Source of the DNA: Romanomermis culicivorax
Lineage: Eukaryota > Nematoda > Enoplea > Mermithida > Mermithidae
Reading direction: 5' to 3'
Length of the DNA: 64,000 bases
Assembly (NCBI GenBank): GCA_963922205.1
Contig: CAWUHX010000027.1
Location: 682,001 to 746,000, forward strand
The translations under genes were made by a program, and so were the position numbers. The first letter of the stretch is position 1; each line of letters opens with the position of its first letter. Positions 1 through 64,000 of this stretch are shown here, in pieces. Below the pieces are notes generated by a model, which saw only the letters and a program-made list of their open reading frames with translations, was not told where the DNA came from and made no database searches.

Positions 1-88
1 TCTTATAACTAAATAAATTGTGTGAACCAATTCCAAGCGTTAAAATTGTGCAAATGAGGGAAAATCTTTGTGCCAAAGTAATATAGGG

Positions 89-546
89 TAGGGGTATGCG
101 TGGATTTGAAAACCTTGCCTGCTTCCCGCCCGCCTTACCTCAAACTAATTATGCTCCCGTTCCGCTCCCGTCGCTGACCTGGTCTTCCCGTCCTGTGGGA
201 TAACATTTACATATTCACCCTTTTTATATACCATATTTTATAGGATTCACTTCGTAAGTTTGACTGATTACAGGCCATAAACAAATTTATTCTTTCAATA
301 TGGGTACTCGAAATCAAGTTATCACAAGTGTTAGTTGAAACTATTCAACAAAATAGCATCATTCACAATTTTTAGATTTAAACTGCAATTTAAACTGAAA
401 TTTTCGGAAAATGTCTTTTAGCGGGCATTGCGGACGGGAAGCAATTTCACCCTTACGGCCCGCTCCCGTTCCACTTCAAAAAAGTCGACTTTAATTACAT
501 TCCGCTGCGGGATGCAGGCGGAAGCGGCATCTCATGCACACCACTA
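89..546. mobile_element. Non-autonomous hAT-like DNA transposon
   Basis: The ends are imperfect inverted repeats (TAGGGGTATGCGTGG at the left; the right end reads as TAGTGGTGTGCATGAG on the minus strand). They are flanked by near-identical 8-bp sequences, ATATAGGG at 81-88 and ATGTAGGG at 547-554. An 8-bp target duplication is typical of the hAT superfamily. The subterminal parts are GC-rich (repeated CCCGC and GCGGG). No coding capacity is visible, so it would depend on a transposase encoded elsewhere. Confidence 0.55.
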
Positions 547-554
547 ATGTAGGG

Positions 555-2157
555 ATGGCTGAATCATGAGCTTTTTAAATGCATTTTTGAATGCTTTACC
601 CTCTTGTCCCATTTGCAGAAGATGCCGAATGGTTATATTCGGGGCCCAATTGCACTAAAGGGCTCTAAGCCATACATCCACATGGGGGGTTTGGGTGTCT
701 GAACCTCCAGTACGCTATGATTGACCCCCAGCAGATTCTTCCTGACGCCGATGTCCAGTACTTCGAACGTGTTTCTTGTCACCCAGTGGAATCCCATGGG
801 TCGTGTTACTGTTTGTGAAGGAAGGCTGAAATAGAATTTGAACCAAGGTCACAATCCATTTTATGAGCCTCTTGCACAAACTGAAGTTTAATCTAAGCCT
901 ATCAAACGTGCACTGATCAAAACTGCTGAAAATGGTAATAAACTGATTCGAGTTTATCGAGAAAAAACAGCGAAAATTCTTCGAGAATAAATGACGAAGA
1001 AAAAGTGAAACGGGTACAAAAGTAAGATATCCAAGAAAGAATTAAACTACGTGCGCCAGATCAAAACAACAGCCTTACCATGACGCCTATGACCTTGGGC
1101 GCCATAGTGATTCGAAAGTCAGCCAAAGGAAAAGTAAGATTGTGCGTCTGCAATGTACGATGCCCCAGTGACTTTTAACGGTGGAATTTCAGGTTTTTGA
1201 TTAACGAACCATGTTTCACCAAAAACGCCAAATCATAATTTTCATTTAACTGCAATGTAATTGAAATCTCACATGACAAAAAGAAATTTCGGAAAAAAAT
1301 CGAAATTTTTGATATTATCGATTGTTTTCTTCTGCTCAGGGACCAGATGAAAAAGTTAAAATTCGGTCAATTTTAGGAAATTGTTGCACTCTATGTATGA
1401 AATTCGGATTTTTGGCACTTTGTGGAAATCAATATATCCTGTGCGAAATAAATATTTTCTTCCAAAAATACCCCCCCCCCCCCGTAGAAACCAGTTGCGC
1501 CCTCCCAAGCAAATCCCTGAAATCGAGATGCGATCTTGATTTCTGCAAGATTGTCTTGAAGAAATTGCGATGTTCTTCAAAAGAAGTTGAACATCGGAAG
1601 ATGCTAACATGTAGGATTTTTTGCGCGGCACATTTTTGAAATTTTCGCGATGGTAAATCAAGAATTTTTAGCAGAAACAATTTTTTTCAAACGGTAACGA
1701 GTTCTTTCAAGTAGTGAAAAAATTTTCAAAGGGACCCTATTCATATATCGAATGTTCTATTCGAATATTTAGACTCAATGAACTGACGTTCACTTTACAC
1801 AAATATATACTCCTTATCAGATTTACTGTAATTTTTTGGAAAACATCCGTTTAGGACCAAAACCAGCAATAAACCAAGTGATGTTACCTCACGAGGGAAC
1901 ATTTTCCGACAGAAATTCTAATATGGGCACGTTCTAGTACATTGAATAGCCCTAAATGAACTGAGTAATGTTGGGAACTAAGTTTTTGTTCCCAGTGGGC
2001 ATTATTTACACAAAAATTTGCATCAAAGTAGCGTATAATCGAAAAAATGCCCATCTCGGAAAATATCTTTGATAAAAACATGCGAAAAATTGCATTTGGT
2101 AGAGTACGCTGAGATCTAAAAATTACTTCACATCTCGTGAACGAATCTCATGCCATC
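555..2157. other. Non-coding stretch, no gene recognised
   Basis: Short open frames here have no recognisable motif and overlap on both strands. The only notable local feature is a run of 13 C at 1471-1483. I see no domain, splice-supported exon or RNA gene. Confidence 0.6.
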
Positions 2158-2398
2158 GTTTTACTAGAAATGCTTCTAAATAATGAAAGTGGAATGCAAG
2201 TAGTATTTTAGACTTTCACGATTTTCTGATAAGCAATATATCGTATAGAACTAGAAATTTGCGAGCGTACTGACCTCACCTTTAAAAATTTTTCGAGTGA
2301 AACATTTTACGGTGAGAGCTCTATGTAAACGATTTTGACGACAATGCTGATTTGTGTCACTTTTCTATTTGGAAGCATTTTATAAAAAACAGACTATA
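2158..2398. mobile_element. MITE, TATAGTCTG family, copy A
   Basis: The right end is TAGAAGCATTTTATAAAAAACAGACTATA-like and the left end carries the matching AGAAATGCTTCTAAATAATGAAAGTGG. The interior matches the copy at 10000-10249 in opposite orientation. The family is about 250 bp, has inverted ends starting TATAGTCTGTTTTT and recurs at least six times in this window. It has no coding potential. Confidence 0.7.
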
Positions 2399-3539
2399 GA
2401 GCTGTTAAAACTTCGCTGGAATTCAGGCTCATATATGTACCTCGGAGAATATTGAAGTTTTTCGTGCAGACCACATGAACAATTTTAAAGTTTTCAGAAA
2501 ATACCTTTTGATTAAATGAATTTGCATGCCAAACGCTTCTTTAGTAGCTGAGATCAGGAATCATTTGCACAAACGACTTATGAACCTTTAGAAAGGTTCA
2601 GAAGTCCAGAAGTGTGAAAATCCGCTTGCATCATAAATGTAATTGGGGGGAGTGCTATAAGAACTCTCAGATATCGTCGGCCATATGGCTAGCCATTGGG
2701 CGACACCCAAGGATTTTCTAATCCCATGGCTAGCCATATGGTAGTCATAGAGACTCCCATACTCTTGGTCGGAAAAATGTAAGTTTTTTGATGAAAAATG
2801 TCAATTTTCTCGGAGCTCCGCGTCATGAATACGTTTTTTAAGGTTTAGACAAAAATTACTATTTTTTGAACCGTTTTTCGGATTTTTCTACTGAAAAAAT
2901 CGAATTTTTCCCTTCAGAGACCCACACCTAAAATTTTAGGGAATCAGTGATCCTCGGCCTAAAAAAGTCGCCCGAACCCCCCTCCAGACTTCAGGATCCC
3001 GTTACATGTATGACTTGCACCAACGTATTGACTTTTGAACCATTCGAAAGGTTCAGAAGTACAGAACAGTGACATTCGCTTGCGCCAACATCTAGGCTTC
3101 TGAATATTTAGAATATTTTAGAAGTCCTTTAGGAAAGTCTATTTTCGACCATTGGGAAGGGTTTCACTTCCAGAAATTCAGATGTTCAAAAGTCTTTTAA
3201 TATAAATGTTGTCGAAAAGTAGTCGAAAAACACATGGTAAATTGTTGATTTGTATTTATTTATACTAAGCAAAGTATTAGTGATAAGGATAATTATATTG
3301 AGCTTCCACGAAAAAACAGTTTATTCTTCAGGGGATTAATTTCGGTTTGGATGATTTTTTCGATAGAGTCAGAATGAACCGAATAACTATGCAAGAAACA
3401 TTCGATGAATTAGAGCCTAGTTAGCAAATATTACTCAACGAAATTTTCCGCTAACGTCAAAGGAACAGTTTCTAATAGCTGTTAGATTTTTAGCCAGTGG
3501 AGCCATCATACAAGTTATAGGAGATGCTCACATTCCACA
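2399..3539. other. Non-coding stretch with a short perfect-stem hairpin
   Basis: No gene is recognised. Positions 2681-2700 and 2723-2741 form an inverted repeat around CCATATGGCTAGCCAT, able to fold into a stem of about 19 bp with a 22-nt loop. Two related segments containing GAAAGGTTCAGAAGT occur near 2592 and 3048, suggesting an old duplication. Confidence 0.5.
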
Positions 3540-3665
3540 CAAATACCGCGCCGCTTTTTTACTTTTTTACTTTTTTTACTTTTTTACTTTTTTACGCGGT
3601 ACCGCGCGGCGCCGTATGGCGCCGCTTTTTTACTTTTGGATTTTTCTCTTCTCAAAAAAAGTGTA
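3540..3665. repeat. GC-rich Harbinger-like repeat fragment
   Basis: The segment contains TTTTTTAC microrepeats and then a GCGGTACCGCGCGGCGCC block followed by TTTTTTACTTTTGGATTTT. The second half matches, in reverse orientation, the interior of the complete TAA-flanked element at 58817-59038. It is therefore probably a truncated copy of the same family. The two apparent open frames across it are by-products of the repeat. Confidence 0.5.
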
Positions 3666-3920
3666 TTGCCTGTCTCGACAAATGCGAAATACGAAAATGC
3701 GAAAAAGATGAAAAATACGAAAAAAATCGAAAAATAAAAAGCGCAAAAGAAAAATAAAAATCAATCATTCCTGCACGGTGCAGATAGAAGCTTGCAGAAA
3801 AGCTTAGTCTAAAGATTTTGGGCTCTTGCTTCAATTTGCTTCTCACTCCAACGATTAATAGCTCTTGAACTGCTGAGAAATATCAATTTTATATAAATTG
3901 ATTTTGAAAAATTGAACATA

Positions 3921-4679
3921 CAGGGTGAGCCAAAAAAGGCTACCGGTGCTGACTTCCATAACTTTTGAACGTATGACGGTTTTATAATGCGGATTGCTGC
4001 ATCAGAATGCCCTGTTTGTCTTTGTTACAAGGCCCAAAGTTTATGCTCCCAGCATTGATGGTTACTGTACAAACAGAAATTTAGTAAAAGTGATGATTTG
4101 TCGAAAAGTAAAAGTTGTGAAATGAAAGTAAAAGTTGTCCTATTGTGAAAAAAAGTTTTGTAAAGCTGTTTACACATAACAATACTTTGAAAATCACCCA
4201 GATTTGCAAGTTACGCGTAATTTTAAGTCAGCAACTTCTTATTTCAATATGATCAAAATTTCGCCAAAATCAAGAGCTTTTGTTATGAAATTGGAAAAAA
4301 GCAAAATTGAAGCAAAATCAACTCTGTCATTGACCAGATCGAAAAATGATTAAAATTATTGGTGAAACAGAAATTAGGACACACTAAAGCGGCTCTCTTG
4401 TAGTTTCAAGCTGTTCTATGGTTCTTATGATTGGATCTATTGTGTTTTTCTGCCATGAAACATGTTAATTCTGTAAATTTTTAAATATTCATTATCAAAA
4501 AAATCGACATTTAGTATTTTTGATTTTAGTCAGTCAAAATTCAAGAAATCTGACTGAAACTTTGCAGTCTTTATGCAAAATGTTTTACATATCGATGACA
4601 GGAAACCGCACTAAAAAAGCTTGACCCGTTCGGAAGCTATAAAAGTCAGTACCGGTCGCCTTTTTTTTGGCTCACCCTG
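3921..4679. mobile_element. Non-autonomous Tc1/mariner-like element, 759 bp
   Basis: The element begins CAGGGTGAGCCAAAAAAG and ends with the reverse complement of CAGGGTGAGCCAAAAAAAAG. The inverted repeats continue with mismatches for about 50 bp (around ACCGGT and CTGACTT). TA dinucleotides flank both ends (3919-3920 and 4680-4681), the target duplication of the Tc1/mariner superfamily. No transposase remnant is visible. The first seven bases, CAGGGTG, are the same as those of the coding element at 14995-16286, hinting at related transposases. Confidence 0.85.
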
Positions 4680-4681
4680 TA

Positions 4682-5094
4682 CATACACAAATTTTTAATT
4701 CAGATATGTGCTATATACTGGATCCAGATCTGATCTGGGTCCGGTCGGACCTGCTGTTAGGACCCAGATTCAAAGTGGATCCATCCCTTCCCTAGTATTC
4801 GGGAAATCCGGACGTTCAGGGAATAGGGGCTAATGCATTTTTCGGGGAAATAGGAAATTTATTCATTATTCGAGGAATATGAACTTTCGGGGAATATGAA
4901 CTTTCGGACAATCGGGATATTTGCCGAAAAGGGATGTTGGGGGAATAAAGACACAATCGAAATGTCCGAGTACACTTGCTGTAGGAACATGTTTACACCT
5001 TCTTTGCATATTCATAATTTTTACACATTAATGTCTTCATTGCAAATTGAGTGATCAACTTCTTGGTAAATCTTCATTGAAAATTAAGTAATCA
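4682..5094. other. Non-coding stretch with GGATCC-rich and tandem motifs
   Basis: A cluster of GGATCC, CCAGATCT and GGACC words lies at about 4718-4790; a similar cluster is at 12990-13215. The unit GAATATGAACTTTCGG is repeated in tandem at about 4868-4905. No gene is recognised. Confidence 0.5.
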
Positions 5095-5408
5095 ATTTGG
5101 TAAAATAATTTGACAAGTGTCAGAACTCACCACTCAAGTGAAAAATATGATTCCACTACATGTATAGATGTCGCAGTATGCAACAATATGTTATAACAAC
5201 AGTATGCTGCAACTTTAGAATACATAACTTGTTCGAAAATTTCGGTTTAGTTGAAACCTGATGGCGGCGCCGCACGGCGCCGCAAAAATTACAAAAACCT
5301 ATTCATACTTCAAAGGTGGTACCGCGTGGTAAAGCGCGGCGCCGCTTTTAAATATAAATAGAACAACCAGCGCCGCGCGGTGCCGCGCGGTGAAGTATGA
5401 CAGGGCCT
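5095..5408 (-). mobile_element. PIF/Harbinger-like GC-rich element copy
   Basis: The right end is GAAGTATGACAGGGCCT followed by TAA (5409-5411), matching the terminus of the complete element at 58817-59038. The body, including the GGCGCCGC palindromes and the CAACAATATGTTATAACA stretch, matches 49905-50220 in reverse orientation. The distal end is not clear, so the left boundary is where similarity to the other copy fades. Confidence 0.55.
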
Positions 5409-5411
5409 TAA

Positions 5412-6098
5412 ACGTAGGTGCAAGCAGGCCTCGACAGAAGAAGCGACAACCAAAATGTAGGTTGTATCCAATACACAATTTTGACGGAGTAAGAAACTTC
5501 GTATTCCAGACAAAAGCTCAATTTCTCCGTTGCAATCAGAAAGCCGAAATCATGAAAGGACAACGATGTTTATTCATTTTTGATTTGGATAGAACTGCAT
5601 CTCATGGTTGCTTTTGACTTACGTGTTAATGAGGGAAAATTTTCAGCTGTTGTGTTTACCGCTCGTGAACGAGAAATTTTCTTTGTTCATTACAGTAATA
5701 AAATTTACAAGTTTTTCTGTGCTTGGACTTACTTTCATTGGATCGTGCATCAATCACTTCAAAATAAATGGTGTATAGTATAACATGGTACTTAGCTCGC
5801 AATAGACTTCGAACTGTCTATAACATGACTGATTTCGAAAATTTCCACCGGAAAAATCTTCTCTCGTTAGATACGGTAGAGCGGAAGGTATGTTACTATA
5901 TTTTATTCATTTTGAAATGATCGATCGAGCGACTCCTTGAACGTCATTTGTTTCAACCACTTTATGATTATCGAAATTGATTTCCTGATATCTTTCCGAA
6001 ACTCCGACCGCTGCATTGCATCGATCATTTCAAAATGGATGGAGTATAGGCTACAAATCGGTATACTGTAAAATCATGCAAATAACGTACAGTTCAAA
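5412..6098. other. Non-coding stretch with an imperfect duplication
   Basis: Segments near 5737-5780 and 6011-6051 share ATCGTGCATCAATCACTTCAAAATnnATGGnGTATAG-type sequence with mismatches, so this is an old local duplication or dispersed repeat. No gene is recognised on either strand. Confidence 0.4.
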
Positions 6099-9000
6099 CT
6101 ACCCGATTTTGACGTTTACTTTTTTTGCTTCTATGTTCTCCAGAGATTCCTCGGGCGCAGGCCGTTCTTGGGCAACGGCTGACGGTTTTTCTTTCTTCCT
6201 TTTCTCCTGCTTGTCTGTTCTTCTGCGTTTCTTAGTCGTCTGATGTAGCGAAGACATCGATCCCTGCAACCCCTGAGCATGAATTTTGCTTTCTATCGAC
6301 AAATGGTGCAAATGTTTCCCATGTCCGAAAACCGACGCTTTACCCACTCCACCAACCGGAATTTCGGCGTTTTCTTGTACGACGGCCGGCGTTTCTTCGA
6401 CCACCCGTTCGAGTTCGGACGTTTTCTTGCACTTGGCGCATTGCCAAATTGTCAAGACGAAAAGAATTGATACGGATAGACACGTTAAGATAGTAGAATA
6501 ATTGTCCGAAATATGACTTTCATCGATGGCATTTCGATCTTCGTCCGACGTTCGGAAACTAACGAAGTGAAGTCGCGCATCATTATTCCGTAAAAAATAC
6601 ATGTAAGCCAAAAATGACGTAAAAATCTGAAAATTCCAGTCGATTAGCAAATCGAAGTTTGGAAGCATAATAATGTAACAAATGTGTAAACAACGCTTGA
6701 CGAAATCCTGACAATATATTTTATAGACGTCGGCGGTCGGCACTGTTTTTTCCCCAAATCGTGCTTTTTTTGGGGAAAAAAATTCGGAAAAAGGAAAAAA
6801 ATTTTGGGCTGTTTTCCCATTTGGGGAAGAAAATTTTGGGGATCGGATACAGTAGAGATGGACTTTGGTGCATTTTAAAAGGTTATAATATCAAAATTTT
6901 CCAGCGCTTAGCGCCGGTTATAACTGTTTTATCATCATTATGTAATACCTAGCTCAAGTGCGGCTTTTAGTATGTCTACCTTCATTTATCACTTGATCTG
7001 AAATAGTTTCCATCATCTTAAACGTATTATCTCATGTTTTAATTGATAATCTTCAATATTTTATCCTGATATTTAATGAAGATTCGCATTTTTTCCTTGA
7101 CACAGCTTTTGAGAAAGATCAATCAAGAAGAGTACCTTTAATAATGTTTTTATCAAATCTTTGGCATAAAACCTTTTGAAGGTTTCCAGTATTTTTTTAG
7201 GGTGAAAATTTTTTTTGTGTCATAGGCACAAGTTTTTTTGGCCTTTTGTACCAATCTGCACAAATGTCCGTGCACAAAAAAAACACTGATCAATACGTCA
7301 AGTCTCTAAGCTTTTTGAATTTTGATGCGATTATTTCTTTTCTAACGTAAAATTAATTCAAAAACTTCATGGAAGTAGTTTTCGGAAATTTCTACACTTC
7401 TCACTCATATCGTTTCAGCCCAGTTCATTTAAGTTTACGAATAAATTAGTTTTGAAATTTTTCAAATTATAAAATTCTAGAAATTACGAGTTTTGAACAC
7501 AAAATCCGAGTCTAATTCTCGAAATAAATGTTCGGAAAATTGATTTTCCAGCGTCGCAGAATGTGAATACCCAAAACATTTTCGGAAAGATTAACATCTT
7601 TTTTGGGCTCTCACTTGTCATCATAGAGGACTTAACCGTCGATTTCTCATATAATTCAAAGTCATTATACTCTTGGATAGTTTGCTGGAAAATTTGTTTC
7701 ACAATGCTTGAAGATTAGACTTTAAACTCGAAATTTTTTCCTCAATTCTAATGAGTTTCTATAGAGTTTTTTCCTCAATTCTAATGAGTTTCTATGTATA
7801 TTCGGCCCTAAAAACACAAGAAGGCTTGAAACAGCTCAAAACCCCTTTCCCCATTTGGGGAAAAGGCTCTGGGGAAAAAAGCAGTGGCAGTTGGTACAAC
7901 TTTACTGTCGTCGTTCTCCTTACCAGAACTGATCAACCAATCGAAATTTTTGAGAGAATCTAACGAGCTCCAGAGAGTTTCAACGCTGGCCGTTTTCCTT
8001 TCTTTTTTTCTTTTTTTCTTTTTTCCTTTTCTTTTCTTTTCTTTCCTTTTCTTTTCTTTTCTTTTCTTTTCTTTTCTTTTCTTTTCTTTTCTTTTCTTTT
8101 CTTTTCTTTTCTTTTCTTTTCTTTTCTTTTCTTTTCTTTTCTTTTCTTTTCTTTTCTTTTCTTTTCTTTTCTTTTCTTTTCTTTTCTTTTCTTTTCTTTT
8201 CTTTTCTTTTCTTTTCTTTTCTTTTCTTTTCTTTTCTTTTCTTTTCTTTTCTTTTCTTTTCTTTTCTTTTCTTTTCTTTTCTTTTCTTTTCTTTTCTTTT
8301 CTTTTCTTTTCTTTTCTTTTCTTTTCTTTTCTTTTCTTTTCTTTTCTTTTCTTTTCTTTTCTTTTCTTTTCTTTTCTTTTCTTTTCTTTTCTTTTCTTTT
8401 CTTTTCTTTTCTTTTCTTTTCTTTTCTTTTCTTTTCTTTTCTTTTCTTTTCTTTTCTTTTCTTTTCTTTTCTTTTCTTTTCTTTTCTTTTCTTTTCTTTT
8501 CTTTTCTTTTCTTTTCTTTTCTTTTCTTTTCTTTTCTTTTCTTTTCTTTTCTTTTCTTTTCTTTTCTTTTCTTTTCTTTTCTTTTCTTTTCTTTTCTTTT
8601 CTTTTCTTTTCTTTTCTTTTCTTTTCTTTTCTTTTCTTTTCTTTTCTTTTCTTTTCTTTTCTTTTCTTTTCTTTTCTTTTCTTTTCTTTTCTTTTCTTTT
8701 CTTTTCTTTTCTTTTCTTTTCTTTTCTTTTCTTTTCTTTTCTTTTCTTTTCTTTTCTTTTCTTTTCTTTTCTTTTCTTTTCTTTTCTTTTCTTTTCTTTT
8801 CTTTTCTTTTCTTTTCTTTTCTTTTCTTTTCTTTTCTTTTCTTTTCTTTTCTTTTCTTTTCTTTTCTTTTCATAGTCTTTTTTCCTTTGTCTTTGTGGTT
8901 TCATTATATTTTCTACCACTTCCGACATTATTCAGTTTTTCCTGTTCTTGGCTTTTTTCAATTTGCATAATCTTTCTTTTGTTGTCTAGATTTTCTCTCT

Positions 9001-12000
9001 TTCTATATCATTTTCTTTTTTCTGTGGCTATACTCGTCGTTCAGTCATTTTCAATATTGTATTCGTAAACTGCAGCAGAATTTCGACTGATCTCTTGAGC
9101 AATGTTTCTGTTGATGCAGCGTCACGTGAGAATTCAATACGAGATGTTTATTGAGTATTAATGATGGAATTACATTAATTCTAAAGTGATATCAATTTAA
9201 CCTAGTACTTGCTCATCAACATTTATTCAAATTATGACGCTGAGATATTCGAAAAAACATCTATTGTAAGCTTTTCATGTCGTAGATACCATTGCCAGCG
9301 ATGCACCTAAAAATGGCGAATTATGATAACTCCTAGAGTAGCCTTTTTGAATAAGCGCCGTTCTCACTTGTAAGGTTTGCCGCCGGTGATCACGACGCCC
9401 ATGTTGTAGATCGTTTGACCATCGTCGCCCACGCAACCGACAATTTCCTTGCGCACTGGGCTATCTAGACACTTGAAGGCCCACCGGCCCTTGGCCACAA
9501 TGCTTCCGACATCCAAACGTTGGCCGTCTATCGAACAAGCGATCACTTTGAGACTTACGCGCCCCAAAGATGGTTGGCTGCATTCGAAAATGAAATCGCC
9601 CGCATCGTATATATTATCTACAGCAAAAAGTTTAGGACGTTAAGCTCGAACACGTGTGGGCATGTGAGATACGTTTCTACAAAGAATACGCGCGGAAAAC
9701 TAGGAAACTAAAATTTTATGTACTGCATAGCACGAATGAAAAATTTTCTCATTAATTAGATTCCGCATTTCATTTTCTACAGTCAGAAAGTCAGACAGTA
9801 CTACAAAAGATCATTGAAATCGTTTACACTAACTTTTCACTATAAAATTTTTTACTCTAAAAATAGTTGAGGATTAGTAAAGTCCTTTTTTCTTGAAATG
9901 TTCCTAATTTATAAAAGTGGAAAGCAAGTACTACTATTTCATAGTACCACGATTTCTGGTTAAACTATGGGTTACAAAGGACTTGGAAATTTGTAATCTT
10001 ATAGTCTGTTTTTTATAAAATGCTTCTAAATAGAAAACTGACACAAATCAGTACTGTCGTCAAAATCGTTTACATAGAGCTTTAACTGCAAAATTTTTCA
10101 CTCGAAAAATTTTTAAAGGTTAGGTCAGTATGCTCACAAATTTTCAGTCCTATAATGATATACTGTTTATCAACGAATCGTGAAAATCCGAAATACAACT
10201 TGCTTTCAACTTTCATTATTTAGAAGCATTTCAAGAAAAACAGACTATACTCAACTAACCCTTAAAAATTTTCCGAATGAAAAATATTAAGATAAAAACT
10301 TTTTGCAAACAATTTCGACAATTGTAATGATTTTGTGGGTTTTGAATTTAAAAACGTCCTATAGAAAAAAAACTATAGAATACTCTCACACACAATAAAC
10401 CTGCATTCTATGCCGTAATATTTTTTTGTCAAGTTGTTCTTTTAACTGCTATAGTCAACCAGAGAAAAAGTTTTCACGTACGCGTCTTGTTTATTATTTG
10501 CGTGAACGTTTTCTGCGCTACGAGGCTCATTCAGAAAAGATAAACTATAGTTTTTGATACCCAGGGAAGACAGGTCTCCTGAAATTTTCAATTTCCGTTG
10601 TTAGTGAGAATCATTGAATCTAATAAAATCAGAAGAGGACAGTATTATTTGCTACAGAATTGAGGAGAAGGCTGTTTTTTCCGCGATCGGGAAACTGATT
10701 TTTTTAAAATCTATCCGATCAATTAATTAAACCGTTTTTCACGCTTGGTGCTAAGGGAGGCGCGACGGCTTACACAGACTTGTACATGGAAGGTATAGTT
10801 TATAACGTTTTTACCCGTTTTTGTCTGTAAGACTGTTAATTTTCCAGCCTCTGGGTTAACATTATTGAATTTTGTGGACAGTACTTACTATAGTCTGTTT
10901 TTATCAAATGCTTCTAAATGATGGAAAAATAAGTACCGTCCTAACAGCCGTTTCTACAATCTTTTTAATGTAGGATTCTTCTCAAAAAAGATTAAGGGAT
11001 AGTTGAGTAGATTTCAGTCTTACGCGACAGATGGTACAGCAGGAAATCGTAAAAATATGAAACAGCACTTTCTTTCCACGCAAGAAAAACAATCATAGAG
11101 TAGGATGACTTCATGGTACTGGTCAGCTGTCGTACGAAATTTCGCTCTTTACACTAATCTATGGAGAAAAGTATATGAAAGTGGGAGCAAATGTTATGGT
11201 TTCCTTTCTTGGTGCTTTTCTATGCTCAATTTCCAAGAAACTCTCATAAATGAGGGTTTCTGAAGTTTCTGCTAATAGCCTGTTTTTCGACATTAAGAAA
11301 ATCAGGAATGTTTGTTAAAGCGTCCGTCGATTTTTTTAGCTGCGTAATATGGAACCAAAAATTTGTGAACGTAAGTAAGTTTGAGTGAAGAATTGTGCAG
11401 TAAAAATCATAGACAGTCAAAGTAGATATATTTTTGTAATTTACTAATCAGGCATTTTATAAAAGACCAGACTATATGTAATGAAGAAGAAAATAATGAC
11501 CTCTTTCGTCGAATCCAGTATCGAGATTCTATCTTTGTTCCCAACACTATCAAACAGGGTACCCCACCTCCGCCTCACCAATGGATATTCTTTTTTCGCC
11601 TTGCCCATTAGGCAAAGAGACTACACAAAAGCCCGGCTCCCAGTTGCCGTTCCTACAAACGTAGATGAAGCTCCTGCGCTTTTTCTCTTGGCCCGGGCTG
11701 CACTGCTGCTGCTCTTGAGTTTGCTGGAAGCCGTTATTGCTCGTCGGCTGATAAGGTACTGGCTGTTGCTGGGATATCTGCTGAAAGTCGCCGCCGGGGT
11801 CGTTATTGCTTGCCGGCTGATAGGGTATTAGCTGTTGTTGGGGTATCTGCTGAAAGGCCCCGCCGGGGCCGTCATTACTCGTCGACTGATAAGGCACCGG
11901 TTGCTCTTGGGGTATCTGCTGAAAGTCGCCACTGGGGCCGTTATTGCTCGCCGGTTGATAAGGCACCAGCTGTTGTTGTGGTATCTGAAATCCGAGAGAG

Positions 12001-12101
12001 ACAGGTTGCTGCGGATCGAAGTTGTTGGGGCCGTCGAAAGGATTTTGGGCGGGACAGCTGCATAAGAGTGACACCGCAATGAACAGCCGCGTGAAAAGCA
12101 T
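6099..12101 (-). CDS. Putative type I membrane protein with MIG-18-like Fn1 repeats (3 exons)
   Basis: My model joins 12101-11579, 9617-9368 and 6558-6099, giving 410 residues. The junctions are G|GTGAGG (phase 1), TTTTTGCTGTAG acceptor, AA|GTGAGA (phase 2) and TTCGTTAG acceptor, and all phases agree. Residues 1-18 form a signal peptide (MLFTRLFIAVSLLCSCPA). Residues 38-124 hold about four units of a 23-residue Gln/Pro repeat (FQQIPQEQPVPYQ type). From Cys134 come Cys-containing units such as SFIYVC and FIFEC, resembling the nematode MIG-18-like fibronectin type I domain. A single membrane segment lies at about 279-296, followed by CAKCKK and a highly basic tail (KKRRRTDKQEKRKK). This predicts an extracellular matrix-type ectodomain and a cytoplasmic tail. 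Additional exons in the large introns cannot be excluded. The exon 2 paralogy with 48100-48600 (shared ECSQP or QCSQP) supports the model. Function is not known. Confidence 0.68.
7085..7300. repeat. Fragment of the GTGCCAATTGGCACAA foldback family
   Basis: The segment ends GTGCACAAAAAAAACACTGATC and contains GTGTCATAGGCACAAGTTTTTTTGGCCTTTTGTACC. It matches the outer end of the large palindrome arm at about 63250-63344. A similar end is present near 50640-50710. It lies in intron 2 of the minus-strand gene. Confidence 0.5.
7735..7800. repeat. Short tandem duplication
   Basis: The unit TTTTTTCCTCAATTCTAATGAGTTTCTAT occurs twice in direct succession, separated by a few bases. It is intronic in the minus-strand gene. 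Confidence 0.6.
7998..8871. repeat. CTTTT pentanucleotide microsatellite
   Basis: A degenerate pyrimidine run at 7998-8045 leads into a perfect array at 8046-8870 (825 bp, 165 copies of CTTTT). The array lies inside intron 2 of the minus-strand gene, so the pre-mRNA would contain (AAAAG)n. One strand is pure pyrimidine. Open frames across it on both strands are artefacts of the period being free of stop codons. Confidence 0.97.
9865..9999. mobile_element. Partial MITE, TATAGTCTG family
   Basis: It contains TTCTTGAAATGTTCCTAATTTATAAAAGTGGAAAGCAAGTACTACT, matching the inner half of the family in reverse orientation. It abuts the complete copy that starts at 10000, so one copy probably inserted into another. 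Confidence 0.5.
10000..10249. mobile_element. MITE, TATAGTCTG family, copy B (best preserved)
   Basis: It starts TATAGTCTGTTTTTTATAAAATGCTTCTAAAT and ends TTATTTAGAAGCATTTCAAGAAAAACAGACTATA, giving terminal inverted repeats of about 30 bp over a 250-bp element. The outer TA at each end may be a TA target duplication. It sits in intron 1 of the minus-strand gene. There is no coding capacity. Confidence 0.8.
10392..10550. repeat. Dispersed repeat shared with 42805-42975
   Basis: Both segments contain AATAAACCTGCAT, a TAACTGCTA(T/C)AGT stretch, GAGAAAAA and a CGTACGCGTC or CGTATACGCAG block. Each lies in intron 1 of one of the two paralogous host genes, but in opposite orientation relative to the gene, which favours a dispersed repeat over retained gene duplication. 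Confidence 0.5.
10889..11097. mobile_element. Diverged MITE, TATAGTCTG family, copy C
   Basis: It starts TATAGTCTGTTTTTATCAAATGCTTCTAAAT, and the interior has a recognisable ACCGTCCTAACAGCCGTTTCTAC and CAGTCTTACGCGACAGATGG order. The other end (CAAGAAAAACAATCATAG) is degraded. Confidence 0.6.
11272..11476. mobile_element. Highly diverged MITE, possible TATAGTCTG family
   Basis: The right end CATTTTATAAAAGACCAGACTATA matches the family terminus; the left end TAATAGCCTGTTTTTCGA is a weak match. It lies just downstream of exon 1 of the minus-strand gene. Confidence 0.35.
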
Positions 12102-13944
12102 TTTTAGGGCGAAAATGGGGAAAGAAGTTTCGACTTCGGAAAGTTGTATTCCGAAATGCATGAAATATTTTCTGAATAATAAAATACACATGCAGCAAAA
12201 TTGTTCAGCCGTGAACAGTATGATTTACAAGAGAACATATTACTGAAGAAATCATTCCCAGATAAATATGAATATATTATAATGCAAATAAATGATCAGA
12301 ATTGAGACGTCTTTTCGGTCAGCATAAGTGCTTGAAAGGAGATAAGAATCATTCTGTAGAAAACTAAGTAAAAGGGAACGAAATAATATTAAGAGAATAT
12401 GAAGACCCTGTATCCTATAACCCGGATTGAACTTTCCGTTTGGTTGACCGAAATTTGATGAAGTCAAACAAGATCTCGCAAACTATCATCCCCTTATTTC
12501 TATTGATTAGTGACGAGTGTCCAATATTGTGTATTTTGAGAATAGAAAACTGAAGTGTTCTTGGAGCACAGTCTGCTACAAAGAATATTTGTCATTATTT
12601 CTAAAAATTTTGCGACTATCGCCGTCAGAAAAAGTTCTCACTTCAAACATGGTCAAATATTTTTTGGCTGGAACGGATTGGCGCACCGCGTGAGTAGATT
12701 ACGGTTGACGTTATTAAAGGACTTGCTTCTGCGCCGAGTTTTGACAATTTCATAATTCGATTGTAATTATTTTCTATGAAGCTCATCACGTGAATTGTGA
12801 AAATATAATGATTCTGTGCTTATTCAGTGATTATCACACAAGAATCTCTCTACTGAGCTATCTTAAGTGCATTTAAATAAACATGTATATCATTCCTCAG
12901 AATAGTTACTACCTACTGTAGCTGAGCTGGACCTTGACGGGAGTGTTTAACATGCAGATTTAAGCTATACAGCTCAGCAGCTAAATTTGGGTGCGACTTA
13001 AAGATGGATCCACCTGTGGATCGCAGATCCGGATCCGACGTCTAAACACAGATTCGGATCCGAATCCAGATTGCCATAACCAAAGTAAGGTTTTGGAAGT
13101 TGGCTTTTTAATGTCTTAAACCCAGATCCTCGCGGATCCATTCAAGGATCCAGATCTGTGGTGAAAACGACTTAAACCCGTAGATTTCCAGATCTGGATC
13201 CATCCGAAATTATATGATGTATTTTTGATCCAAATCAAAAATTTTTGGTCGGGATCAACATTTTTTGATACGCATCAACTTTTTATAATCTAGACCAAAA
13301 TTTCTCGAATTTTTTTCTTCTGGCGTTTATTTTCATGCCAGGAATAAATTTTGATCGTGATCAACTTTTTTAATTGAGATCGAAATTGTTAGAATTTATT
13401 TATCTTGACATCTATTTTAATGCATGTGTGACGATGCCCAAAGAGTGCCACCATGCATTTTCCTCTGAGCCCGTTGACTTGATGTTGCGCATCCAAGTCA
13501 TGGGCCCAGACCTGTATTTTCATCATAATGGGCACTACTGCAGTTGCAGCAAGTGAGGCAGGACTGTGCGGCCAGTGGTAGAGAAGCTACCACCCAGTGT
13601 GTGAGAGCCATTACACATGCATCAAATCTTTGATCTAGATAGAAATTTTCGATTGCTAAAGTAGTTCACCCCGATATTTTGCAGCGATATCCTGGGTGAA
13701 TTACTCCACTACACAGAAAATGAAACTGTAATATACGGCCGTTTTCATATGAAACATAAAACTTAGAGGTTGGTCTGCTATTACTATTCATGTTTTTTAA
13801 GTATACAAATGTGTAATTTTAGCTTTTCAGTTTTGAACAAACCAGAAAGAGTTAAGTGGAGGATTAACCATGGTTAACATACCCGGAAAAATAACTAATG
13901 ACAGTCCTTTTTCATTATTAACCCTTTTTTCCTGAATAGTTTTT
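12102..13944. other. Intergenic stretch with GGATCC-rich cluster
   Basis: About 1.8 kb lies between the start of the minus-strand gene and the first recognisable Maverick coding segment. At 12990-13215 many GGATCC, GATCCGGATC and CAGATCT words cluster, as at 4718-4790. No gene or RNA is recognised. From about 13.4 kb rightwards CpG becomes rare, so the true left edge of the mobile block is probably in this stretch. Confidence 0.5.
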
Positions 13945-14187
13945 GTGATTCATGAGCAAAAAGCTAGACATCCTCCTGTATATATAATAGATGATCAGCT
14001 GGGAGAAGTCATACAGGGTGTATTTCATGAGCCAGAATTACAACAAGTTGATCAGATTACAGATGTGTGCATTATAGAAAAGATTATGAGAAAGAGAAAA
14101 AGGGCTGGGAAAACTGAATACTTTGCTAAATGGGAGGGTCACCTAGATAAATTCAATAGTTGGGTGACAGATTTGATAAAAGTATAG
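13945..14187 (+). pseudogene. Maverick integrase C-terminal chromodomain fragment
   Basis: The 80-residue frame ends with a chromodomain-like fold signature: KIMRKRKRAGKTEYFAKWEG, then an FNSWV block before the stop. Retrovirus-type integrases of Mavericks and of chromoviral Gypsy elements carry such a C-terminal reader domain. The catalytic zinc-binding and DDE core, which should precede it, is not visible upstream, so the gene is truncated or lost to rearrangement. Its place upstream of the packaging ATPase supports Maverick rather than Gypsy origin. It could be a stray Gypsy integrase tail, but the neighbouring genes argue against that. Confidence 0.65.
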
Positions 14188-14994
14188 CTACAGTATGAAA
14201 ACTAAACAATGATTTGCAGGTCTTAAAATTTTTACCTGTGCCTGATATAAGTATATAAGGTATATAAGCAACTTCGAAATTATTTTAATCAGTCTTGATC
14301 ACTTGATTAACTAAAATTGAGTCGAAAAAGGTTAAAGGTCCTATCAAACTCTGTGCTCGAAACCTGCTGAGGGCCATGTATCCCTTGATGATTGAACTGT
14401 TTTTTTTGTCAAAAGAACAGCTCTGAACAGGAGTGTTTTTAGTTGTCTCAGGGCAAAACATTCTTTACTATTGAAGTGTGCCCAAAATGTCTAGAATACA
14501 AAAAGGCATTGCAGGGAGCTGGCACCGGTATACTAAAGAAGCAGCTGGCTGATAGACAGGCGTTCATCTTCAAGCCTACAGTAAACTAGTGAGATGCCAT
14601 TTGCAAGTATTCTCTCATATTTTTCATGCTGCAAATTCTCCTAAATCTTCAGTCTTCAAACTTTTCCTATCACTGTTCAGTTGCTTTTTCAAAATGGAGG
14701 GTATTTTTTTAAATGTTGCACTGAGTATGGGCACTTTTCTCAAAAGACCTTATACTCAAAAAGATGTGGCCAGGTTTGCCTCATATTCTTGGAATTGAGT
14801 AAGTGATGGCTACGGAGAGGAATGGAAAATTTTGGCTAGAGTGGCCATGAACTGGATCATCAAACAGGTAAAAGAAAATTGACAGGGTTTTGGCATTTTG
14901 CCAAGGCACTAGAGGATTTGATAAAAATTTGCAGTGCTGGACCTTATTTATTTGAGATCTGGATGAATCTGAGTTCAGAAACCATGCAAAAACA
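14188..14994. other. Unassigned Maverick interior, no clear gene
   Basis: CpG-poor sequence between the integrase fragment and the mariner insertion. Open pieces such as 14589-14798 carry no motif I recognise. It may hold the remains of a Maverick ORF too broken to identify. Confidence 0.4.
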
Positions 14995-16286
14995 CAGGGT
15001 GGCCAACGTATCTATTCCAGATTTTGTTTTACTATAATTACAACATTTTTCATTCAAACATGATTAAACTTTTCCAGATTATAAAGCAAACATTAAAGTT
15101 TTATTCTGTAAATTTTTACACCAACAAGTCTTATGTTTCACGAATGGTATACTTCCACCTGATCATCACCATTTTCGAAAACTTTGAACAAATATGGTTA
15201 CATCATTGAAAGCATGAATAATGTGATTTTTTAATTCCTTGATGTTATTTGGACGCGTTGTATACACTTTCGACTTAATAAAACCCCAAAGGAAGAAATC
15301 ACAGGGCATTAAATCAGGAGAATGTGGGGGCCAAGGCATGGAAGGCAAACCATGACCCATCCAGCCATTTGGAAAAGTTTCATTGAGCCAATTGCAAACA
15401 TTTCTTCCCCAATGAGGTGGTGCACCATCTTGCATAAAAATGACTCAGTTTTCAATTTTATGAGCTTGCAATTCAGGATAAAATTCGGGTTGTAGCATTT
15501 GGAGATAATGTTGACTATCAACATTGTCATCAAAAAATTGGACCAATTAGGCCCTGATCGCCAATTGCAGCCCAAACTGTTGTCCTTGGAGAATGTAAAG
15601 ATTTTTGGGTAATCCATTGGGGATTTTCATCAGCTGCCATCAATATGAAAATGTGCTTCATCAGAAAAAAACAAATTCGCCAAATGATCTGGATTTCGAT
15701 CCATTTGGTCAATTTCATCCTGCGCAAATTCTAATCGATTTTCTTTATCTTCTTCTGTTATTTTCTGGACAATATGCACTTTGTAAGGGTGCCACTTTAA
15801 ATGTTTTAAAATCTTTTGAATTGTTGTACGGCTCATCATTAGGGCATTAGCCACACGACGTGTTGAGGAATGAGGATTTTTGGTGAAATGTTCTGTCACT
15901 CTTGTCAAATATTCTCCTGAATGGGCGGAACAACTGTGATTTCGTCTACTATCCTGCACCAACCCAGTCTCCATTAATAGCCTATGCCACTTATAAATGC
16001 TGTGGTGTGATGGTGGATCACGGTTAAATGCCATTCGAAATTTTCTTTTAACCATTACGAAGTTGCCCATCCATTCATATCATGAAGGAACTTTTGCTCA
16101 TCCAAAATGGTGTAGGCCATGGATAATTATAGTTAAAATATAAAATAATAGTTGGAGCATCCTATATAAATACTGAATTAAATTCTAATGTTTACTGTAT
16201 ATTATGCCAAAATTACATTAAGTTTGAGTAAGTATTGAAGATACTGTAGCAAAACAAAATCTGGAGTAGATACGTGTGCCACCCTG
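14995..16286 (-). mobile_element. Tc1/mariner-superfamily transposon inserted in the Maverick
   Basis: Inverted terminal repeats of about 41 bp start CAGGGTGGCCAACGTATCTA at the left, and the right end reads CAGGGTGGCACACGTATCTA on the minus strand, both continuing into CCAGATTTTGTTTT. The right flank is TA (16287-16288); the left flank is CA, a one-base change from TA. The element carries a broken transposase on the minus strand. It separates the Maverick integrase fragment from the ATPase gene, so it landed after the Maverick. Confidence 0.88.
15166..16120 (-). pseudogene. Tc1/mariner-type transposase, frameshifted
   Basis: Reading on the minus strand, an N-terminal helix-turn-helix part (RDPPSHHSIYKWH) is followed by the first catalytic Asp in FFSDEAHFH, the second in MQDGAPPHW, and the third in SPDLMPCDFFLWG. 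By my count 42 residues lie between the second and third Asp, longer than the 34 of classical mariners. Frameshifts occur near 16070 (N-terminus) and near 15630, and further stops lie around 15435-15560, so it is inactive. The enzyme would cut and paste the element by recognising its inverted repeats. The exact family within the superfamily is not assigned. Confidence 0.85.
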
Positions 16287-16410
16287 TACAATAAAGAAGG
16301 TAGATATACCCTATTAAGATTGTAATTATTGTAAGTAGATATTGTAATAAAAAATAGAGACAAGAAAAAAATTGAAGCACAATTGCTGGTATCCCTAGCA
16401 TGTTGCATTT

Positions 16411-16420
16411 TATAAAAGTT
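16411..16420 (+). promoter_or_regulatory. Maverick TATA box (ATPase)
   Basis: TATAAAAGTT lies 31 nt upstream of the ATPase ATG at 16442. The same 10-mer recurs before several other genes of the element. Confidence 0.7.
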
Positions 16421-16441
16421 GAGAATCTATAGAAAAAAAAC

Positions 16442-17044
16442 ATGGCTGTAAAATTTAAGTGTCTTTTTACATGTATTGTTGCTGGCCCTACAAAAGCTGG
16501 CAAAACAACCTTTGTAGAAGTACTTGAGTGAACTAGTTCCTGAACATATTCACTGGTTTTTTAGTGAGAAGGAGCCAGTCTACAATCACTTGTCTGGTAG
16601 AGTCAACTTCTATCTGGGGTTACCTGACATGAACTTGATTAGAGAGCTGAGTTCTGGGCCCCAGCTTGTTATACTAGATGATCTGATGCAGGACATGGCA
16701 AGAAATAAGCATTTGAACATTCTTTTTATTCGTGTATGTTATCACATAAATTTGTCTGTGATCACATTGTTCAAAATGTTCTCTTTGAGGGTGTAAGAAC
16801 ATCTACAATAAATGCAGAGTACCACGATTTGATGCAAAATCCTGCAGATAGGCTCCAAGTAAAAACTTTGGCAAGACAGTTGTTTCCTAATAGGGTAAAG
16901 TACTTTCTCGAGTCTTTTGAAGATGCTACATTTGAACCATACAGTTATATAATTATTGATCTTTCTCAAATAACACTCAATAAACTTAGACTCAGAACTG
17001 ATATTTTCTCAAAATTTTCCATGATATATGTGCCGAAAGCATAA
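16442..17044 (+). pseudogene. Maverick genome-packaging ATPase
   Basis: This is the FtsK/HerA-type ATPase that pumps DNA into capsids in Polinton-like viruses. After the ATG at 16442 comes a Walker A loop GPTKAGKT, and about 60 codons later a Walker B strand VILDD. A conserved C-terminal part follows (FEGVRTSTINAEYHDLMQNP, then an RQLFP block). Frame changes near 16520 and near 16735 break it. The stop TAA at 17042-17044 sits inside the next TATA-like box. Length, about 200 codons, fits the family. Confidence 0.82.
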
Positions 17045-17049
17045 AAGTT
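17040..17049 (+). promoter_or_regulatory. Maverick TATA-like box (17076 ORF)
   Basis: CATAAAAGTT differs at one base from the shared TATAAAAGTT. It lies 36 nt before the ATG at 17076 and includes the stop codon of the ATPase gene. Confidence 0.6.
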
Positions 17050-17075
17050 GTCTATTTTCCAGTTGTAACATCAAA

Positions 17076-17419
17076 ATGCCTTGTGGTTGTCTTAGACATA
17101 ATATTAATCACATCAGGGTACTAGCTAAGGCTAAACCTAAGCGAAGTAAAGCTATTATTAGCACTGCTGATCATGAACTGATACTCTGTTTGTGTGAATG
17201 TATACACAACTTTCTAGAAGACAATATAAAGTTGACAAAAATTCCCTAAATAAATTAAGTTCCCACAAGGGACATTTACGAGTATTAGCAGATAATAAAA
17301 CAAGTCTCAGCAGAAGACAAGACATTCTATAACAAAAAGTTGGATTTTTATCAGTGTTGTTGGCACCAATTTTAGGAATAGCTGGAAAATTACTAGCTGA
17401 TGCAATTATAAAGAGATGA
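17076..17419 (+). pseudogene. Maverick small ORF with hydrophobic C-terminus
   Basis: The N-terminal half is basic (AKAKPKRSKA) and contains CLCECIHNFLEDN. After a frame change near 17250 and one TAA near 17330, the frame continues with a hydrophobic tail (GFLSVLLAPILGIAGKLLA). Small ORFs of this layout, just after the ATPase, are common in Mavericks and have no assigned function. Its stop TGA (17417-17419) overlaps the next ATG as ATGA. Confidence 0.6.
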
Positions 17420-18144
17420 TGCATACAAATAAAATGATTCTTATCCCACTTGACATTGGTCATAGGGAGGACATAGCAGCTAATGTAATGACTGCTTTGG
17501 ATAAAGAAATGAATGACATTTTCACTAATAAGTCCTTGCCCTCAGACAGGAAGATAATCTTATATAATCAAGTGTTGCACAAATATAGGCAGGCTATGCA
17601 GGATCAAACCAAACCTTATGAGTTGACTATTAGTGAACCTGTTGCAGAACACTCCATCCCTGATCTAGAAGAAATAACACCTGAGCAAGAAAAGCCAGAC
17701 ACTGGTGAAAGTACCATCAATGTTACCCTGAGAAAACATGTGCTGTATGAAAAAACTAGGAATATTGTACCAAAAAAGTGGCATAGTCAGGCTTAAAAGT
17801 TATATGATTATGTTAAAGATAATCCACTTATAGAGTGGTCGAGTAAAGGAGAAATGATTCAGGAAGGCACCAAAATAAGTGGAACCAACATTGTTGATTT
17901 GATTTCTGATGTTGTAAGAGTTGGTCTGAGGCGTCAGCAAGCAATAGAGTCAGAATTTTTTTTAAAGAACCTCTTAAAGGAAAATGTGTCTGGAGATTTT
18001 TTTGTAAATAAGTCCAGGTTAAATGTTATAAGTGAAAGTGATGAAACATTTGCTTCCCCAGGAGGCCCGGTAGATGGTAAAAAAATTAAGGCACCCAAAA
18101 GTATTACACCAAGGTCTAGATGGTTAGAATTTCGAAAAGTATAA
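17416..18144 (+). pseudogene. Maverick conserved ORF of unknown function
   Basis: About 240 codons in one frame, broken only by a TAA at 17794-17796. Residues at the C-terminal end include IEWSSKGEM and a SGTNIVDLISDVVR block, a pattern I associate with a conserved Maverick virion-type ORF. The middle is acidic (EEITPEQEKPDTGE). The stop TAA at 18142-18144 lies inside the TATAAAAGTT box of the next gene. Function unknown. Confidence 0.6.
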
Positions 18145-18149
18145 AAGTT
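18140..18149 (+). promoter_or_regulatory. Maverick TATA box (PX-like gene)
   Basis: TATAAAAGTT, 41 nt before the ATG at 18181. The stop codon of the upstream ORF is contained in the box. Confidence 0.7.
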
Positions 18150-18180
18150 GTAATTTACAGCTTTCTGTAAACTTATAAAG

Positions 18181-18573
18181 ATGAGACTATACTTTAATCT
18201 GGAAGATTATTCAACTTGGCTTCAGTACTACCCTGAACAAGCTGAAGAAACTGGCTATGGTTTCAAAGGCTTTAAAGGCACTCCCTGTCAGCACGGAAGA
18301 GGTCTAGAAAGCTTCTTTAGATCATTATTTAGAATATCCATTCCTGTTGTTAAGTCAGCTGCTGGTCATATTGATAAGCAAGCACTATCGATGGGTGCAC
18401 ATATTGCTGGATATTTAGCAGAAGGTCAAACTATAAAAGAATCTCTAGAAGAACATGGCCGAGCAGCACTCTCCAAGTTGGACCACAGTGCTTGAGATGC
18501 CTTACAGACTGAAAGAGGCTTGGGGAGTAATCCAAAAGGTATAAAAGTTAATAAAAATGATATATTATTGTAA
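18181..18573 (+). pseudogene. Maverick PX-like minor virion protein
   Basis: The N-terminal half has a Gly/Phe-rich patch and then GLESFFRSLFRISIPVV, an amphipathic stretch, followed by helices containing AGHIDKQALSMGAHIAGYL. This arrangement resembles small membrane-active or cement-like virion proteins of Mavericks (PX). A TGA at 18493-18495 interrupts the frame, which otherwise runs to 18573 and overlaps the capsid gene and its TATA box. Identification is by pattern only. Confidence 0.6.
18540..18549 (+). promoter_or_regulatory. Maverick TATA box (major capsid gene)
   Basis: TATAAAAGTT, only 17 nt before the presumed capsid ATG at 18557, inside the end of the PX-like frame. The short distance could mean that the true start is further downstream or that the leader is very short. 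Confidence 0.65.
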
Positions 18574-19772
18574 AAAGTCTGAATTGGACTTGTTCACTGT
18601 ACCTCCCACACAAGTAGTAATTAAATGAGGCTACTGGGATGAAGTTAACCTGATGAATCCTATCACAAATGATGGTCCATACAAATTTTGTATACCACCA
18701 GATCCTCATATTTTTCAGCTTAGCCAAAATTATCTGTACATGACCTTGAAAATTACTTACACAGTTCTTACTGGTGGAGCTCCACCAGTAATTGCACCTA
18801 TTAGTCTGATTGGTAAAGCATTTTTCAGACAAGTAATGCTCTTCCTGAATGGTTGTCTCATTCATGATAGTGGGATAAGTATGCATACAGAGCATTCTTT
18901 GAAACTGATTTGAATTTTGGTTATGATGCTAAAAATAACCACTTACAGTCTTCTTTATATATTTTGAAGACAGGGTAAAGCACGTTAAAAATGGTGAAAA
19001 AGTTGAAATAATAGCTCCTCTTCATATCAATCTCCTAATGCAAGATCAATATTTACTCAGTAATACTGAGCTCAAACTGGAATTGATCCACAATAGTAAT
19101 CCATTTGTATTACAATGCCCAGTTGGTGAAACATAAAGTGCAAAATTGGAAGTTTCCTAGATGAAACTCTTCATCAGGAAAGTTGAAGTTCTCGACAGTT
19201 TCAGATTTGCTCTAGAAAAAGCAATGTTAAAAACACCAGTCAAATATCGCATCACGGGAGTCAAAATGGTGAACCTTCATATTGCTTGTACAATGCAATT
19301 TACACCTTTAAATACTCTATTTACTGGTCAGTTGCCACATACAATGATTATAGCATGTGTTGATGTAGATGCACATCATGGAGAAATCAAATTATCTCCA
19401 TTTAATTTTAAATTTTACAGTATCAGTGAAGTCAAGGTTGTCTCTGGTAGTCAAGCTTTTCCAGCAACTCCATTAAGACTTGATTTCGCTAACAACAAAT
19501 ATATCCCAGCTTATGATCAGCTCTTTCAAACTGTAGACATGGCTAAAGATAACAAGGGGAACAGCATTAGCAGGCTTAATTTTAAAAATGAACAGTGCTA
19601 CTTTGTCTCCAATTTTACACCTGATGAAGATGATAGTGGACATTGGGACTTGATTAGAGATGGTTCCACAAGTATAGAATTGACTTTTGCTGATAGGATA
19701 TCTGACACAGGTATACAAGTTATTGGTTGTGCAGGATTTGACAACTTGATTATGATTGATAAAAATGCATGA
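18557..19772 (+). pseudogene. Maverick major capsid protein (double jelly-roll)
   Basis: About 400 codons in the position and of the length expected for the Polinton capsid, which forms the icosahedral shell. An N-terminal part contains YLYMTLKITYTVLTGG; the C-terminal 203-residue frame (19161-19772) contains the LPHTMIIACVD and SGHWDLIRDGS-like blocks found in the family, and is intact. Breaks are a TGA at 18626-18628 and several stops and frame changes between 18910 and 19160. The stop overlaps the protease start as ATGA at 19769-19772, suggesting coupled expression. Confidence 0.78.
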
Positions 19773-20262
19773 ATACCTCTGAAATGTACATCTTGATCAA
19801 TAGAGATCAAGCTCTCAGACAAATCTTCAATGATGTATTTGCTATTGACTGTTTACGATCTGTTGACACTGTACCTGCAGCATTGGTTGTTAATCTGGTC
19901 AAGTGGGATGAATGTGGTTCACATTGGGCAGCTCCGTTTATTGATAAAAATACAAGTGTTATTATTTTGACAGTTCTGGCCTCAAACCACCCAAACAGCT
20001 TAAGAATTACATCACAAATATTGATACTTCTTACAAGTGCAATACCAAATGTGTTCAACAGTACTTGACTGCTACATGTGGTCAGTTATGTGTATACTTT
20101 CTCATGTGGATGGTTAGAGGTATAACTATGAGAGATATTGCTGCTGGCTTAGAACAAAGCTACACTGATGAATTTGTTACTGGCTTTATCAACAGTCTCT
20201 TTAGAATAAATACTCCCATATATGATGATGCATTTTTATCTGCCAAGCTCAACAGAATATAA
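19769..20262 (+). pseudogene. Maverick adenain-like cysteine protease
   Basis: This is a maturation protease of the adenovirus-protease type that processes virion proteins. The catalytic His is in GSHWAAPFID, followed by a region with hydrophobic strands, and the nucleophile Cys is in TCGQLCVYFLMW. A frame change near 20060 separates the two halves. The stop TAA (20260-20262) is embedded in the TATAAAAGTT box of the next gene. The length of about 165 codons fits the family. Confidence 0.82.
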
Positions 20263-20267
20263 AAGTT
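20258..20267 (+). promoter_or_regulatory. Maverick TATA box (penton gene)
   Basis: TATAAAAGTT, overlapping the protease stop codon, 14 to 29 nt before candidate ATGs at 20281, 20284 and 20296. Confidence 0.7.
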
Positions 20268-20280
20268 AGTTTCCACCCTA

Positions 20281-21069
20281 ATGATGTATTCAAAAATGAA
20301 TTTTTCACAGTTTTTTGTAACATTACCGAGCAATGCTCAGAGTGATCTGAGCAACACTGCTTCAAATTTTAGGATTAGGTTGCCTCATAGACTGATTTTA
20401 CAAGGTGAATGAGAATGTGCACTTTGAGATTTCATCTACTCTAATACATGGCTTAATGTTACACCTAGAGATAGTTTAATAAAATTTTATGATACTCTGA
20501 CCAATACCAGTCAACTACTACAAGGTATGAATCTGTAACAGATTTAATCGAAGCTATTCAACAATCTATCAGGTTGTTCAGTGAACAGGAAAAAGTTCCA
20601 TATAATGAGCTTATCAAATTTTCATATAGGAGATTAGCCAGAGCATTTGTGTTGAAAGTGAACTTGACTAGAATCAAGAGCATAAAATCAAGTGATTTTT
20701 TGCTTTGAGAAATCACAACTACAAACAACTACTTCTGAAAAACTGAAAATTGCTGCTGCACACCCAGCTGATAGGAAGGCTGGTCTCGAAACCATGTATG
20801 TTTACTGTAACATCATTTAACAGCAGATGGCTACTAAAATTATAGATAAGATATATATAGCTCCCCATTACTTGCCAGTGCTTGTAAAAGATATTGATTC
20901 TATCCAAATTTCAATTAGAACAGATCAAGACAAACCTATACAATTTGTCACGAGTAAAACTATCATGAAGTTACACTTTAGAAAGAGAAGCATATTCCCA
21001 AAATTCAAGTGCAAAATATTACTGTCACAGCTGAACTTGGCTGTTCATTGGATTCAGACCCACTGGTAA
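20281..21069 (+). pseudogene. Maverick minor capsid (penton, PY) protein
   Basis: The C-terminal 80 residues (frame 20827-21069) contain YIAPHYLPVLVKDIDSIQIS, then PIQFVTSKTIMKLHFRKR, which matches the typical end of Polinton single jelly-roll penton proteins. Upstream, several stops and frame changes break the first two thirds, where LPSNAQSDLSNTASNFRIRL and a FSYRRLARAF block remain. The natural end is probably shortly after LHFRKR near 20990; the reading beyond that overlaps the TBP-like frame. Confidence 0.68.
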
Positions 21070-21497
21070 AAAAGTTGGAAAATTCTAAGCTGGCTAGGGG
21101 AAAATTCAAGTCTCTAATTTGGCACTTTCATGCTCCAAAATGTGTCTTACTTTTGTAGGAGAATGGCAAGCTCAAATGTGTAGGCATTAAGACTACTCAG
21201 CAGGCTGTAAAAGGTATAGATTATGCCGCAGAAGTAGTGCTTAAACTGTGTACTGTTGTCAGGTCATATTCCCTAGACCATCATATAAACATTGAAGAAC
21301 TCTATTTTGCTCATAGTGGTCAATGTGATCATTCTCCAGATCTGTTTCCTGCACTGAAACATATGATTGATGAACAGGGTTTGTGTGAATTCATTTTTTA
21401 TAATGGAAAAATTATTATTACAGGAACCAAGAACTTTGGTGAGCTGCAAAATAGCTTCAAAAAACTACTTGACTTGCACAGGGTCAAAAGTCACTAG
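20982..21497 (+). pseudogene. TATA-binding-protein-like gene in the Maverick
   Basis: One frame of 171 codons with a single internal TAG (21156-21158) reads like the two-repeat saddle core of TBP. Repeat 1 has VQNITVTAELGCSLD, RGKFKSLIWHF, then NGKLKCVGIK after the stop. Repeat 2 has HINIEELYF, PDLFPALKHMI, then FIFYNGKIIITGTK. The paired GK..(C/I)(V/T)G motif and the repeat-2 Phe residues equivalent to the DNA-kinking pair are present; the TAG falls at the position of one repeat-1 Phe. TBP binds TATA boxes to start transcription. Length, about 170 residues, equals a TBP core without an N-terminal domain. There is no clear ATG: the frame opens after a TAG at 20979. It follows the penton gene directly on the same strand. 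A captured host TBP is the alternative to a viral-type gene. Confidence 0.82.
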
Positions 21498-23400
21498 CTA
21501 CTTGTATGATCCAGGATCAAAATATGAAACTGTGTATTAGAAAAAAACATACTGGTCCCTAATAATGACAGTTTACATGCAACCATAACATGTCTCATGC
21601 AATATGTACCACTGCCAAATAACTATGCACAGAATAATACTTCGAGCAGTAAAAACAGTATATTTCAGTTGCGATATTCAATCAATGCCCATCCATTTCA
21701 ATTGATAGCTGATCTACATTCATTTGGCTTTCCACTTGATTGTAGACAAAAGAATACAAGTTCATATTGTAATCTGCCAAGGTGTCAAAATACAATATGC
21801 AACATCGTGGTTTTGAACAGACAACGTCTTGATTAGACACAATGTTGTGGAACCTTTGACAGATTCTAACATTAACTTGGGGTGCTTCTCCATTCTGTTG
21901 GAGCTTCCCAACTCATCCGACAAATAATGGGTATATTCCTTGATAAGGTTGCCCAAGACCTAAAAGTATAAACAGTCAATGATAAGTATAGTTTTGTCCA
22001 ACTGCAGAAGACATACATGAGCATGGAATTCACATTTCACTATTTCAAATCCACTCAATTTTGGAATCTGATGGACTAATTCCATCAGTGATGCAGCCGA
22101 TGAGAAGGATATATCATTGAACATTATTACCATACATGCATGTAGAGGGTGCCATCATTTAAGAAATATTAATTATGATCCTACGACAAAGTGCACTGTA
22201 CCAAAGATGTAGGGTACCCTGAAACAAGCAATATAGGTACACAAACCCAGGCCTTAAAATCAACAGGTTTCTGCAAATTTGAGAAAACATGTAAAAATGG
22301 GCAATGACACCCCCTTGTAATATCAAAGACTATTGGACCCAAAATCTAGATATTTTGTAGGTGTGCATGGGGCTGAATTCCATCAGTAAATTTTCAGTGA
22401 TATGAGGTACAACTCAATGCATTGTAGAGGGCATTGCATCAAACCTTTGCCTTAAGATTTTGCAAATTATGCTGTTGACTTTCTTCTGCATGAAAATGAT
22501 AATATACACAATTTCACTAATATAATGTTGATGTTACTGTAAAAATGTGTCAGCTTTAAGCTATTAGCCCCACAAGATATGGTTCAGAAAACCTGATTGA
22601 CAAGACTCGAATGGAGGAGGAAATTTCACCTGTTTGAGAGTCCTGTACTTCTGGATGGTGGATTTGTTGGGCACCCTGTTGATGGCAAGTTGCATCAGGA
22701 AATCTCCATGCAAATCAGCAAAGTGGACGACCAGCAGCGCAGACATTTGCATAGAAGTGGAGCGCCAAAGAAAAGACAAAAAGTGATAGTGAAATCCTTC
22801 GTTCACTTATTACGTTTTTTATTGTATTTTAAAAAATATATTGCTGGCATCCATTAAAATATTTCCAGCAAACTTGTTCTACATTTGCATATTATCCATA
22901 GTGGTCAATCCACATTCTTTTTATAATTCATCGGATTTAGAGCTACATATATTTGTTTATTATTTAAATCTGACTGATTGACAAGAGTGAAGGGCCAAAG
23001 GCCCAGGCACCAGCTTGCTGACTGCAAGCTCTAGAAGACTTGTTAGGGGATCCAGACAAGTAAGTTTATCTCTGGAGGGATTCCTTGTCTCATCTAGATG
23101 ACTGCGGAGGTTTCTGCATGAGGCCCCGTATTAAAATAAAGTTTATCTTTGTTGTTGTAGGTCTGGGGAACCGGACTGTTGCGCAATCTCTGAGGCATTG
23201 CCAAGGAATTAGCTCTAACAAGTCAGTTCAGACCAGAAGCCTCTATATTTTCTTAGACACCCTAAGGAAAGACCTGCACAACAAGTGGTGGCTTTTAACT
23301 CCTCATCACGGAACTTCATAGTCAGACTAGGAGGAAGGAAAATCCTCCAGGTTTCTACAGAAAGTTAGCAGGATTTAAAATGCCTAATGAAAGGATACCG
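21498..23400. other. Unassigned stretch between the TBP-like gene and the Gypsy element
   Basis: CpG-poor sequence with short open frames on both strands (for example 21597-21836 and 22597-22857) but no motif I can name. It should contain either the rest of the Maverick or the 5' LTR and leader of the Gypsy element. AATAAA at about 23135 precedes GTTTATCTTTGTTGTTGTAG, a possible LTR-like polyadenylation region. No paired LTR was found. Confidence 0.4.
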
Positions 23401-23468
23401 AGAGGTAATACTTTGAACAGATCACCACCCAGAGTGGCTAGTGCTGGGAATCTGCTAAATTTGTGAGA

Positions 23469-24612
23469 TGGAGAGCAGCAACAGCATGCTGCCCCAGACC
23501 CAGTGATCCCAGATCAAACTCCGGCGAGGGTTCAACCATTGCAACAAAATGCAATGAATTTTACACCCCAAGACGCGGGTGTACCAATAGATCACCCGCC
23601 AGTGATTGCAATCGATCCGCAAGAGGCAGGCCCAGCAAATCCAAACCCGGACACCGATGGACTGCCGCTGCGAAATATGAAAACATCACCAGCAAAGGTC
23701 GAATTAGCAGGATCGAAAAGGGACGTTATTACGCCCAAATTTCGACCAAATTTGGATGAAGTGGATCCCGAAATCGAATGACGATTAGAGAGGATGCCAC
23801 AGGATCAAGAGTGATTCTGCCCGCAGGAAAGAGCTCCTGAGATGTCCAATCAAGAGTTGGTGACGCAGCTATGTGAATTGAAAGGGACCATCAAAGCCTT
23901 GTTCAACATAATCACGAATTCCGCCACTAAGGACAATAAAAGGGAAGCCCACAGATGCCGACAGGAGCCGGATAGACAGGTTAGACCATGTAATAGGGGT
24001 GCAGAAAGAGACAACTGTCTCTTAGCTGAAACATATGCAGGCGCAGGGCCTAGTAATAGGCCTGAAATTGATGGAGGGCAAAGACTTAACTTTGAGCCCA
24101 AAAGTTGGAAAAGTCCAGCTGGAGATCTTTGATTCAAGGGAGCTGAGCAATCGGCAGACCTTAGGAATCCAAATCAGATAGCTCCGCAGCATCCAACTTT
24201 AACAAGAGTGGTCTATGATGGTAGAGGAAACATAGTTGATCCAAATACCCTTAGACCAGATCAACTGGCATGCTTCCCATACAAGGAATATAGATTTGAC
24301 AGAGACAATCTACCATCAAATCAAGAAGGTGTACCACTGCAATGAGATCTGAATAGAATCATGTTGCAATCTCTCAACTCTGATATTGATCCAGTATTAA
24401 CAGCAGCTTATGATCAGAGGGAGGTGCTAACAAATAATTTGGCACAAGAGATTGTTATCAGGAATATCGTTAAAGGTGTATTACCCAAACTTTTAGATGA
24501 GGGTATGGTAAATCAGCAGGTGCTTAGCTTTTTAACAGCACTTGGAGGGGAATTCGTGAAGCAAAGAAGAAGATTGCTGAAATTGTTGGAAATGTCATGG
24601 AGAAAAGCTTAA
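23469..24612 (+). pseudogene. Gag-like region of the Gypsy element
   Basis: Three open stretches (23503-23781, 23842-24132, 24361-24612) share one frame and are separated mainly by TGA codons, for example at 23779, 24130 and near 24343. The first is rich in Pro, Asp and Gln; the last contains LTNNLAQEIVIRNIVKGVLP and looks helical. No CCHC zinc knuckle is visible, which is unusual for a Gypsy Gag. The assignment as gag rests mainly on its position before the reverse transcriptase. Confidence 0.55.
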
Positions 24613-24669
24613 TTTTAAATGAAGAGCAGAAGCAGAAGCTGGCCCAGTTAGCTGAAAAGAATGCGAGTC

Positions 24670-27600
24670 TATTTTGAGAAGCCACTGGAACACTGGGAAG
24701 AACCTCAGTTATTAGACATGTGATTGATACGGGGAATGCAGCCCCAACTGTCCAAGGTATGAGACGAATTCCGGAAGCACAAAAACGGATAATTGATTAA
24801 GAAGTAGAGAAGATGCTCATACATAATGTCGCACAGCCGTCCATTAGCCCATATTGTGCCAACTTTGTATTAGTCCTGAAAAAGGATGGTTCATGGAGGC
24901 CATGCATCGATTTCCGGATGCTGAACACAATCACTAAGAAGGATGTTTATCTATTGCCCCTAATCAATGAAACTTTAGACACAATGGGCAAGGCCAAGAT
25001 TTTTACCACTATTGACTTGGCTCATTGATATTGGCAAGTGGAGTTAGATGAAGCCAGTCCTGAAAAAACAGCATTTGCAACACTCAGGGGGTTATTTGAA
25101 TTTACAACTATGCCATTTGGGTTATGTAATGCCCCGCAAACATTCCAGCGCCAAATGGATGTTATTCTAGGAGCCTACCAGTGGGATTTCTGCACTGTCT
25201 ACTTGGATGATATCATTGTATTCTCAAGCAGCTTTGATCAGCACATGATCCATCTACAGAAAGTGTTCGATAAACTCCGGTTGGCTGGCCTGAAAATGAA
25301 ATTGGCAAAATGTGAATTTGGAAGGAAGGAGGTACCTTTTTTGGGCCATATGGTGACACCTGAAGAAATTAAGCCAAATGAAGAGAAAATTCGAGCAATT
25401 TTGAACTGGCCCACCCCAAAGAACAAAGAATTAGCCAGCTTTTTGTTGTTTATTCAATACTATTGGCGATTCATATACAATTTTTCACAAAGAGCGGCAC
25501 CACTGCTGGATGCAAAGCGACCCTGGAATGAGTTCAAATGGACCTCAGAGTGCAAATATGTATTTCAAAAGCTGAAATTAGAAGCTGTTAATTATACTAC
25601 ATTATGTTACCCTGATTTCATAAAGCCATTTATTGTCTATACTGATGCTTGCCATCGTGGGATAGGAGCCATCCAAGCTCAGCAGGAGGGTGGGAAAGAG
25701 TGGGCAGTGGCTTATGCCAGCAGAATTTTATCAGAGGCTGAGCGACGATACCATATTAATGACAAAGAAATGCTGGCAGTGCATTGGGCTATAACACAAG
25801 CGTTTCGACCTTATGTGTTTGGTCAGCAATTTGATTTAGTCTCAGATAGCTCAGCAGTTACGGCCCTGAAGACTCACAAAGAAAATAATGGGTGAATTCG
25901 TAGATGGCAGAAGGAGTTGGCATCTTACACATTCTGGCTATTCCACCAAAAAGGGACTGCCAACAGTAATGCCGATGGTCTGTCATGGAAGCCTGCAGAG
26001 CTGGCACTAGTGTGCTTGGAGGAACCACAGGAGGAAAAGCCAGTAAGCTTTGAAGAGTTCCTACAGAGAGACCACATGTCTCAGCCTGGTCTCTCAAAGT
26101 CTTGCTGTGCTGGACCAATAAGGGAAGATGGTACCCTGGGGAGGACAATCATTACTACAGCTAATGCAGCCACAATAAGGGAACAGTTACAGGATGATAA
26201 ATTGCAGCAGAAATTTGAGCAGGAGTGGCCTTCAGATTGGAGCATAAAACAGTGGAAAGATCCCTTCAGCCTGAACATGTGTCGATATTTAGTATTCCGA
26301 CAGACCCCCACAGAATGTCAGCACAGGTGATCAAAGATTCAAAATTCTTTATTGTGTGGGAAGACAAGCAGCTATATTGGAAACCAGATCCAGGAGGTGA
26401 GGAAATACAATTAGTTGTGCCACTATCAAAGCAGCCTTAATATTAGGGTATTTTCATGATTCAGCATTTGCTTGTCATCTGGGAGCTGAAAAGACATTGC
26501 AAAAGATTCAAGAATGGTATTGGTGGCCATTCCTTTGGCTGCATGTTGAGGATTATGTTCGAAGCTGTAAAATCTGCCAAGCAGTCAAAGGAGGTCGAGC
26601 AACAAAGTAGTCGCTACAGATTATTCCAGTTGACCACTTATTCGAACTTATTGCTATTGATATTTTGCAATTTTTGTTAGATTTTTGTTAGAGAGAGGTG
26701 TTTTGCAACACGGAGCCCCTAAATCCATATTGTCTGATCAAGGGAAACAGTTTACATCTGCTGTAGTTGTGGAGCTCTGCAAATTATTGAACATGAAAAA
26801 GATTATGACAGTCCCATACCATCCCCAAACTGATGAACTTGTCGAAAGATTTAATCGGATGTTAATTAGCATGTTAGCTGCTAGTGTCACCGAATACAAG
26901 GAAGAATGGGATCGAATGTTACCTTATGCAGCATTTGCCTACAATACATCATTCCAAAGCTCAACCCATCAAACACCATTTGAGGTATTTTATGGTCGGA
27001 AACCCCAATTTCCCATTGACATGGTGCTTCGATCAACAGTTGCATTATCTCTTGGACCATGGGATTCCAAAATTGTAGAGCAAAGAATGATTGTGGCAAG
27101 GCAACTTGCACTGGAGTCAATCAGGAAGGCTCAACAGCAGCAAAAGAAGTTATATGATAGGAAAAAGCGAGCCCTTAATTTTGAAGTGGGGCAACCAGTA
27201 TGGTTAGTTATTAGCAGAAGAGCCAAAGGAGTGGAGGGAAAGCTGCATCCACATTGGATTGGTCCTTATCTTGTGGTTCAAAGAGTGTCAGCTGTCAATT
27301 ACATCATCAGGGCACTTAATGCCAAGGACAGAACAGTGCACGCTAACCAGTTGCGTCTTCCTTATATGCGGCCTGAAGATAATGTAGAAGCGGAGAAAGT
27401 TGATGCTGCCCAGGTTACTGAAATTCCGACCATAAAGCCCAAGGGCCATTCTGGCAACGCAGGACTGTCTAAGGGTAATGTGGCTAGGTTTCAGAAGGTT
27501 AAGGGGCAAGAGTCCAGCAACTTTGGCCACGTTCCTACCTCTGACCTTGGTAGGAAAAGATTGGAAAGAGCTTCAACCAACATTGAAGAGGTCTACCAAG

Positions 27601-27920
27601 TGCGACGGAAATGGATAGATGCAGTTCAGAAGAGAGTGGGAGATGGGGTTGTTATATTATCAAATGGACAGCCTGTAAAATGTGGTTACCTATTGTGCCC
27701 AAAGGAGACAAAGAAACGCAGAGTAATTAAGCCAGGATTATTTGCCATAAAATTATTTGGATCCAATAGAGTTTGGTTTGAAAAGCAGGAGAACATTGGT
27801 GACTACTTAATATTCAAGGATTCCCTGCGACAAAGATGTAGATTAGAAGCATTAGCTAAACAACAAGCAGAAGCTTATGTAAATAGCCTAGCCAAAGAGG
27901 ACAAGCTCCATAATCTATAG
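24670..27920 (+). pseudogene. Gypsy Pol: reverse transcriptase, RNase H, integrase
   Basis: After a VIDTGNAAP leader come reverse transcriptase blocks: LKKDGSWRPCIDFRMLN, FTTIDLAH, MPFGLCNAPQTFQR, and the active site YLDDIIVF. RNase H follows with FIVYTDACHRGIGAI and DLVSDSSAV. The integrase shows an HHCC-like zinc region at about 26450-26600, a first Asp in AIDILQF, then SDQGKQFTSA and HPQTDELVERFNR. About 40 codons between the first two catalytic Asp blocks are missing near 26670, at a duplicated TTTTTGTTAGA. In-frame stops include 24676, 24798, 25026 and 25893. The 27920 end is extended by a basic C-terminal region. Confidence 0.88.
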
Positions 27921-28154
27921 AAACCACATGTGATCTTTCGAAGTTCTATTCCTGTTTTGTGTGTATTGCATGCAGTGTTCAAAAAAAATAATAAATTGCA
28001 CCTCTTTTAGCTTACATGATGGTGGAGAAATTGAGAGGAATAGGGATGGCTCCTCAATAGATGCTGCAGCTGGTTTAACATAATCTACCTGATTTCTGTG
28101 GGATACAGACCATCTCCACTGCTGTGAGACTGGGCTGTTAATCGATAGGGTATT

Positions 28155-29099
28155 TTGTTTTTTAGAAGTATGGAAAGAAGCAAGCTGTTCTGGCCATATG
28201 ACATAAAGAACGATTTTGGGGAATTATGGAGGGCTAATTTTCATCAAGAGCCCAGGGAAGCTTCAACCGAAAAATGCATTGTAGCGAGATCTCCGGAGAT
28301 TTTTTGGCGAACCTTGCAGGACTTGGCGTCCTTGGTCAACACGAAGTTGTGGCAGCAACAAATTGTACTGAGTATCACAATTGTTGGAACAGCAAGCTAT
28401 AATGATAATGCTATAAGTCGTGATAAATACATTTGTATCCCATCATGCTTAGCCATCATGCAACCATCGGGTGATTCCTTGCTAGTGCCAATGGGTATCT
28501 ACAAGTATAGCGATGCATTAGCAGAAGCTGGTCAACGTGCCTTTTGGGCCATTCTACACAATGAGCAGTTTGTGAAGATTTTCTACGGACTAGCAGCGAC
28601 AAGAAATTTCCTGGACTCCTGGATCCCGGATAAGATAGTGGCTGAGGCTCAGTCGGCTTATGACCTTGCCTATATGTACCACAGGTACCCAAATTGTCCA
28701 TTGGGTAGATATGGTGCCATCGGGGGAATCAGAGACTACCAAGGCATGCCAGAGGTAAAGACATTGCATGCGATGTTCTGACAATCATTTGGGAGTGAAT
28801 GTTCAGCGACACAGCCAGCATGGCACGAGGAGTATTGGAGCAAGTTGTCGCAAATGCAGCAAGTCGAAAATATGGTTAGTTGGTTGGTCGCCCAGATGGA
28901 CCTATTCACACTGTTTCTGTTGGTTGCGACGACACGTTATCTACCAGAATGGCTACGAGAAGGCATGGATCGCCTGCAGAAGAAGTTAGTCAATGAGCTA
29001 ATCGGGCTTGAGAACTTTATGTACATTCGCAATTGGGTCATTGTAGGCACACATGAAGACATGGAATGGGAGCCAGCTGGGGAGGAGACCGCCAACTGA
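28155..29099 (+). pseudogene. Unidentified ORF downstream of Gypsy integrase
   Basis: One frame with a single TGA at 28779-28781, about 314 codons. It is preceded by GGGTATTTTGTTTTTTAG, a good splice acceptor right before the AAGTATGG start context, as would be expected for a spliced subgenomic message. Visible features are many aromatic residues (ERSKLFWPYDIKNDFGELW) and a hydrophobic stretch MDLFTLFLLVATTRYLPEWL. I find no recognisable envelope or other domain. It could be an env-like or accessory ORF of the retroelement or an unrelated inserted gene. Confidence 0.45.
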
Positions 29100-29407
29100 G
29101 GTGGCAGTCTGCTGCTAGACATACTGGTGGGGGGGGGGGGTTGGTTGAGGCGGAGGCTAATATCGACAGTGGGACAAATGATGTGGAAAGTGGACAAATG
29201 CAGTGAGACATTCCTCGACAAGAGGGGGCAGCAATCCCAGCTAGCAGTCTGCAACTAGACAAGCAGTCAGGAAAGTAGACCAACCAAGAACAGGAGAAGT
29301 TCAGGCCATCTGTTCAAGTAGTAATCACCATTGTTGAGGCAATGGAGGTGCAGGGTGCAAAATAAAGAAACAGTTCGAACAAGGAGAAAAGAAAAGAAGA
29401 AAAGGCA

Positions 29408-30715
29408 ATGGTGGAGGTTGTTTGGGAACCTGGATCGAGTGGTGCAAAGGGATTGGTAGTAGGTACCCAGAAATGCCAGATACCCTCAAAAGTCTTCAAA
29501 TTGATCCAGTCTTATTCTTCTCAAATTTTATTTCAATCCTCCCTCTTGCCATCCTCCAAGGTATTGCGTGGAATTTATGCATTCGGTCAATTGCAATTCT
29601 TCGCTAGTGGCTTATGTCATGATCTATTGTGTTCGGGCAATCAGGAATGGTTATTGCTATTATTGCGTGTATTGAAGCATTTTGTTTTTTCACAGATTTT
29701 CTAAGATGGATGTTTCGGAAAAGTACAAAAGCAGAAGCCAAAGAAGAAGAGACCCAACCAAAAGGAGAGGAAGAAATTACGTCGGGACCAGCTATTGAAG
29801 ACAGGAGAAACTGAGACAGCCAATGAAATCACTCATGGGCAAGAACACAGGCCCAGAAGGGAAGGTGGTCATGATAAATGTTGCCGTTGGCAGCAAGAAC
29901 GTGAGCAAGCGCAAGATTGAGCGATTCCCACATCCCATCAACTGAAGCAAGTCTGGTTGCAACAACACACCAAACAGTTCCAGGATTTGAAAGCAACTGA
30001 TCCACGATGGGGAAGCTATTTTGATGAGTTGGTTGCCATCTGCAAATGGTATCAGCACTGCCAGGCAGCTTTTGCAAACCCTAGGGTTTGGGCAGCCAAA
30101 GCACATCTGTGGGCTAGGAGAGCTAAGTCTATGGCTTGGACTGAGCTCCTTCAGACCTGTTGTGGACGACCCTCTCCTAATCAGCCCAGGATATTGGACC
30201 CAACTTCTGAAGAGGTACCTCAGTTGGCTGAAGAATTTGCCAAAATGTTGCATATGGAGGAGCAGAAAAAGAAAAATCATTTGAGCCTAATGGCCTTGAT
30301 TAAAGATCGTCTGAATATGATGGCAGCTGAGTATCAGCGTGCGATCGAGAAGTTGGAGCTCAAGATACGACTGCTCAACTGCCAGCAGCAGAAAGGAAAT
30401 GTGAACTTTTGGGAATATCACCTGGAATGCATGGAACGTGAGGAGGCAATGGGAAATATAGAGCAAGAGTATCGATGAGCCCGGCCTATACATGAATGCC
30501 CAGTAGAAAAAGAGGAAAGGGAGGCCCGCAGAAGACATCCTATGAAGTGGAGGGCATATTATGAATGCCTAAATCAAGTGAAGTGGCAGGTAGAAGAACG
30601 TGCCCAACAGCAAGTTGATCAGCGAGTGTATCAGTTGTTGATCCTAAATTTTGGTTTGTCCCCACTGGAGGCCAGAGAAAGGGCCCAAGCAGAATTTGAT
30701 GGATGGCCTTAGTGG
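29408..30715 (+). pseudogene. Unidentified, frame-broken ORF region
   Basis: Pieces in changing frames include a hydrophobic segment (LFFSNFISILPLAILQGIAW), a second one (MVIAIIACIEAFCFFTDFL), an acidic Lys/Glu-rich linker, then a 173-residue frame (29957-30478) continuing past a TGA to about 30715. That last part is rich in Gln, Trp and charged residues with a likely coiled coil (AEYQRAIEKLELKIRLL). No family recognised. A run of 12 G at 29129-29140 precedes it. Confidence 0.35.
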
Positions 30716-31636
30716 AGTCGAATAGAGCGTTTCAAAATTTGTTGATGTTATTTTTTCGTATGCAGTATTGTTAACACTTTCATCCAGTGCTAATGTTGTT
30801 GATCTGTCCAGTTATATGTGTTGTGCTTTAGTTTTTTGTATTTCGTCATTATGCTCACAGTAGCTCGCCTTGGAGGAAGGTAAAGTGTAGTGAAAGTAGC
30901 ACTGCTATTCTAATTATGTTATTTTTTATGTTCACGTGTTGCGTAATTTTGCATAGTATTGTGGTTTATAATATGATGTTTTCACATGTGTGCATAGTTG
31001 GTCATGTTTTCATGAGAGTTCTTGTGTGCTGGATGTTTGTTCGCTGGGTTTAGTCGTTTCCCTTTTTCATAATAAATCGTTTTCATAACTAATTTGCATA
31101 AATGACCAAGGCGTTGGTCTTGCTGTAAAGATATTTCGACTAGTGATTGCTTCTATCCTAGCATAGCACATTTTGCTGTGCTTTATTCTGGGTCTTTACA
31201 CAACATGTTGTCCTATTGCTGACCAGTGGTCGCCTGTCTGCAGTCTGAAGCTGTGCACACAGCAGGGTTCCTTGAGCTCGCTTTATTCTGGTAATTTTTC
31301 TCACTTGACTTCATGTTTTTCACGACCTGTTTCCACTTCTTCTACAAGTGCATACCATCACTGTTTTCAGATAACATTTGAGTGCATAAGTTTGCATGGG
31401 TACCCAAAGAAAAACATTGATATGCTTAACAGGTGTGGGTAAGCTGTGAGGTAGAACACATTTTACACTAGTGTGTACTGAAATCGGGTGACGAGAATGA
31501 GTTTGTGAACAAAGGAAATATGGAGGAGTCACTAGTCTGTTGACGGGTGAAAACAAAATAGATAATATCATGAGCATGGCCATATTCAATATCAAGAAGA
31601 AACATTGAGGTCTGTACACTGAATCCTTTCTGTGGT
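30716..31636. other. Non-coding stretch, possible LTR or leader remains
   Basis: T-rich sequence with AATAAA at about 31072. No gene recognised. It may contain the 3' end of the Gypsy element, but no match to the 22.9-23.4 kb region was seen by eye. Confidence 0.35.
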
Positions 31637-33100
31637 GCTCCTGGTTCAGTTCGTGCTCTTCATCTAATGGTGATCAGGCAACTCTGGAATGCTTATTCAT
31701 GCCACCTTCAGGGTGCCTTTATTCTTGCCATTGATCAACCCAGGCTGTGTTTGACACGCCATCATGGAAGGATTTCGTGACTCATGGTCAAAGTACAAAT
31801 TAGACAGTCCAGGATCCACAGTAAGCAAAAAATCAATGGAATCAGTACAAGGCCCTTGACTGTACTGCTGTCCCTCATCTTCTGCTTCCCCTACCATACA
31901 CTGGCTCCTTAGCATGTTCCAATATGTCCAGGAATGTGACCATAGGTTCATGTCCACCTGGCCAAAACTTCTGGCCTAGGGAAGATTGCCTGCTGAGTTG
32001 TGATTATAAAAATAGTTTTGAGTAGGAGAAGGGTAGTGATCATCTCTACTCATTGGTCAAGTCTGCGAACTTTGGGGGTATCGTTCATTAACTGAATATT
32101 GGGAGGAAAAGTTATGTTCTTGCTGTAGGGGAAACTGTGTTCTGCATTCAGCTTTCGGATGGTGTAATTTACCACACTGATAACAGGCAAATGATTTAGA
32201 CATAGATCCACTTTTTGGTGGACTACGAAATCTGACTTTCCTCTCAGCGTTGGGAGTTGGAGATAATGTCCTATCAAACCTAGGGGATTGAAATGGACAG
32301 TTGTGACTTTCTGATGGTGAATCTGATGGTTGCAGTCATACTTTTTGGAAAGAATCAAATAGCACTTTATCTATAGCAAGAGCAGCATCAGCGGAAGGAA
32401 AGTTTGTTGTGATAACCTGAGTACTCGGGGTGACTGTATCATAGTTTTGATTGATTTCCTGTTTGAGAGTCGCAGCTACTGGAGCCTCAAAAGTTTTTGG
32501 TGAAGCATTTTGGGCCCATGGTATAAAATTATGCAGTAGTTTTGAAATGAAGTGACTCTTAACATAGTCATTTTCTTCTTGACCTGTCCATCATGGCTGA
32601 GCGTGTCGAGCTAATCTACGAATGTCATTTGAGTATTGCTGAAAACTTTCCCCACCTAGACTGGAGTTGGTCACATTTGATGTCAATATTTTGGTTATCA
32701 AGGAATTTAGTCTTGAAAGCAGTGTTCCATTGCTCCCAGGTGGTTGAAGGAGGCACCCTTTGTGAAAGTTCAAAGTAGAGTGCTTGACCAGCCCCTATTA
32801 GATAAGTGGAAAGCAGTGCTATTTTACGATCATACTGGGTAGCTTCAGCTAGAATCGACAGATTTGTGAACCGTTTTTCCCACTCACTCCAACTGGTGTC
32901 TGTATCACCTGAGAAAGTATTGAGAGGAGGAAATGCAGCAAGAGACACTGGGCACTGATCATAAAAATCCTCCATGTTCCCAATGGTTTCTTGTAGGAGT
33001 GCTATAGCTTGAGCATCAAAAGCCATTTCTTCTGACTTCACAAGAGTTTTTAGGGTTTTTGATTTTGGAACGGTTTGTGATCATAAGGTTAAAGAATCAG
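31637..33100 (-). mobile_element. Second LTR-retroelement fragment (gag side)
   Basis: The minus strand carries a gag gene with a zinc knuckle, then about 450 bp of unrecognised sequence. No reverse transcriptase or integrase follows, so only the 5' part of an element is present, cut off by or next to the Gypsy element. LTRs were not found. Confidence 0.55.
32080..33041 (-). pseudogene. Retroelement Gag with CCHC zinc knuckle
   Basis: The start (33041 or the second ATG at about 33026) leads into a capsid-like helical region: FSGDTDTSWSEWEKRFTNL, LSTYLIGAGQALYFEL, TTWEQWNTAFKTKFL. After a frame change near 32640 it continues to a knuckle C-YQ-C-GKLH-H-PKAE-C at 32185-32144. This is the usual plan of Ty3/Gypsy-type Gag: particle assembly plus nucleic-acid binding. 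An in-frame TGA lies near 32336. Confidence 0.72.
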
Positions 33101-33785
33101 TACCTTTGAGTGTTTCTTTCTTTGCTTCATCAACAATTCATTGAAATTCATCACTTGTTGTGAACACCAACATTGTGAGCTTCTGTGTTAATTACAAATT
33201 TGGCAGTGTTCGTATCCAGCCTCACCATGTGTATTGAAGCTATAGGTACAACAGGGTTGTTGAATATATTTATTGGAATCACAGGCAATAAGGCAGAGGC
33301 AGGTTTGGGTGAATACCTGACCTGAAAACAAATTGAGAGAAACATCCAGTTTTATACTAGTGGAGAGGGCACCAGAAAATTCCCCTTATGAAAAGATGTA
33401 GAGTTGCAGTGAATGAATCATGCATTTCATTTAGCACAGTGTTTTTGTGGATAAAGTTTTGTGTGCTCGTTTTCTCGAGTCATTTTGGGGAGATCTTTTA
33501 TGGTGTGTGCAAATCATTTTTTCCAGGTTAGCTCAAAAACTTTCTTTTCAAGATGTGATAAGAGAAGTTGAGAGCAAAATAATGCAACAGTGTTTCTCAA
33601 AGAGTTACAGTACTTTGAGTTGTTACAAGAGCAAAGCCAACTTTTATAGCCATCAGTACTCCTTTGCTTGACTAATGCATAGAAAACAACAAATCAATTT
33701 TCAAACCAAGCCAGCTAATGTTGCCCAGAAAAAGTTTTATTCATTTGAAAAAATCTCACTTGTCCGTCTGTGTGAAAAACTTTCA
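33101..33785. other. Non-coding stretch between retroelements
   Basis: No gene recognised. By position it could contain the LTR and leader of the minus-strand gag element. It remains CpG-poor, in contrast to the LINE that follows. Confidence 0.35.
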
Positions 33786-33790
33786 TAGAG

Positions 33791-34520
33791 AAGCTTCGGG
33801 ACATGGAATGTCCGCACACTATATCAAAGCAGATGATTGGCTCAACTCCTGAAAGAATTCGACAATTATTGACTTGATATCCTTGGGATTAGCAAGGTCA
33901 GGTGGACAGAAAAAGGCCCCATTATTAGCAATGGCAAGATGATATTGTACTCGTGCCAGGAAGTTTGGCACAAATGTGGTGTTGGATTCATTTTGAGCAA
34001 GGAGGCGGCGGGAGCCCTCATCCGTTGGAAGCCCATCGGGGATCGAATCATCACAGCCCGCTTCAGATATGGTCATGTCAAAGCAACTGTCGTTCAAGTC
34101 TATGCGCCGATGGATAGCTCGGAAGATACAGTGAAAAACGATTTCTATGACCAACTGCAAGATGTTTTTGATGACATTCCCAACCACAATCTCAAGATCC
34201 TCATTGGCGATCTCAATGCCGAAGTGGGTGGTGACCGATTGGGATACGAAGGGGTGATTGGAGCACATGCATCATCCACATGGCTCAGCGACAATGGCGA
34301 GTGGCTGGTGTTGTTCTGTGAACACAATGGGCTCTGCATCGGCAATAAGTACTTTCAGCATGAAAGGATCCACAAGAAGACATGGCGGTCACCGGACGGA
34401 TGCACGTTCAAGGAGATCGATTTCAAATGCATAAGTCAAAAGTTGAGGTCGTCTCTATGCGATGCAAGGGCCTATCTGAAAGGGGACGTTGGATTTGATC
34501 ACTATCTAGTCAGAGGAGAA
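33791..34520 (+). pseudogene. LINE apurinic-type endonuclease domain
   Basis: The domain opens with FGTWNVRTL near 33791, and continues in the 33939-34685 frame with a GVGFIL block, VQVYAPMDSS, LIGDLNAEVGGDRLGYEGVI, WRSPDG and a D-H pair near the end (VGFDHYLVR). These are the exonuclease-endonuclease-phosphatase motifs that nick the target for reverse transcription. TGA codons near 33829 and 33872 and a frame change near 33930 break the N-terminal part. Confidence 0.8.
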
Positions 34521-36410
34521 ATGAAGCTAAAGCTTCGAAACCAAAAAAACCCAAACCAAGGAGACCATTCCCAACTGAAGAACTCAAGGACCGGACCAAT
34601 GCCAACACCTTCACCTTGGAATTGCGAAAGCGATTTGCCCTCCTCGAAGAGACAGAGGAGATTGATGAAACATGGCAAGGCTTGAGAGATGCCACTGTGG
34701 AATGCATGCAAAACAGCATCGGAAGACACCGCAGAAAAAGGGGGAACAGTGGATCCAGGGAAGATCGTGGAAATTGATCGATGAAAGGAAAATCGCCAAG
34801 CTCAAATGAGACCAGGCCAAAACACCAGAATCCATCGAAGAAGAGAGCCAAAACTATGCCGAACTAGATTGGCTTGTAAAGAAAAGTTGTCGGAAAGACA
34901 AGAAAGAGTGGTTAGAGCGGAAAGGCGCCAAAGCCCAGGAAGCAGCTGACCGGAAAAATTCTAAGACCCTCTACCATATCCTTAATGAGCTCACCGGATC
35001 AAGACCCAATTCGAATGTCCCAATAAAGACAAGAATGGAAAGCTTTTGATCGCCCAAGAAGAGCAGAACATAAGATGGGCTGAGCACTTCCAAGAAACTC
35101 TCAACCAGCTAGAGCCCACCACAATCTACAATTTTGAAGTGGAAAACGCTCAAGAAGAACTGGTGGTCACCACCAACAAAATCACCATTCAGGAAGTGAA
35201 GATTGCGATCAAGAATCTTAAGAACAACAAAGCGGCCAGTCGGGACAAAATACCCGCAGAGCTACTGAAACACCATGATCAAACAATGGCTGAAGCACAG
35301 ACAACACTATTCAACAAGTGCTGGCGAAGAGGCACAGTTCCGGAGGATTGGCGAAAAGGGGCCATAGTCAAATTACTGAAGAAAGGCAACTCCTCTGAAT
35401 GCACCAACTGGAGAGGCATCACCCTCCTCTCTGTGCCCGGCAAGGAATTCTGCATCATTCTGCTTGGAAGACTGTGAAATGCCCTCGACCAACGTCTATG
35501 AGAAGAGCAAGCCATGTTCAGAAAGGGCCAATCATGCCCAAAATAAAGCTTCGCCTTGAGAAATATCATCAAACAGTGCATCAAATACCAGCAACAGCTC
35601 GCCATCAACTTTGTCAACTTCAAAAAGCCTTTGACAGCATCCACCGTGACTCCCTTTTGGCAAATTCTACGCCTGTACGGCCTCCCGAGCAGCTTCATTA
35701 ATATCTTCAAAAACCTGTATCACCAATCAAGCTGCTGTGTCAAGACCGGGAATGGACATACCGAATTTTTTGAAATCGCCACCAGTGTCAGGCAAGGCTG
35801 CATCCTTTCTCTGCTACTTTTCCTCGTCGCCCTTGATTTCGCCATGAGGCACACTGGCCCACGAATCGGGGCTGGCATCCATTGGTCAGACCACAAACGA
35901 CTTGGAGACCTTGACTTCGTGGACAACATCGCCCTACTCGAAGACACTGAGGAAAAGTTGCAGCGGGGAAGGTGGCCGCAGTATTTAGGAGGATGAACAA
36001 GATCTGGGCCTCACTGACCATCTCCCTGAGGATCAAATTCTGCCTACTCAACTCCATCGTGTTCCCAACCGCAATCTACGCCAGCGAGACATGGAAGGCG
36101 TCAGCCAGCATTAACAACAAGCTGGATCTCTTCCAACAACGTTGCCTCCACCCAATACTAAAGATCCGTTACACTGATCACATCACAAATGAAGAAGTCC
36201 TGAGACGGAGCGGCGCAGTCAAACTCCACAACATCGTCGCACGTCGAAGACTCCGACTGGCTAGCCACGTCCTCCAAACAGATACCAAGGATGGGGATGC
36301 ACTGGCAACCTCGAGGTGCCAAAAGGCCCCGCGGACATCCACGAAATACCTGGAGAAGGACGTTCATTCAAGACCTGAAGGCATCGAACATGGTGTGGGA
36401 TGATGCCGAA
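34521..36410 (+). pseudogene. LINE reverse transcriptase, degenerate
   Basis: Recognisable blocks are KNNKAASRDKIPAELLK, GTVPEDWRKGAIVKLLKKG, NWRGITLLSVPGK, the VRQGCILSLLLF motif, and at the catalytic site LGDLDFVDNIALLEDTEE, where the usual (Y/F)xDD reads FVDN. The C-terminal part keeps SETWKASASINNKLDLFQQR. The changed active-site Asp and several stops (for example near 35477 and 35500) make it inactive. Confidence 0.82.
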
Positions 36411-36504
36411 ACCCTGGCGCAAGACTGAAACCGATGACGATCATTTGCTGCCCGATATGCTACACAGCATGGGAGGATCTAAGTCTAAGTAAGTAAGTAA
36501 GTAA

Positions 36505-36952
36505 CTGTGTGGTAAAGTATGACGAACCAAAATGATTCACATGATAAAAATCATAAAGCAGTGGCTCTGGAACCCTAGAAAAGCTTTTGAGCTCTCTATA
36601 AAACCTTATCCCGGACAATGACGTATAGAGATAAGCATAGCTAAGAAGAAAATATTTTACGTAGCCCATAAGTCTATAAAGAAAAGCTGGTGACATCAAG
36701 GTGACTGTCAGCTGAAAGAAAAAATGATGTGAGCATTTTTTATAGTTTCCAAACATTTCACAAAGTTTTTATGCATGCATTTTAATGAAATTTTATTTCT
36801 AAAAAAGATTACAAAGTGAGATAAGAAAAGACCAGAAAAAAAGTTTTTTAAAAATATGACTCATTGGAAAATGATAAACATTTGTCATTTATTGGGATTG
36901 ATAATCAAGTTCAATTCTTCTTAGCCAGGCTACAGTAATCCTTTTAAGAAGA
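36505..36952. other. Unassigned stretch before the PolB fragment
   Basis: CpG-poor, AT-rich sequence with no recognised gene. Presumably Maverick upstream sequence of the PolB transcription unit. Confidence 0.35.
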
Positions 36953-36962
36953 TATAAAAGCT
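36953..36962 (+). promoter_or_regulatory. TATA-like box before PolB fragment
   Basis: TATAAAAGCT, one base different from the shared Maverick box TATAAAAGTT, about 100 nt before the presumed ATG at 37061. Confidence 0.45.
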
Positions 36963-37060
36963 GAGAAATTCAAGAATACCTAATATTTTTCGATTTGAAA
37001 AGCAACTAAATAGTTGGTTTTTATCGAAGCTCTTTCATGTTATCAATTTCATCACTAAAA

Positions 37061-38848
37061 ATGGAGATTGTTACTAGATATAAGTGTGAATTGTGTGAAA
37101 AACATTTTTTGTGAAAGAATGGCCTTCAAAAGCATATTCGTGCGATTCATGATGGTCAAAGGTTCAGGTGCCCACAATGTTCTGTGGTATTCACACAGAA
37201 AAGTAATCTCGTGAGGCATGTGAATTCGAGACATCAAGCTCAGAATTGTCTTTATTGTGATAACTGCATTGTGAACCAGCTGGGCATGCTTTTAAAACAA
37301 CATATCGACTCATGCATTGTGATCAAATCAAATGAAGCTGCTACTAAACCTGCAAAGATGGATAAAGAGGTCTCCCCTCCTGAAAGCCTCATCAAGAATT
37401 ATCATGATATACCAGAGGACCTTAGTGAATACCCAGATGAACTATGAAAAGAGATAGCAAGCTATTGGCATCTGATCAAAACTAGGAAATCATTAACCAA
37501 ATAGCTGGACCACTGATACAACTATAGATGGGCCTTAATCGATGGAAACTTTATTGCCATGGTTCAAGATATTTACCTAACAGAACAGCAATGCTTTCGA
37601 GTTAACGGAGCCATTGGGTGCCCCTTGAAGAACTGAGAAACAGGTGAGGTAAAATACTGGTATGCCTGCCATAATAATTTCATTTTATTTGATCAACTTG
37701 CTCTTATCAAAAATGATGATGAGGTATTAAAAGTCTCAAAGGACCTTATGGAAATGGATCTGACAGAAAAACTAACATGATCAAACACCAAGTGGCACTT
37801 GGCAGCTATCACAAATGTTGAATTCTATGTAATTCCACAGGTTTATTTTGTCACAGGATGCAAAGGCATTCAACTACCATTGTAGACAGCTCATCAGTGA
37901 CACAACCTCTTAGGAATGACGGAGGGTGGGCAGCACAATAAATTTGATGACAAACTGTGTCTATTTGGATGTTTAGCTCAATGTGTCAAAGGAGACTTTG
38001 AGGACAAAGACTTTTTGTAGAAATGTTTCATCAAATATTGTGCAAAAAAAGGACAGTCATTGACTGCGGATGAATTTGAGGGAGTTACTTTTGAGGAGAT
38101 GGACATTGTTGAAGATTTATTTGATGTTGATATATACAAATATTTTATACAAATGAAAACCGGGATACATCATGTTGGCAAAATGTCTTATGGAAGCATA
38201 AATATTTGATGAATTTGGAATATCATTATATGGTGATAGAGTACATTTTGCTTATATCATTAGTTTGGAACAGTATACAAAAATATATGGATGTCTAAAT
38301 TGCAGGTGGTTTTTCAAGAAAGCTGAATATTTGAATGATCATTTTACTAATCACTGCAAAAGTGGCAAAACAAGGCATAAAGTCCCTGGAGGCATCTATC
38401 AAGTGAAAAAATCAATATTTGAACAACTACATGACCTGGATATCCATATTCCAGCTGAAGAAAGATGCTGTGAAATTATTGCTGTGTACGATTTTGAGTC
38501 CTTGTTAATTCAAAAGCAACAACAATCCTCAGAGAAGTTAATATTTGTTGCTGAACATGTACCTGTCTCTTGCTGTAGCAAAAAATTTACCAGAGTTTAG
38601 TCCAGTTTGCATAATCGATGAAGATCCTGATATGCTTGAACAAAGAAATTTCCCGCCTGTTATCAAGCATGCACAGGTGAGCATCAAGGACATTGGAGAA
38701 CATATGCAAAAATACGCTCAGGATACTGATCAACTGAGGAACCCTCGACAAAGTTTGATAAGTAGTTACTTTGGAAAAAATATTCTGATGACAACACCTA
38801 TGACAAAATTCCTGGTGGACAGAGGCCTAATGTTAGAGAAAATTCCAA
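37061..38848 (+). pseudogene. Maverick protein-primed DNA polymerase B, N-terminal part with zinc fingers
   Basis: The start carries C2H2 finger motifs: YKCELCEKHF, then HIRAIH, and FRCPQCSVVFTQKSNLVRHV with its second His at HVNSRH; a further CLYCDNC follows. Next come N-terminal PolB-family blocks (YNYRWALIDGNF, FRVNGAIGC) and a 3'-5' exonuclease motif VYDFES. The last part reads GKNILMTTPMTKFLVDRG. The polymerase palm domain (motifs A and C) is absent. Many stops (37109, 37445, and others at about 37500-38260) and frame changes break it. A foldback element begins right where the reading ends. Confidence 0.75.
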
Positions 38849-40110
38849 GTTCCAAGTTCCCAAGGACTTGGAATTCCAAGTCTTCAAGTTTCTGTTTGTA
38901 TGCTCGATTGAAAATTTCTAGTCATTTTCTTTTTCCGACTTGGAAAATGACTAAAAATTTTCCAAGTCTCCAAGTCTTTTTTTCCAAGTTTCCAAGTATC
39001 GGTTCGTATGCTCTTTCCAAGGACTTGGAATTTCCAATTCCAATTTCCAAGTTCAATTTTGCATAAGGCAATTTTTAGTGCACCAAATATTGAAATTTTT
39101 AAGGCGTGTAGGTAACAGGTTATTTCATTTCCTGTTTATTCGGTCTTAGAATGAGTTGTAGTTATTAATTATATCAAAATCAATCGACCTCGGTTTTTGG
39201 CAAAATGTCTTGTCAAAAATTTTCCAAAGCAAATGACAAAATGTACAAAAAAATTGTGTTTTTCAAAGCGATAGTGGAACGAAGAGACATTATGTTTAGA
39301 GATTTTTCTGGGAAACTATTTTGTAGAGAAGTCCCAAGCAATGTTAAATGTTTACCATGAGCATCACTAATGACCTAATAAAATGAACTCGACATCAAAC
39401 ATTGCAGTCCAATCAAGATTCTTTGATCGATAGACAAATCAACATTTCGTTTACCACATAGGTCCAAATGAGGCGAAATCCTATCAATCAGTAAATGAGT
39501 GCGAACTGGACTTAATCAATACCATTCCTTCAGTGGTTGGGGGGTCAAGTAAAAATTAATTCGAGATGAATGCCTTGTTTGTTGCTGAAGCGCTTCATCA
39601 AACATGTAGTCCATGATGATAATAAAACAAATACACAAAGTGTCAAAGATGCAACTGGCACACTTGGAAACAAATTTCCAACTGAAATTTGACCGGGAGA
39701 AAGTTTCAATATTTTCCAAGTAAATTTTTCAAGTCTTGGAATCCCAGTCGAAAATTTTCAGATCATACGAACTGACACTTGGAAATATGCAGTTTCACTT
39801 GCAGTTTGTTATTATTGCATTATTAAATGACTATTATTAAATTATTATTAAATTATTATCGTTATTATTAAATATTGCAGTTTGGGTAGAATCACTTGGA
39901 AATTCCAAGTCTTGGAACTTGGAAATTTTTTGAGCATACAAACTGAAACTTGGAAAATTGCCGATTTTCCAAGACTTGGCACTTGGAACTTGGAAATCGG
40001 AAGACTTGGAAAGTAAAAAAAACATACGAACCGAAATTCGGAAAAATCACTGATTTTCCAAGACTTGGGACTTGGAACTTGGATTTCAAAGTACGAACAA
40101 ATCGGCCCCT
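38842..40110. mobile_element. Foldback element rich in CCAAGT/ACTTGG words
   Basis: Both ends are built from repeated TTCCAAGTTCCAAG and CAAGACTTGGAACTTGG words, with matching sub-blocks such as TTTGTATGCTC and GAGCATACAAA in inverse orientation (38842-39060 versus 39890-40100). The 830-bp centre has no gene. The outer right end is CAAAGTACGAACAAATCGGCCCC. It interrupts the PolB remnant. Confidence 0.55.
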
Positions 40111-40263
40111 AGAGTGGTGAAAATATTGGGTTTAGGATGCAAGGAGACAAAATATGAACTTACGTGCAGCAAAAACAAGGTCTCCCTTACCTAAATGTGA
40201 AAAGGAAGGTGGTAGAGGATGGTATTACTACTGTACCATTAGACATATAATAAATCAGCTAAA

Positions 40264-40462
40264 TATGGTATGTGGGTAAGGTGCTAAGTGCATGGTGAGG
40301 AGCCAGTAACGGCCTAGCATCAGACAAATGTGTGTTTTGTGATGTTCTGGGCATTAGGTGCATGGTGAGGAGCCAATGACAGTCTAGTGTCAGGCAAGTA
40401 TGTGTGAGGCAGGGTGCTTGGTGTATGGTGAGGAGCCAATGACGGCCTAGCATCAGGCATGT
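40264..40462. repeat. Minisatellite, about 63-70 bp unit, three copies
   Basis: The core GTGCATGGTGAGGAGCCA followed by (A/G)TGACGGCCTAGCATCAGGCA-like sequence occurs with starts at 40288, 40358 and 40421, so the spacing is 70 and then 63 bp. Confidence 0.75.
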
Positions 40463-42412
40463 ATACGTATGTATAATGAAAGATATTTGACATTATTCGA
40501 AACCTTTCCCATGTGGGTACTTTCTATGAAAGTATTGGCGCCACATATGTACTGGCCTCCCCAGCGCTGGGACTGGGACTCGTCGTATGATCAGTGCATC
40601 GGTGCGTATGAATACACAATCTGTGTTGTTAAAATTTTCAGACCCCTGCTCTAAATTTCGGCTTTTGTCCTAAATGAGTCATGTTGGGTATCAACTGATA
40701 GATCTCATTGAGCTGATTCCGAAAAGCACCATATATGTCACATTATCGAGTTTTCAGGGAGATGTGGGCGGGCCAAGTTTCGGGAACTTTTTCTTTCAAT
40801 CCCAGGTGATCTCATGCTTCTTTCCAGCTGGAAAAAATACACTGGCATCATGCTGGTCTGTTCATTTCCAGCCAGATAGCTGGAAAATGAGAAAGTTATG
40901 TCACACTTCCAGCTACATTTACTATGGGAACAAATTGTGCTGTGTAAATTCCTATATCAAGAAGTGCATACCAAGTGTGATTCATTGTTATGATGCCCTG
41001 GAAAAAGCTTTTGTATAGGTCAGATGCTAGTTTGGGAGCTTGAAAAAGCATGACGTCATCAGATGATGGAAAAATTGATTAAAAAACTACTGCCTCATCT
41101 TGTACTATAAATGAAAAAAATAATTTTCTGGTAGATAAAATAACGATTTTGGGGGCTGATCCCAACAATGGTCGGACGGATGCCTGGGGATTTTGGGCTG
41201 CCTAAAGTTTGTGCAGGGAGATGCATATTAAGCTATGATCTATTGGCCAGGGGTAGGCAGATCACTGGTCTGTTATGGAAAGCTGGCTATGCTTTGTACA
41301 GAGGGAGCTGCAGGTGAAAATTTTTTCCAAGTTTTCCAACTATGTTTAACATGGGCTGCGCCTCTATTTTACCCCTGAGGGGGTCTCTATACTACTAACC
41401 CCCGTACATGTGAAAATCGAGTTTTCGAAAATTTTGTAGATTGTACATGCACAGCAAAGAAATTCTGCTGGAGGTCAGCCACTACAGGGGGTGGGAAAGA
41501 AAATTTTTTTAGCTCGTGATAACGAATAGAGTCATCTAACAACCAATTTCTTCGACTTATATTAGTCAAATATGTGAAACTATTTGCTTAGACAGTATTT
41601 TTTAAAGTTTTAATGTTACTTCTTTGGAATCAATTCGTTTAGAAAAATTGAAGAAAAATGACTACAACATTATTTTCATTTTTATGATGACTTTTTCTTC
41701 TCTCTTGCTCATTTTCCTTTGTAAACTTCTCAATCATTGCTGGGGAGTGTCAAATCTGCTGGGAGTCAGCAAGAATCAGCTGGGTATCAAACCCCCAACG
41801 CCCCCTCGACGTGCATGTATGGTTATGATTCTCGACCGACGATTTCTGGTTTGAAATTGCGGCGAACTGTGCTTACCATTGCGGTTTTCCGGTTCCGCAT
41901 TCTTCCGGAACCGGACAAAAGTATGCCGTTATGAAAGGCGCAACTGACCCACAATTGTGGGCTGCAAAATTTGAGGCGGCAGAAAAAAACCGGCCAACTA
42001 TGCTTACGGCTCCACATTCCATCAATCACGCATGACGTTGGAATCTGGGAGCGTAACATTCAAGAATTTACCTAGTTGATAGTAAAAATTTTCTGCGAAC
42101 GATTTTAAGGATAGGACCAATTTTTGCCACTCTTCAATTTATAGGCATTCTGTCGAAACAAAACTATATTTACACTAAAGTTTGTCATGAGGCACAGAGA
42201 GTACCTTGTGCTCTCTAACTGTTTTTTTCGCTTGCACATCCGCTTGACGAATCACGAATAAAATTTGTTTCTCCAATTTTCGACCAATTTTACGACACTT
42301 TTATCGATAATAGACTAACTGATAAGAAAATTTGAGCCTTTTGCTTTGTATTTCGTCATCAATGTTTAAAATTTAGCGAGAAAAATTTATTTTATACTGG
42401 GTCTGATTCGAA
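40463..42412. other. Non-coding stretch upstream of the second host gene
   Basis: No gene recognised. Segment 41440-41625 resembles 50228-50386 (shared ATACATGCACA, GAAATTCTG and GCCAAATATGTGAAA-type words), a dispersed repeat pair. CpG becomes more frequent again from about 41.8 kb, marking the right edge of the CpG-poor block. TATA-like TTTATACTGG lies about 20 nt before the gene start. Confidence 0.45.
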
Positions 42413-45400
42413 ATGAAAATTCGCGTTTTCGCACTGTTGTTATTCATTTTTTGTCGTAGAATTTCGGGGGAGCAATGTTACGAGGGTGCCCAGACCAGGC
42501 AAGGCAGTTTTTGGTACGTTTGCCGCCAAGGCCGCGAAGTTCCCATATCTTGCGTTGCTCCCGATGGAAGGACTCAATTTGGTAAAGATTTTACAGTCTG
42601 CGGTATACTATTCATTTGATGGGATAATCAAGTGCAATAGAAAATCCTAATCATCATTTTGATGGATAATGCGTCTTCTATATACTGAGCTTTTCCGAAG
42701 GGCAGGTAGCACCAAAATGGCTCATTTATGCACATTAGTCAATATCCCCTCTGACTAACAAATATAATGGTTCTGTGAGCCTCGGAAAGCAAATAATCCA
42801 CATAAGTCGTTGAGTAGAAAATAAACCTGCATCGTAGGCCGAAATATTTTATTCTCAATTCGTTCGTCTAACTGCTACAGTAAACTCGAGAAAAATGGTG
42901 TACGTATACGCAGGTTGTTTAATTATATTTGTACGAACATCTGTCAGCGCGCCAGGCTTATTTGGAATTTTTGAGTCAACACTTCTACAGTAAACCTATG
43001 TGTTAACCTGAAATTTCAAGTGTATACAAAATTATTGTATCAATTTTACGATATAACTGTGAAACTAAAAATGGACTATTTCCTGCATCTTGCGCACGTC
43101 AGATGTGAAATTCATGTCGAAATCCTATTCTTTAATGCATTTGATTTATGAAAATCCACATTACTCAATAGTCAACTGTTTAAGTATTTATAGTTTGTTT
43201 TTTATAAAATGCTTCTAAATTGGAAAGGAACAAAAATCGACTATGTCGTCAAAATTGAGTACACAATGCTTTCACAGTAGTTCAAAAAATTGTTGAAGGT
43301 TGATTGAATAAGCTCACAAATTTTCAGTCTCACGTGACGAATGGTTTAGCAGAAAATTGTGAAAATCTAAAATAGTACTTGCTTTCCACTTTGTAACGAC
43401 AGTTTCTGACTTATACTTTTACTTGCTCCTGAACCAATCTGCGATGATCCACGAGGATGGTGGTAACAACAAAACGATTATGATAAAACGACAAAATAAT
43501 TAAATAAATGATAAGTCGATGATATAAAAATATGGTTTTTAACTTCACGACAGGTCCCGCATAAAACGCTTTCACCAATTTTACATAAATCTTAATCAAA
43601 TCTCTCTTTTTCGGGTTTTCCTGTCTTTTATACCGATTCTTTGATTCACGCCCTTGCATCGTGGGAGGTCCGCTTCCGTCAGCTCGCCTAACCAATCGCT
43701 GCTTCGCTTACCTGTTTCCACCTACTGTATGCTTCTTTAGCCACGCCTCTTGCTTTAATTTACTCTCAATTTCCACGCTTACATGCCTTTAATCTACAGT
43801 ATGCTTTGCCACCTATGTTTTTTAGTTTTTCATGTGTTTTTCGGTTTTCCATGCATTCCTCCTAAATCTTCTGTCTGGGTCGGGATTTCTGTACTTTCTA
43901 CATGGGCAGTTGTGTTTACGCGTCTGGGGGGAATTATTGTACTTATGGAATGTATATTCTCATGTGCATTACGAGGACCAGGTGCCAATGTGCAAATAAT
44001 TATGTCCGTCTTTAATTGGGTCAATGGGGTGTGGGATGATCAAAACAAAGTGCTTCACATAAATTTATACGAATGTTTGGGTGTGAATTCCAGACACCCT
44101 TGAGACGATAGATTAATAAATGAAATTATATCTAATAAATGAATATTACATACTGTACAATCTGTATTTACATTAATGCTTCAGCATGTACGTTACATTT
44201 CCCTCTTTCCGAAGTTGAACGTCCTCGTTCAAGGGGGTCGAGGGAGAGAGGGCTGTGGGGTCCAAGACTTGGAGGAATAGGGGGAATAAGGGATTTTGTC
44301 TGAACGATTGACCCGCCAGTTTTACATGAAGGGGAAGTGCTTTGACTGATAACATCAGTTTTGTCAAGTTACTCAACTTTTTTCTTGATTCTTTGTTTTG
44401 CTTTTGGTGGTTTTCGAAAAAGGGGTCTGTATGTTTATAATTACTTGTACCAATGCTGTGGGAGACAAGTGGCCTGTGACTCACATGCGTTTTTGATTCA
44501 GTGTAAAGGGGCTGATATTTGGATAAGAAATTGATTAACTCAGCTTTTTCCGTTTCATTCTGGTCACTCTTGGTCAAATCTATTTTGCCTTTTACCCATG
44601 TGAGTGTATGAAGACGTTTCTGTTTGTTTTGGGTGGGAAAATGAGATTGGGCGGTTGAATTTTTTGCTGGGAGGGGACAAGAAACAGGGGCGATGCATGT
44701 ATCAGGATGGGGGATTTGGGGCTTGCTGACGTCGTTTGAGCTAGAACTGCAGATACCACTACTTTTACTCTGGAAAGTGCCAGCTGCAAAAGGAATTTTA
44801 CGATTTTTTTGTGCTTTGGGGGTAGGAAGAGAAGTTTTTCGCCTGGGGAATGTGGTGGGGTCTGTCGCTGGGAGGGGACAAGAAACAGGGTCGATGCATG
44901 TATCAGGATGGGGGATTGGGGGCTTGCTGACGTCGTTTGAGACAGAACTGCAGATACCACTATTTTTACTTTGGAAAATGCTATCTGCAAAATGAATTTC
45001 ACGATTTTTTCGTGCTTTGGGGGTAGGAAGAGAAATTTTTCGCCTGGAGAATGTGTTGGGGTCTGCAGGGGGGCCCTGCAATTGTGCAAACATTGGGCAT
45101 TCCTTTTTGTATGCTGGTTCAGATTTGGACGTCTCACTGGTTCCAGGCTGTTTATGTTTCTGTGCAATTTTATTGTTTTCTGGCTGGGTGGTTTTGATTT
45201 CAACATGTCACTGCTTTTTGGTGATGCAATTTTCGAAGTGCTGCCTGTATCAGGAAGGGGTATGTCAAGGACGTACTGGGGGTCAGACTGCTTATGACTG
45301 CTGGGCAGAACTGTATTTAAAGCATGTTGAGGTCGATGCTGGACAGTGGGCAATGTGGAGTATATGGCTGGGACATCAATGTTCATTTGTGGTGGGGGTA

Positions 45401-48400
45401 GTCTCTCTTCAATGCAATTTTGGACGTTAGGGGTCATTTGGTTGGGGCAATATCTACTCGTGTGACCTTTCTGCTTACAAAGAAAACACTCTACATTTGA
45501 GTAGCTTTTGAATATGCAATTGGATCTGTGACCGGTCTGAAAACAGTGAATACATTTGCTCTTACAGTCTCGAGTCATGTGATTACTCCTAAAGCAAATT
45601 TCGCATGACTTTTTAGTACCTGGGGAAGTACAATTTCTGGCGAAATGCCCGACTTGATTGCATTGAAAGCATGTGATCTGTCTCAAATTACTGTTAGCAT
45701 GCTGGGGTTGGGTTTGGGAATTTCGCATTGTTTGCAATTGCAACTCTGTGACTTGTTGTTCCAACTTATGTAATATTCCCTGCTGTTCAGTGTAATTGCC
45801 CAATGAAAGAATGGGTATGAGGATATGAGGGGTATGGGGCTAGACTTCAATCTGTTTCTGAAAATTTGTTGCTCAACATAAGCTGCCTCATCAGACATGT
45901 CTGTTAGGGAGGTGAATCGTTTGTATTTCAGTGCCTCTCCAATTTCAGTCTGCATGCCTTCCATGAAAAGGGGTTTGACTATCATCTCACGAGCGTCTGA
46001 ATTGAAACTGGGGTAAGCAAGGGTTGCTAGATGCTCGAGGTCAAACAAAAATTCAATTACAGTTTCCGATCTTATTTGTTTCTGTTCGCGCAAAAAATGT
46101 TGGTGTAAATCAGTGTCTCTATGGTCGGGTAAACATGCTTGAAATGCAGTTTTATACTGTTCGTACGTTTGGGGTGGGTTTTCAGAATTTTCTAAACTTC
46201 TAAATTTTGCTAATGCCGCGCCACCCAAATGAATTTCAAAACATGCTAATTTTAATGGCCCGTCAGTATCTTTCATGCCTTGTAGTATAATGAATTGCTC
46301 TAGTCGTTTGCTCCATTCACCAAAATGTTGGGTTACTCCCCGGTAAATACTGTAGGTTTTGCATAAAAATTGTTTGGGATACTGTTACCTATATTGGCCG
46401 TTCTTAAATCATCTATCAGGGTGGGATTCATAGTGTTTTTGCTCAATTGTGTGTGTAAAGTTCGAAAATGTTCTGCAAAAAGTTTGTTGATTTGCTCTCT
46501 TACAATTTCTCCTAAGTGGTCTCATGTATGGTGGGTCATTTTCCGTTTGTGTTTTTACCAATGTCTGTCCTACTGTAGGAATCAATTACTACTGTATGTG
46601 ATTACTGCTTAGGGATGCCCGGATAAAAGATGCACCTTAATGGGGCAGGGAGTTCCAATGGTTAACCGAGGGGTTCGGTCACCAAAAATATGTAACGACC
46701 AGTTTCTGACTTATACTTTTACTTGCTCCTGAACCGATCTGGGACGATCCACAAGAACGGTGGTAACAACAAAACGATTATGATAAAACGACAAAATAAT
46801 TAAATAAATGATAAGTCGACGATATAAAAATATGGTTTTTAACTTCACGACAGGTCCCGCATAAAACGCTTTCACCAATTTTACATAAATCTTAATCAAA
46901 TCTCTCTTTTTCAGGTTTTCCTGTATTTTATACCAATTCTTTGATTCACACCCTCGCATCGTAGGAGGTCCGCTTCTGTCAGCTCACCTAACCAATCGCT
47001 GCTTCGCTTACCTGTTTCCACCTACTGTATGCTTCTTTAGCCACGCCTCTTGCTTTAATTTACTCTCAATTTCCACGCTTACATGCCTTTAATCTACAGT
47101 ATGCTTTGCCACCTATGTTTTTTAGTTTTTCATGTGTTTTTCGGTTTTCCATGCATTCCTCCTAAATCTTCTGTCTGGGTTGGGATTTCTGTACTTTCTA
47201 CATGGGCAGGTGTGTTTACGCGTCTGGGGGGGAATTATTGTACATATGGAATGTATATTCTCATGTGCATTACGAGGGCCAGGTGCCAATGTGCAAATAT
47301 TTATGTCGGTCTTTAATTGGGTCAATGGGGTGTGGGATGATCAAAACAAAGTGCTTCACATAAATTTATACGAATGTTTGGGTGTGAATTCCAGACACCC
47401 TTAAGAGGATAGATTAATAAATGAAATTATATCTAATAAATGAATATCACATACTGTACAATCTGTATTTACATTAATGCTTCAGCATGTACGTTACAAC
47501 TTTTATAATTCAGAATCATTCCAAGAAAAACAGACTATAGTTTAAAGGAACTAAGTGTTTTTTCAATGCTTCTAGATTAAAAAATGACATAAGTCAGTCC
47601 TGTCGTTATAATCGTTCTCGAAAAGCTCTTGTATTAGGATTTTTCACTCAGAAAATTTAGTTGACTGCTCACAAATTTCCAGGTCTTGTGAAATATGGTT
47701 CAGCGAAAAGTCATAAGGACCTGAAGAGCTACTTGCTTCTATTTTAATTATTCAGGAGAATTTCAAGAAAAACATACTACATATTTCGCAATATTGTTTT
47801 TACCATATATACATATTTTTTAATAGATGAGCCTCGGCATGCACATGGAAAACCTGTACATAAGCCCCGTTTTTCAGTGTAGCGACTTGCGAAAAATTCT
47901 AACTTGTTTACGTTTTTTAAAATTTACTATGGAATTTACCTAGCCGAGGCTCCTTCAAAAAATTGAACTCGAATTCTAATGACGAAGTCGAGCTTAATCA
48001 ATCTAATGCAAAAAAACCACTTTTCTGCATTCACTGACTACATTAGCACATGACCACGGTTATTAAACGTAATACAAGTTTCAAATTTTATTTGTTCAGC
48101 CATCGGTCAAACATTCAAGACGCCAAATTTCTTGCTTCAGTGTTCCCAACCAACTCCCAACGGCATCCAAATGGCGCCGGTTGCCTGCATCACTCCGGCC
48201 GGCCAGATCGTCTACCCGGGAAACATGTTCACGCCCGACCAGACGTTCTACTTCAGGTGCATCCAAAGCGAAAATAGCCTGCAAACGCAACTGGCCGGCT
48301 GCGTCGGGCCCTCGCAGGAACTGGTTCCAGACGGCGGCCTGTTGCGCCGGGGTCAATTTTTGTACAAATGTCAGTTTACGCACAACGGTATCAAGCTGGA

Positions 48401-51400
48401 AGCTTTCGCCTGCATCTTCGACAACAGGCAATATTACCCGGACCAGGATATTCTGACGCCGGCCGTCTGGTACAGGTGCGAAACGGACGGCAACGGTGGC
48501 ATAGCTATCAAATTGAAAGGTTGCATAAAGCAAGGTCAACGGCAAGAGGTGGGAAAACGATTTAATGACGGCGTTTTTGCTTATATCTGCAAGTTGGAAG
48601 GTGAGACGTTTGATGCAACGGTGTGTAATCTCAACCGAACTTCCACACGAAAAATTTTTGCCGTAAGGCCACCCGAGTTGTATCTATATTTCCACTAAAC
48701 CGTCGCTTTTTGGTTCGGACATTCGTACGGAGCTTTAACCTATGCTGATTGCGCACCTTTTACTGTACATTTTTGCCGCTTCGATAAGCGGTTCTGCATC
48801 CACTTTCCATGAAAATGGAGTTAGACCCATTCTAAGGTCTTGGTGTAACCTAATTTACATCTGACAAAAGTTTCTCAGCTAACTGTAAGTATGTGTTTCA
48901 TTAAGAAATTTAGAATAAGAGAATTAAAAGCAGATTTATCGTACACTATCAAAACTTTGAGGGCGTTTATCTTCAAAACATCGGAAATGGATGTCGGAAC
49001 AGCGACCATAATATTGTATGATCAGTGAATATTTCTTTCTGATCGAACAGTCGTCTACCTCATCCATGATGAAGAATAGCAGTGCCAATTTTTTACCATT
49101 TCGTTTAAGAGATGCAACTAACTTTATTCACGATCATGATTGAAATTCTGATCTGACCCGAAGTCAAAATAATCACTGGAAAACCAGAGCGTCAATGCTT
49201 TTTTGCATCTTGAAATCATTGTGATTTAGCATAAGCAGTTATTCTGAAAAAGTACGGAAGTTATTTGCGTCCTGATTGAAAGATAAGTCTTTTTATCTTT
49301 TCTGGAACGATCCGTATAACTGGAAGGTATACTCAATATGGAATTAAAATGCCAAAGATCTATAAATCTATAGTCTGTTTTTTCTGAAATGCTCGTGAAT
49401 AATAAAAGTGGAAAGCAAGTATTATTACACATTTTTACATTTTTCGGCTGAGCCATACATAACGTCGGACCGTAAATTTGTGAGCATTTTCAACTGGCTT
49501 TAAACAATTTTTTGACTGAAAAATCCAACCGTAAAAGCTTTGTGTAAACGATTCCAACGATACTACTGATTTTTATGATTTTTCAATTTAGAACCATTTT
49601 ATAAAAAACAGACTATAAAAAATAGAATCTGAGTTTCTGTCAAATTCAAATCACAACTATTGTCTGAAATCTGGATCGTAAGCGGATCGGAAATGATGCT
49701 AGGACCTGGATCAAAGTCTGAAAATGCATAAGATTCTGCTGAAGATGAATCGAAGTAAAAATGTCTCTGAAGTCCAAACAGTATCTTGATTCAAAAGTCT
49801 ATTGTCATTCTGCTGTCATATGTTATAGAGCATATTATGAGGCTATGGCCATTCTGCTGTTATATGGAACTTTTTAAACATTTTGACTGCCGTCGAAACT
49901 AAAAGCCCTGCCATACTTCGCCCCGAGGTACCGCGTGGCGCCGGTTGTTCTATTCATACTGGAAAGCGGCGCCGCGCGGCGCCGCCTGGGAAGTATGAAT
50001 AGATTTTTCTAATTTTTGCGGCGCCACGCGGTACCGCTTTCAAAGTTCAACTCAAACGAAATTTTCGAACAACTCGTGTTATAAAGCTGTAATATATTGT
50101 TGCTATAACATATTGATGCAATAACATATCGATGCATACTATAACATCTGTATATGCAGTTCAATCATATTTTTTACATGAATTGTGAACTATGACACTT
50201 TTCAAGTATTATTTTATCATGCCTCTTAATAATACATGCACAACATAGAAATTCTGTAGGGACTCAGCCAGTACAAGCAGTATCTTTTCTAACATCCAAG
50301 CAGCATGTTATTCAGCCTATACTAGCCAAATATGTGAAATTAGTTGCCTGGACAGCATTTTGAAAAGTTTTAATGCTACTTTTTAATGCTAAAGGAAAAT
50401 CATAAAATTCCTGAACAATTTTATGTGAATTCGCTCAGCATTACATTTTTTAGTGAATTTTTAGCTGTTTTCTCGGACAGTTTTTTTCATCTCACACTGG
50501 CGTGGATGAAAGGTATGGTGAGTACAATTTTTACGTATATTCAGTGGATTAAATGCAGATTTGATTGCATTTTTATCAAATTCTTGTCCCAAAACTTTTT
50601 CCCTGTTTAACGTATGATTTTTAAGAGAAAATTCTTGTGCCGTTGGCACAATTTTTCCGGCATCTTGTGTATGGCACAAATCTTCTTGCACAAAAACGCT
50701 GACCCAAATTACTTTTTTGTGAGGTGTTATAGCTCATTCATTTCCAAAAGCGAATCAATGCAGAAAAATCGAAAGTGAATCCGTAGACGGGTGATGACCG
50801 GGCATTCCAAGCCAACATTTTTTCAAGTTGTAGCCCCTGCTGCAGTCAATCTCATAAAAGAGGCTTTAGCTTGTAGCGATTTTTATCATTTGCATGAGTA
50901 TACTTTTTCTTTCCAGGGCTCATTACTTGAAAAAATGGACTATAAAGATTTTGAAAATTGGGTCCAAAAGAAAGGACGAACACAATAAATAGAAAACATC
51001 TGAAGTTCTTTGAAATCGTATTTGTTGCGGTAAATCTGACCCAAAAACAAGTAGGTATCCGTTTCTGAGGTTTCCTCCATTTCTCGATTCGCCTAAAAAT
51101 CTCGGCTGGTCGAAAAGCGTTTGGGTTTTATTTCCTAAAGCAACAGGTCCACTGCAATTTAAATTATACTGGCGCCATAATGGGTCAGCGGGATTCCTAC
51201 AGTAAACAGCTGCTTTACTGTATTGTGCCATTGTTTGCTTGATCAAACAGCAGAATGAAGGATTTCATTTCAAGCATTACGATCTGTTTGCTTAGCTTCG
51301 AACACTATATTCCATGAGCCTTAGAAGCAAAAAATATCAAAGGAAGTCCATCAACAGGCGATGACGATGCACCGTATAATCGAGCGTTTCGCATTTCCAA

Positions 51401-51973
51401 AGTCAATTGATTGATACGGTCAATTTGAGGGTTGTTCATTTTATTTGATGCTCATTCGGAAAAAATAGACCATAGTGAGGCAAGAGCCAATAAAACAAAC
51501 ATTGACATTGAATACGAGAGTGGTACTTAGCGGTTGCTAACGAATGTAAATGCGTATTGAAACTTTCAGGCTTGTTGTAGCGTAATACGTTCTGTTGTTC
51601 TTTCGCAGACTCCAGAATTTACCCACAACCGGTAGGTTGCGTGGAACGTTTCTACAACGGCACGATGGCCGAATACGACCTGGGCCAGAAGTGGCTATCG
51701 GAAGTGACCAGTTTCGACTACAACCGTTACGTTTTTGAATGCCAAAAGGACGGCTCATGGCTGCGCAAAAACGCCGTCCAGTGCTACTACAATACGCCCG
51801 AAGGCGCCGGCTACTTACGCGGCGGTTGCATGCGCAAAGTGGGTCAACGTTTAGTGCAGTGCCACGGGCCAACGCAACAATCGCCCAATGTGCGGATGAG
51901 GATCCAAGAGCCGTACAACGACCATTCACAGCTTGGTGGAAGTTTGACCGCTGAAGGACTGGCTTTTTGTTGA
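42413..51973 (+). CDS. Putative secreted protein with MIG-18-like Fn1 repeats (3 exons)
   Basis: My model joins 42413-42581, 48100-48600 and 51609-51973, 344 residues. Junctions are G|GTAAAG, acceptor TTTTATTTGTTCAG, G|GTGAGA and acceptor TTCTTTCGCAG; all introns are phase 1 and the lengths sum to a multiple of three. Residues 1-19 are a signal peptide (MKIRVFALLLFIFCRRISG). About seven Cys units follow, each with an aromatic-x-C start and a later C: FWYVC, FLLQC, FYFRC, FLYKC, VWYRC, FAYIC, YVFEC. This resembles nematode MIG-18-like fibronectin type I repeats of matrix proteins. No membrane segment is seen, so it is probably secreted. AATAAA overlaps the region right after the stop (51974). 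Extra exons may be missed. It is a paralogue of the 6.1-12.1 kb gene; exon 2 starts are alike (CSQP). Confidence 0.72.
42805..42975. repeat. Dispersed repeat shared with 10392-10550
   Basis: Similarity covers AATAAACCTGCATnnTAnGCCG, TAACTGCTA(C/T)AGT and the CGTACG-like block. It lies in intron 1 of the plus-strand gene. Confidence 0.5.
43392..44197 (-). repeat. LTR (downstream copy relative to the coding strand)
   Basis: 806 bp, TG at 43392-43393 and CA at 44196-44197. It matches 46691-47498 with scattered substitutions and small indels (for example ACGACAG versus ACGACCAG near the start). Confidence 0.93.
44173..46300 (-). pseudogene. Gag with four zinc knuckles and a pre-RT remnant
   Basis: The N-terminal frame (46276-45683) has a retrotransposon-Gag capsid-like region (LKLACFEIHLGGAALAKF, PQTYEQYKTAFQACLP, VIEFLFDLEHLATLAYP). 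After a frame change near 45800 come four successive knuckles: CFQCNQVGHFARNC, CEICFRSNHMTRDC, CIHCFQTGHRSNC and CFLCKQKGHTSRYC (about 45680-45440). A region with imperfect 195-bp tandem units (RRKTSLPTPKAQKNRKI and IPHPDTCI) follows. The C-terminal frame to 44173 contains LINFLSKYQPLYTES, like the segment that precedes reverse transcriptase in Gypsy Pol. The reverse transcriptase, RNase H and integrase are absent. Confidence 0.8.
44640..45075. repeat. Tandem units inside the gag-only element
   Basis: Two to three copies of a unit of about 190-200 bp, marked by GCATGTATCAGGATGGGGGATT at 44695 and 44897 and by GGGGGTAGGAAGAGAA at 44818 and 45020. Confidence 0.75.
46691..47498 (-). repeat. LTR (upstream copy relative to the coding strand)
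   Basis: 808 bp, begins TGTAACGACCAG and ends CGTTACA. By its position before the primer-binding-site candidate it is the 5' LTR of the minus-strand element and should hold its promoter. Confidence 0.93.
47552..47779. mobile_element. MITE, TATAGTCTG family, copy E
   Basis: Interior order is the same as copy B (GACATAAGTCAGTCCTGTCGTTATAATCG, then AAGAAAAACATACTAC at the end). The left terminus is degraded. It lies immediately after copy D. Confidence 0.6.
49369..49617. mobile_element. MITE, TATAGTCTG family, copy F
   Basis: Starts TATAGTCTGTTTTTTCTGAAATGCT and ends ATTTTATAAAAAACAGACTATA, 249 bp, in reverse orientation relative to copy B. It lies in intron 2 of the plus-strand host gene. Confidence 0.78.
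49904..50220 (+). mobile_element. PIF/Harbinger-like GC-rich element copy
   Basis: Starts AGCCCTGCCATACTTCG, close to the AGGCCCTGTCATACTTC terminus at 58817, and contains the GGCGCCGCGCGGCGCCGC palindromes. The following AACATATTG-rich part matches 5095-5260 in reverse orientation. The far end is not clear. Confidence 0.55.
51010..51196 (-). other. Possible antisense exon or gene fragment
   Basis: On the minus strand a CTGTTTACTGTAG acceptor leads into an open frame (DPLWRQYNLNCSGPVALGNK, then LFDQPRFLGESRNGG and YLLVFGSDLPQQIRF) that looks more protein-like than neighbouring intronic sequence. I do not recognise the family and cannot find a clear donor. It lies inside intron 2 of the plus-strand host gene. 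Confidence 0.3.
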
Positions 51974-52166
51974 AATAAAATTTTTCAGGGTACTGTGAAT
52001 CATCATTGGCGTAGGAAACATTGGACTCAAGATAAGTGTTTGACTCCACCCAAATGATGACTTTTCGGGCAAGCAAGATTTTTCTTCTTCTAAAACTCAA
52101 GAAATTCGGTATCAATCGATAGATCTCGCTTAGATACAAATAATGGCTATCTTAGTTTTGGACGGA

Positions 52167-52413
52167 AGTCTGTTTTTTTATAAATTGCTTCCGAATAGAA
52201 AAATGACATAAATCAGTACTGTCGTCAAAATGGTTTACATAACCCTCTCATCGTAAAATTTTTCACTTGAAAAATTGTTAAAGATGAGGTCAGTATGCTC
52301 ACGAATTTCCAGCCCTATACGGTATTCTGTTTATCAGAAAATCGTGAAAATTTGAAACACGACTTGCTTTCCACTTTCATTATTTAGAAACATTGCAAGA
52401 AAAACAGACCATA
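52167..52413. mobile_element. MITE, TATAGTCTG family, copy G
   Basis: Starts AAGTCTGTTTTTTTATAAATTGCTTCC and ends ATTTAGAAACATTGCAAGAAAAACAGACCATA. The interior matches copy B closely (CATAAATCAGTACTGTCGTCAAAATGGTTTACATAA). Confidence 0.75.
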
Positions 52414-53105
52414 GTTTGACTAAAATTCGGTTGACCACACCCAAATTTCCCATCTTGTTGGTGTGTGCTGTAAACACTCTCTAATATTCAAGTCTCTAAT
52501 ATCGAAAGTCTTCCGTCACAAAAAATAAAATTGTATGAACGAGTAGCGTAAAATTTTAAATTATGTAATGGATTTGAAAGATCGTTGTTACTGTCTGAAA
52601 AAATTAGTACTAAAAATCGGCCAGTCTTAATGTATCTGAAATGACATTTTCAACAGAAGCAGATTAGCAAGAATACATGTAGAATGTGATATTCTGTATC
52701 GTATGTTTTGCTTTAGCTGTTTTAGAGAACAGTGCATTGTCAATGTTTACACTGTTTGTAATATTCATGCTAATTTCAGAAATGGAGCGATTCTTAGGTA
52801 TAGAAAGGGGAAAACTGAAATCAATGGAAAAAAATTTTCCTTCAATAAAATTTTTTTTCTTCAATAAACTATCAAAACTTCTCGAGTAGTACTCAGGTAT
52901 CGAAGTAGTTCTGTCCAAAGCGACGGTATTAAGCAAGATGTTTTTTCAATGATATCGGCCTTTCGCATCCTCGTGACGAAATTTAGCGTTTCTTTACAGT
53001 ATAAAGATTTTCACTGAGTGATAATTGCTTATCAAATTGAACCGCATTGTTAGGGTTTTCATTGCTGCCTCTATTGTGCGTGCACTAAGTGCTCACTTGC
53101 TTTAA
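52414..53105. other. Non-coding stretch
   Basis: Short open frames near 52664-52936 on both strands overlap and show no motif. No gene recognised. Confidence 0.5.
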
Positions 53106-54789
53106 AATCCTAAATCAAAACAAAAAACAAAAAATTCATAGGTTTTGCCATAGTGGGAATCGTTATAATACAAGATTCAACAATTTAACGTAGTTACTGG
53201 TTTCGGAAAAATAGAATAAGAATCAGGGTAAAAATTTTGATTTTTGAATCCTGTTTCTTGATTTTTACGAAGCAAACCAGAATCAAGAAAAATGCCTTGA
53301 TTTTTGTTTTTTGATTTTTGAAAACAAAACAAAAATCAAGATATATTTTGATTTGCTGCAATGCGGTGCTGCAATGCAGTGGACGCGAAACGCATTGCAG
53401 CAAAGTGCTAGGGTTTGTCTTCAGACGCCATGCTATACTATTTTATTTTATAGCCTCGTATTAAACTTTTCCTTTACTTTTACTACTTTTTGTTCTTCCA
53501 CAACTTTTTTTTTCTTTTCAGCTTTTGAAAACTAGTAATATTTTTATCTGAAGTTCATCTCAATGACTTATTGATAATTTCAATTTTTTGGCAAAAAAAC
53601 TACTTGACTTCTTTAGCTTAAAAAGAGCACTTTCCTTGGTTTTTGATAAGGAACTTGCATTACTTTATAAATTTCGTTTTTATATGCTACCTTGCGCATA
53701 TCATATTTTATTCAAAAAGTTTAAATACTCAGAAATGTGCACATCTTTTAGAATCTTGTATTTATGGATTTGTATTTCCCAAATCGAATAGGGAAATGAA
53801 TCATTTGACATTACTTATTATTTCGACTTTGTCCATAATGTACGAAAACGATATATTTTTCTCGAACAATAAATTCGTTAGACATTGGTTTTTCATTGGA
53901 GTATCAATTTAGTGAGAAAATGCCCAAAAGGACGTCAGCACAACAGTTCGGATTTTTTTTGGCGTGTGCCATAAAATTTTTCAACTTTATGATCTTAGGT
54001 TTTTTGTTGGGTTATCATTTCTTCTAGCTTTGCACGATCACGAAATTTTTTTACTAATTCTAAATTTCTTGGACGATTTGGGGACTGTTTGATAAGCTAA
54101 GCTACTGAGTTTACTATGAACGCAGACAGATCATATGACAAATTCCCTTGACACCAATAAAAGTTGATGTTTGAAATTTATAACTGAAAAATATAGAATA
54201 TATTTAAAAAAATGGCTAATAAAATATGGGCACGTGTACCCCTTCGCAATGCTAACTTTGCCGCTGTGAAATCATGAAAAAAATGCTGGTTATCCGCAAG
54301 TGCACTTTGCTGCAACGCGTTGCGCATCCACCGCGTTGCAGCTCTTTTTTTGCTTTGTATGTATATATATGGGACAAACAAGAATCAAACTAGTAATCTT
54401 GATTTTTATTTTGTTATCAAAAATCAAGAAACAAAATTCAAATTTTTATTTCGATTAATATTTCGAAATCAAAACACAAAAATCAAAATATATCTTGATT
54501 TTTGTTTTGTTTTCAAAAATCAAAAAAACAAAAATCAAGGCATTTTTCTTGATTCTGGTTTGCTTGGTAAAAATGAAGAAACAAGATTCAAAAATCAAAA
54601 CGTTTATCTTGATTCTTGTTTTGTTTTTCAGAAATCAAAAATCAAAAAACAAAAATCAAAATTTTTACTCTGATTCTTATTCTATTTTTCCGGAATCAGT
54701 AACTACCTTAAATTGTTCAATCATGTATTATAATGATTCCAACTATGGCAAAATCTATGAATTTTTTGTTTTTTGTTTTGATTTAGGAT
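53106..54789. mobile_element. Foldback element with long inverted arms
   Basis: The left arm begins ATCCTAAATCAAAACAAAAAACAAAAAATTCATAG and the right arm ends with its reverse complement. Matching continues through GGAAAAATAGAATAAGAATC, the CTTGATTTTTGTTTT-type runs and the GCTGCAA/TTGCAGC block, so the arms extend to about 53415 and from about 54290. The right arm has extra direct copies of the CTTGATTTTTGTTTTG words. The centre has no recognised gene. Confidence 0.75.
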
Positions 54790-54904
54790 CTTTTTCGACA
54801 AGTTCAATAAGTTCAAATTTTTCATCATCTGATAATTTTTCTCGAATAGACATGGCGAAAACTTCGCAGCAAAAAAATGAAATCCCGTAAATAAATCTAG
54901 CGAT

Positions 54905-55931
54905 TAGGGATGTATCGGATCTTTTGACCAGATATGCTACCCAATCCTATCCGATATTTTCTGACCCGAAAGAGGAAAAAGCATTTGACCTTATACCTTA
55001 TCGAGGATACCTTTGTGCTTTGAAGGTCACAGGTCAAAAAATTCAGTTGATCATTTTCACTGTTAGAAGAAAAAACAAAAAATTTTACTCTACATGAGAT
55101 TAATTTAGTCCTTATTTCATATATTTCAAAAATAAAATTTTCTCAATAGTTTTCCAATGAGGGTAGAGAGTGATTGATGTATTGGCATCGGCTGATAATT
55201 GACTTTTTTAAATATCAGTCGATGTTTTTTGGATGAACTATGATCGATAATATGCGTTTTCTGTGGCAATTTTTGCATTAATCAGCCCTGTATTGATTAC
55301 TTACTGGGCAAGTGTAAATCTTGGGTCACTTAAGAAATATTCAACAATATGTTGAAAGCAAAACTTTTCGAGATTGAATACTGTTTCCAATAGAGTGTTC
55401 TATAATTTCTATTGTATTCAAAAAGATTTAAAGTGAAACTTTCGTGTGAAAGTAGGTCATTCTTCAATTTACTAGCCTTTAATAAAAAAAGAGTAAAAAT
55501 AAGTCTTGTAACCCGAGGGAAAATTTTCAAGGAGCATAAAATGAAATTCTAAACAAAAATTTTTCCCGCAGACAAGGAGGGCACACCATCTTTGGCTACC
55601 ATTTCAGATTTTTTGATCTATTTTCAATAATCGTAGATCGTTTGCTTTTCCTTTTTTCTCCTTGAATAAGAGAAAGATTTTGTTTATTTCTCATTTCCCT
55701 GTCTAGTTTCATTTATCGTTTCTCAAAAAACAGCAATTAGTATTTAAAAGCAATAAGATTTAGTTATTTCTCATTTTCAATGGGTATTTATACAAAATAA
55801 TAAACAAGCATGTAACATTGCGAGTGTGTGCTTGTGTTACACTTTATGAACTGAACATGTTTTTTACCCTTGACCTGGTGTGCTAGAGGTCTCTGACCCA
55901 ACTTGATATTCCTTGGCCCGATACATCCCTA
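54905..55931. mobile_element. Non-autonomous hAT-like element
   Basis: The left end is TAGGGATGTATCGG and the right end is its reverse complement (CCGATACATCCCTA). Flanking 8-mers CTAGCGAT and CTACTGAC agree at five positions, a possible eroded hAT target duplication. No transposase is visible in the 1.0-kb interior. Confidence 0.6.
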
Positions 55932-56039
55932 CTACTGACGGATCGGAACGCGCAAAATTTCGCATTGGTCGTACATGCATTGTTCAATTTTTGATAAATT
56001 AGCCCAGTTTAGGTGATGCCTCTTCTTATAACGTGTATT

Positions 56040-56220
56040 TCTCGCCGAGCATGCTGAGGAGTAGAAAAATTTTCTACTACCCCGTGCATGCTTGGTGGTT
56101 TGTACTCAGGGTTCTGCTCGCCGAGCAAATATTGCTCGGCTCGGAGCACAGCTCCAAGCATGCTCGATGAGCAGATGAATGATCAATGAGCAGAAGTATG
56201 AACCGAGCTTAAGACCCAAT
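56040..56220. repeat. GC-rich inverted-repeat cluster near the Harbinger remnant
   Basis: Repeated CTCGCCGAGCA, TGCTCGGCTCGGAGCA and GAGCATGCT-type palindromes, ending GAAGTATGAACCGAGCTTAA, similar in layout to the ends of the GC-rich Harbinger-like elements. It could be the 5' terminus of the transposase-bearing element. Confidence 0.4.
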
Positions 56221-56966
56221 ACATTATGGATTTATATGAGCATGAGTGTGAACAAGCGAAAAGTTTAGAATTCTGGAAAACAAGTCATCACGAAGCTAAT
56301 GCTAAACAGTTTTTGGGGTAAATTTGATTTGATTGAATTAAAATTTCTGAAAATAATGTGTGTCACCTACAGTCATCATGATGACTTTGCTGAAGTCATG
56401 TCCAACACAAATCCAGTCATTGCAGAATTTACAACACTTCACACACGATTAAAGCTCTATTCCTATTTCGAAAAACTCAGAGCACGAGCACTATATATGG
56501 ACATATTCTGTTCCAGCTGATGCAGCATTACCAGGATCTGCTGAATGTGTCCCACACATTTTCATTGCAGACGACATTTCGGCTTCGTCCAAATTTAATG
56601 GGATCCTTTCCAGGATCCCAGTTAACTAGAAATGAACTGGAACATTCGTTTTTTAACTGTAGATTATCTCGAGCAAGGAGAATTGTTGAGAATGCATTCA
56701 GTATTTTGTTTGCGAGGTGGCGTATATTGTTGAATACGATCGAAGCAACTCCTAATAATATAGACAAAATCGTTAAAGCTTGCATTGTGTTGCACAATTA
56801 TCTAAAAACTATGGATAGCATAACACCACCAACTCTACGATATGTTACGTCAGGATTTGTTGATTTTGAGGATGAAAATGGTATTGTTTTGTATGGAGAA
56901 TGGCATTGCATTTGCAAGCAGGAAACATTGACTAGATTAAGATCCATCAATTACTATTCAAAATAG
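56220..56966 (+). pseudogene. PIF/Harbinger transposase, C-terminal part
   Basis: The block PHIFIADD (near 56555) followed, after a frame change, by FRLRPNLMGSFPGSQLT, FNCRLSRARRIVENAFSILF, ARWRIL and IVKACIVLHNYL matches the DDE_4-type HARBI1 transposase C-terminus. The N-terminal catalytic part is not recognisable; upstream open stretches (56299-56520) show no clear motif. The enzyme mediates cut-and-paste transposition into TAA/TTA targets, which fits the MITE at 58817-59038. Confidence 0.82.
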
Positions 56967-58816
56967 CTCACAATATTCGGGAAAAGTTTTTCAACTACTT
57001 CCAGACACCCAATGGAAGTGTTCCTTGCCAAGATGCATTTGCATTGAGCTGCTGATATGATTATACATCTTTCAGTATCATCTTTTCTCATATTTCAACT
57101 GCTTTATTGTTGCCAATTACTTTTTGGCAATGTGCATAAAAGTTTATTTGGTCAACAAAATGTTTCAATCAACAAACTACCTTACAGTTCCATGAAACTA
57201 CATCAAATCAGAAATCCTGTTTGACGTTTAAAAAAATTCCATTGTCATTAATATGTATATCATTCATGCCTGGTTGGGCAGGGGATTGACTTTGATAGAG
57301 TGAAGGTGCAGAAGTGGCTATTTTCACACAGGGTTGACCCTGACGAACTAAAGCTGCAGAAGCTGCTGGTTGTATAGTGGATTGACTTGGGTAGTCTGTA
57401 GCTCCTGACTGATTACAGCCAGCTTCTACATCATACAACAGATTCGTCACATCTCTTTTGATTGGTGCTTTGATGGTATGTTACAAAGATTTGAGAAATG
57501 CAGACACAAATAAACATGTAAATACATTTTTAAGTTACATGCAGCTAAAATTTTATGTACAATATTTGCACAATTGGTTGGTATTAAGTTTAAAACAATT
57601 TGTCTTGATCTCTGTTGTGTCTTGAATAATGACTGGACTAAGTTTGAAAAAAGATTAGCCTTATGATAATTGGGAAATATCCAACTGGAATAATAGCTGA
57701 TAAATAGTCATGTTTAATAAGGTTAACTGATACAAAATAAACATATCCAAGTATTAAATAATATCCAAGTACTAAATAGCGCAATAAATAAAGTGAATGA
57801 ATGTACAAAACAACACACCTTATATAGTTTCACAGAAGTTCACAGAATGTTCTAGAACCTTGTAGAATATGAAAAAATATTATAGAATATTGTGGAAGGT
57901 TCTAGAATTCTCTGGTACAATGCAGTACATGAAATGTATCTGCACATCACGTTATGTGATCATACTGTAAGGTATGAATCACTCGTACATGCACATCAGG
58001 CAATGTGATCATACTGTAAAATATGTATCAATCTCTAATCAAAATTTGACTGAATGTAGATTCACTGAAATAATCATCATCATCTTATGTCAATTGTATT
58101 GATCGCAACTCTTGCAAAAGCTCTGAAGAACTTTTCAAAAGAGCATCGTCCAGCTAATGTTTCTTAACCAGATGATCAGAGGTTGACTGCAGTGTAGTTT
58201 CAGTAAGATCATAATTTGTCTCCCATTCATCTTGAAGTGACTGATCCTCAGCAAAAGTTGGATCTTCTGATTCGCCTTGACTTTCCATTGGTGGTATGCT
58301 GGATACAGTCCTATGCATTAAATAATGTATATTACATCTTTGATCATGTCCAGTTGCTCCAAGTTTCCCATTACCTCAAGTGTCCCACTACCTCAATTGT
58401 TCCATTACTGCAAGTGTCCTATTACTCCACAAAATGCTATAAATGCCTTTACCTCAAGTAATGCATTTTTTGCAAAAAATGGTGTCCCATTACTCCAATA
58501 ATGCTATGAAATGAAATTCTGAAATTCTCCTAGGTTACTTTAACACTCAAACGTTACAACTTAAACAATCACCTAAGAAAAACATAGAAAACAAAAGAAA
58601 AAATACAAAGAAAAATAATTTAAAAAAAAACAAAAAAATTATAAAAAAAGAAAATAGAGAAAACTGAAGAAATTTGTGCAATAAAATTTTTCACAAAATT
58701 ATTTTAAAAGAGCCAAATCATCTGCATTTTGCCATAATTTTCTAATAATTTTGTAGTACAATTTTAAATGTCAAAAAAATATTTTTAAAATCAGCTATAG
58801 ATCTAAATCAGAATAA
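56967..58816. other. Non-coding stretch with short local repeats
   Basis: At 57945-58030 two copies of a unit with ACATGCACATCAnG and ATGTGATCATACTGTAA occur. At 57835-57920 TTCTAGAA and TATAGAATAT words repeat. At 58360-58500 CCATTACCTCAAGTGTCC-like units repeat. No gene recognised. Confidence 0.5.
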
Positions 58817-59038
58817 AGGCCCTGTCATACTTCACCGCCCGGCGCCGCGCGGTACCGCCTTTGAAGTATGAATAGGTTTTTGTAATTTTTGCGGCGCCCC
58901 GTCAGGTTTCAACTAAACCAATACTCATTTTTTGAGAAGAGCAAAATCCAAAAGTAAAAAAGCGGCGCCGTACGGCGCCGCGCGGTACCGCGCGGCGAAG
59001 TATGACAAGCCGCCGCGCGGCGAAGTATAACAGGGCCT
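58817..59038. mobile_element. PIF/Harbinger-like MITE with TAA target duplication
   Basis: 222 bp. Ends are AGGCCCTGTCATACTTC and its imperfect reverse complement GAAGTATAACAGGGCCT; TAA flanks both sides (58814-58816 and 59039-59041). The interior has nested GGCGCCG(C/T)(A/G)CGGCGCCGC and GCGGTACCGC palindromes. This copy shows both ends and defines the family also seen at 3540, 5095 and 49904. Confidence 0.8.
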
Positions 59039-59919
59039 TAATTGTGCAAATAGTCATTGTGTAATGTTTATTACAGGTTATTTGAATTACAAAATAATAG
59101 CTTATGGACTGAAAAATTTCAATCGCTTTATGAAAAAGTTTTTTGGTAAAAGAGCTGCAACAACTTTCGAACACCAGTTTTCCTGTTGTCTGAATAAACG
59201 TGCCTGTCAGAAGAAGTTTTAGAATGGCAGTGTATAAATTATTCAGACAGGCTATTGAATCATCGAGCCAAACTTGCATAATTGAAATACTTTTAAAATA
59301 ATTATCTGCAAAAGATGATGTAAAATCTTTTTGCAATTTCAAAAATTTATAGAATGTTGGGAGAAAATGATGAGAGACATGGAATAATGGGAATTTTGTT
59401 TAAAAGTCATATTCAACTTACTGGCATAGAACAGGAACAGTATCCAAGAAAGGGAATAATTGCAGTATATGATCTAGCACATAACATATACTTAGCAAAC
59501 ATATTCAAAACCAGAATTAAGAGTTAAAGGCCCATTTAAACTCCACGCGAGCGCGTTCGCGCTGGCGCACGCGAGCATTTTCAACCAATCAGAATGCTCG
59601 CGAAGCGCGCGCGCGAAGGAAGAAGTATAAACGTACATTCGCCTGTGCACGCGCTCGCTCTAAATGCACGCGCAAAAGTATAAACGTAAAAAATTAGCTC
59701 GCGCATCGCATAAAAATCGAGCGCGTACATGTAAAAGCGCGATCGCGAACAAATAGAACATGTTCTATTTTTGCGAGAGCGCGGACGACGTTCAGTCAAC
59801 ATTTCCAGCCCGAGAAACTACAATTTATGTTGAATGGTGAGTTTTAAGCAGTGTTTTTTTCACTGAAACGCGTTTTTTGTGAACTCCCTGTTCCCGGGAC
59901 CATTGCTTCAGTGCTAAAC
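59039..59919. other. Non-coding stretch with CG-alternating cluster
   Basis: A minus-strand open frame (58902-59342) runs partly through the MITE and is not recognised. At 59525-59790 many GCGCGC, CGCGAGC and GCTCGCG words occur, beginning TTAAAGGCCCATTTAAACTCC, which resembles a Harbinger-type terminus; a matching second end was not found. Confidence 0.45.
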
Positions 59920-61001
59920 CAGGCTTTTTTTTTGGTTTGAAAACCAGGAGCCAAATGGCTCCTAGGCCTAAATTTTTAGGGACCAAATTCAAATTTTGGG
60001 AGCCAAAAATTTTTAATTGAAGATTATTGAAAAACGTGCTTGTAACACACTGTAGAACGTACTATATAATTAAATTATGTAGATATTCAATCAGTTGATA
60101 CGAGTTTTAAAAAATCACTGTTCAAAATTTGATTTCCACCCAGCGTTTTCAGTTACAGGCATCTTTCCACACGTACAAACGGCGGCCGAGAAATCTTTGT
60201 GCAAAGAAAATTTTTTATGCAAAAAGCGCGATATTTCGTTTAATTTTGCACAAATCTTCATCCAAGATTGCACTTGAGTTCATTTCCTTCCGACTCAAAA
60301 GTATAGGGTTTTGAAATTGCAGCTTCTGTTCTCATTGTTCTGTTGTTCCCTATATCTTTCCGGCGCTATGTAACGATTTTTTTCAGATTTTGACACTCTA
60401 AATGCTGGAAAATCAATTTAAGGATAACTTATTCGATAAACATACAAGGTTCGAAAACATGTATTATATCATTTTACAAACTAAAAAATATGTTCATACT
60501 TTCATAAGTTTGACAAGCTCAAATTAAACTTGAAATTTATGAAAATCACCTCCATTATAATCATGAATTCAAACTCGGCTCCATATTTAAAATAATAGTA
60601 ACAAAAATGGAAAAATTGAGATTTTGATCACCAGAATTCTGTTGCACCAAATGCACCAAAATTCATCTTTTCCATGTCGAAAGCCCATGTTTTTTCCCTT
60701 CGTCGAGAATTTTTTTTCCAGAAAGTTTGATTTGTAGAGAAACAGGGAATAGACTAATTAAAAAAATTATATAATAAGATCCGGCGCGCAGCGCCGGAAA
60801 ATTTTCGATGTTTTATGATTTTAGAGCCTGTAAAACACTTACTTCAAATCTAAAATTGAATGAAAACAGCTACAATTCACTATAATATAAATGAATATGT
60901 CAAAATTTTAGGAGCCAAACTGGCTCCTAGACCTAAAATTTTAGGAGCCATTTCCAAACTTTTAGGGGCCCAGGCCCCTAAAATGACTAAAAAAAAGCCT
61001 G
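59920..61001. mobile_element. Non-autonomous hAT element, perfect 8-bp target duplication
   Basis: The element starts CAGGCTTTTTTTTTGG and ends AAAAAAAAGCCTG. TGCTAAAC occurs directly on both sides (59912-59919 and 61002-61009). Subterminal blocks contain GGAGCCAAATGGCTCCTAGG and its relatives in both ends. The 1082-bp interior shows no transposase. Confidence 0.88.
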
Positions 61002-61218
61002 TGCTAAACCCAAACAAAACTGCTTATTATGCTAATATTCTTGTAACTACGTTATTTCCTAGTTTTTACTCCAGTGTTGCCAGATGCGGCTATTTCCCGC
61101 CATTTTCGCGGTTTTCAGTCCCCTCTGGCTGTTTTTGCGGCGGTTTTTGGCTTTTTGCCGTGGTTTTGGCGGTTTTCAATTTTTTGCTTACCACATGAAC
61201 GCAAGATCAGGGTTGGCG

Positions 61219-63344
61219 GCAGCGTTTTTTGTGCACGGACATTTGTACCAATTGGCACAGGAGGCCAAAAAAACTTGTGTCAATAGCACAAAAAATTTTT
61301 TCCTACTGGAAACATACTGAAAACTGCGAAAAAGTTTTAGGCCAAAAGTTTGATGAGAAGTTAACGTTTAACGTATTAATTTTTTGTAAAAATCGTGCCC
61401 AACCTATTTTTCAGCTAACCATGTCAGTGAGATAAGAAAAAACTGTGCAAGAAAATAGCTCACGACGACTCAAAAAGAAATGGATGCTGAGAGAATTTAA
61501 ATAACTCTAGAATTGTTCAGGAAGTTCAAATTGATTCAATTTTCTACTACGAATATGAATAGGATAAATTTAACAACAATGTGAAGACTAGAGAAAATAA
61601 AGTCTGAAATTGTGTAAATTTTCGGTCGAAACATTGTATCAACGATATCGATTTTTCTAGTAGAATCAATCAAACACAAAAAGTAAGAATTTCAGTTTTA
61701 AGTCCGAATCTGACTGAATTAAACAGAGAATATTCAGAATTTCTTTTCATTCATCAGTCATTGACAGTCTATAAACTTTGCTGCAACGATACTAATACAC
61801 TGTTCGAAGAGAAATCGTTCGCGTTCGAGTCAAATATACGAATAGGAAATATTATATTCATTGACTTGGCGCAAAGCGCCGAAATTTTTTGCATTTTCAG
61901 CCCCTAGAATGTCTAAAAATCAAGGAAATTTAATGTTTGACCAGTACAAAATTTTGTGCCAATCGGCACAAAGGCTCAAAATTTTTTGTGCCATTCCAAT
62001 TTTTTGTGCAAAAAGCCATGTTTTGGCACAAAAAAACAATGGTTGGCGGGCATTAGGTTTTTGGATTGAGTGGTTTTTTTGGGTTAAAAAATCGGACATT
62101 TTTGGGTTTTTTTAAACTTAAAAATTCTTTTTCTCCATTTTGTTCTCAAGAATACACGTTTCTTCCTGATTTAAGAATCAAATTGAGAGTTGAGCCAACT
62201 TTAGTAACTGCGATGCAGTCTTTTCTGACACTTGAAGTGCGGCGGTTCTCACATTTCTTGTTGCGGTTTTTTTCGGGTCATTTCGCGGTTTTTCTCTAAA
62301 ACAGTGTTTTTTTGTGCCAAAACATGGTTTTTGGCACAAAAAAATTTGGAATGGCACAAAAAAATTTGAGCGTTTGTGCCAATTGGCACAAAATTTTTGG
62401 CTGGTGAAACATTAAATTTCCTTGATTTTTAGACGTTTGAGGGGCAGAAAATGAAAAAATTTTTCGGCGCTTGGCGCCGAGTCAACCAATATAATATTTT
62501 CTATTCGTATATTTGACCCGGACGCGAACAATTTTTCTTCGAACAGTGTATTAGTACCGTTGCAGCAAACTCTATGGGCTGTCATTGTCAACAACTTTCA
62601 ATCCAAAATCGCGAAAATGAATTTCGATAAGTACTTAGGGGGGTGCACGTCAAATGATGTCCCCTAGTGATTCGTGCACCCTTTTGTTCACTGGCCTTTA
62701 TACTCTTATTTATGTTCACAAATGAATAATTCTTGTTTATATTGCATTTTATTCCTTACGTATTTTTCCAGTGACAATAAAATTATTTGATTGATTTGAT
62801 TGATTGACTGATGAATGAAAAGAAATTGTGAATATTCTCTGTTCATTCAGTCAGATTCGGATTTAAAACTTAAATTCTCACTTTTTGTGTTTGATTGATT
62901 CAAATAGAATAATAGAAAAATCGATATCGTTGGTAATGGTACAATGTTTCGACCGTAAATTTACACAACTTTCGACTTTATTTTCTCTAGTCTTTACATT
63001 GTTAATATTCATATTCGTAGTCAAAAATTGAATCAGTTTGAATTTCTTGAGCGATTCTGGAGTTAATTAAATTTTCTCAGCATCCATTTAATTTTGAGTC
63101 GTCGTGAACTGTTTTCCTGCACAGTTTTTTTCTTATCTCAATGACATGGTCATCTGAAAAATAGGTATTTTTACAAAAAATTAATGCGTTAAACGTTAAC
63201 TTTTGATCAAACTTTTTGGCCTAATATTTTTCCGCAGTTTTCAGTATGTTGCTAGTAGAAAAAAATTTTTTGTGCCATTGGCACAAATTTTTTTGGCCTC
63301 TTGTGCCAATTGGCACAAATGTCTATGCACAAAAAAAACGCTGC
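61219..63344. mobile_element. 2.1-kb foldback palindrome
   Basis: Arm 61219-62036 is matched in inverse orientation by 62305-63344. The outer ends are GCAGCGTTTTTTGTGCAC and GTGCACAAAAAAAACGCTGC-like sequence. Shared landmarks are the GTGCCAATTGGCACAA palindromes, TTAACGTTTAACG, the GATATCGAT block and GGCGCnnnGCGCCGA. Arm 2 is longer by about 220 bp, explained by an insertion at about 62590-62805. The spacer is about 270 bp. No gene is visible. Confidence 0.85.
62590..62805 (+). mobile_element. Small insertion with LINE/SINE-like 3' tail
   Basis: This segment is absent from the opposite palindrome arm. It contains a short hairpin (GGGGGGTGCACG ... CGTGCACCC), AATAAAA and a (TTGATTGA)-type tail, as in the 3' ends of some non-LTR elements. 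It probably arrived after the palindrome formed. Confidence 0.5.
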
Positions 63345-64000
63345 ACTAAAACCATCTGGCAATACTGCTCGACCAGCTTTTTTTGTGTACAGACATACCT
63401 GTAATTGGTGGCGAGGTTGGGGGGAGGACTCCCACCCCCAACTTGGTCGAACCATATACTCAACCCCCCAAATTCGGAAAAATTGGAAAAAATTAGGAAA
63501 AAAGCAGCTACAGCAGCAGCATACCCATACCTGTAATTGCAGGATGGGAGGTTGAGTCGAGAGTATCCTCACTTCCAACTTAGTCGAACCCTAAATCCAA
63601 ATTTCGGGACCTTCTCCCGAACTTTCGGAAAAAGCAGCTTTTTCGGCTGTTTTTGGGGTGAATTTTCCAAATTTTTGACTTTTTTTCGAATTTGTAGGGA
63701 TCCCAAGCAAAATTTTGGGGAACTTAGTTGGTAACCTCACCCCACAAATTTAGGATTTACCCTCTCCCAACCCAACTGGTTGGATCCACCGTTTTTCCTC
63801 GAAGGTTTTTTTCACATGAGAACCGGACCCAAAATTTTGTTAATTTTCCACAAATTTTATACATTTTTAAAAACGTTTATAATGTGGCTACGGAGCTTTT
63901 TTATGCATTTTAGGAGCCTACCCAAGCATTTTGCTGTATTTGGAGTCAGAAACCTGCAAAAATCAGGAAAAAAGTTGAGCTTCCAACTTTTGGAGCAAAA
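63345..64000. other. Non-coding stretch to window end
   Basis: Two similar segments with CATACCTGTAATTG and a GGGGTTGAGT/GTCGAACC-like block lie near 63396-63470 and 63525-63590, an old duplication. The rest is AT-rich with no gene recognised. Confidence 0.45.

What the first reader, a model, noticed from the sequence alone, without database searches (positions are those of the whole stretch)
20982..21497. A TATA-binding-protein-like gene inside a Maverick/Polinton
The frame reads as a complete two-repeat TBP core (VQNITVTAELGC, NGKLKCVGIK; then HINIEELYF, PDLFPALKHM, YNGKIIITGTK), broken by one TAG. It directly follows the penton gene on the same strand. TBP is not among the core genes I know for Polintons or adintoviruses, though some large DNA viruses encode TBP homologues. 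With the shared TATA boxes it suggests an element-encoded initiation factor.
Basis: partly seen in the sequence, partly recalled or inferred. Interest (0 to 1): 0.92.

Follow-up and report, generated by a model that had tools for sequence, protein, structure and literature searches.

The report
TATA-binding-protein gene in nematode Polintons
Virus-like transposons (Polintons) in the genome of the mosquito-parasitic worm Romanomermis carry their own version of the TATA-binding protein, a factor that marks where genes start to be read, together with matching TATA boxes, which suggests that they bring a gene-switching factor of their own.

Summary
Both halves of 20982-21497, on either side of a TAG, match the TBP family, and the frame directly follows the putative penton gene of a broken Polinton. 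The genome is Romanomermis culicivorax v2. It is not a one-off: 150 scored PF00352 matches fall in 110 loci, host gene included, and 81 of 141 penton loci have a TBP match just 3' on the same strand, none on the opposite strand (lower bound). One intact TBP lies inside an element with perfect 132-bp inverted repeats, PolB, integrase, C5 protease and capsid gene. Element TBPs are 30-36% identical to host TBP, so not a recent retrocopy; close pairs show purifying selection. In five element stretches TATAAAAG occurs 25 times in sense and 0 times in antisense. Most likely mechanism, inferred: an element-encoded core-promoter factor that binds these boxes and recruits host TFIIB and Pol II. No report of a Polinton TBP was found in the held papers, but a key nematode-Polinton paper is not held, and no second species could be examined.

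The parts
20982..21155 (+). First part of the TBP-like frame (most of repeat 1), up to the TAG
   Evidence: PF00352 9.7e-7; 6 PDB TBP sequences
21156..21158 (+). TAG that interrupts the frame
   Evidence: sequence; translation
21159..21497 (+). Second part of the TBP-like frame (end of repeat 1 and repeat 2)
   Evidence: PF00352 7.6e-15; 35 PDB sequences; model and fold search
20296..20997 (+). Putative penton gene, broken over two frames
   Evidence: tblastn to intact copy in L023, 72-86% identity; no Pfam or PHROG match for intact copies
20258..20265 (+). TATAAAAG box 5' of the penton gene
19769..20259 (+). Adenovirus-type C5 protease gene, broken over two frames
   Evidence: tblastn; Peptidase_C5 on the L014 copy, 22 bits against cut-off 21.3
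18575..19766 (+). Major capsid protein gene (double jelly roll), broken over three frames
   Evidence: tblastn; PF21738 on the L014 copy 6.3e-5, below the cut-off
18540..18547 (+). TATAAAAG box 5' of the capsid gene
18181..18567 (+). Unnamed element gene (about 140 codons)
   Evidence: tblastn 81%; no Pfam match for the L012 copy
18140..18147 (+). TATAAAAG box 5' of the 140-codon gene
17401..18141 (+). Unnamed element gene (247 codons)
   Evidence: tblastn 84%; no Pfam match for the L014 copy
16953..17416 (+). Unnamed element frame (155 codons)
   Evidence: tblastn 80-86%
16436..17041 (+). Packaging-ATPase gene, broken over frames
   Evidence: tblastn; Pox_A32 7.6e-6 on the L019 copy
16411..16418 (+). 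TATAAAAG box 5' of the ATPase piece
14310..14568 (+). Remnant of a small element gene
   Evidence: tblastn to L030:683-970, 36-49%
13939..14184 (+). Remnant of the Polinton integrase (C-terminal part)
   Evidence: tblastn 60% to the L030 integrase, 1.9e-32; rve and chromodomain in L030

Best explanation
Polintons of Romanomermis culicivorax carry a eukaryote-type TBP gene as a resident gene next to the penton gene. Shown: its place in the elements, its spread over many copies and several divergent lineages, purifying selection between close copies, conservation of most DNA-bending and some TFIIB-facing residues, and a sense-strand TATAAAAG box in front of many element genes of the A/B/C lineages. 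Inferred: the TBP is made during the element's productive phase, binds these boxes, bends them as cellular TBP does and recruits host TFIIB and RNA polymerase II, so that capsid and replication genes depend less on host TFIID. Recombination seems to have replaced the 3' part of the gene in one lineage. The copy in the window is a dead relic.
For: PF00352 in 110 loci; 81 of 141 penton loci with TBP 3' on the same strand, 0 on the opposite strand; complete carrier with perfect TIRs; 19 of 20 fetched loci, chosen for long open frames, hold both repeats in one open frame; NG86 dN/dS 0.09-0.37 in 10 B-lineage pairs and 0.26 in one C pair; N69, F99, V122, N159, E188, L189, F190, P191, F207, K211 and T215 kept in 11 of 11 element rows; TATAAAAG 25 sense (expected 1.7) and 0 antisense (expected 1.0) in five stretches, 15 of 25 within 70 nt 5' of an ATG. 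Precedent: herpesvirus ORF24 replaces TBP on late promoters (PMC12529657, passages).
Against: No expression, binding or transcription data. TATAAAAG is an ordinary TBP site, so host TBP could serve these promoters. Boxes are not seen before C5, the 247-codon gene or A/B TBP, and TATAAAAG is absent from D and E loci L009, L010, L016 although they carry TBP. E186 (TFIIB face) is changed in 9 of 11 rows, T124 in 9 of 11, F116 in 7 of 11, and the TFIIA-side lysines vary. 60 of 141 penton loci have no TBP match in the capped list. The stretches used for the box count are related to each other. One species only.
Confidence: 0.6

Rival explanations
1. Decoy or inhibitor: the element TBP titrates TATA sites or TFIIB/TAF partners and weakens host transcription, while host TBP serves the element promoters.
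For: Changed residues on TFIIB- and TFIIA-facing positions; canonical TATAAAAG boxes that host TBP should bind (inference).
Against: E188, L189, F190 and P191 are kept in 11 of 11 rows, which a pure decoy would not need; boxes are on the sense strand of the element's own genes.
Confidence: 0.13
2. A host gene captured by chance that rides along in one successful Polinton family without function.
For: TBP is less conserved than capsid genes (A1-B1: TBP 60%, penton 74%, MCP 83%).
Against: dN/dS well under 1 in 10 of 10 B pairs by NG86 (0.09-0.37; YN00 0.14-0.56) and in the C pair; lineages as far apart as 28-44% identity all keep both repeats.
Confidence: 0.06
3. The element TBP works with another polymerase or as a TLF/TRF2-like factor, not as a Pol II TATA factor.
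For: TBP is shared by the nuclear polymerases (recalled). No TLF rows were available for my trees.
Against: TLF lacks the intercalating phenylalanines (recalled), whereas the four places are F or Y in all 11 element rows; TATA boxes stand before protein genes.
Confidence: 0.07
4. Recent retrocopy of host TBP that happens to lie beside a Polinton.
For: The element gene has no introns, whereas the host gene at C95 needs three exons joined.
Against: Only 30-36% identity to host TBP in 11 of 11 copies; the same place in 81 of 141 penton loci.
Confidence: 0.01

Closest known systems
Cellular TBP (TFIID subunit, PF00352)
   Same: Two repeats; ungapped alignment of 170 residues with human and yeast TBP (E 1.2e-30 and 1.7e-29 for the L012 copy); most DNA-contact residues
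   Different: Intronless, in Polintons; 30-36% identical to host TBP; V71, T124, F116 and E186 changed in most lineages
Polinton/Maverick transposons
   Same: TIRs, protein-primed-type PolB, rve integrase with chromodomain, C5 protease, DJR-like capsid gene, putative penton
   Different: A TBP gene is added; no target-site duplication found at the one element examined
Herpesvirus TBP mimic (KSHV ORF24; PMC12529657, abstract and passages)
   Same: A virus-encoded TBP-like protein for viral promoters with host Pol II; TBP-like phenylalanines needed there and mostly kept here
   Different: ORF24 uses TATTWAA and extra domains and partner proteins; here a bare two-repeat TBP of about 170-200 codons and TATAAAAG
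Mirusvirus TBP (PMC10132985, passages: 59% of mirusvirus genomes against 0% of Nucleocytoviricota)
   Same: A DNA virus lineage with a TBP homologue
   Different: Large plankton viruses with HK97-type capsids; relation not tested because no mirusvirus TBP was named in my rows
Viral TBP-like proteins of poxviruses and African swine fever virus (PMC12917281, PMC5825884; search listing and abstract starts only)
   Same: Virus-encoded TBP-like promoter factors
   Different: Serve viral RNA polymerases of cytoplasmic viruses (recalled); no RNA polymerase gene was recognised in the element genes that I examined

Membership tests
TBP (PF00352) | Two TBP repeats in one protein | tested here: met
   L014 copy: PF00352 2.6e-42, 2 stretches; 19 of 20 fetched loci full length; window copy interrupted by a TAG
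TBP (PF00352) | Four intercalating phenylalanines and the two minor-groove asparagines (site list recalled) | tested here: met
   F99, F190, F207, N69 and N159 in 11 of 11 rows; F116 is F in 4 and Y in 7
TBP (PF00352) | Binds and bends TATA DNA, recruits TFIIB | not testable with these tools
   needs biochemistry; E188 and L189 kept in 11 of 11, E186 in 2 of 11
Polinton/Maverick | Terminal inverted repeats | tested here: met
   132 bp, 100% identical, at C97:180598 and C97:195152
Polinton/Maverick | PolB and rve integrase | tested here: met
   PF03175 7.3e-41; PF00665 1.4e-15 with chromodomain 7.6e-8
Polinton/Maverick | Adenovirus-type protease, DJR capsid protein, penton, packaging ATPase | tested here: inconclusive
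   C5 just over its cut-off and MCP under its cut-off; ATPase over cut-off on L019 but no Pfam match for the C97 piece; penton has no family match
Polinton/Maverick | 6-bp target-site duplication | tested here: not met
   flanking bases differ at the one element examined
Recent retrocopy of host TBP | Near-identity to the host gene | tested here: not met
   30-36% identity in 11 copies
TLF/TRF2 (TBPL1) | Groups with TLF in a tree | not tested
   no TLF rows in the trees
Herpesvirus-type TBP mimic | TATTWAA promoters and partner proteins | tested here: not met
   boxes are TATAAAAG; partners not sought

The most novel reading that the evidence does not exclude
Each Polinton lineage runs a private TBP/TATA pair. 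In the A/B/C lineages the DNA face of TBP repeat 1 is re-tuned (V71 to T together with T124 to V in 9 of 9 rows, F116 to Y in the 7 A/B rows) and many genes carry TATAAAAG. In the D and E rows T124 is kept and TATAAAAG is absent from the loci looked at, with TATAAATAG-like boxes before two E genes. Parts of TBP are exchanged by recombination. This would be an orthogonal core-promoter system inside an animal genome that has seeded about a hundred extra TBP loci, a source of new TBP paralogues for the host.
Probability: 0.27. Interest if true: 0.9.

Novelty: new variant of a known kind. Interest (0 to 1): 0.77.

Why it matters
TBP is at the core of initiation for the nuclear RNA polymerases. A virus-like transposon of an animal that carries its own TBP together with matching boxes would be a mobile element that supplies a general transcription factor. 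It makes testable how Polintons are transcribed, whether they escape limits of host TFIID, and whether animal TBP paralogues can come from elements. It also warns annotators: of 110 PF00352 loci found here, at least 81 lie behind a Polinton penton gene.

Tried and rejected
Rejected: recent retrocopy; chance match. Archaeal origin: with four archaeal-type rows as outgroup the element TBPs fall on the eukaryote side of a 100/98 branch, and the intact L012 copy matches human TBP better (1.2e-30) than archaeal TBP (3.3e-25); against this, the two pieces of the window's broken copy match archaeal chains best.

Open: origin within nematode TBP. Grouping the elements with host and Parastrongyloides TBP is rejected without archaeal rows (p-AU 0.006) but not with them (p-AU 0.081). 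Single origin of element TBPs: one side of a branch with 94/88 and 87/77, but two groups, where a metagenome TBP (P0011) joined the A/B/C rows at 88/83. For one search I dropped P0004, P0011 and the duplicate row L010; for one search also P0006. The later support for one origin therefore partly depends on that choice. Long branches are flagged in all three trees.

Led nowhere: IMG/VR scans with penton, MCP and element TBP alignments gave no confirmed relative. A scan with cellular TBPs gave two contigs, whose TBPs fall among eukaryote TBPs; one clade with the elements is not rejected (p-AU 0.134). PHROGs: no match for 8 of 8 element proteins. Protein searches: the L014 TBP found 6 proteins, two of them R. 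culicivorax UniRef entries; the A/B alignment found 14, two named archaeal, the rest unnamed (six of the seven that I read look archaeal by eye); the mixed alignment found 6036, of which 120 were listed, those with names being cellular eukaryote proteins.

Not obtained: a full list of TBP copies by protein search, because the server did not answer; the linkage count therefore uses the PF00352 list cut at 150 of 438 candidates. PMC10748475 (nematode Polinton polymerases) is not held. No genome of another nematode was at hand.

Full report
WHERE. The window is G000:C27:682001-746000 of a genome of 359,112,060 bases in 595 contigs. Size and number equal the R. culicivorax v2 assembly (359.1 Mb, 595 scaffolds; PMC10879605, Table 1 in a passage). 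The UniRef R. culicivorax protein P0001 is 94% and 98% identical to a TBP piece and a capsid piece about 1.6 kb apart on one strand of contig C117. That annotated protein, 'uncharacterized', joins the end of the capsid gene to part of TBP in one gene model.

OBSERVATION. Both pieces of 20982-21497 match PF00352 over the cut-off and TBP chains in the PDB by sequence. The model of the second piece has 44 PDB matches at E<=1e-3, all TBP or entries holding TBP, though its alignment was made of TBPs. The element in the window is a relic: integrase remnant 13939-14184, a small gene remnant 14310-14568, ATPase 16436-17041, three unnamed genes, MCP 18575-19766, C5 protease 19769-20259, putative penton 20296-20997 and TBP from 21003, with ATPase, one unnamed gene, MCP, C5 and penton spread over frames. 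No PolB was found beside it; the only PolB-like piece in the window is at 56269-56502.

SPREAD AND LINKAGE. PF00352 gave 150 scored matches out of 438 candidates, clustering to 110 loci, the host gene included. Of 20 loci fetched because one search showed long open frames there, 19 hold both repeats in one open frame of 177-198 codons and one (L022) is partial; this is not a random sample. A penton query gave 149 matches (145 of 1164 candidates scored) in 141 loci; 81 of 141 have a TBP match between -300 and 1500 bp 3' on the same strand and 0 have one on the opposite strand within 2.5 kb. Sixty have none in the capped list; among them is the window's own copy, which does carry TBP, so 81 is a lower bound. 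Of 110 TBP loci, 81 have this penton 5'. The other 29 include the host gene (C95), D- and E-lineage loci, a truncated B copy (L020), an A copy (L018) and C-type copies whose penton was not in the list.

A COMPLETE CARRIER. C97:180598-195152 (14.6 kb) is bounded by 132-bp inverted repeats with 100% identity. Inside lie PolB (PF03175 7.3e-41), TBP (PF00352 2.6e-42), putative penton, C5 protease (22 bits, cut-off 21.3), MCP (PF21738 22.8 bits, below its cut-off of 27), small genes, an integrase with rve and chromodomain, and an F-box protein. The ATPase frame of this copy reaches beyond the piece scanned and had no Pfam match; the L019 copy has. Bases next to the repeats do not form a target-site duplication. 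The gene called penton has no family match; its D-lineage counterpart is homologous by profile (hhalign probability 96%, E 4e-9).

LINEAGES. Intact TBPs fall into types A and B (the window belongs to B), C (C97), D (L009-L011) and E (L016). Identity: A-B 58-68%, A/B-C 34-41%, D-E 44%, A/B/C against D/E 28-34%; to host TBP 30-36%. In D, TBP lies 5' of the penton instead of 3'. In E, TBP has a gene of 280 codons in the opposite orientation on its 5' side. Trees: all element rows are one side of a branch with 94/88 or 87/77, neither starred; one search had them in two groups (see Tried and rejected for the rows dropped).

SELECTION AND MOSAICS. For pairs with unsaturated dS, NG86 dN/dS is 0.09-0.37 in the 10 pairs of B1-B5 and 0.26 in the one C pair; YN00 gives 0.14-0.56 and 0.30. 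The near-identical A pair gave no ratio because dS was zero; most pairs between lineages are saturated. TBP is less conserved than MCP and penton (A1-B1: 60%, 83%, 74%) and about equal to C5 (61%). L017 is 79-100% identical to L012 over the capsid block, 87% in the first TBP window and 63-68% in the rest of TBP; synonymous divergence is 1.2-1.7 in TBP against 0.53 in penton. This looks like recombination inside the gene.

RESIDUES. With yeast numbering carried over an ungapped alignment and a recalled list of contact sites, 11 of 11 element rows keep N69, F99, V122, N159, E188, L189, F190, P191, F207, K211 and T215. V71 and T124 are T and V in 9 of 9 A/B/C rows and I and T in D/E. F116 is Y in the 7 A/B rows. 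E186 is kept only in D/E. K133 is kept in none, K138 in D/E only, K145 in 5 rows.

BOXES. TATAAAAG in five element stretches: 25 sense (expected 1.7), 0 antisense (expected 1.0); 15 of 25 within 70 nt 5' of the ATG of an ORF of 80 codons or more, a zone of 7-11% of positions. The stretches are related, so these are not 25 independent events. Boxes precede PolB, penton, MCP and small genes; C5, the 247-codon gene and A/B TBP have none. Before C-lineage TBP a TATAAATAG stands in L014 and L034 but not in L026. L009, L010 and L016 have no TATAAAAG.

MECHANISM. Shown: gene, place, spread, selection, residues, boxes. Inferred: expression, binding, recruitment of host TFIIB and Pol II, and benefit to the element. 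The functional precedent is the herpesvirus TBP mimic (PMC12529657, abstract and passages); mirusviruses also carry TBP (PMC10132985, passages).

LITERATURE. Searches that pair Polinton, Maverick or adintovirus with TBP or TATA terms list no paper whose title or abstract start reports a Polinton TBP (listings only, apart from the papers named here). PMC10675990 names TATA-binding proteins among genes of viral elements of a green alga in which no DJR capsid gene was identified (passage). PMC11071308 and PMC10120064 hold no TATA or TBP term; in PMC12220804 the term occurs only inside an author name in the references. The R. culicivorax v2 paper and the Mermis nigrescens paper do not name Mavericks. 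Most subscription papers are not held, so absence in print is not shown.

Noticed in passing
L012/L017/L015, inside the TBP gene near L012:4900: Identity drops from 79-100% to 63-68% part-way through TBP, as if the 3' part of TBP had been exchanged by recombination.
   Followed up: partly
L030:3512-4465 (C97 element): The complete Polinton also carries an F-box-like protein (PF12937 5.2e-6), a possible second host-derived gene.
   Followed up: no
window 25029-27917: A Gypsy-like retroelement (reverse transcriptase, RNase H and integrase matches) lies about 3.5 kb 3' of the TBP relic.
   Followed up: no
window 15169-16079, minus strand: Frames that look like a mariner-type transposase by eye (no family search) lie between the integrase remnant and the ATPase.
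   Followed up: no
window 33873-36400: Frames of a LINE-like element; a weak RVT_1 match (0.0016, below cut-off) on one of them.
   Followed up: no
L032:1776-2219 (C3): A further TBP-like frame of 148 codons with PF00352 match that by eye differs from types A-E; its lineage and neighbours were not studied.
   Followed up: no
L013:6154-6770, minus strand: Zinc-finger-like frames (weak C2H2 match, below cut-off) lie 3' of an A-type TBP.
   Followed up: no
UniRef A0A915J2Z7 (P0001): A public R. culicivorax gene model fuses the capsid C-terminus to part of TBP, so host gene sets hold element TBP pieces as uncharacterized proteins.
   Followed up: yes
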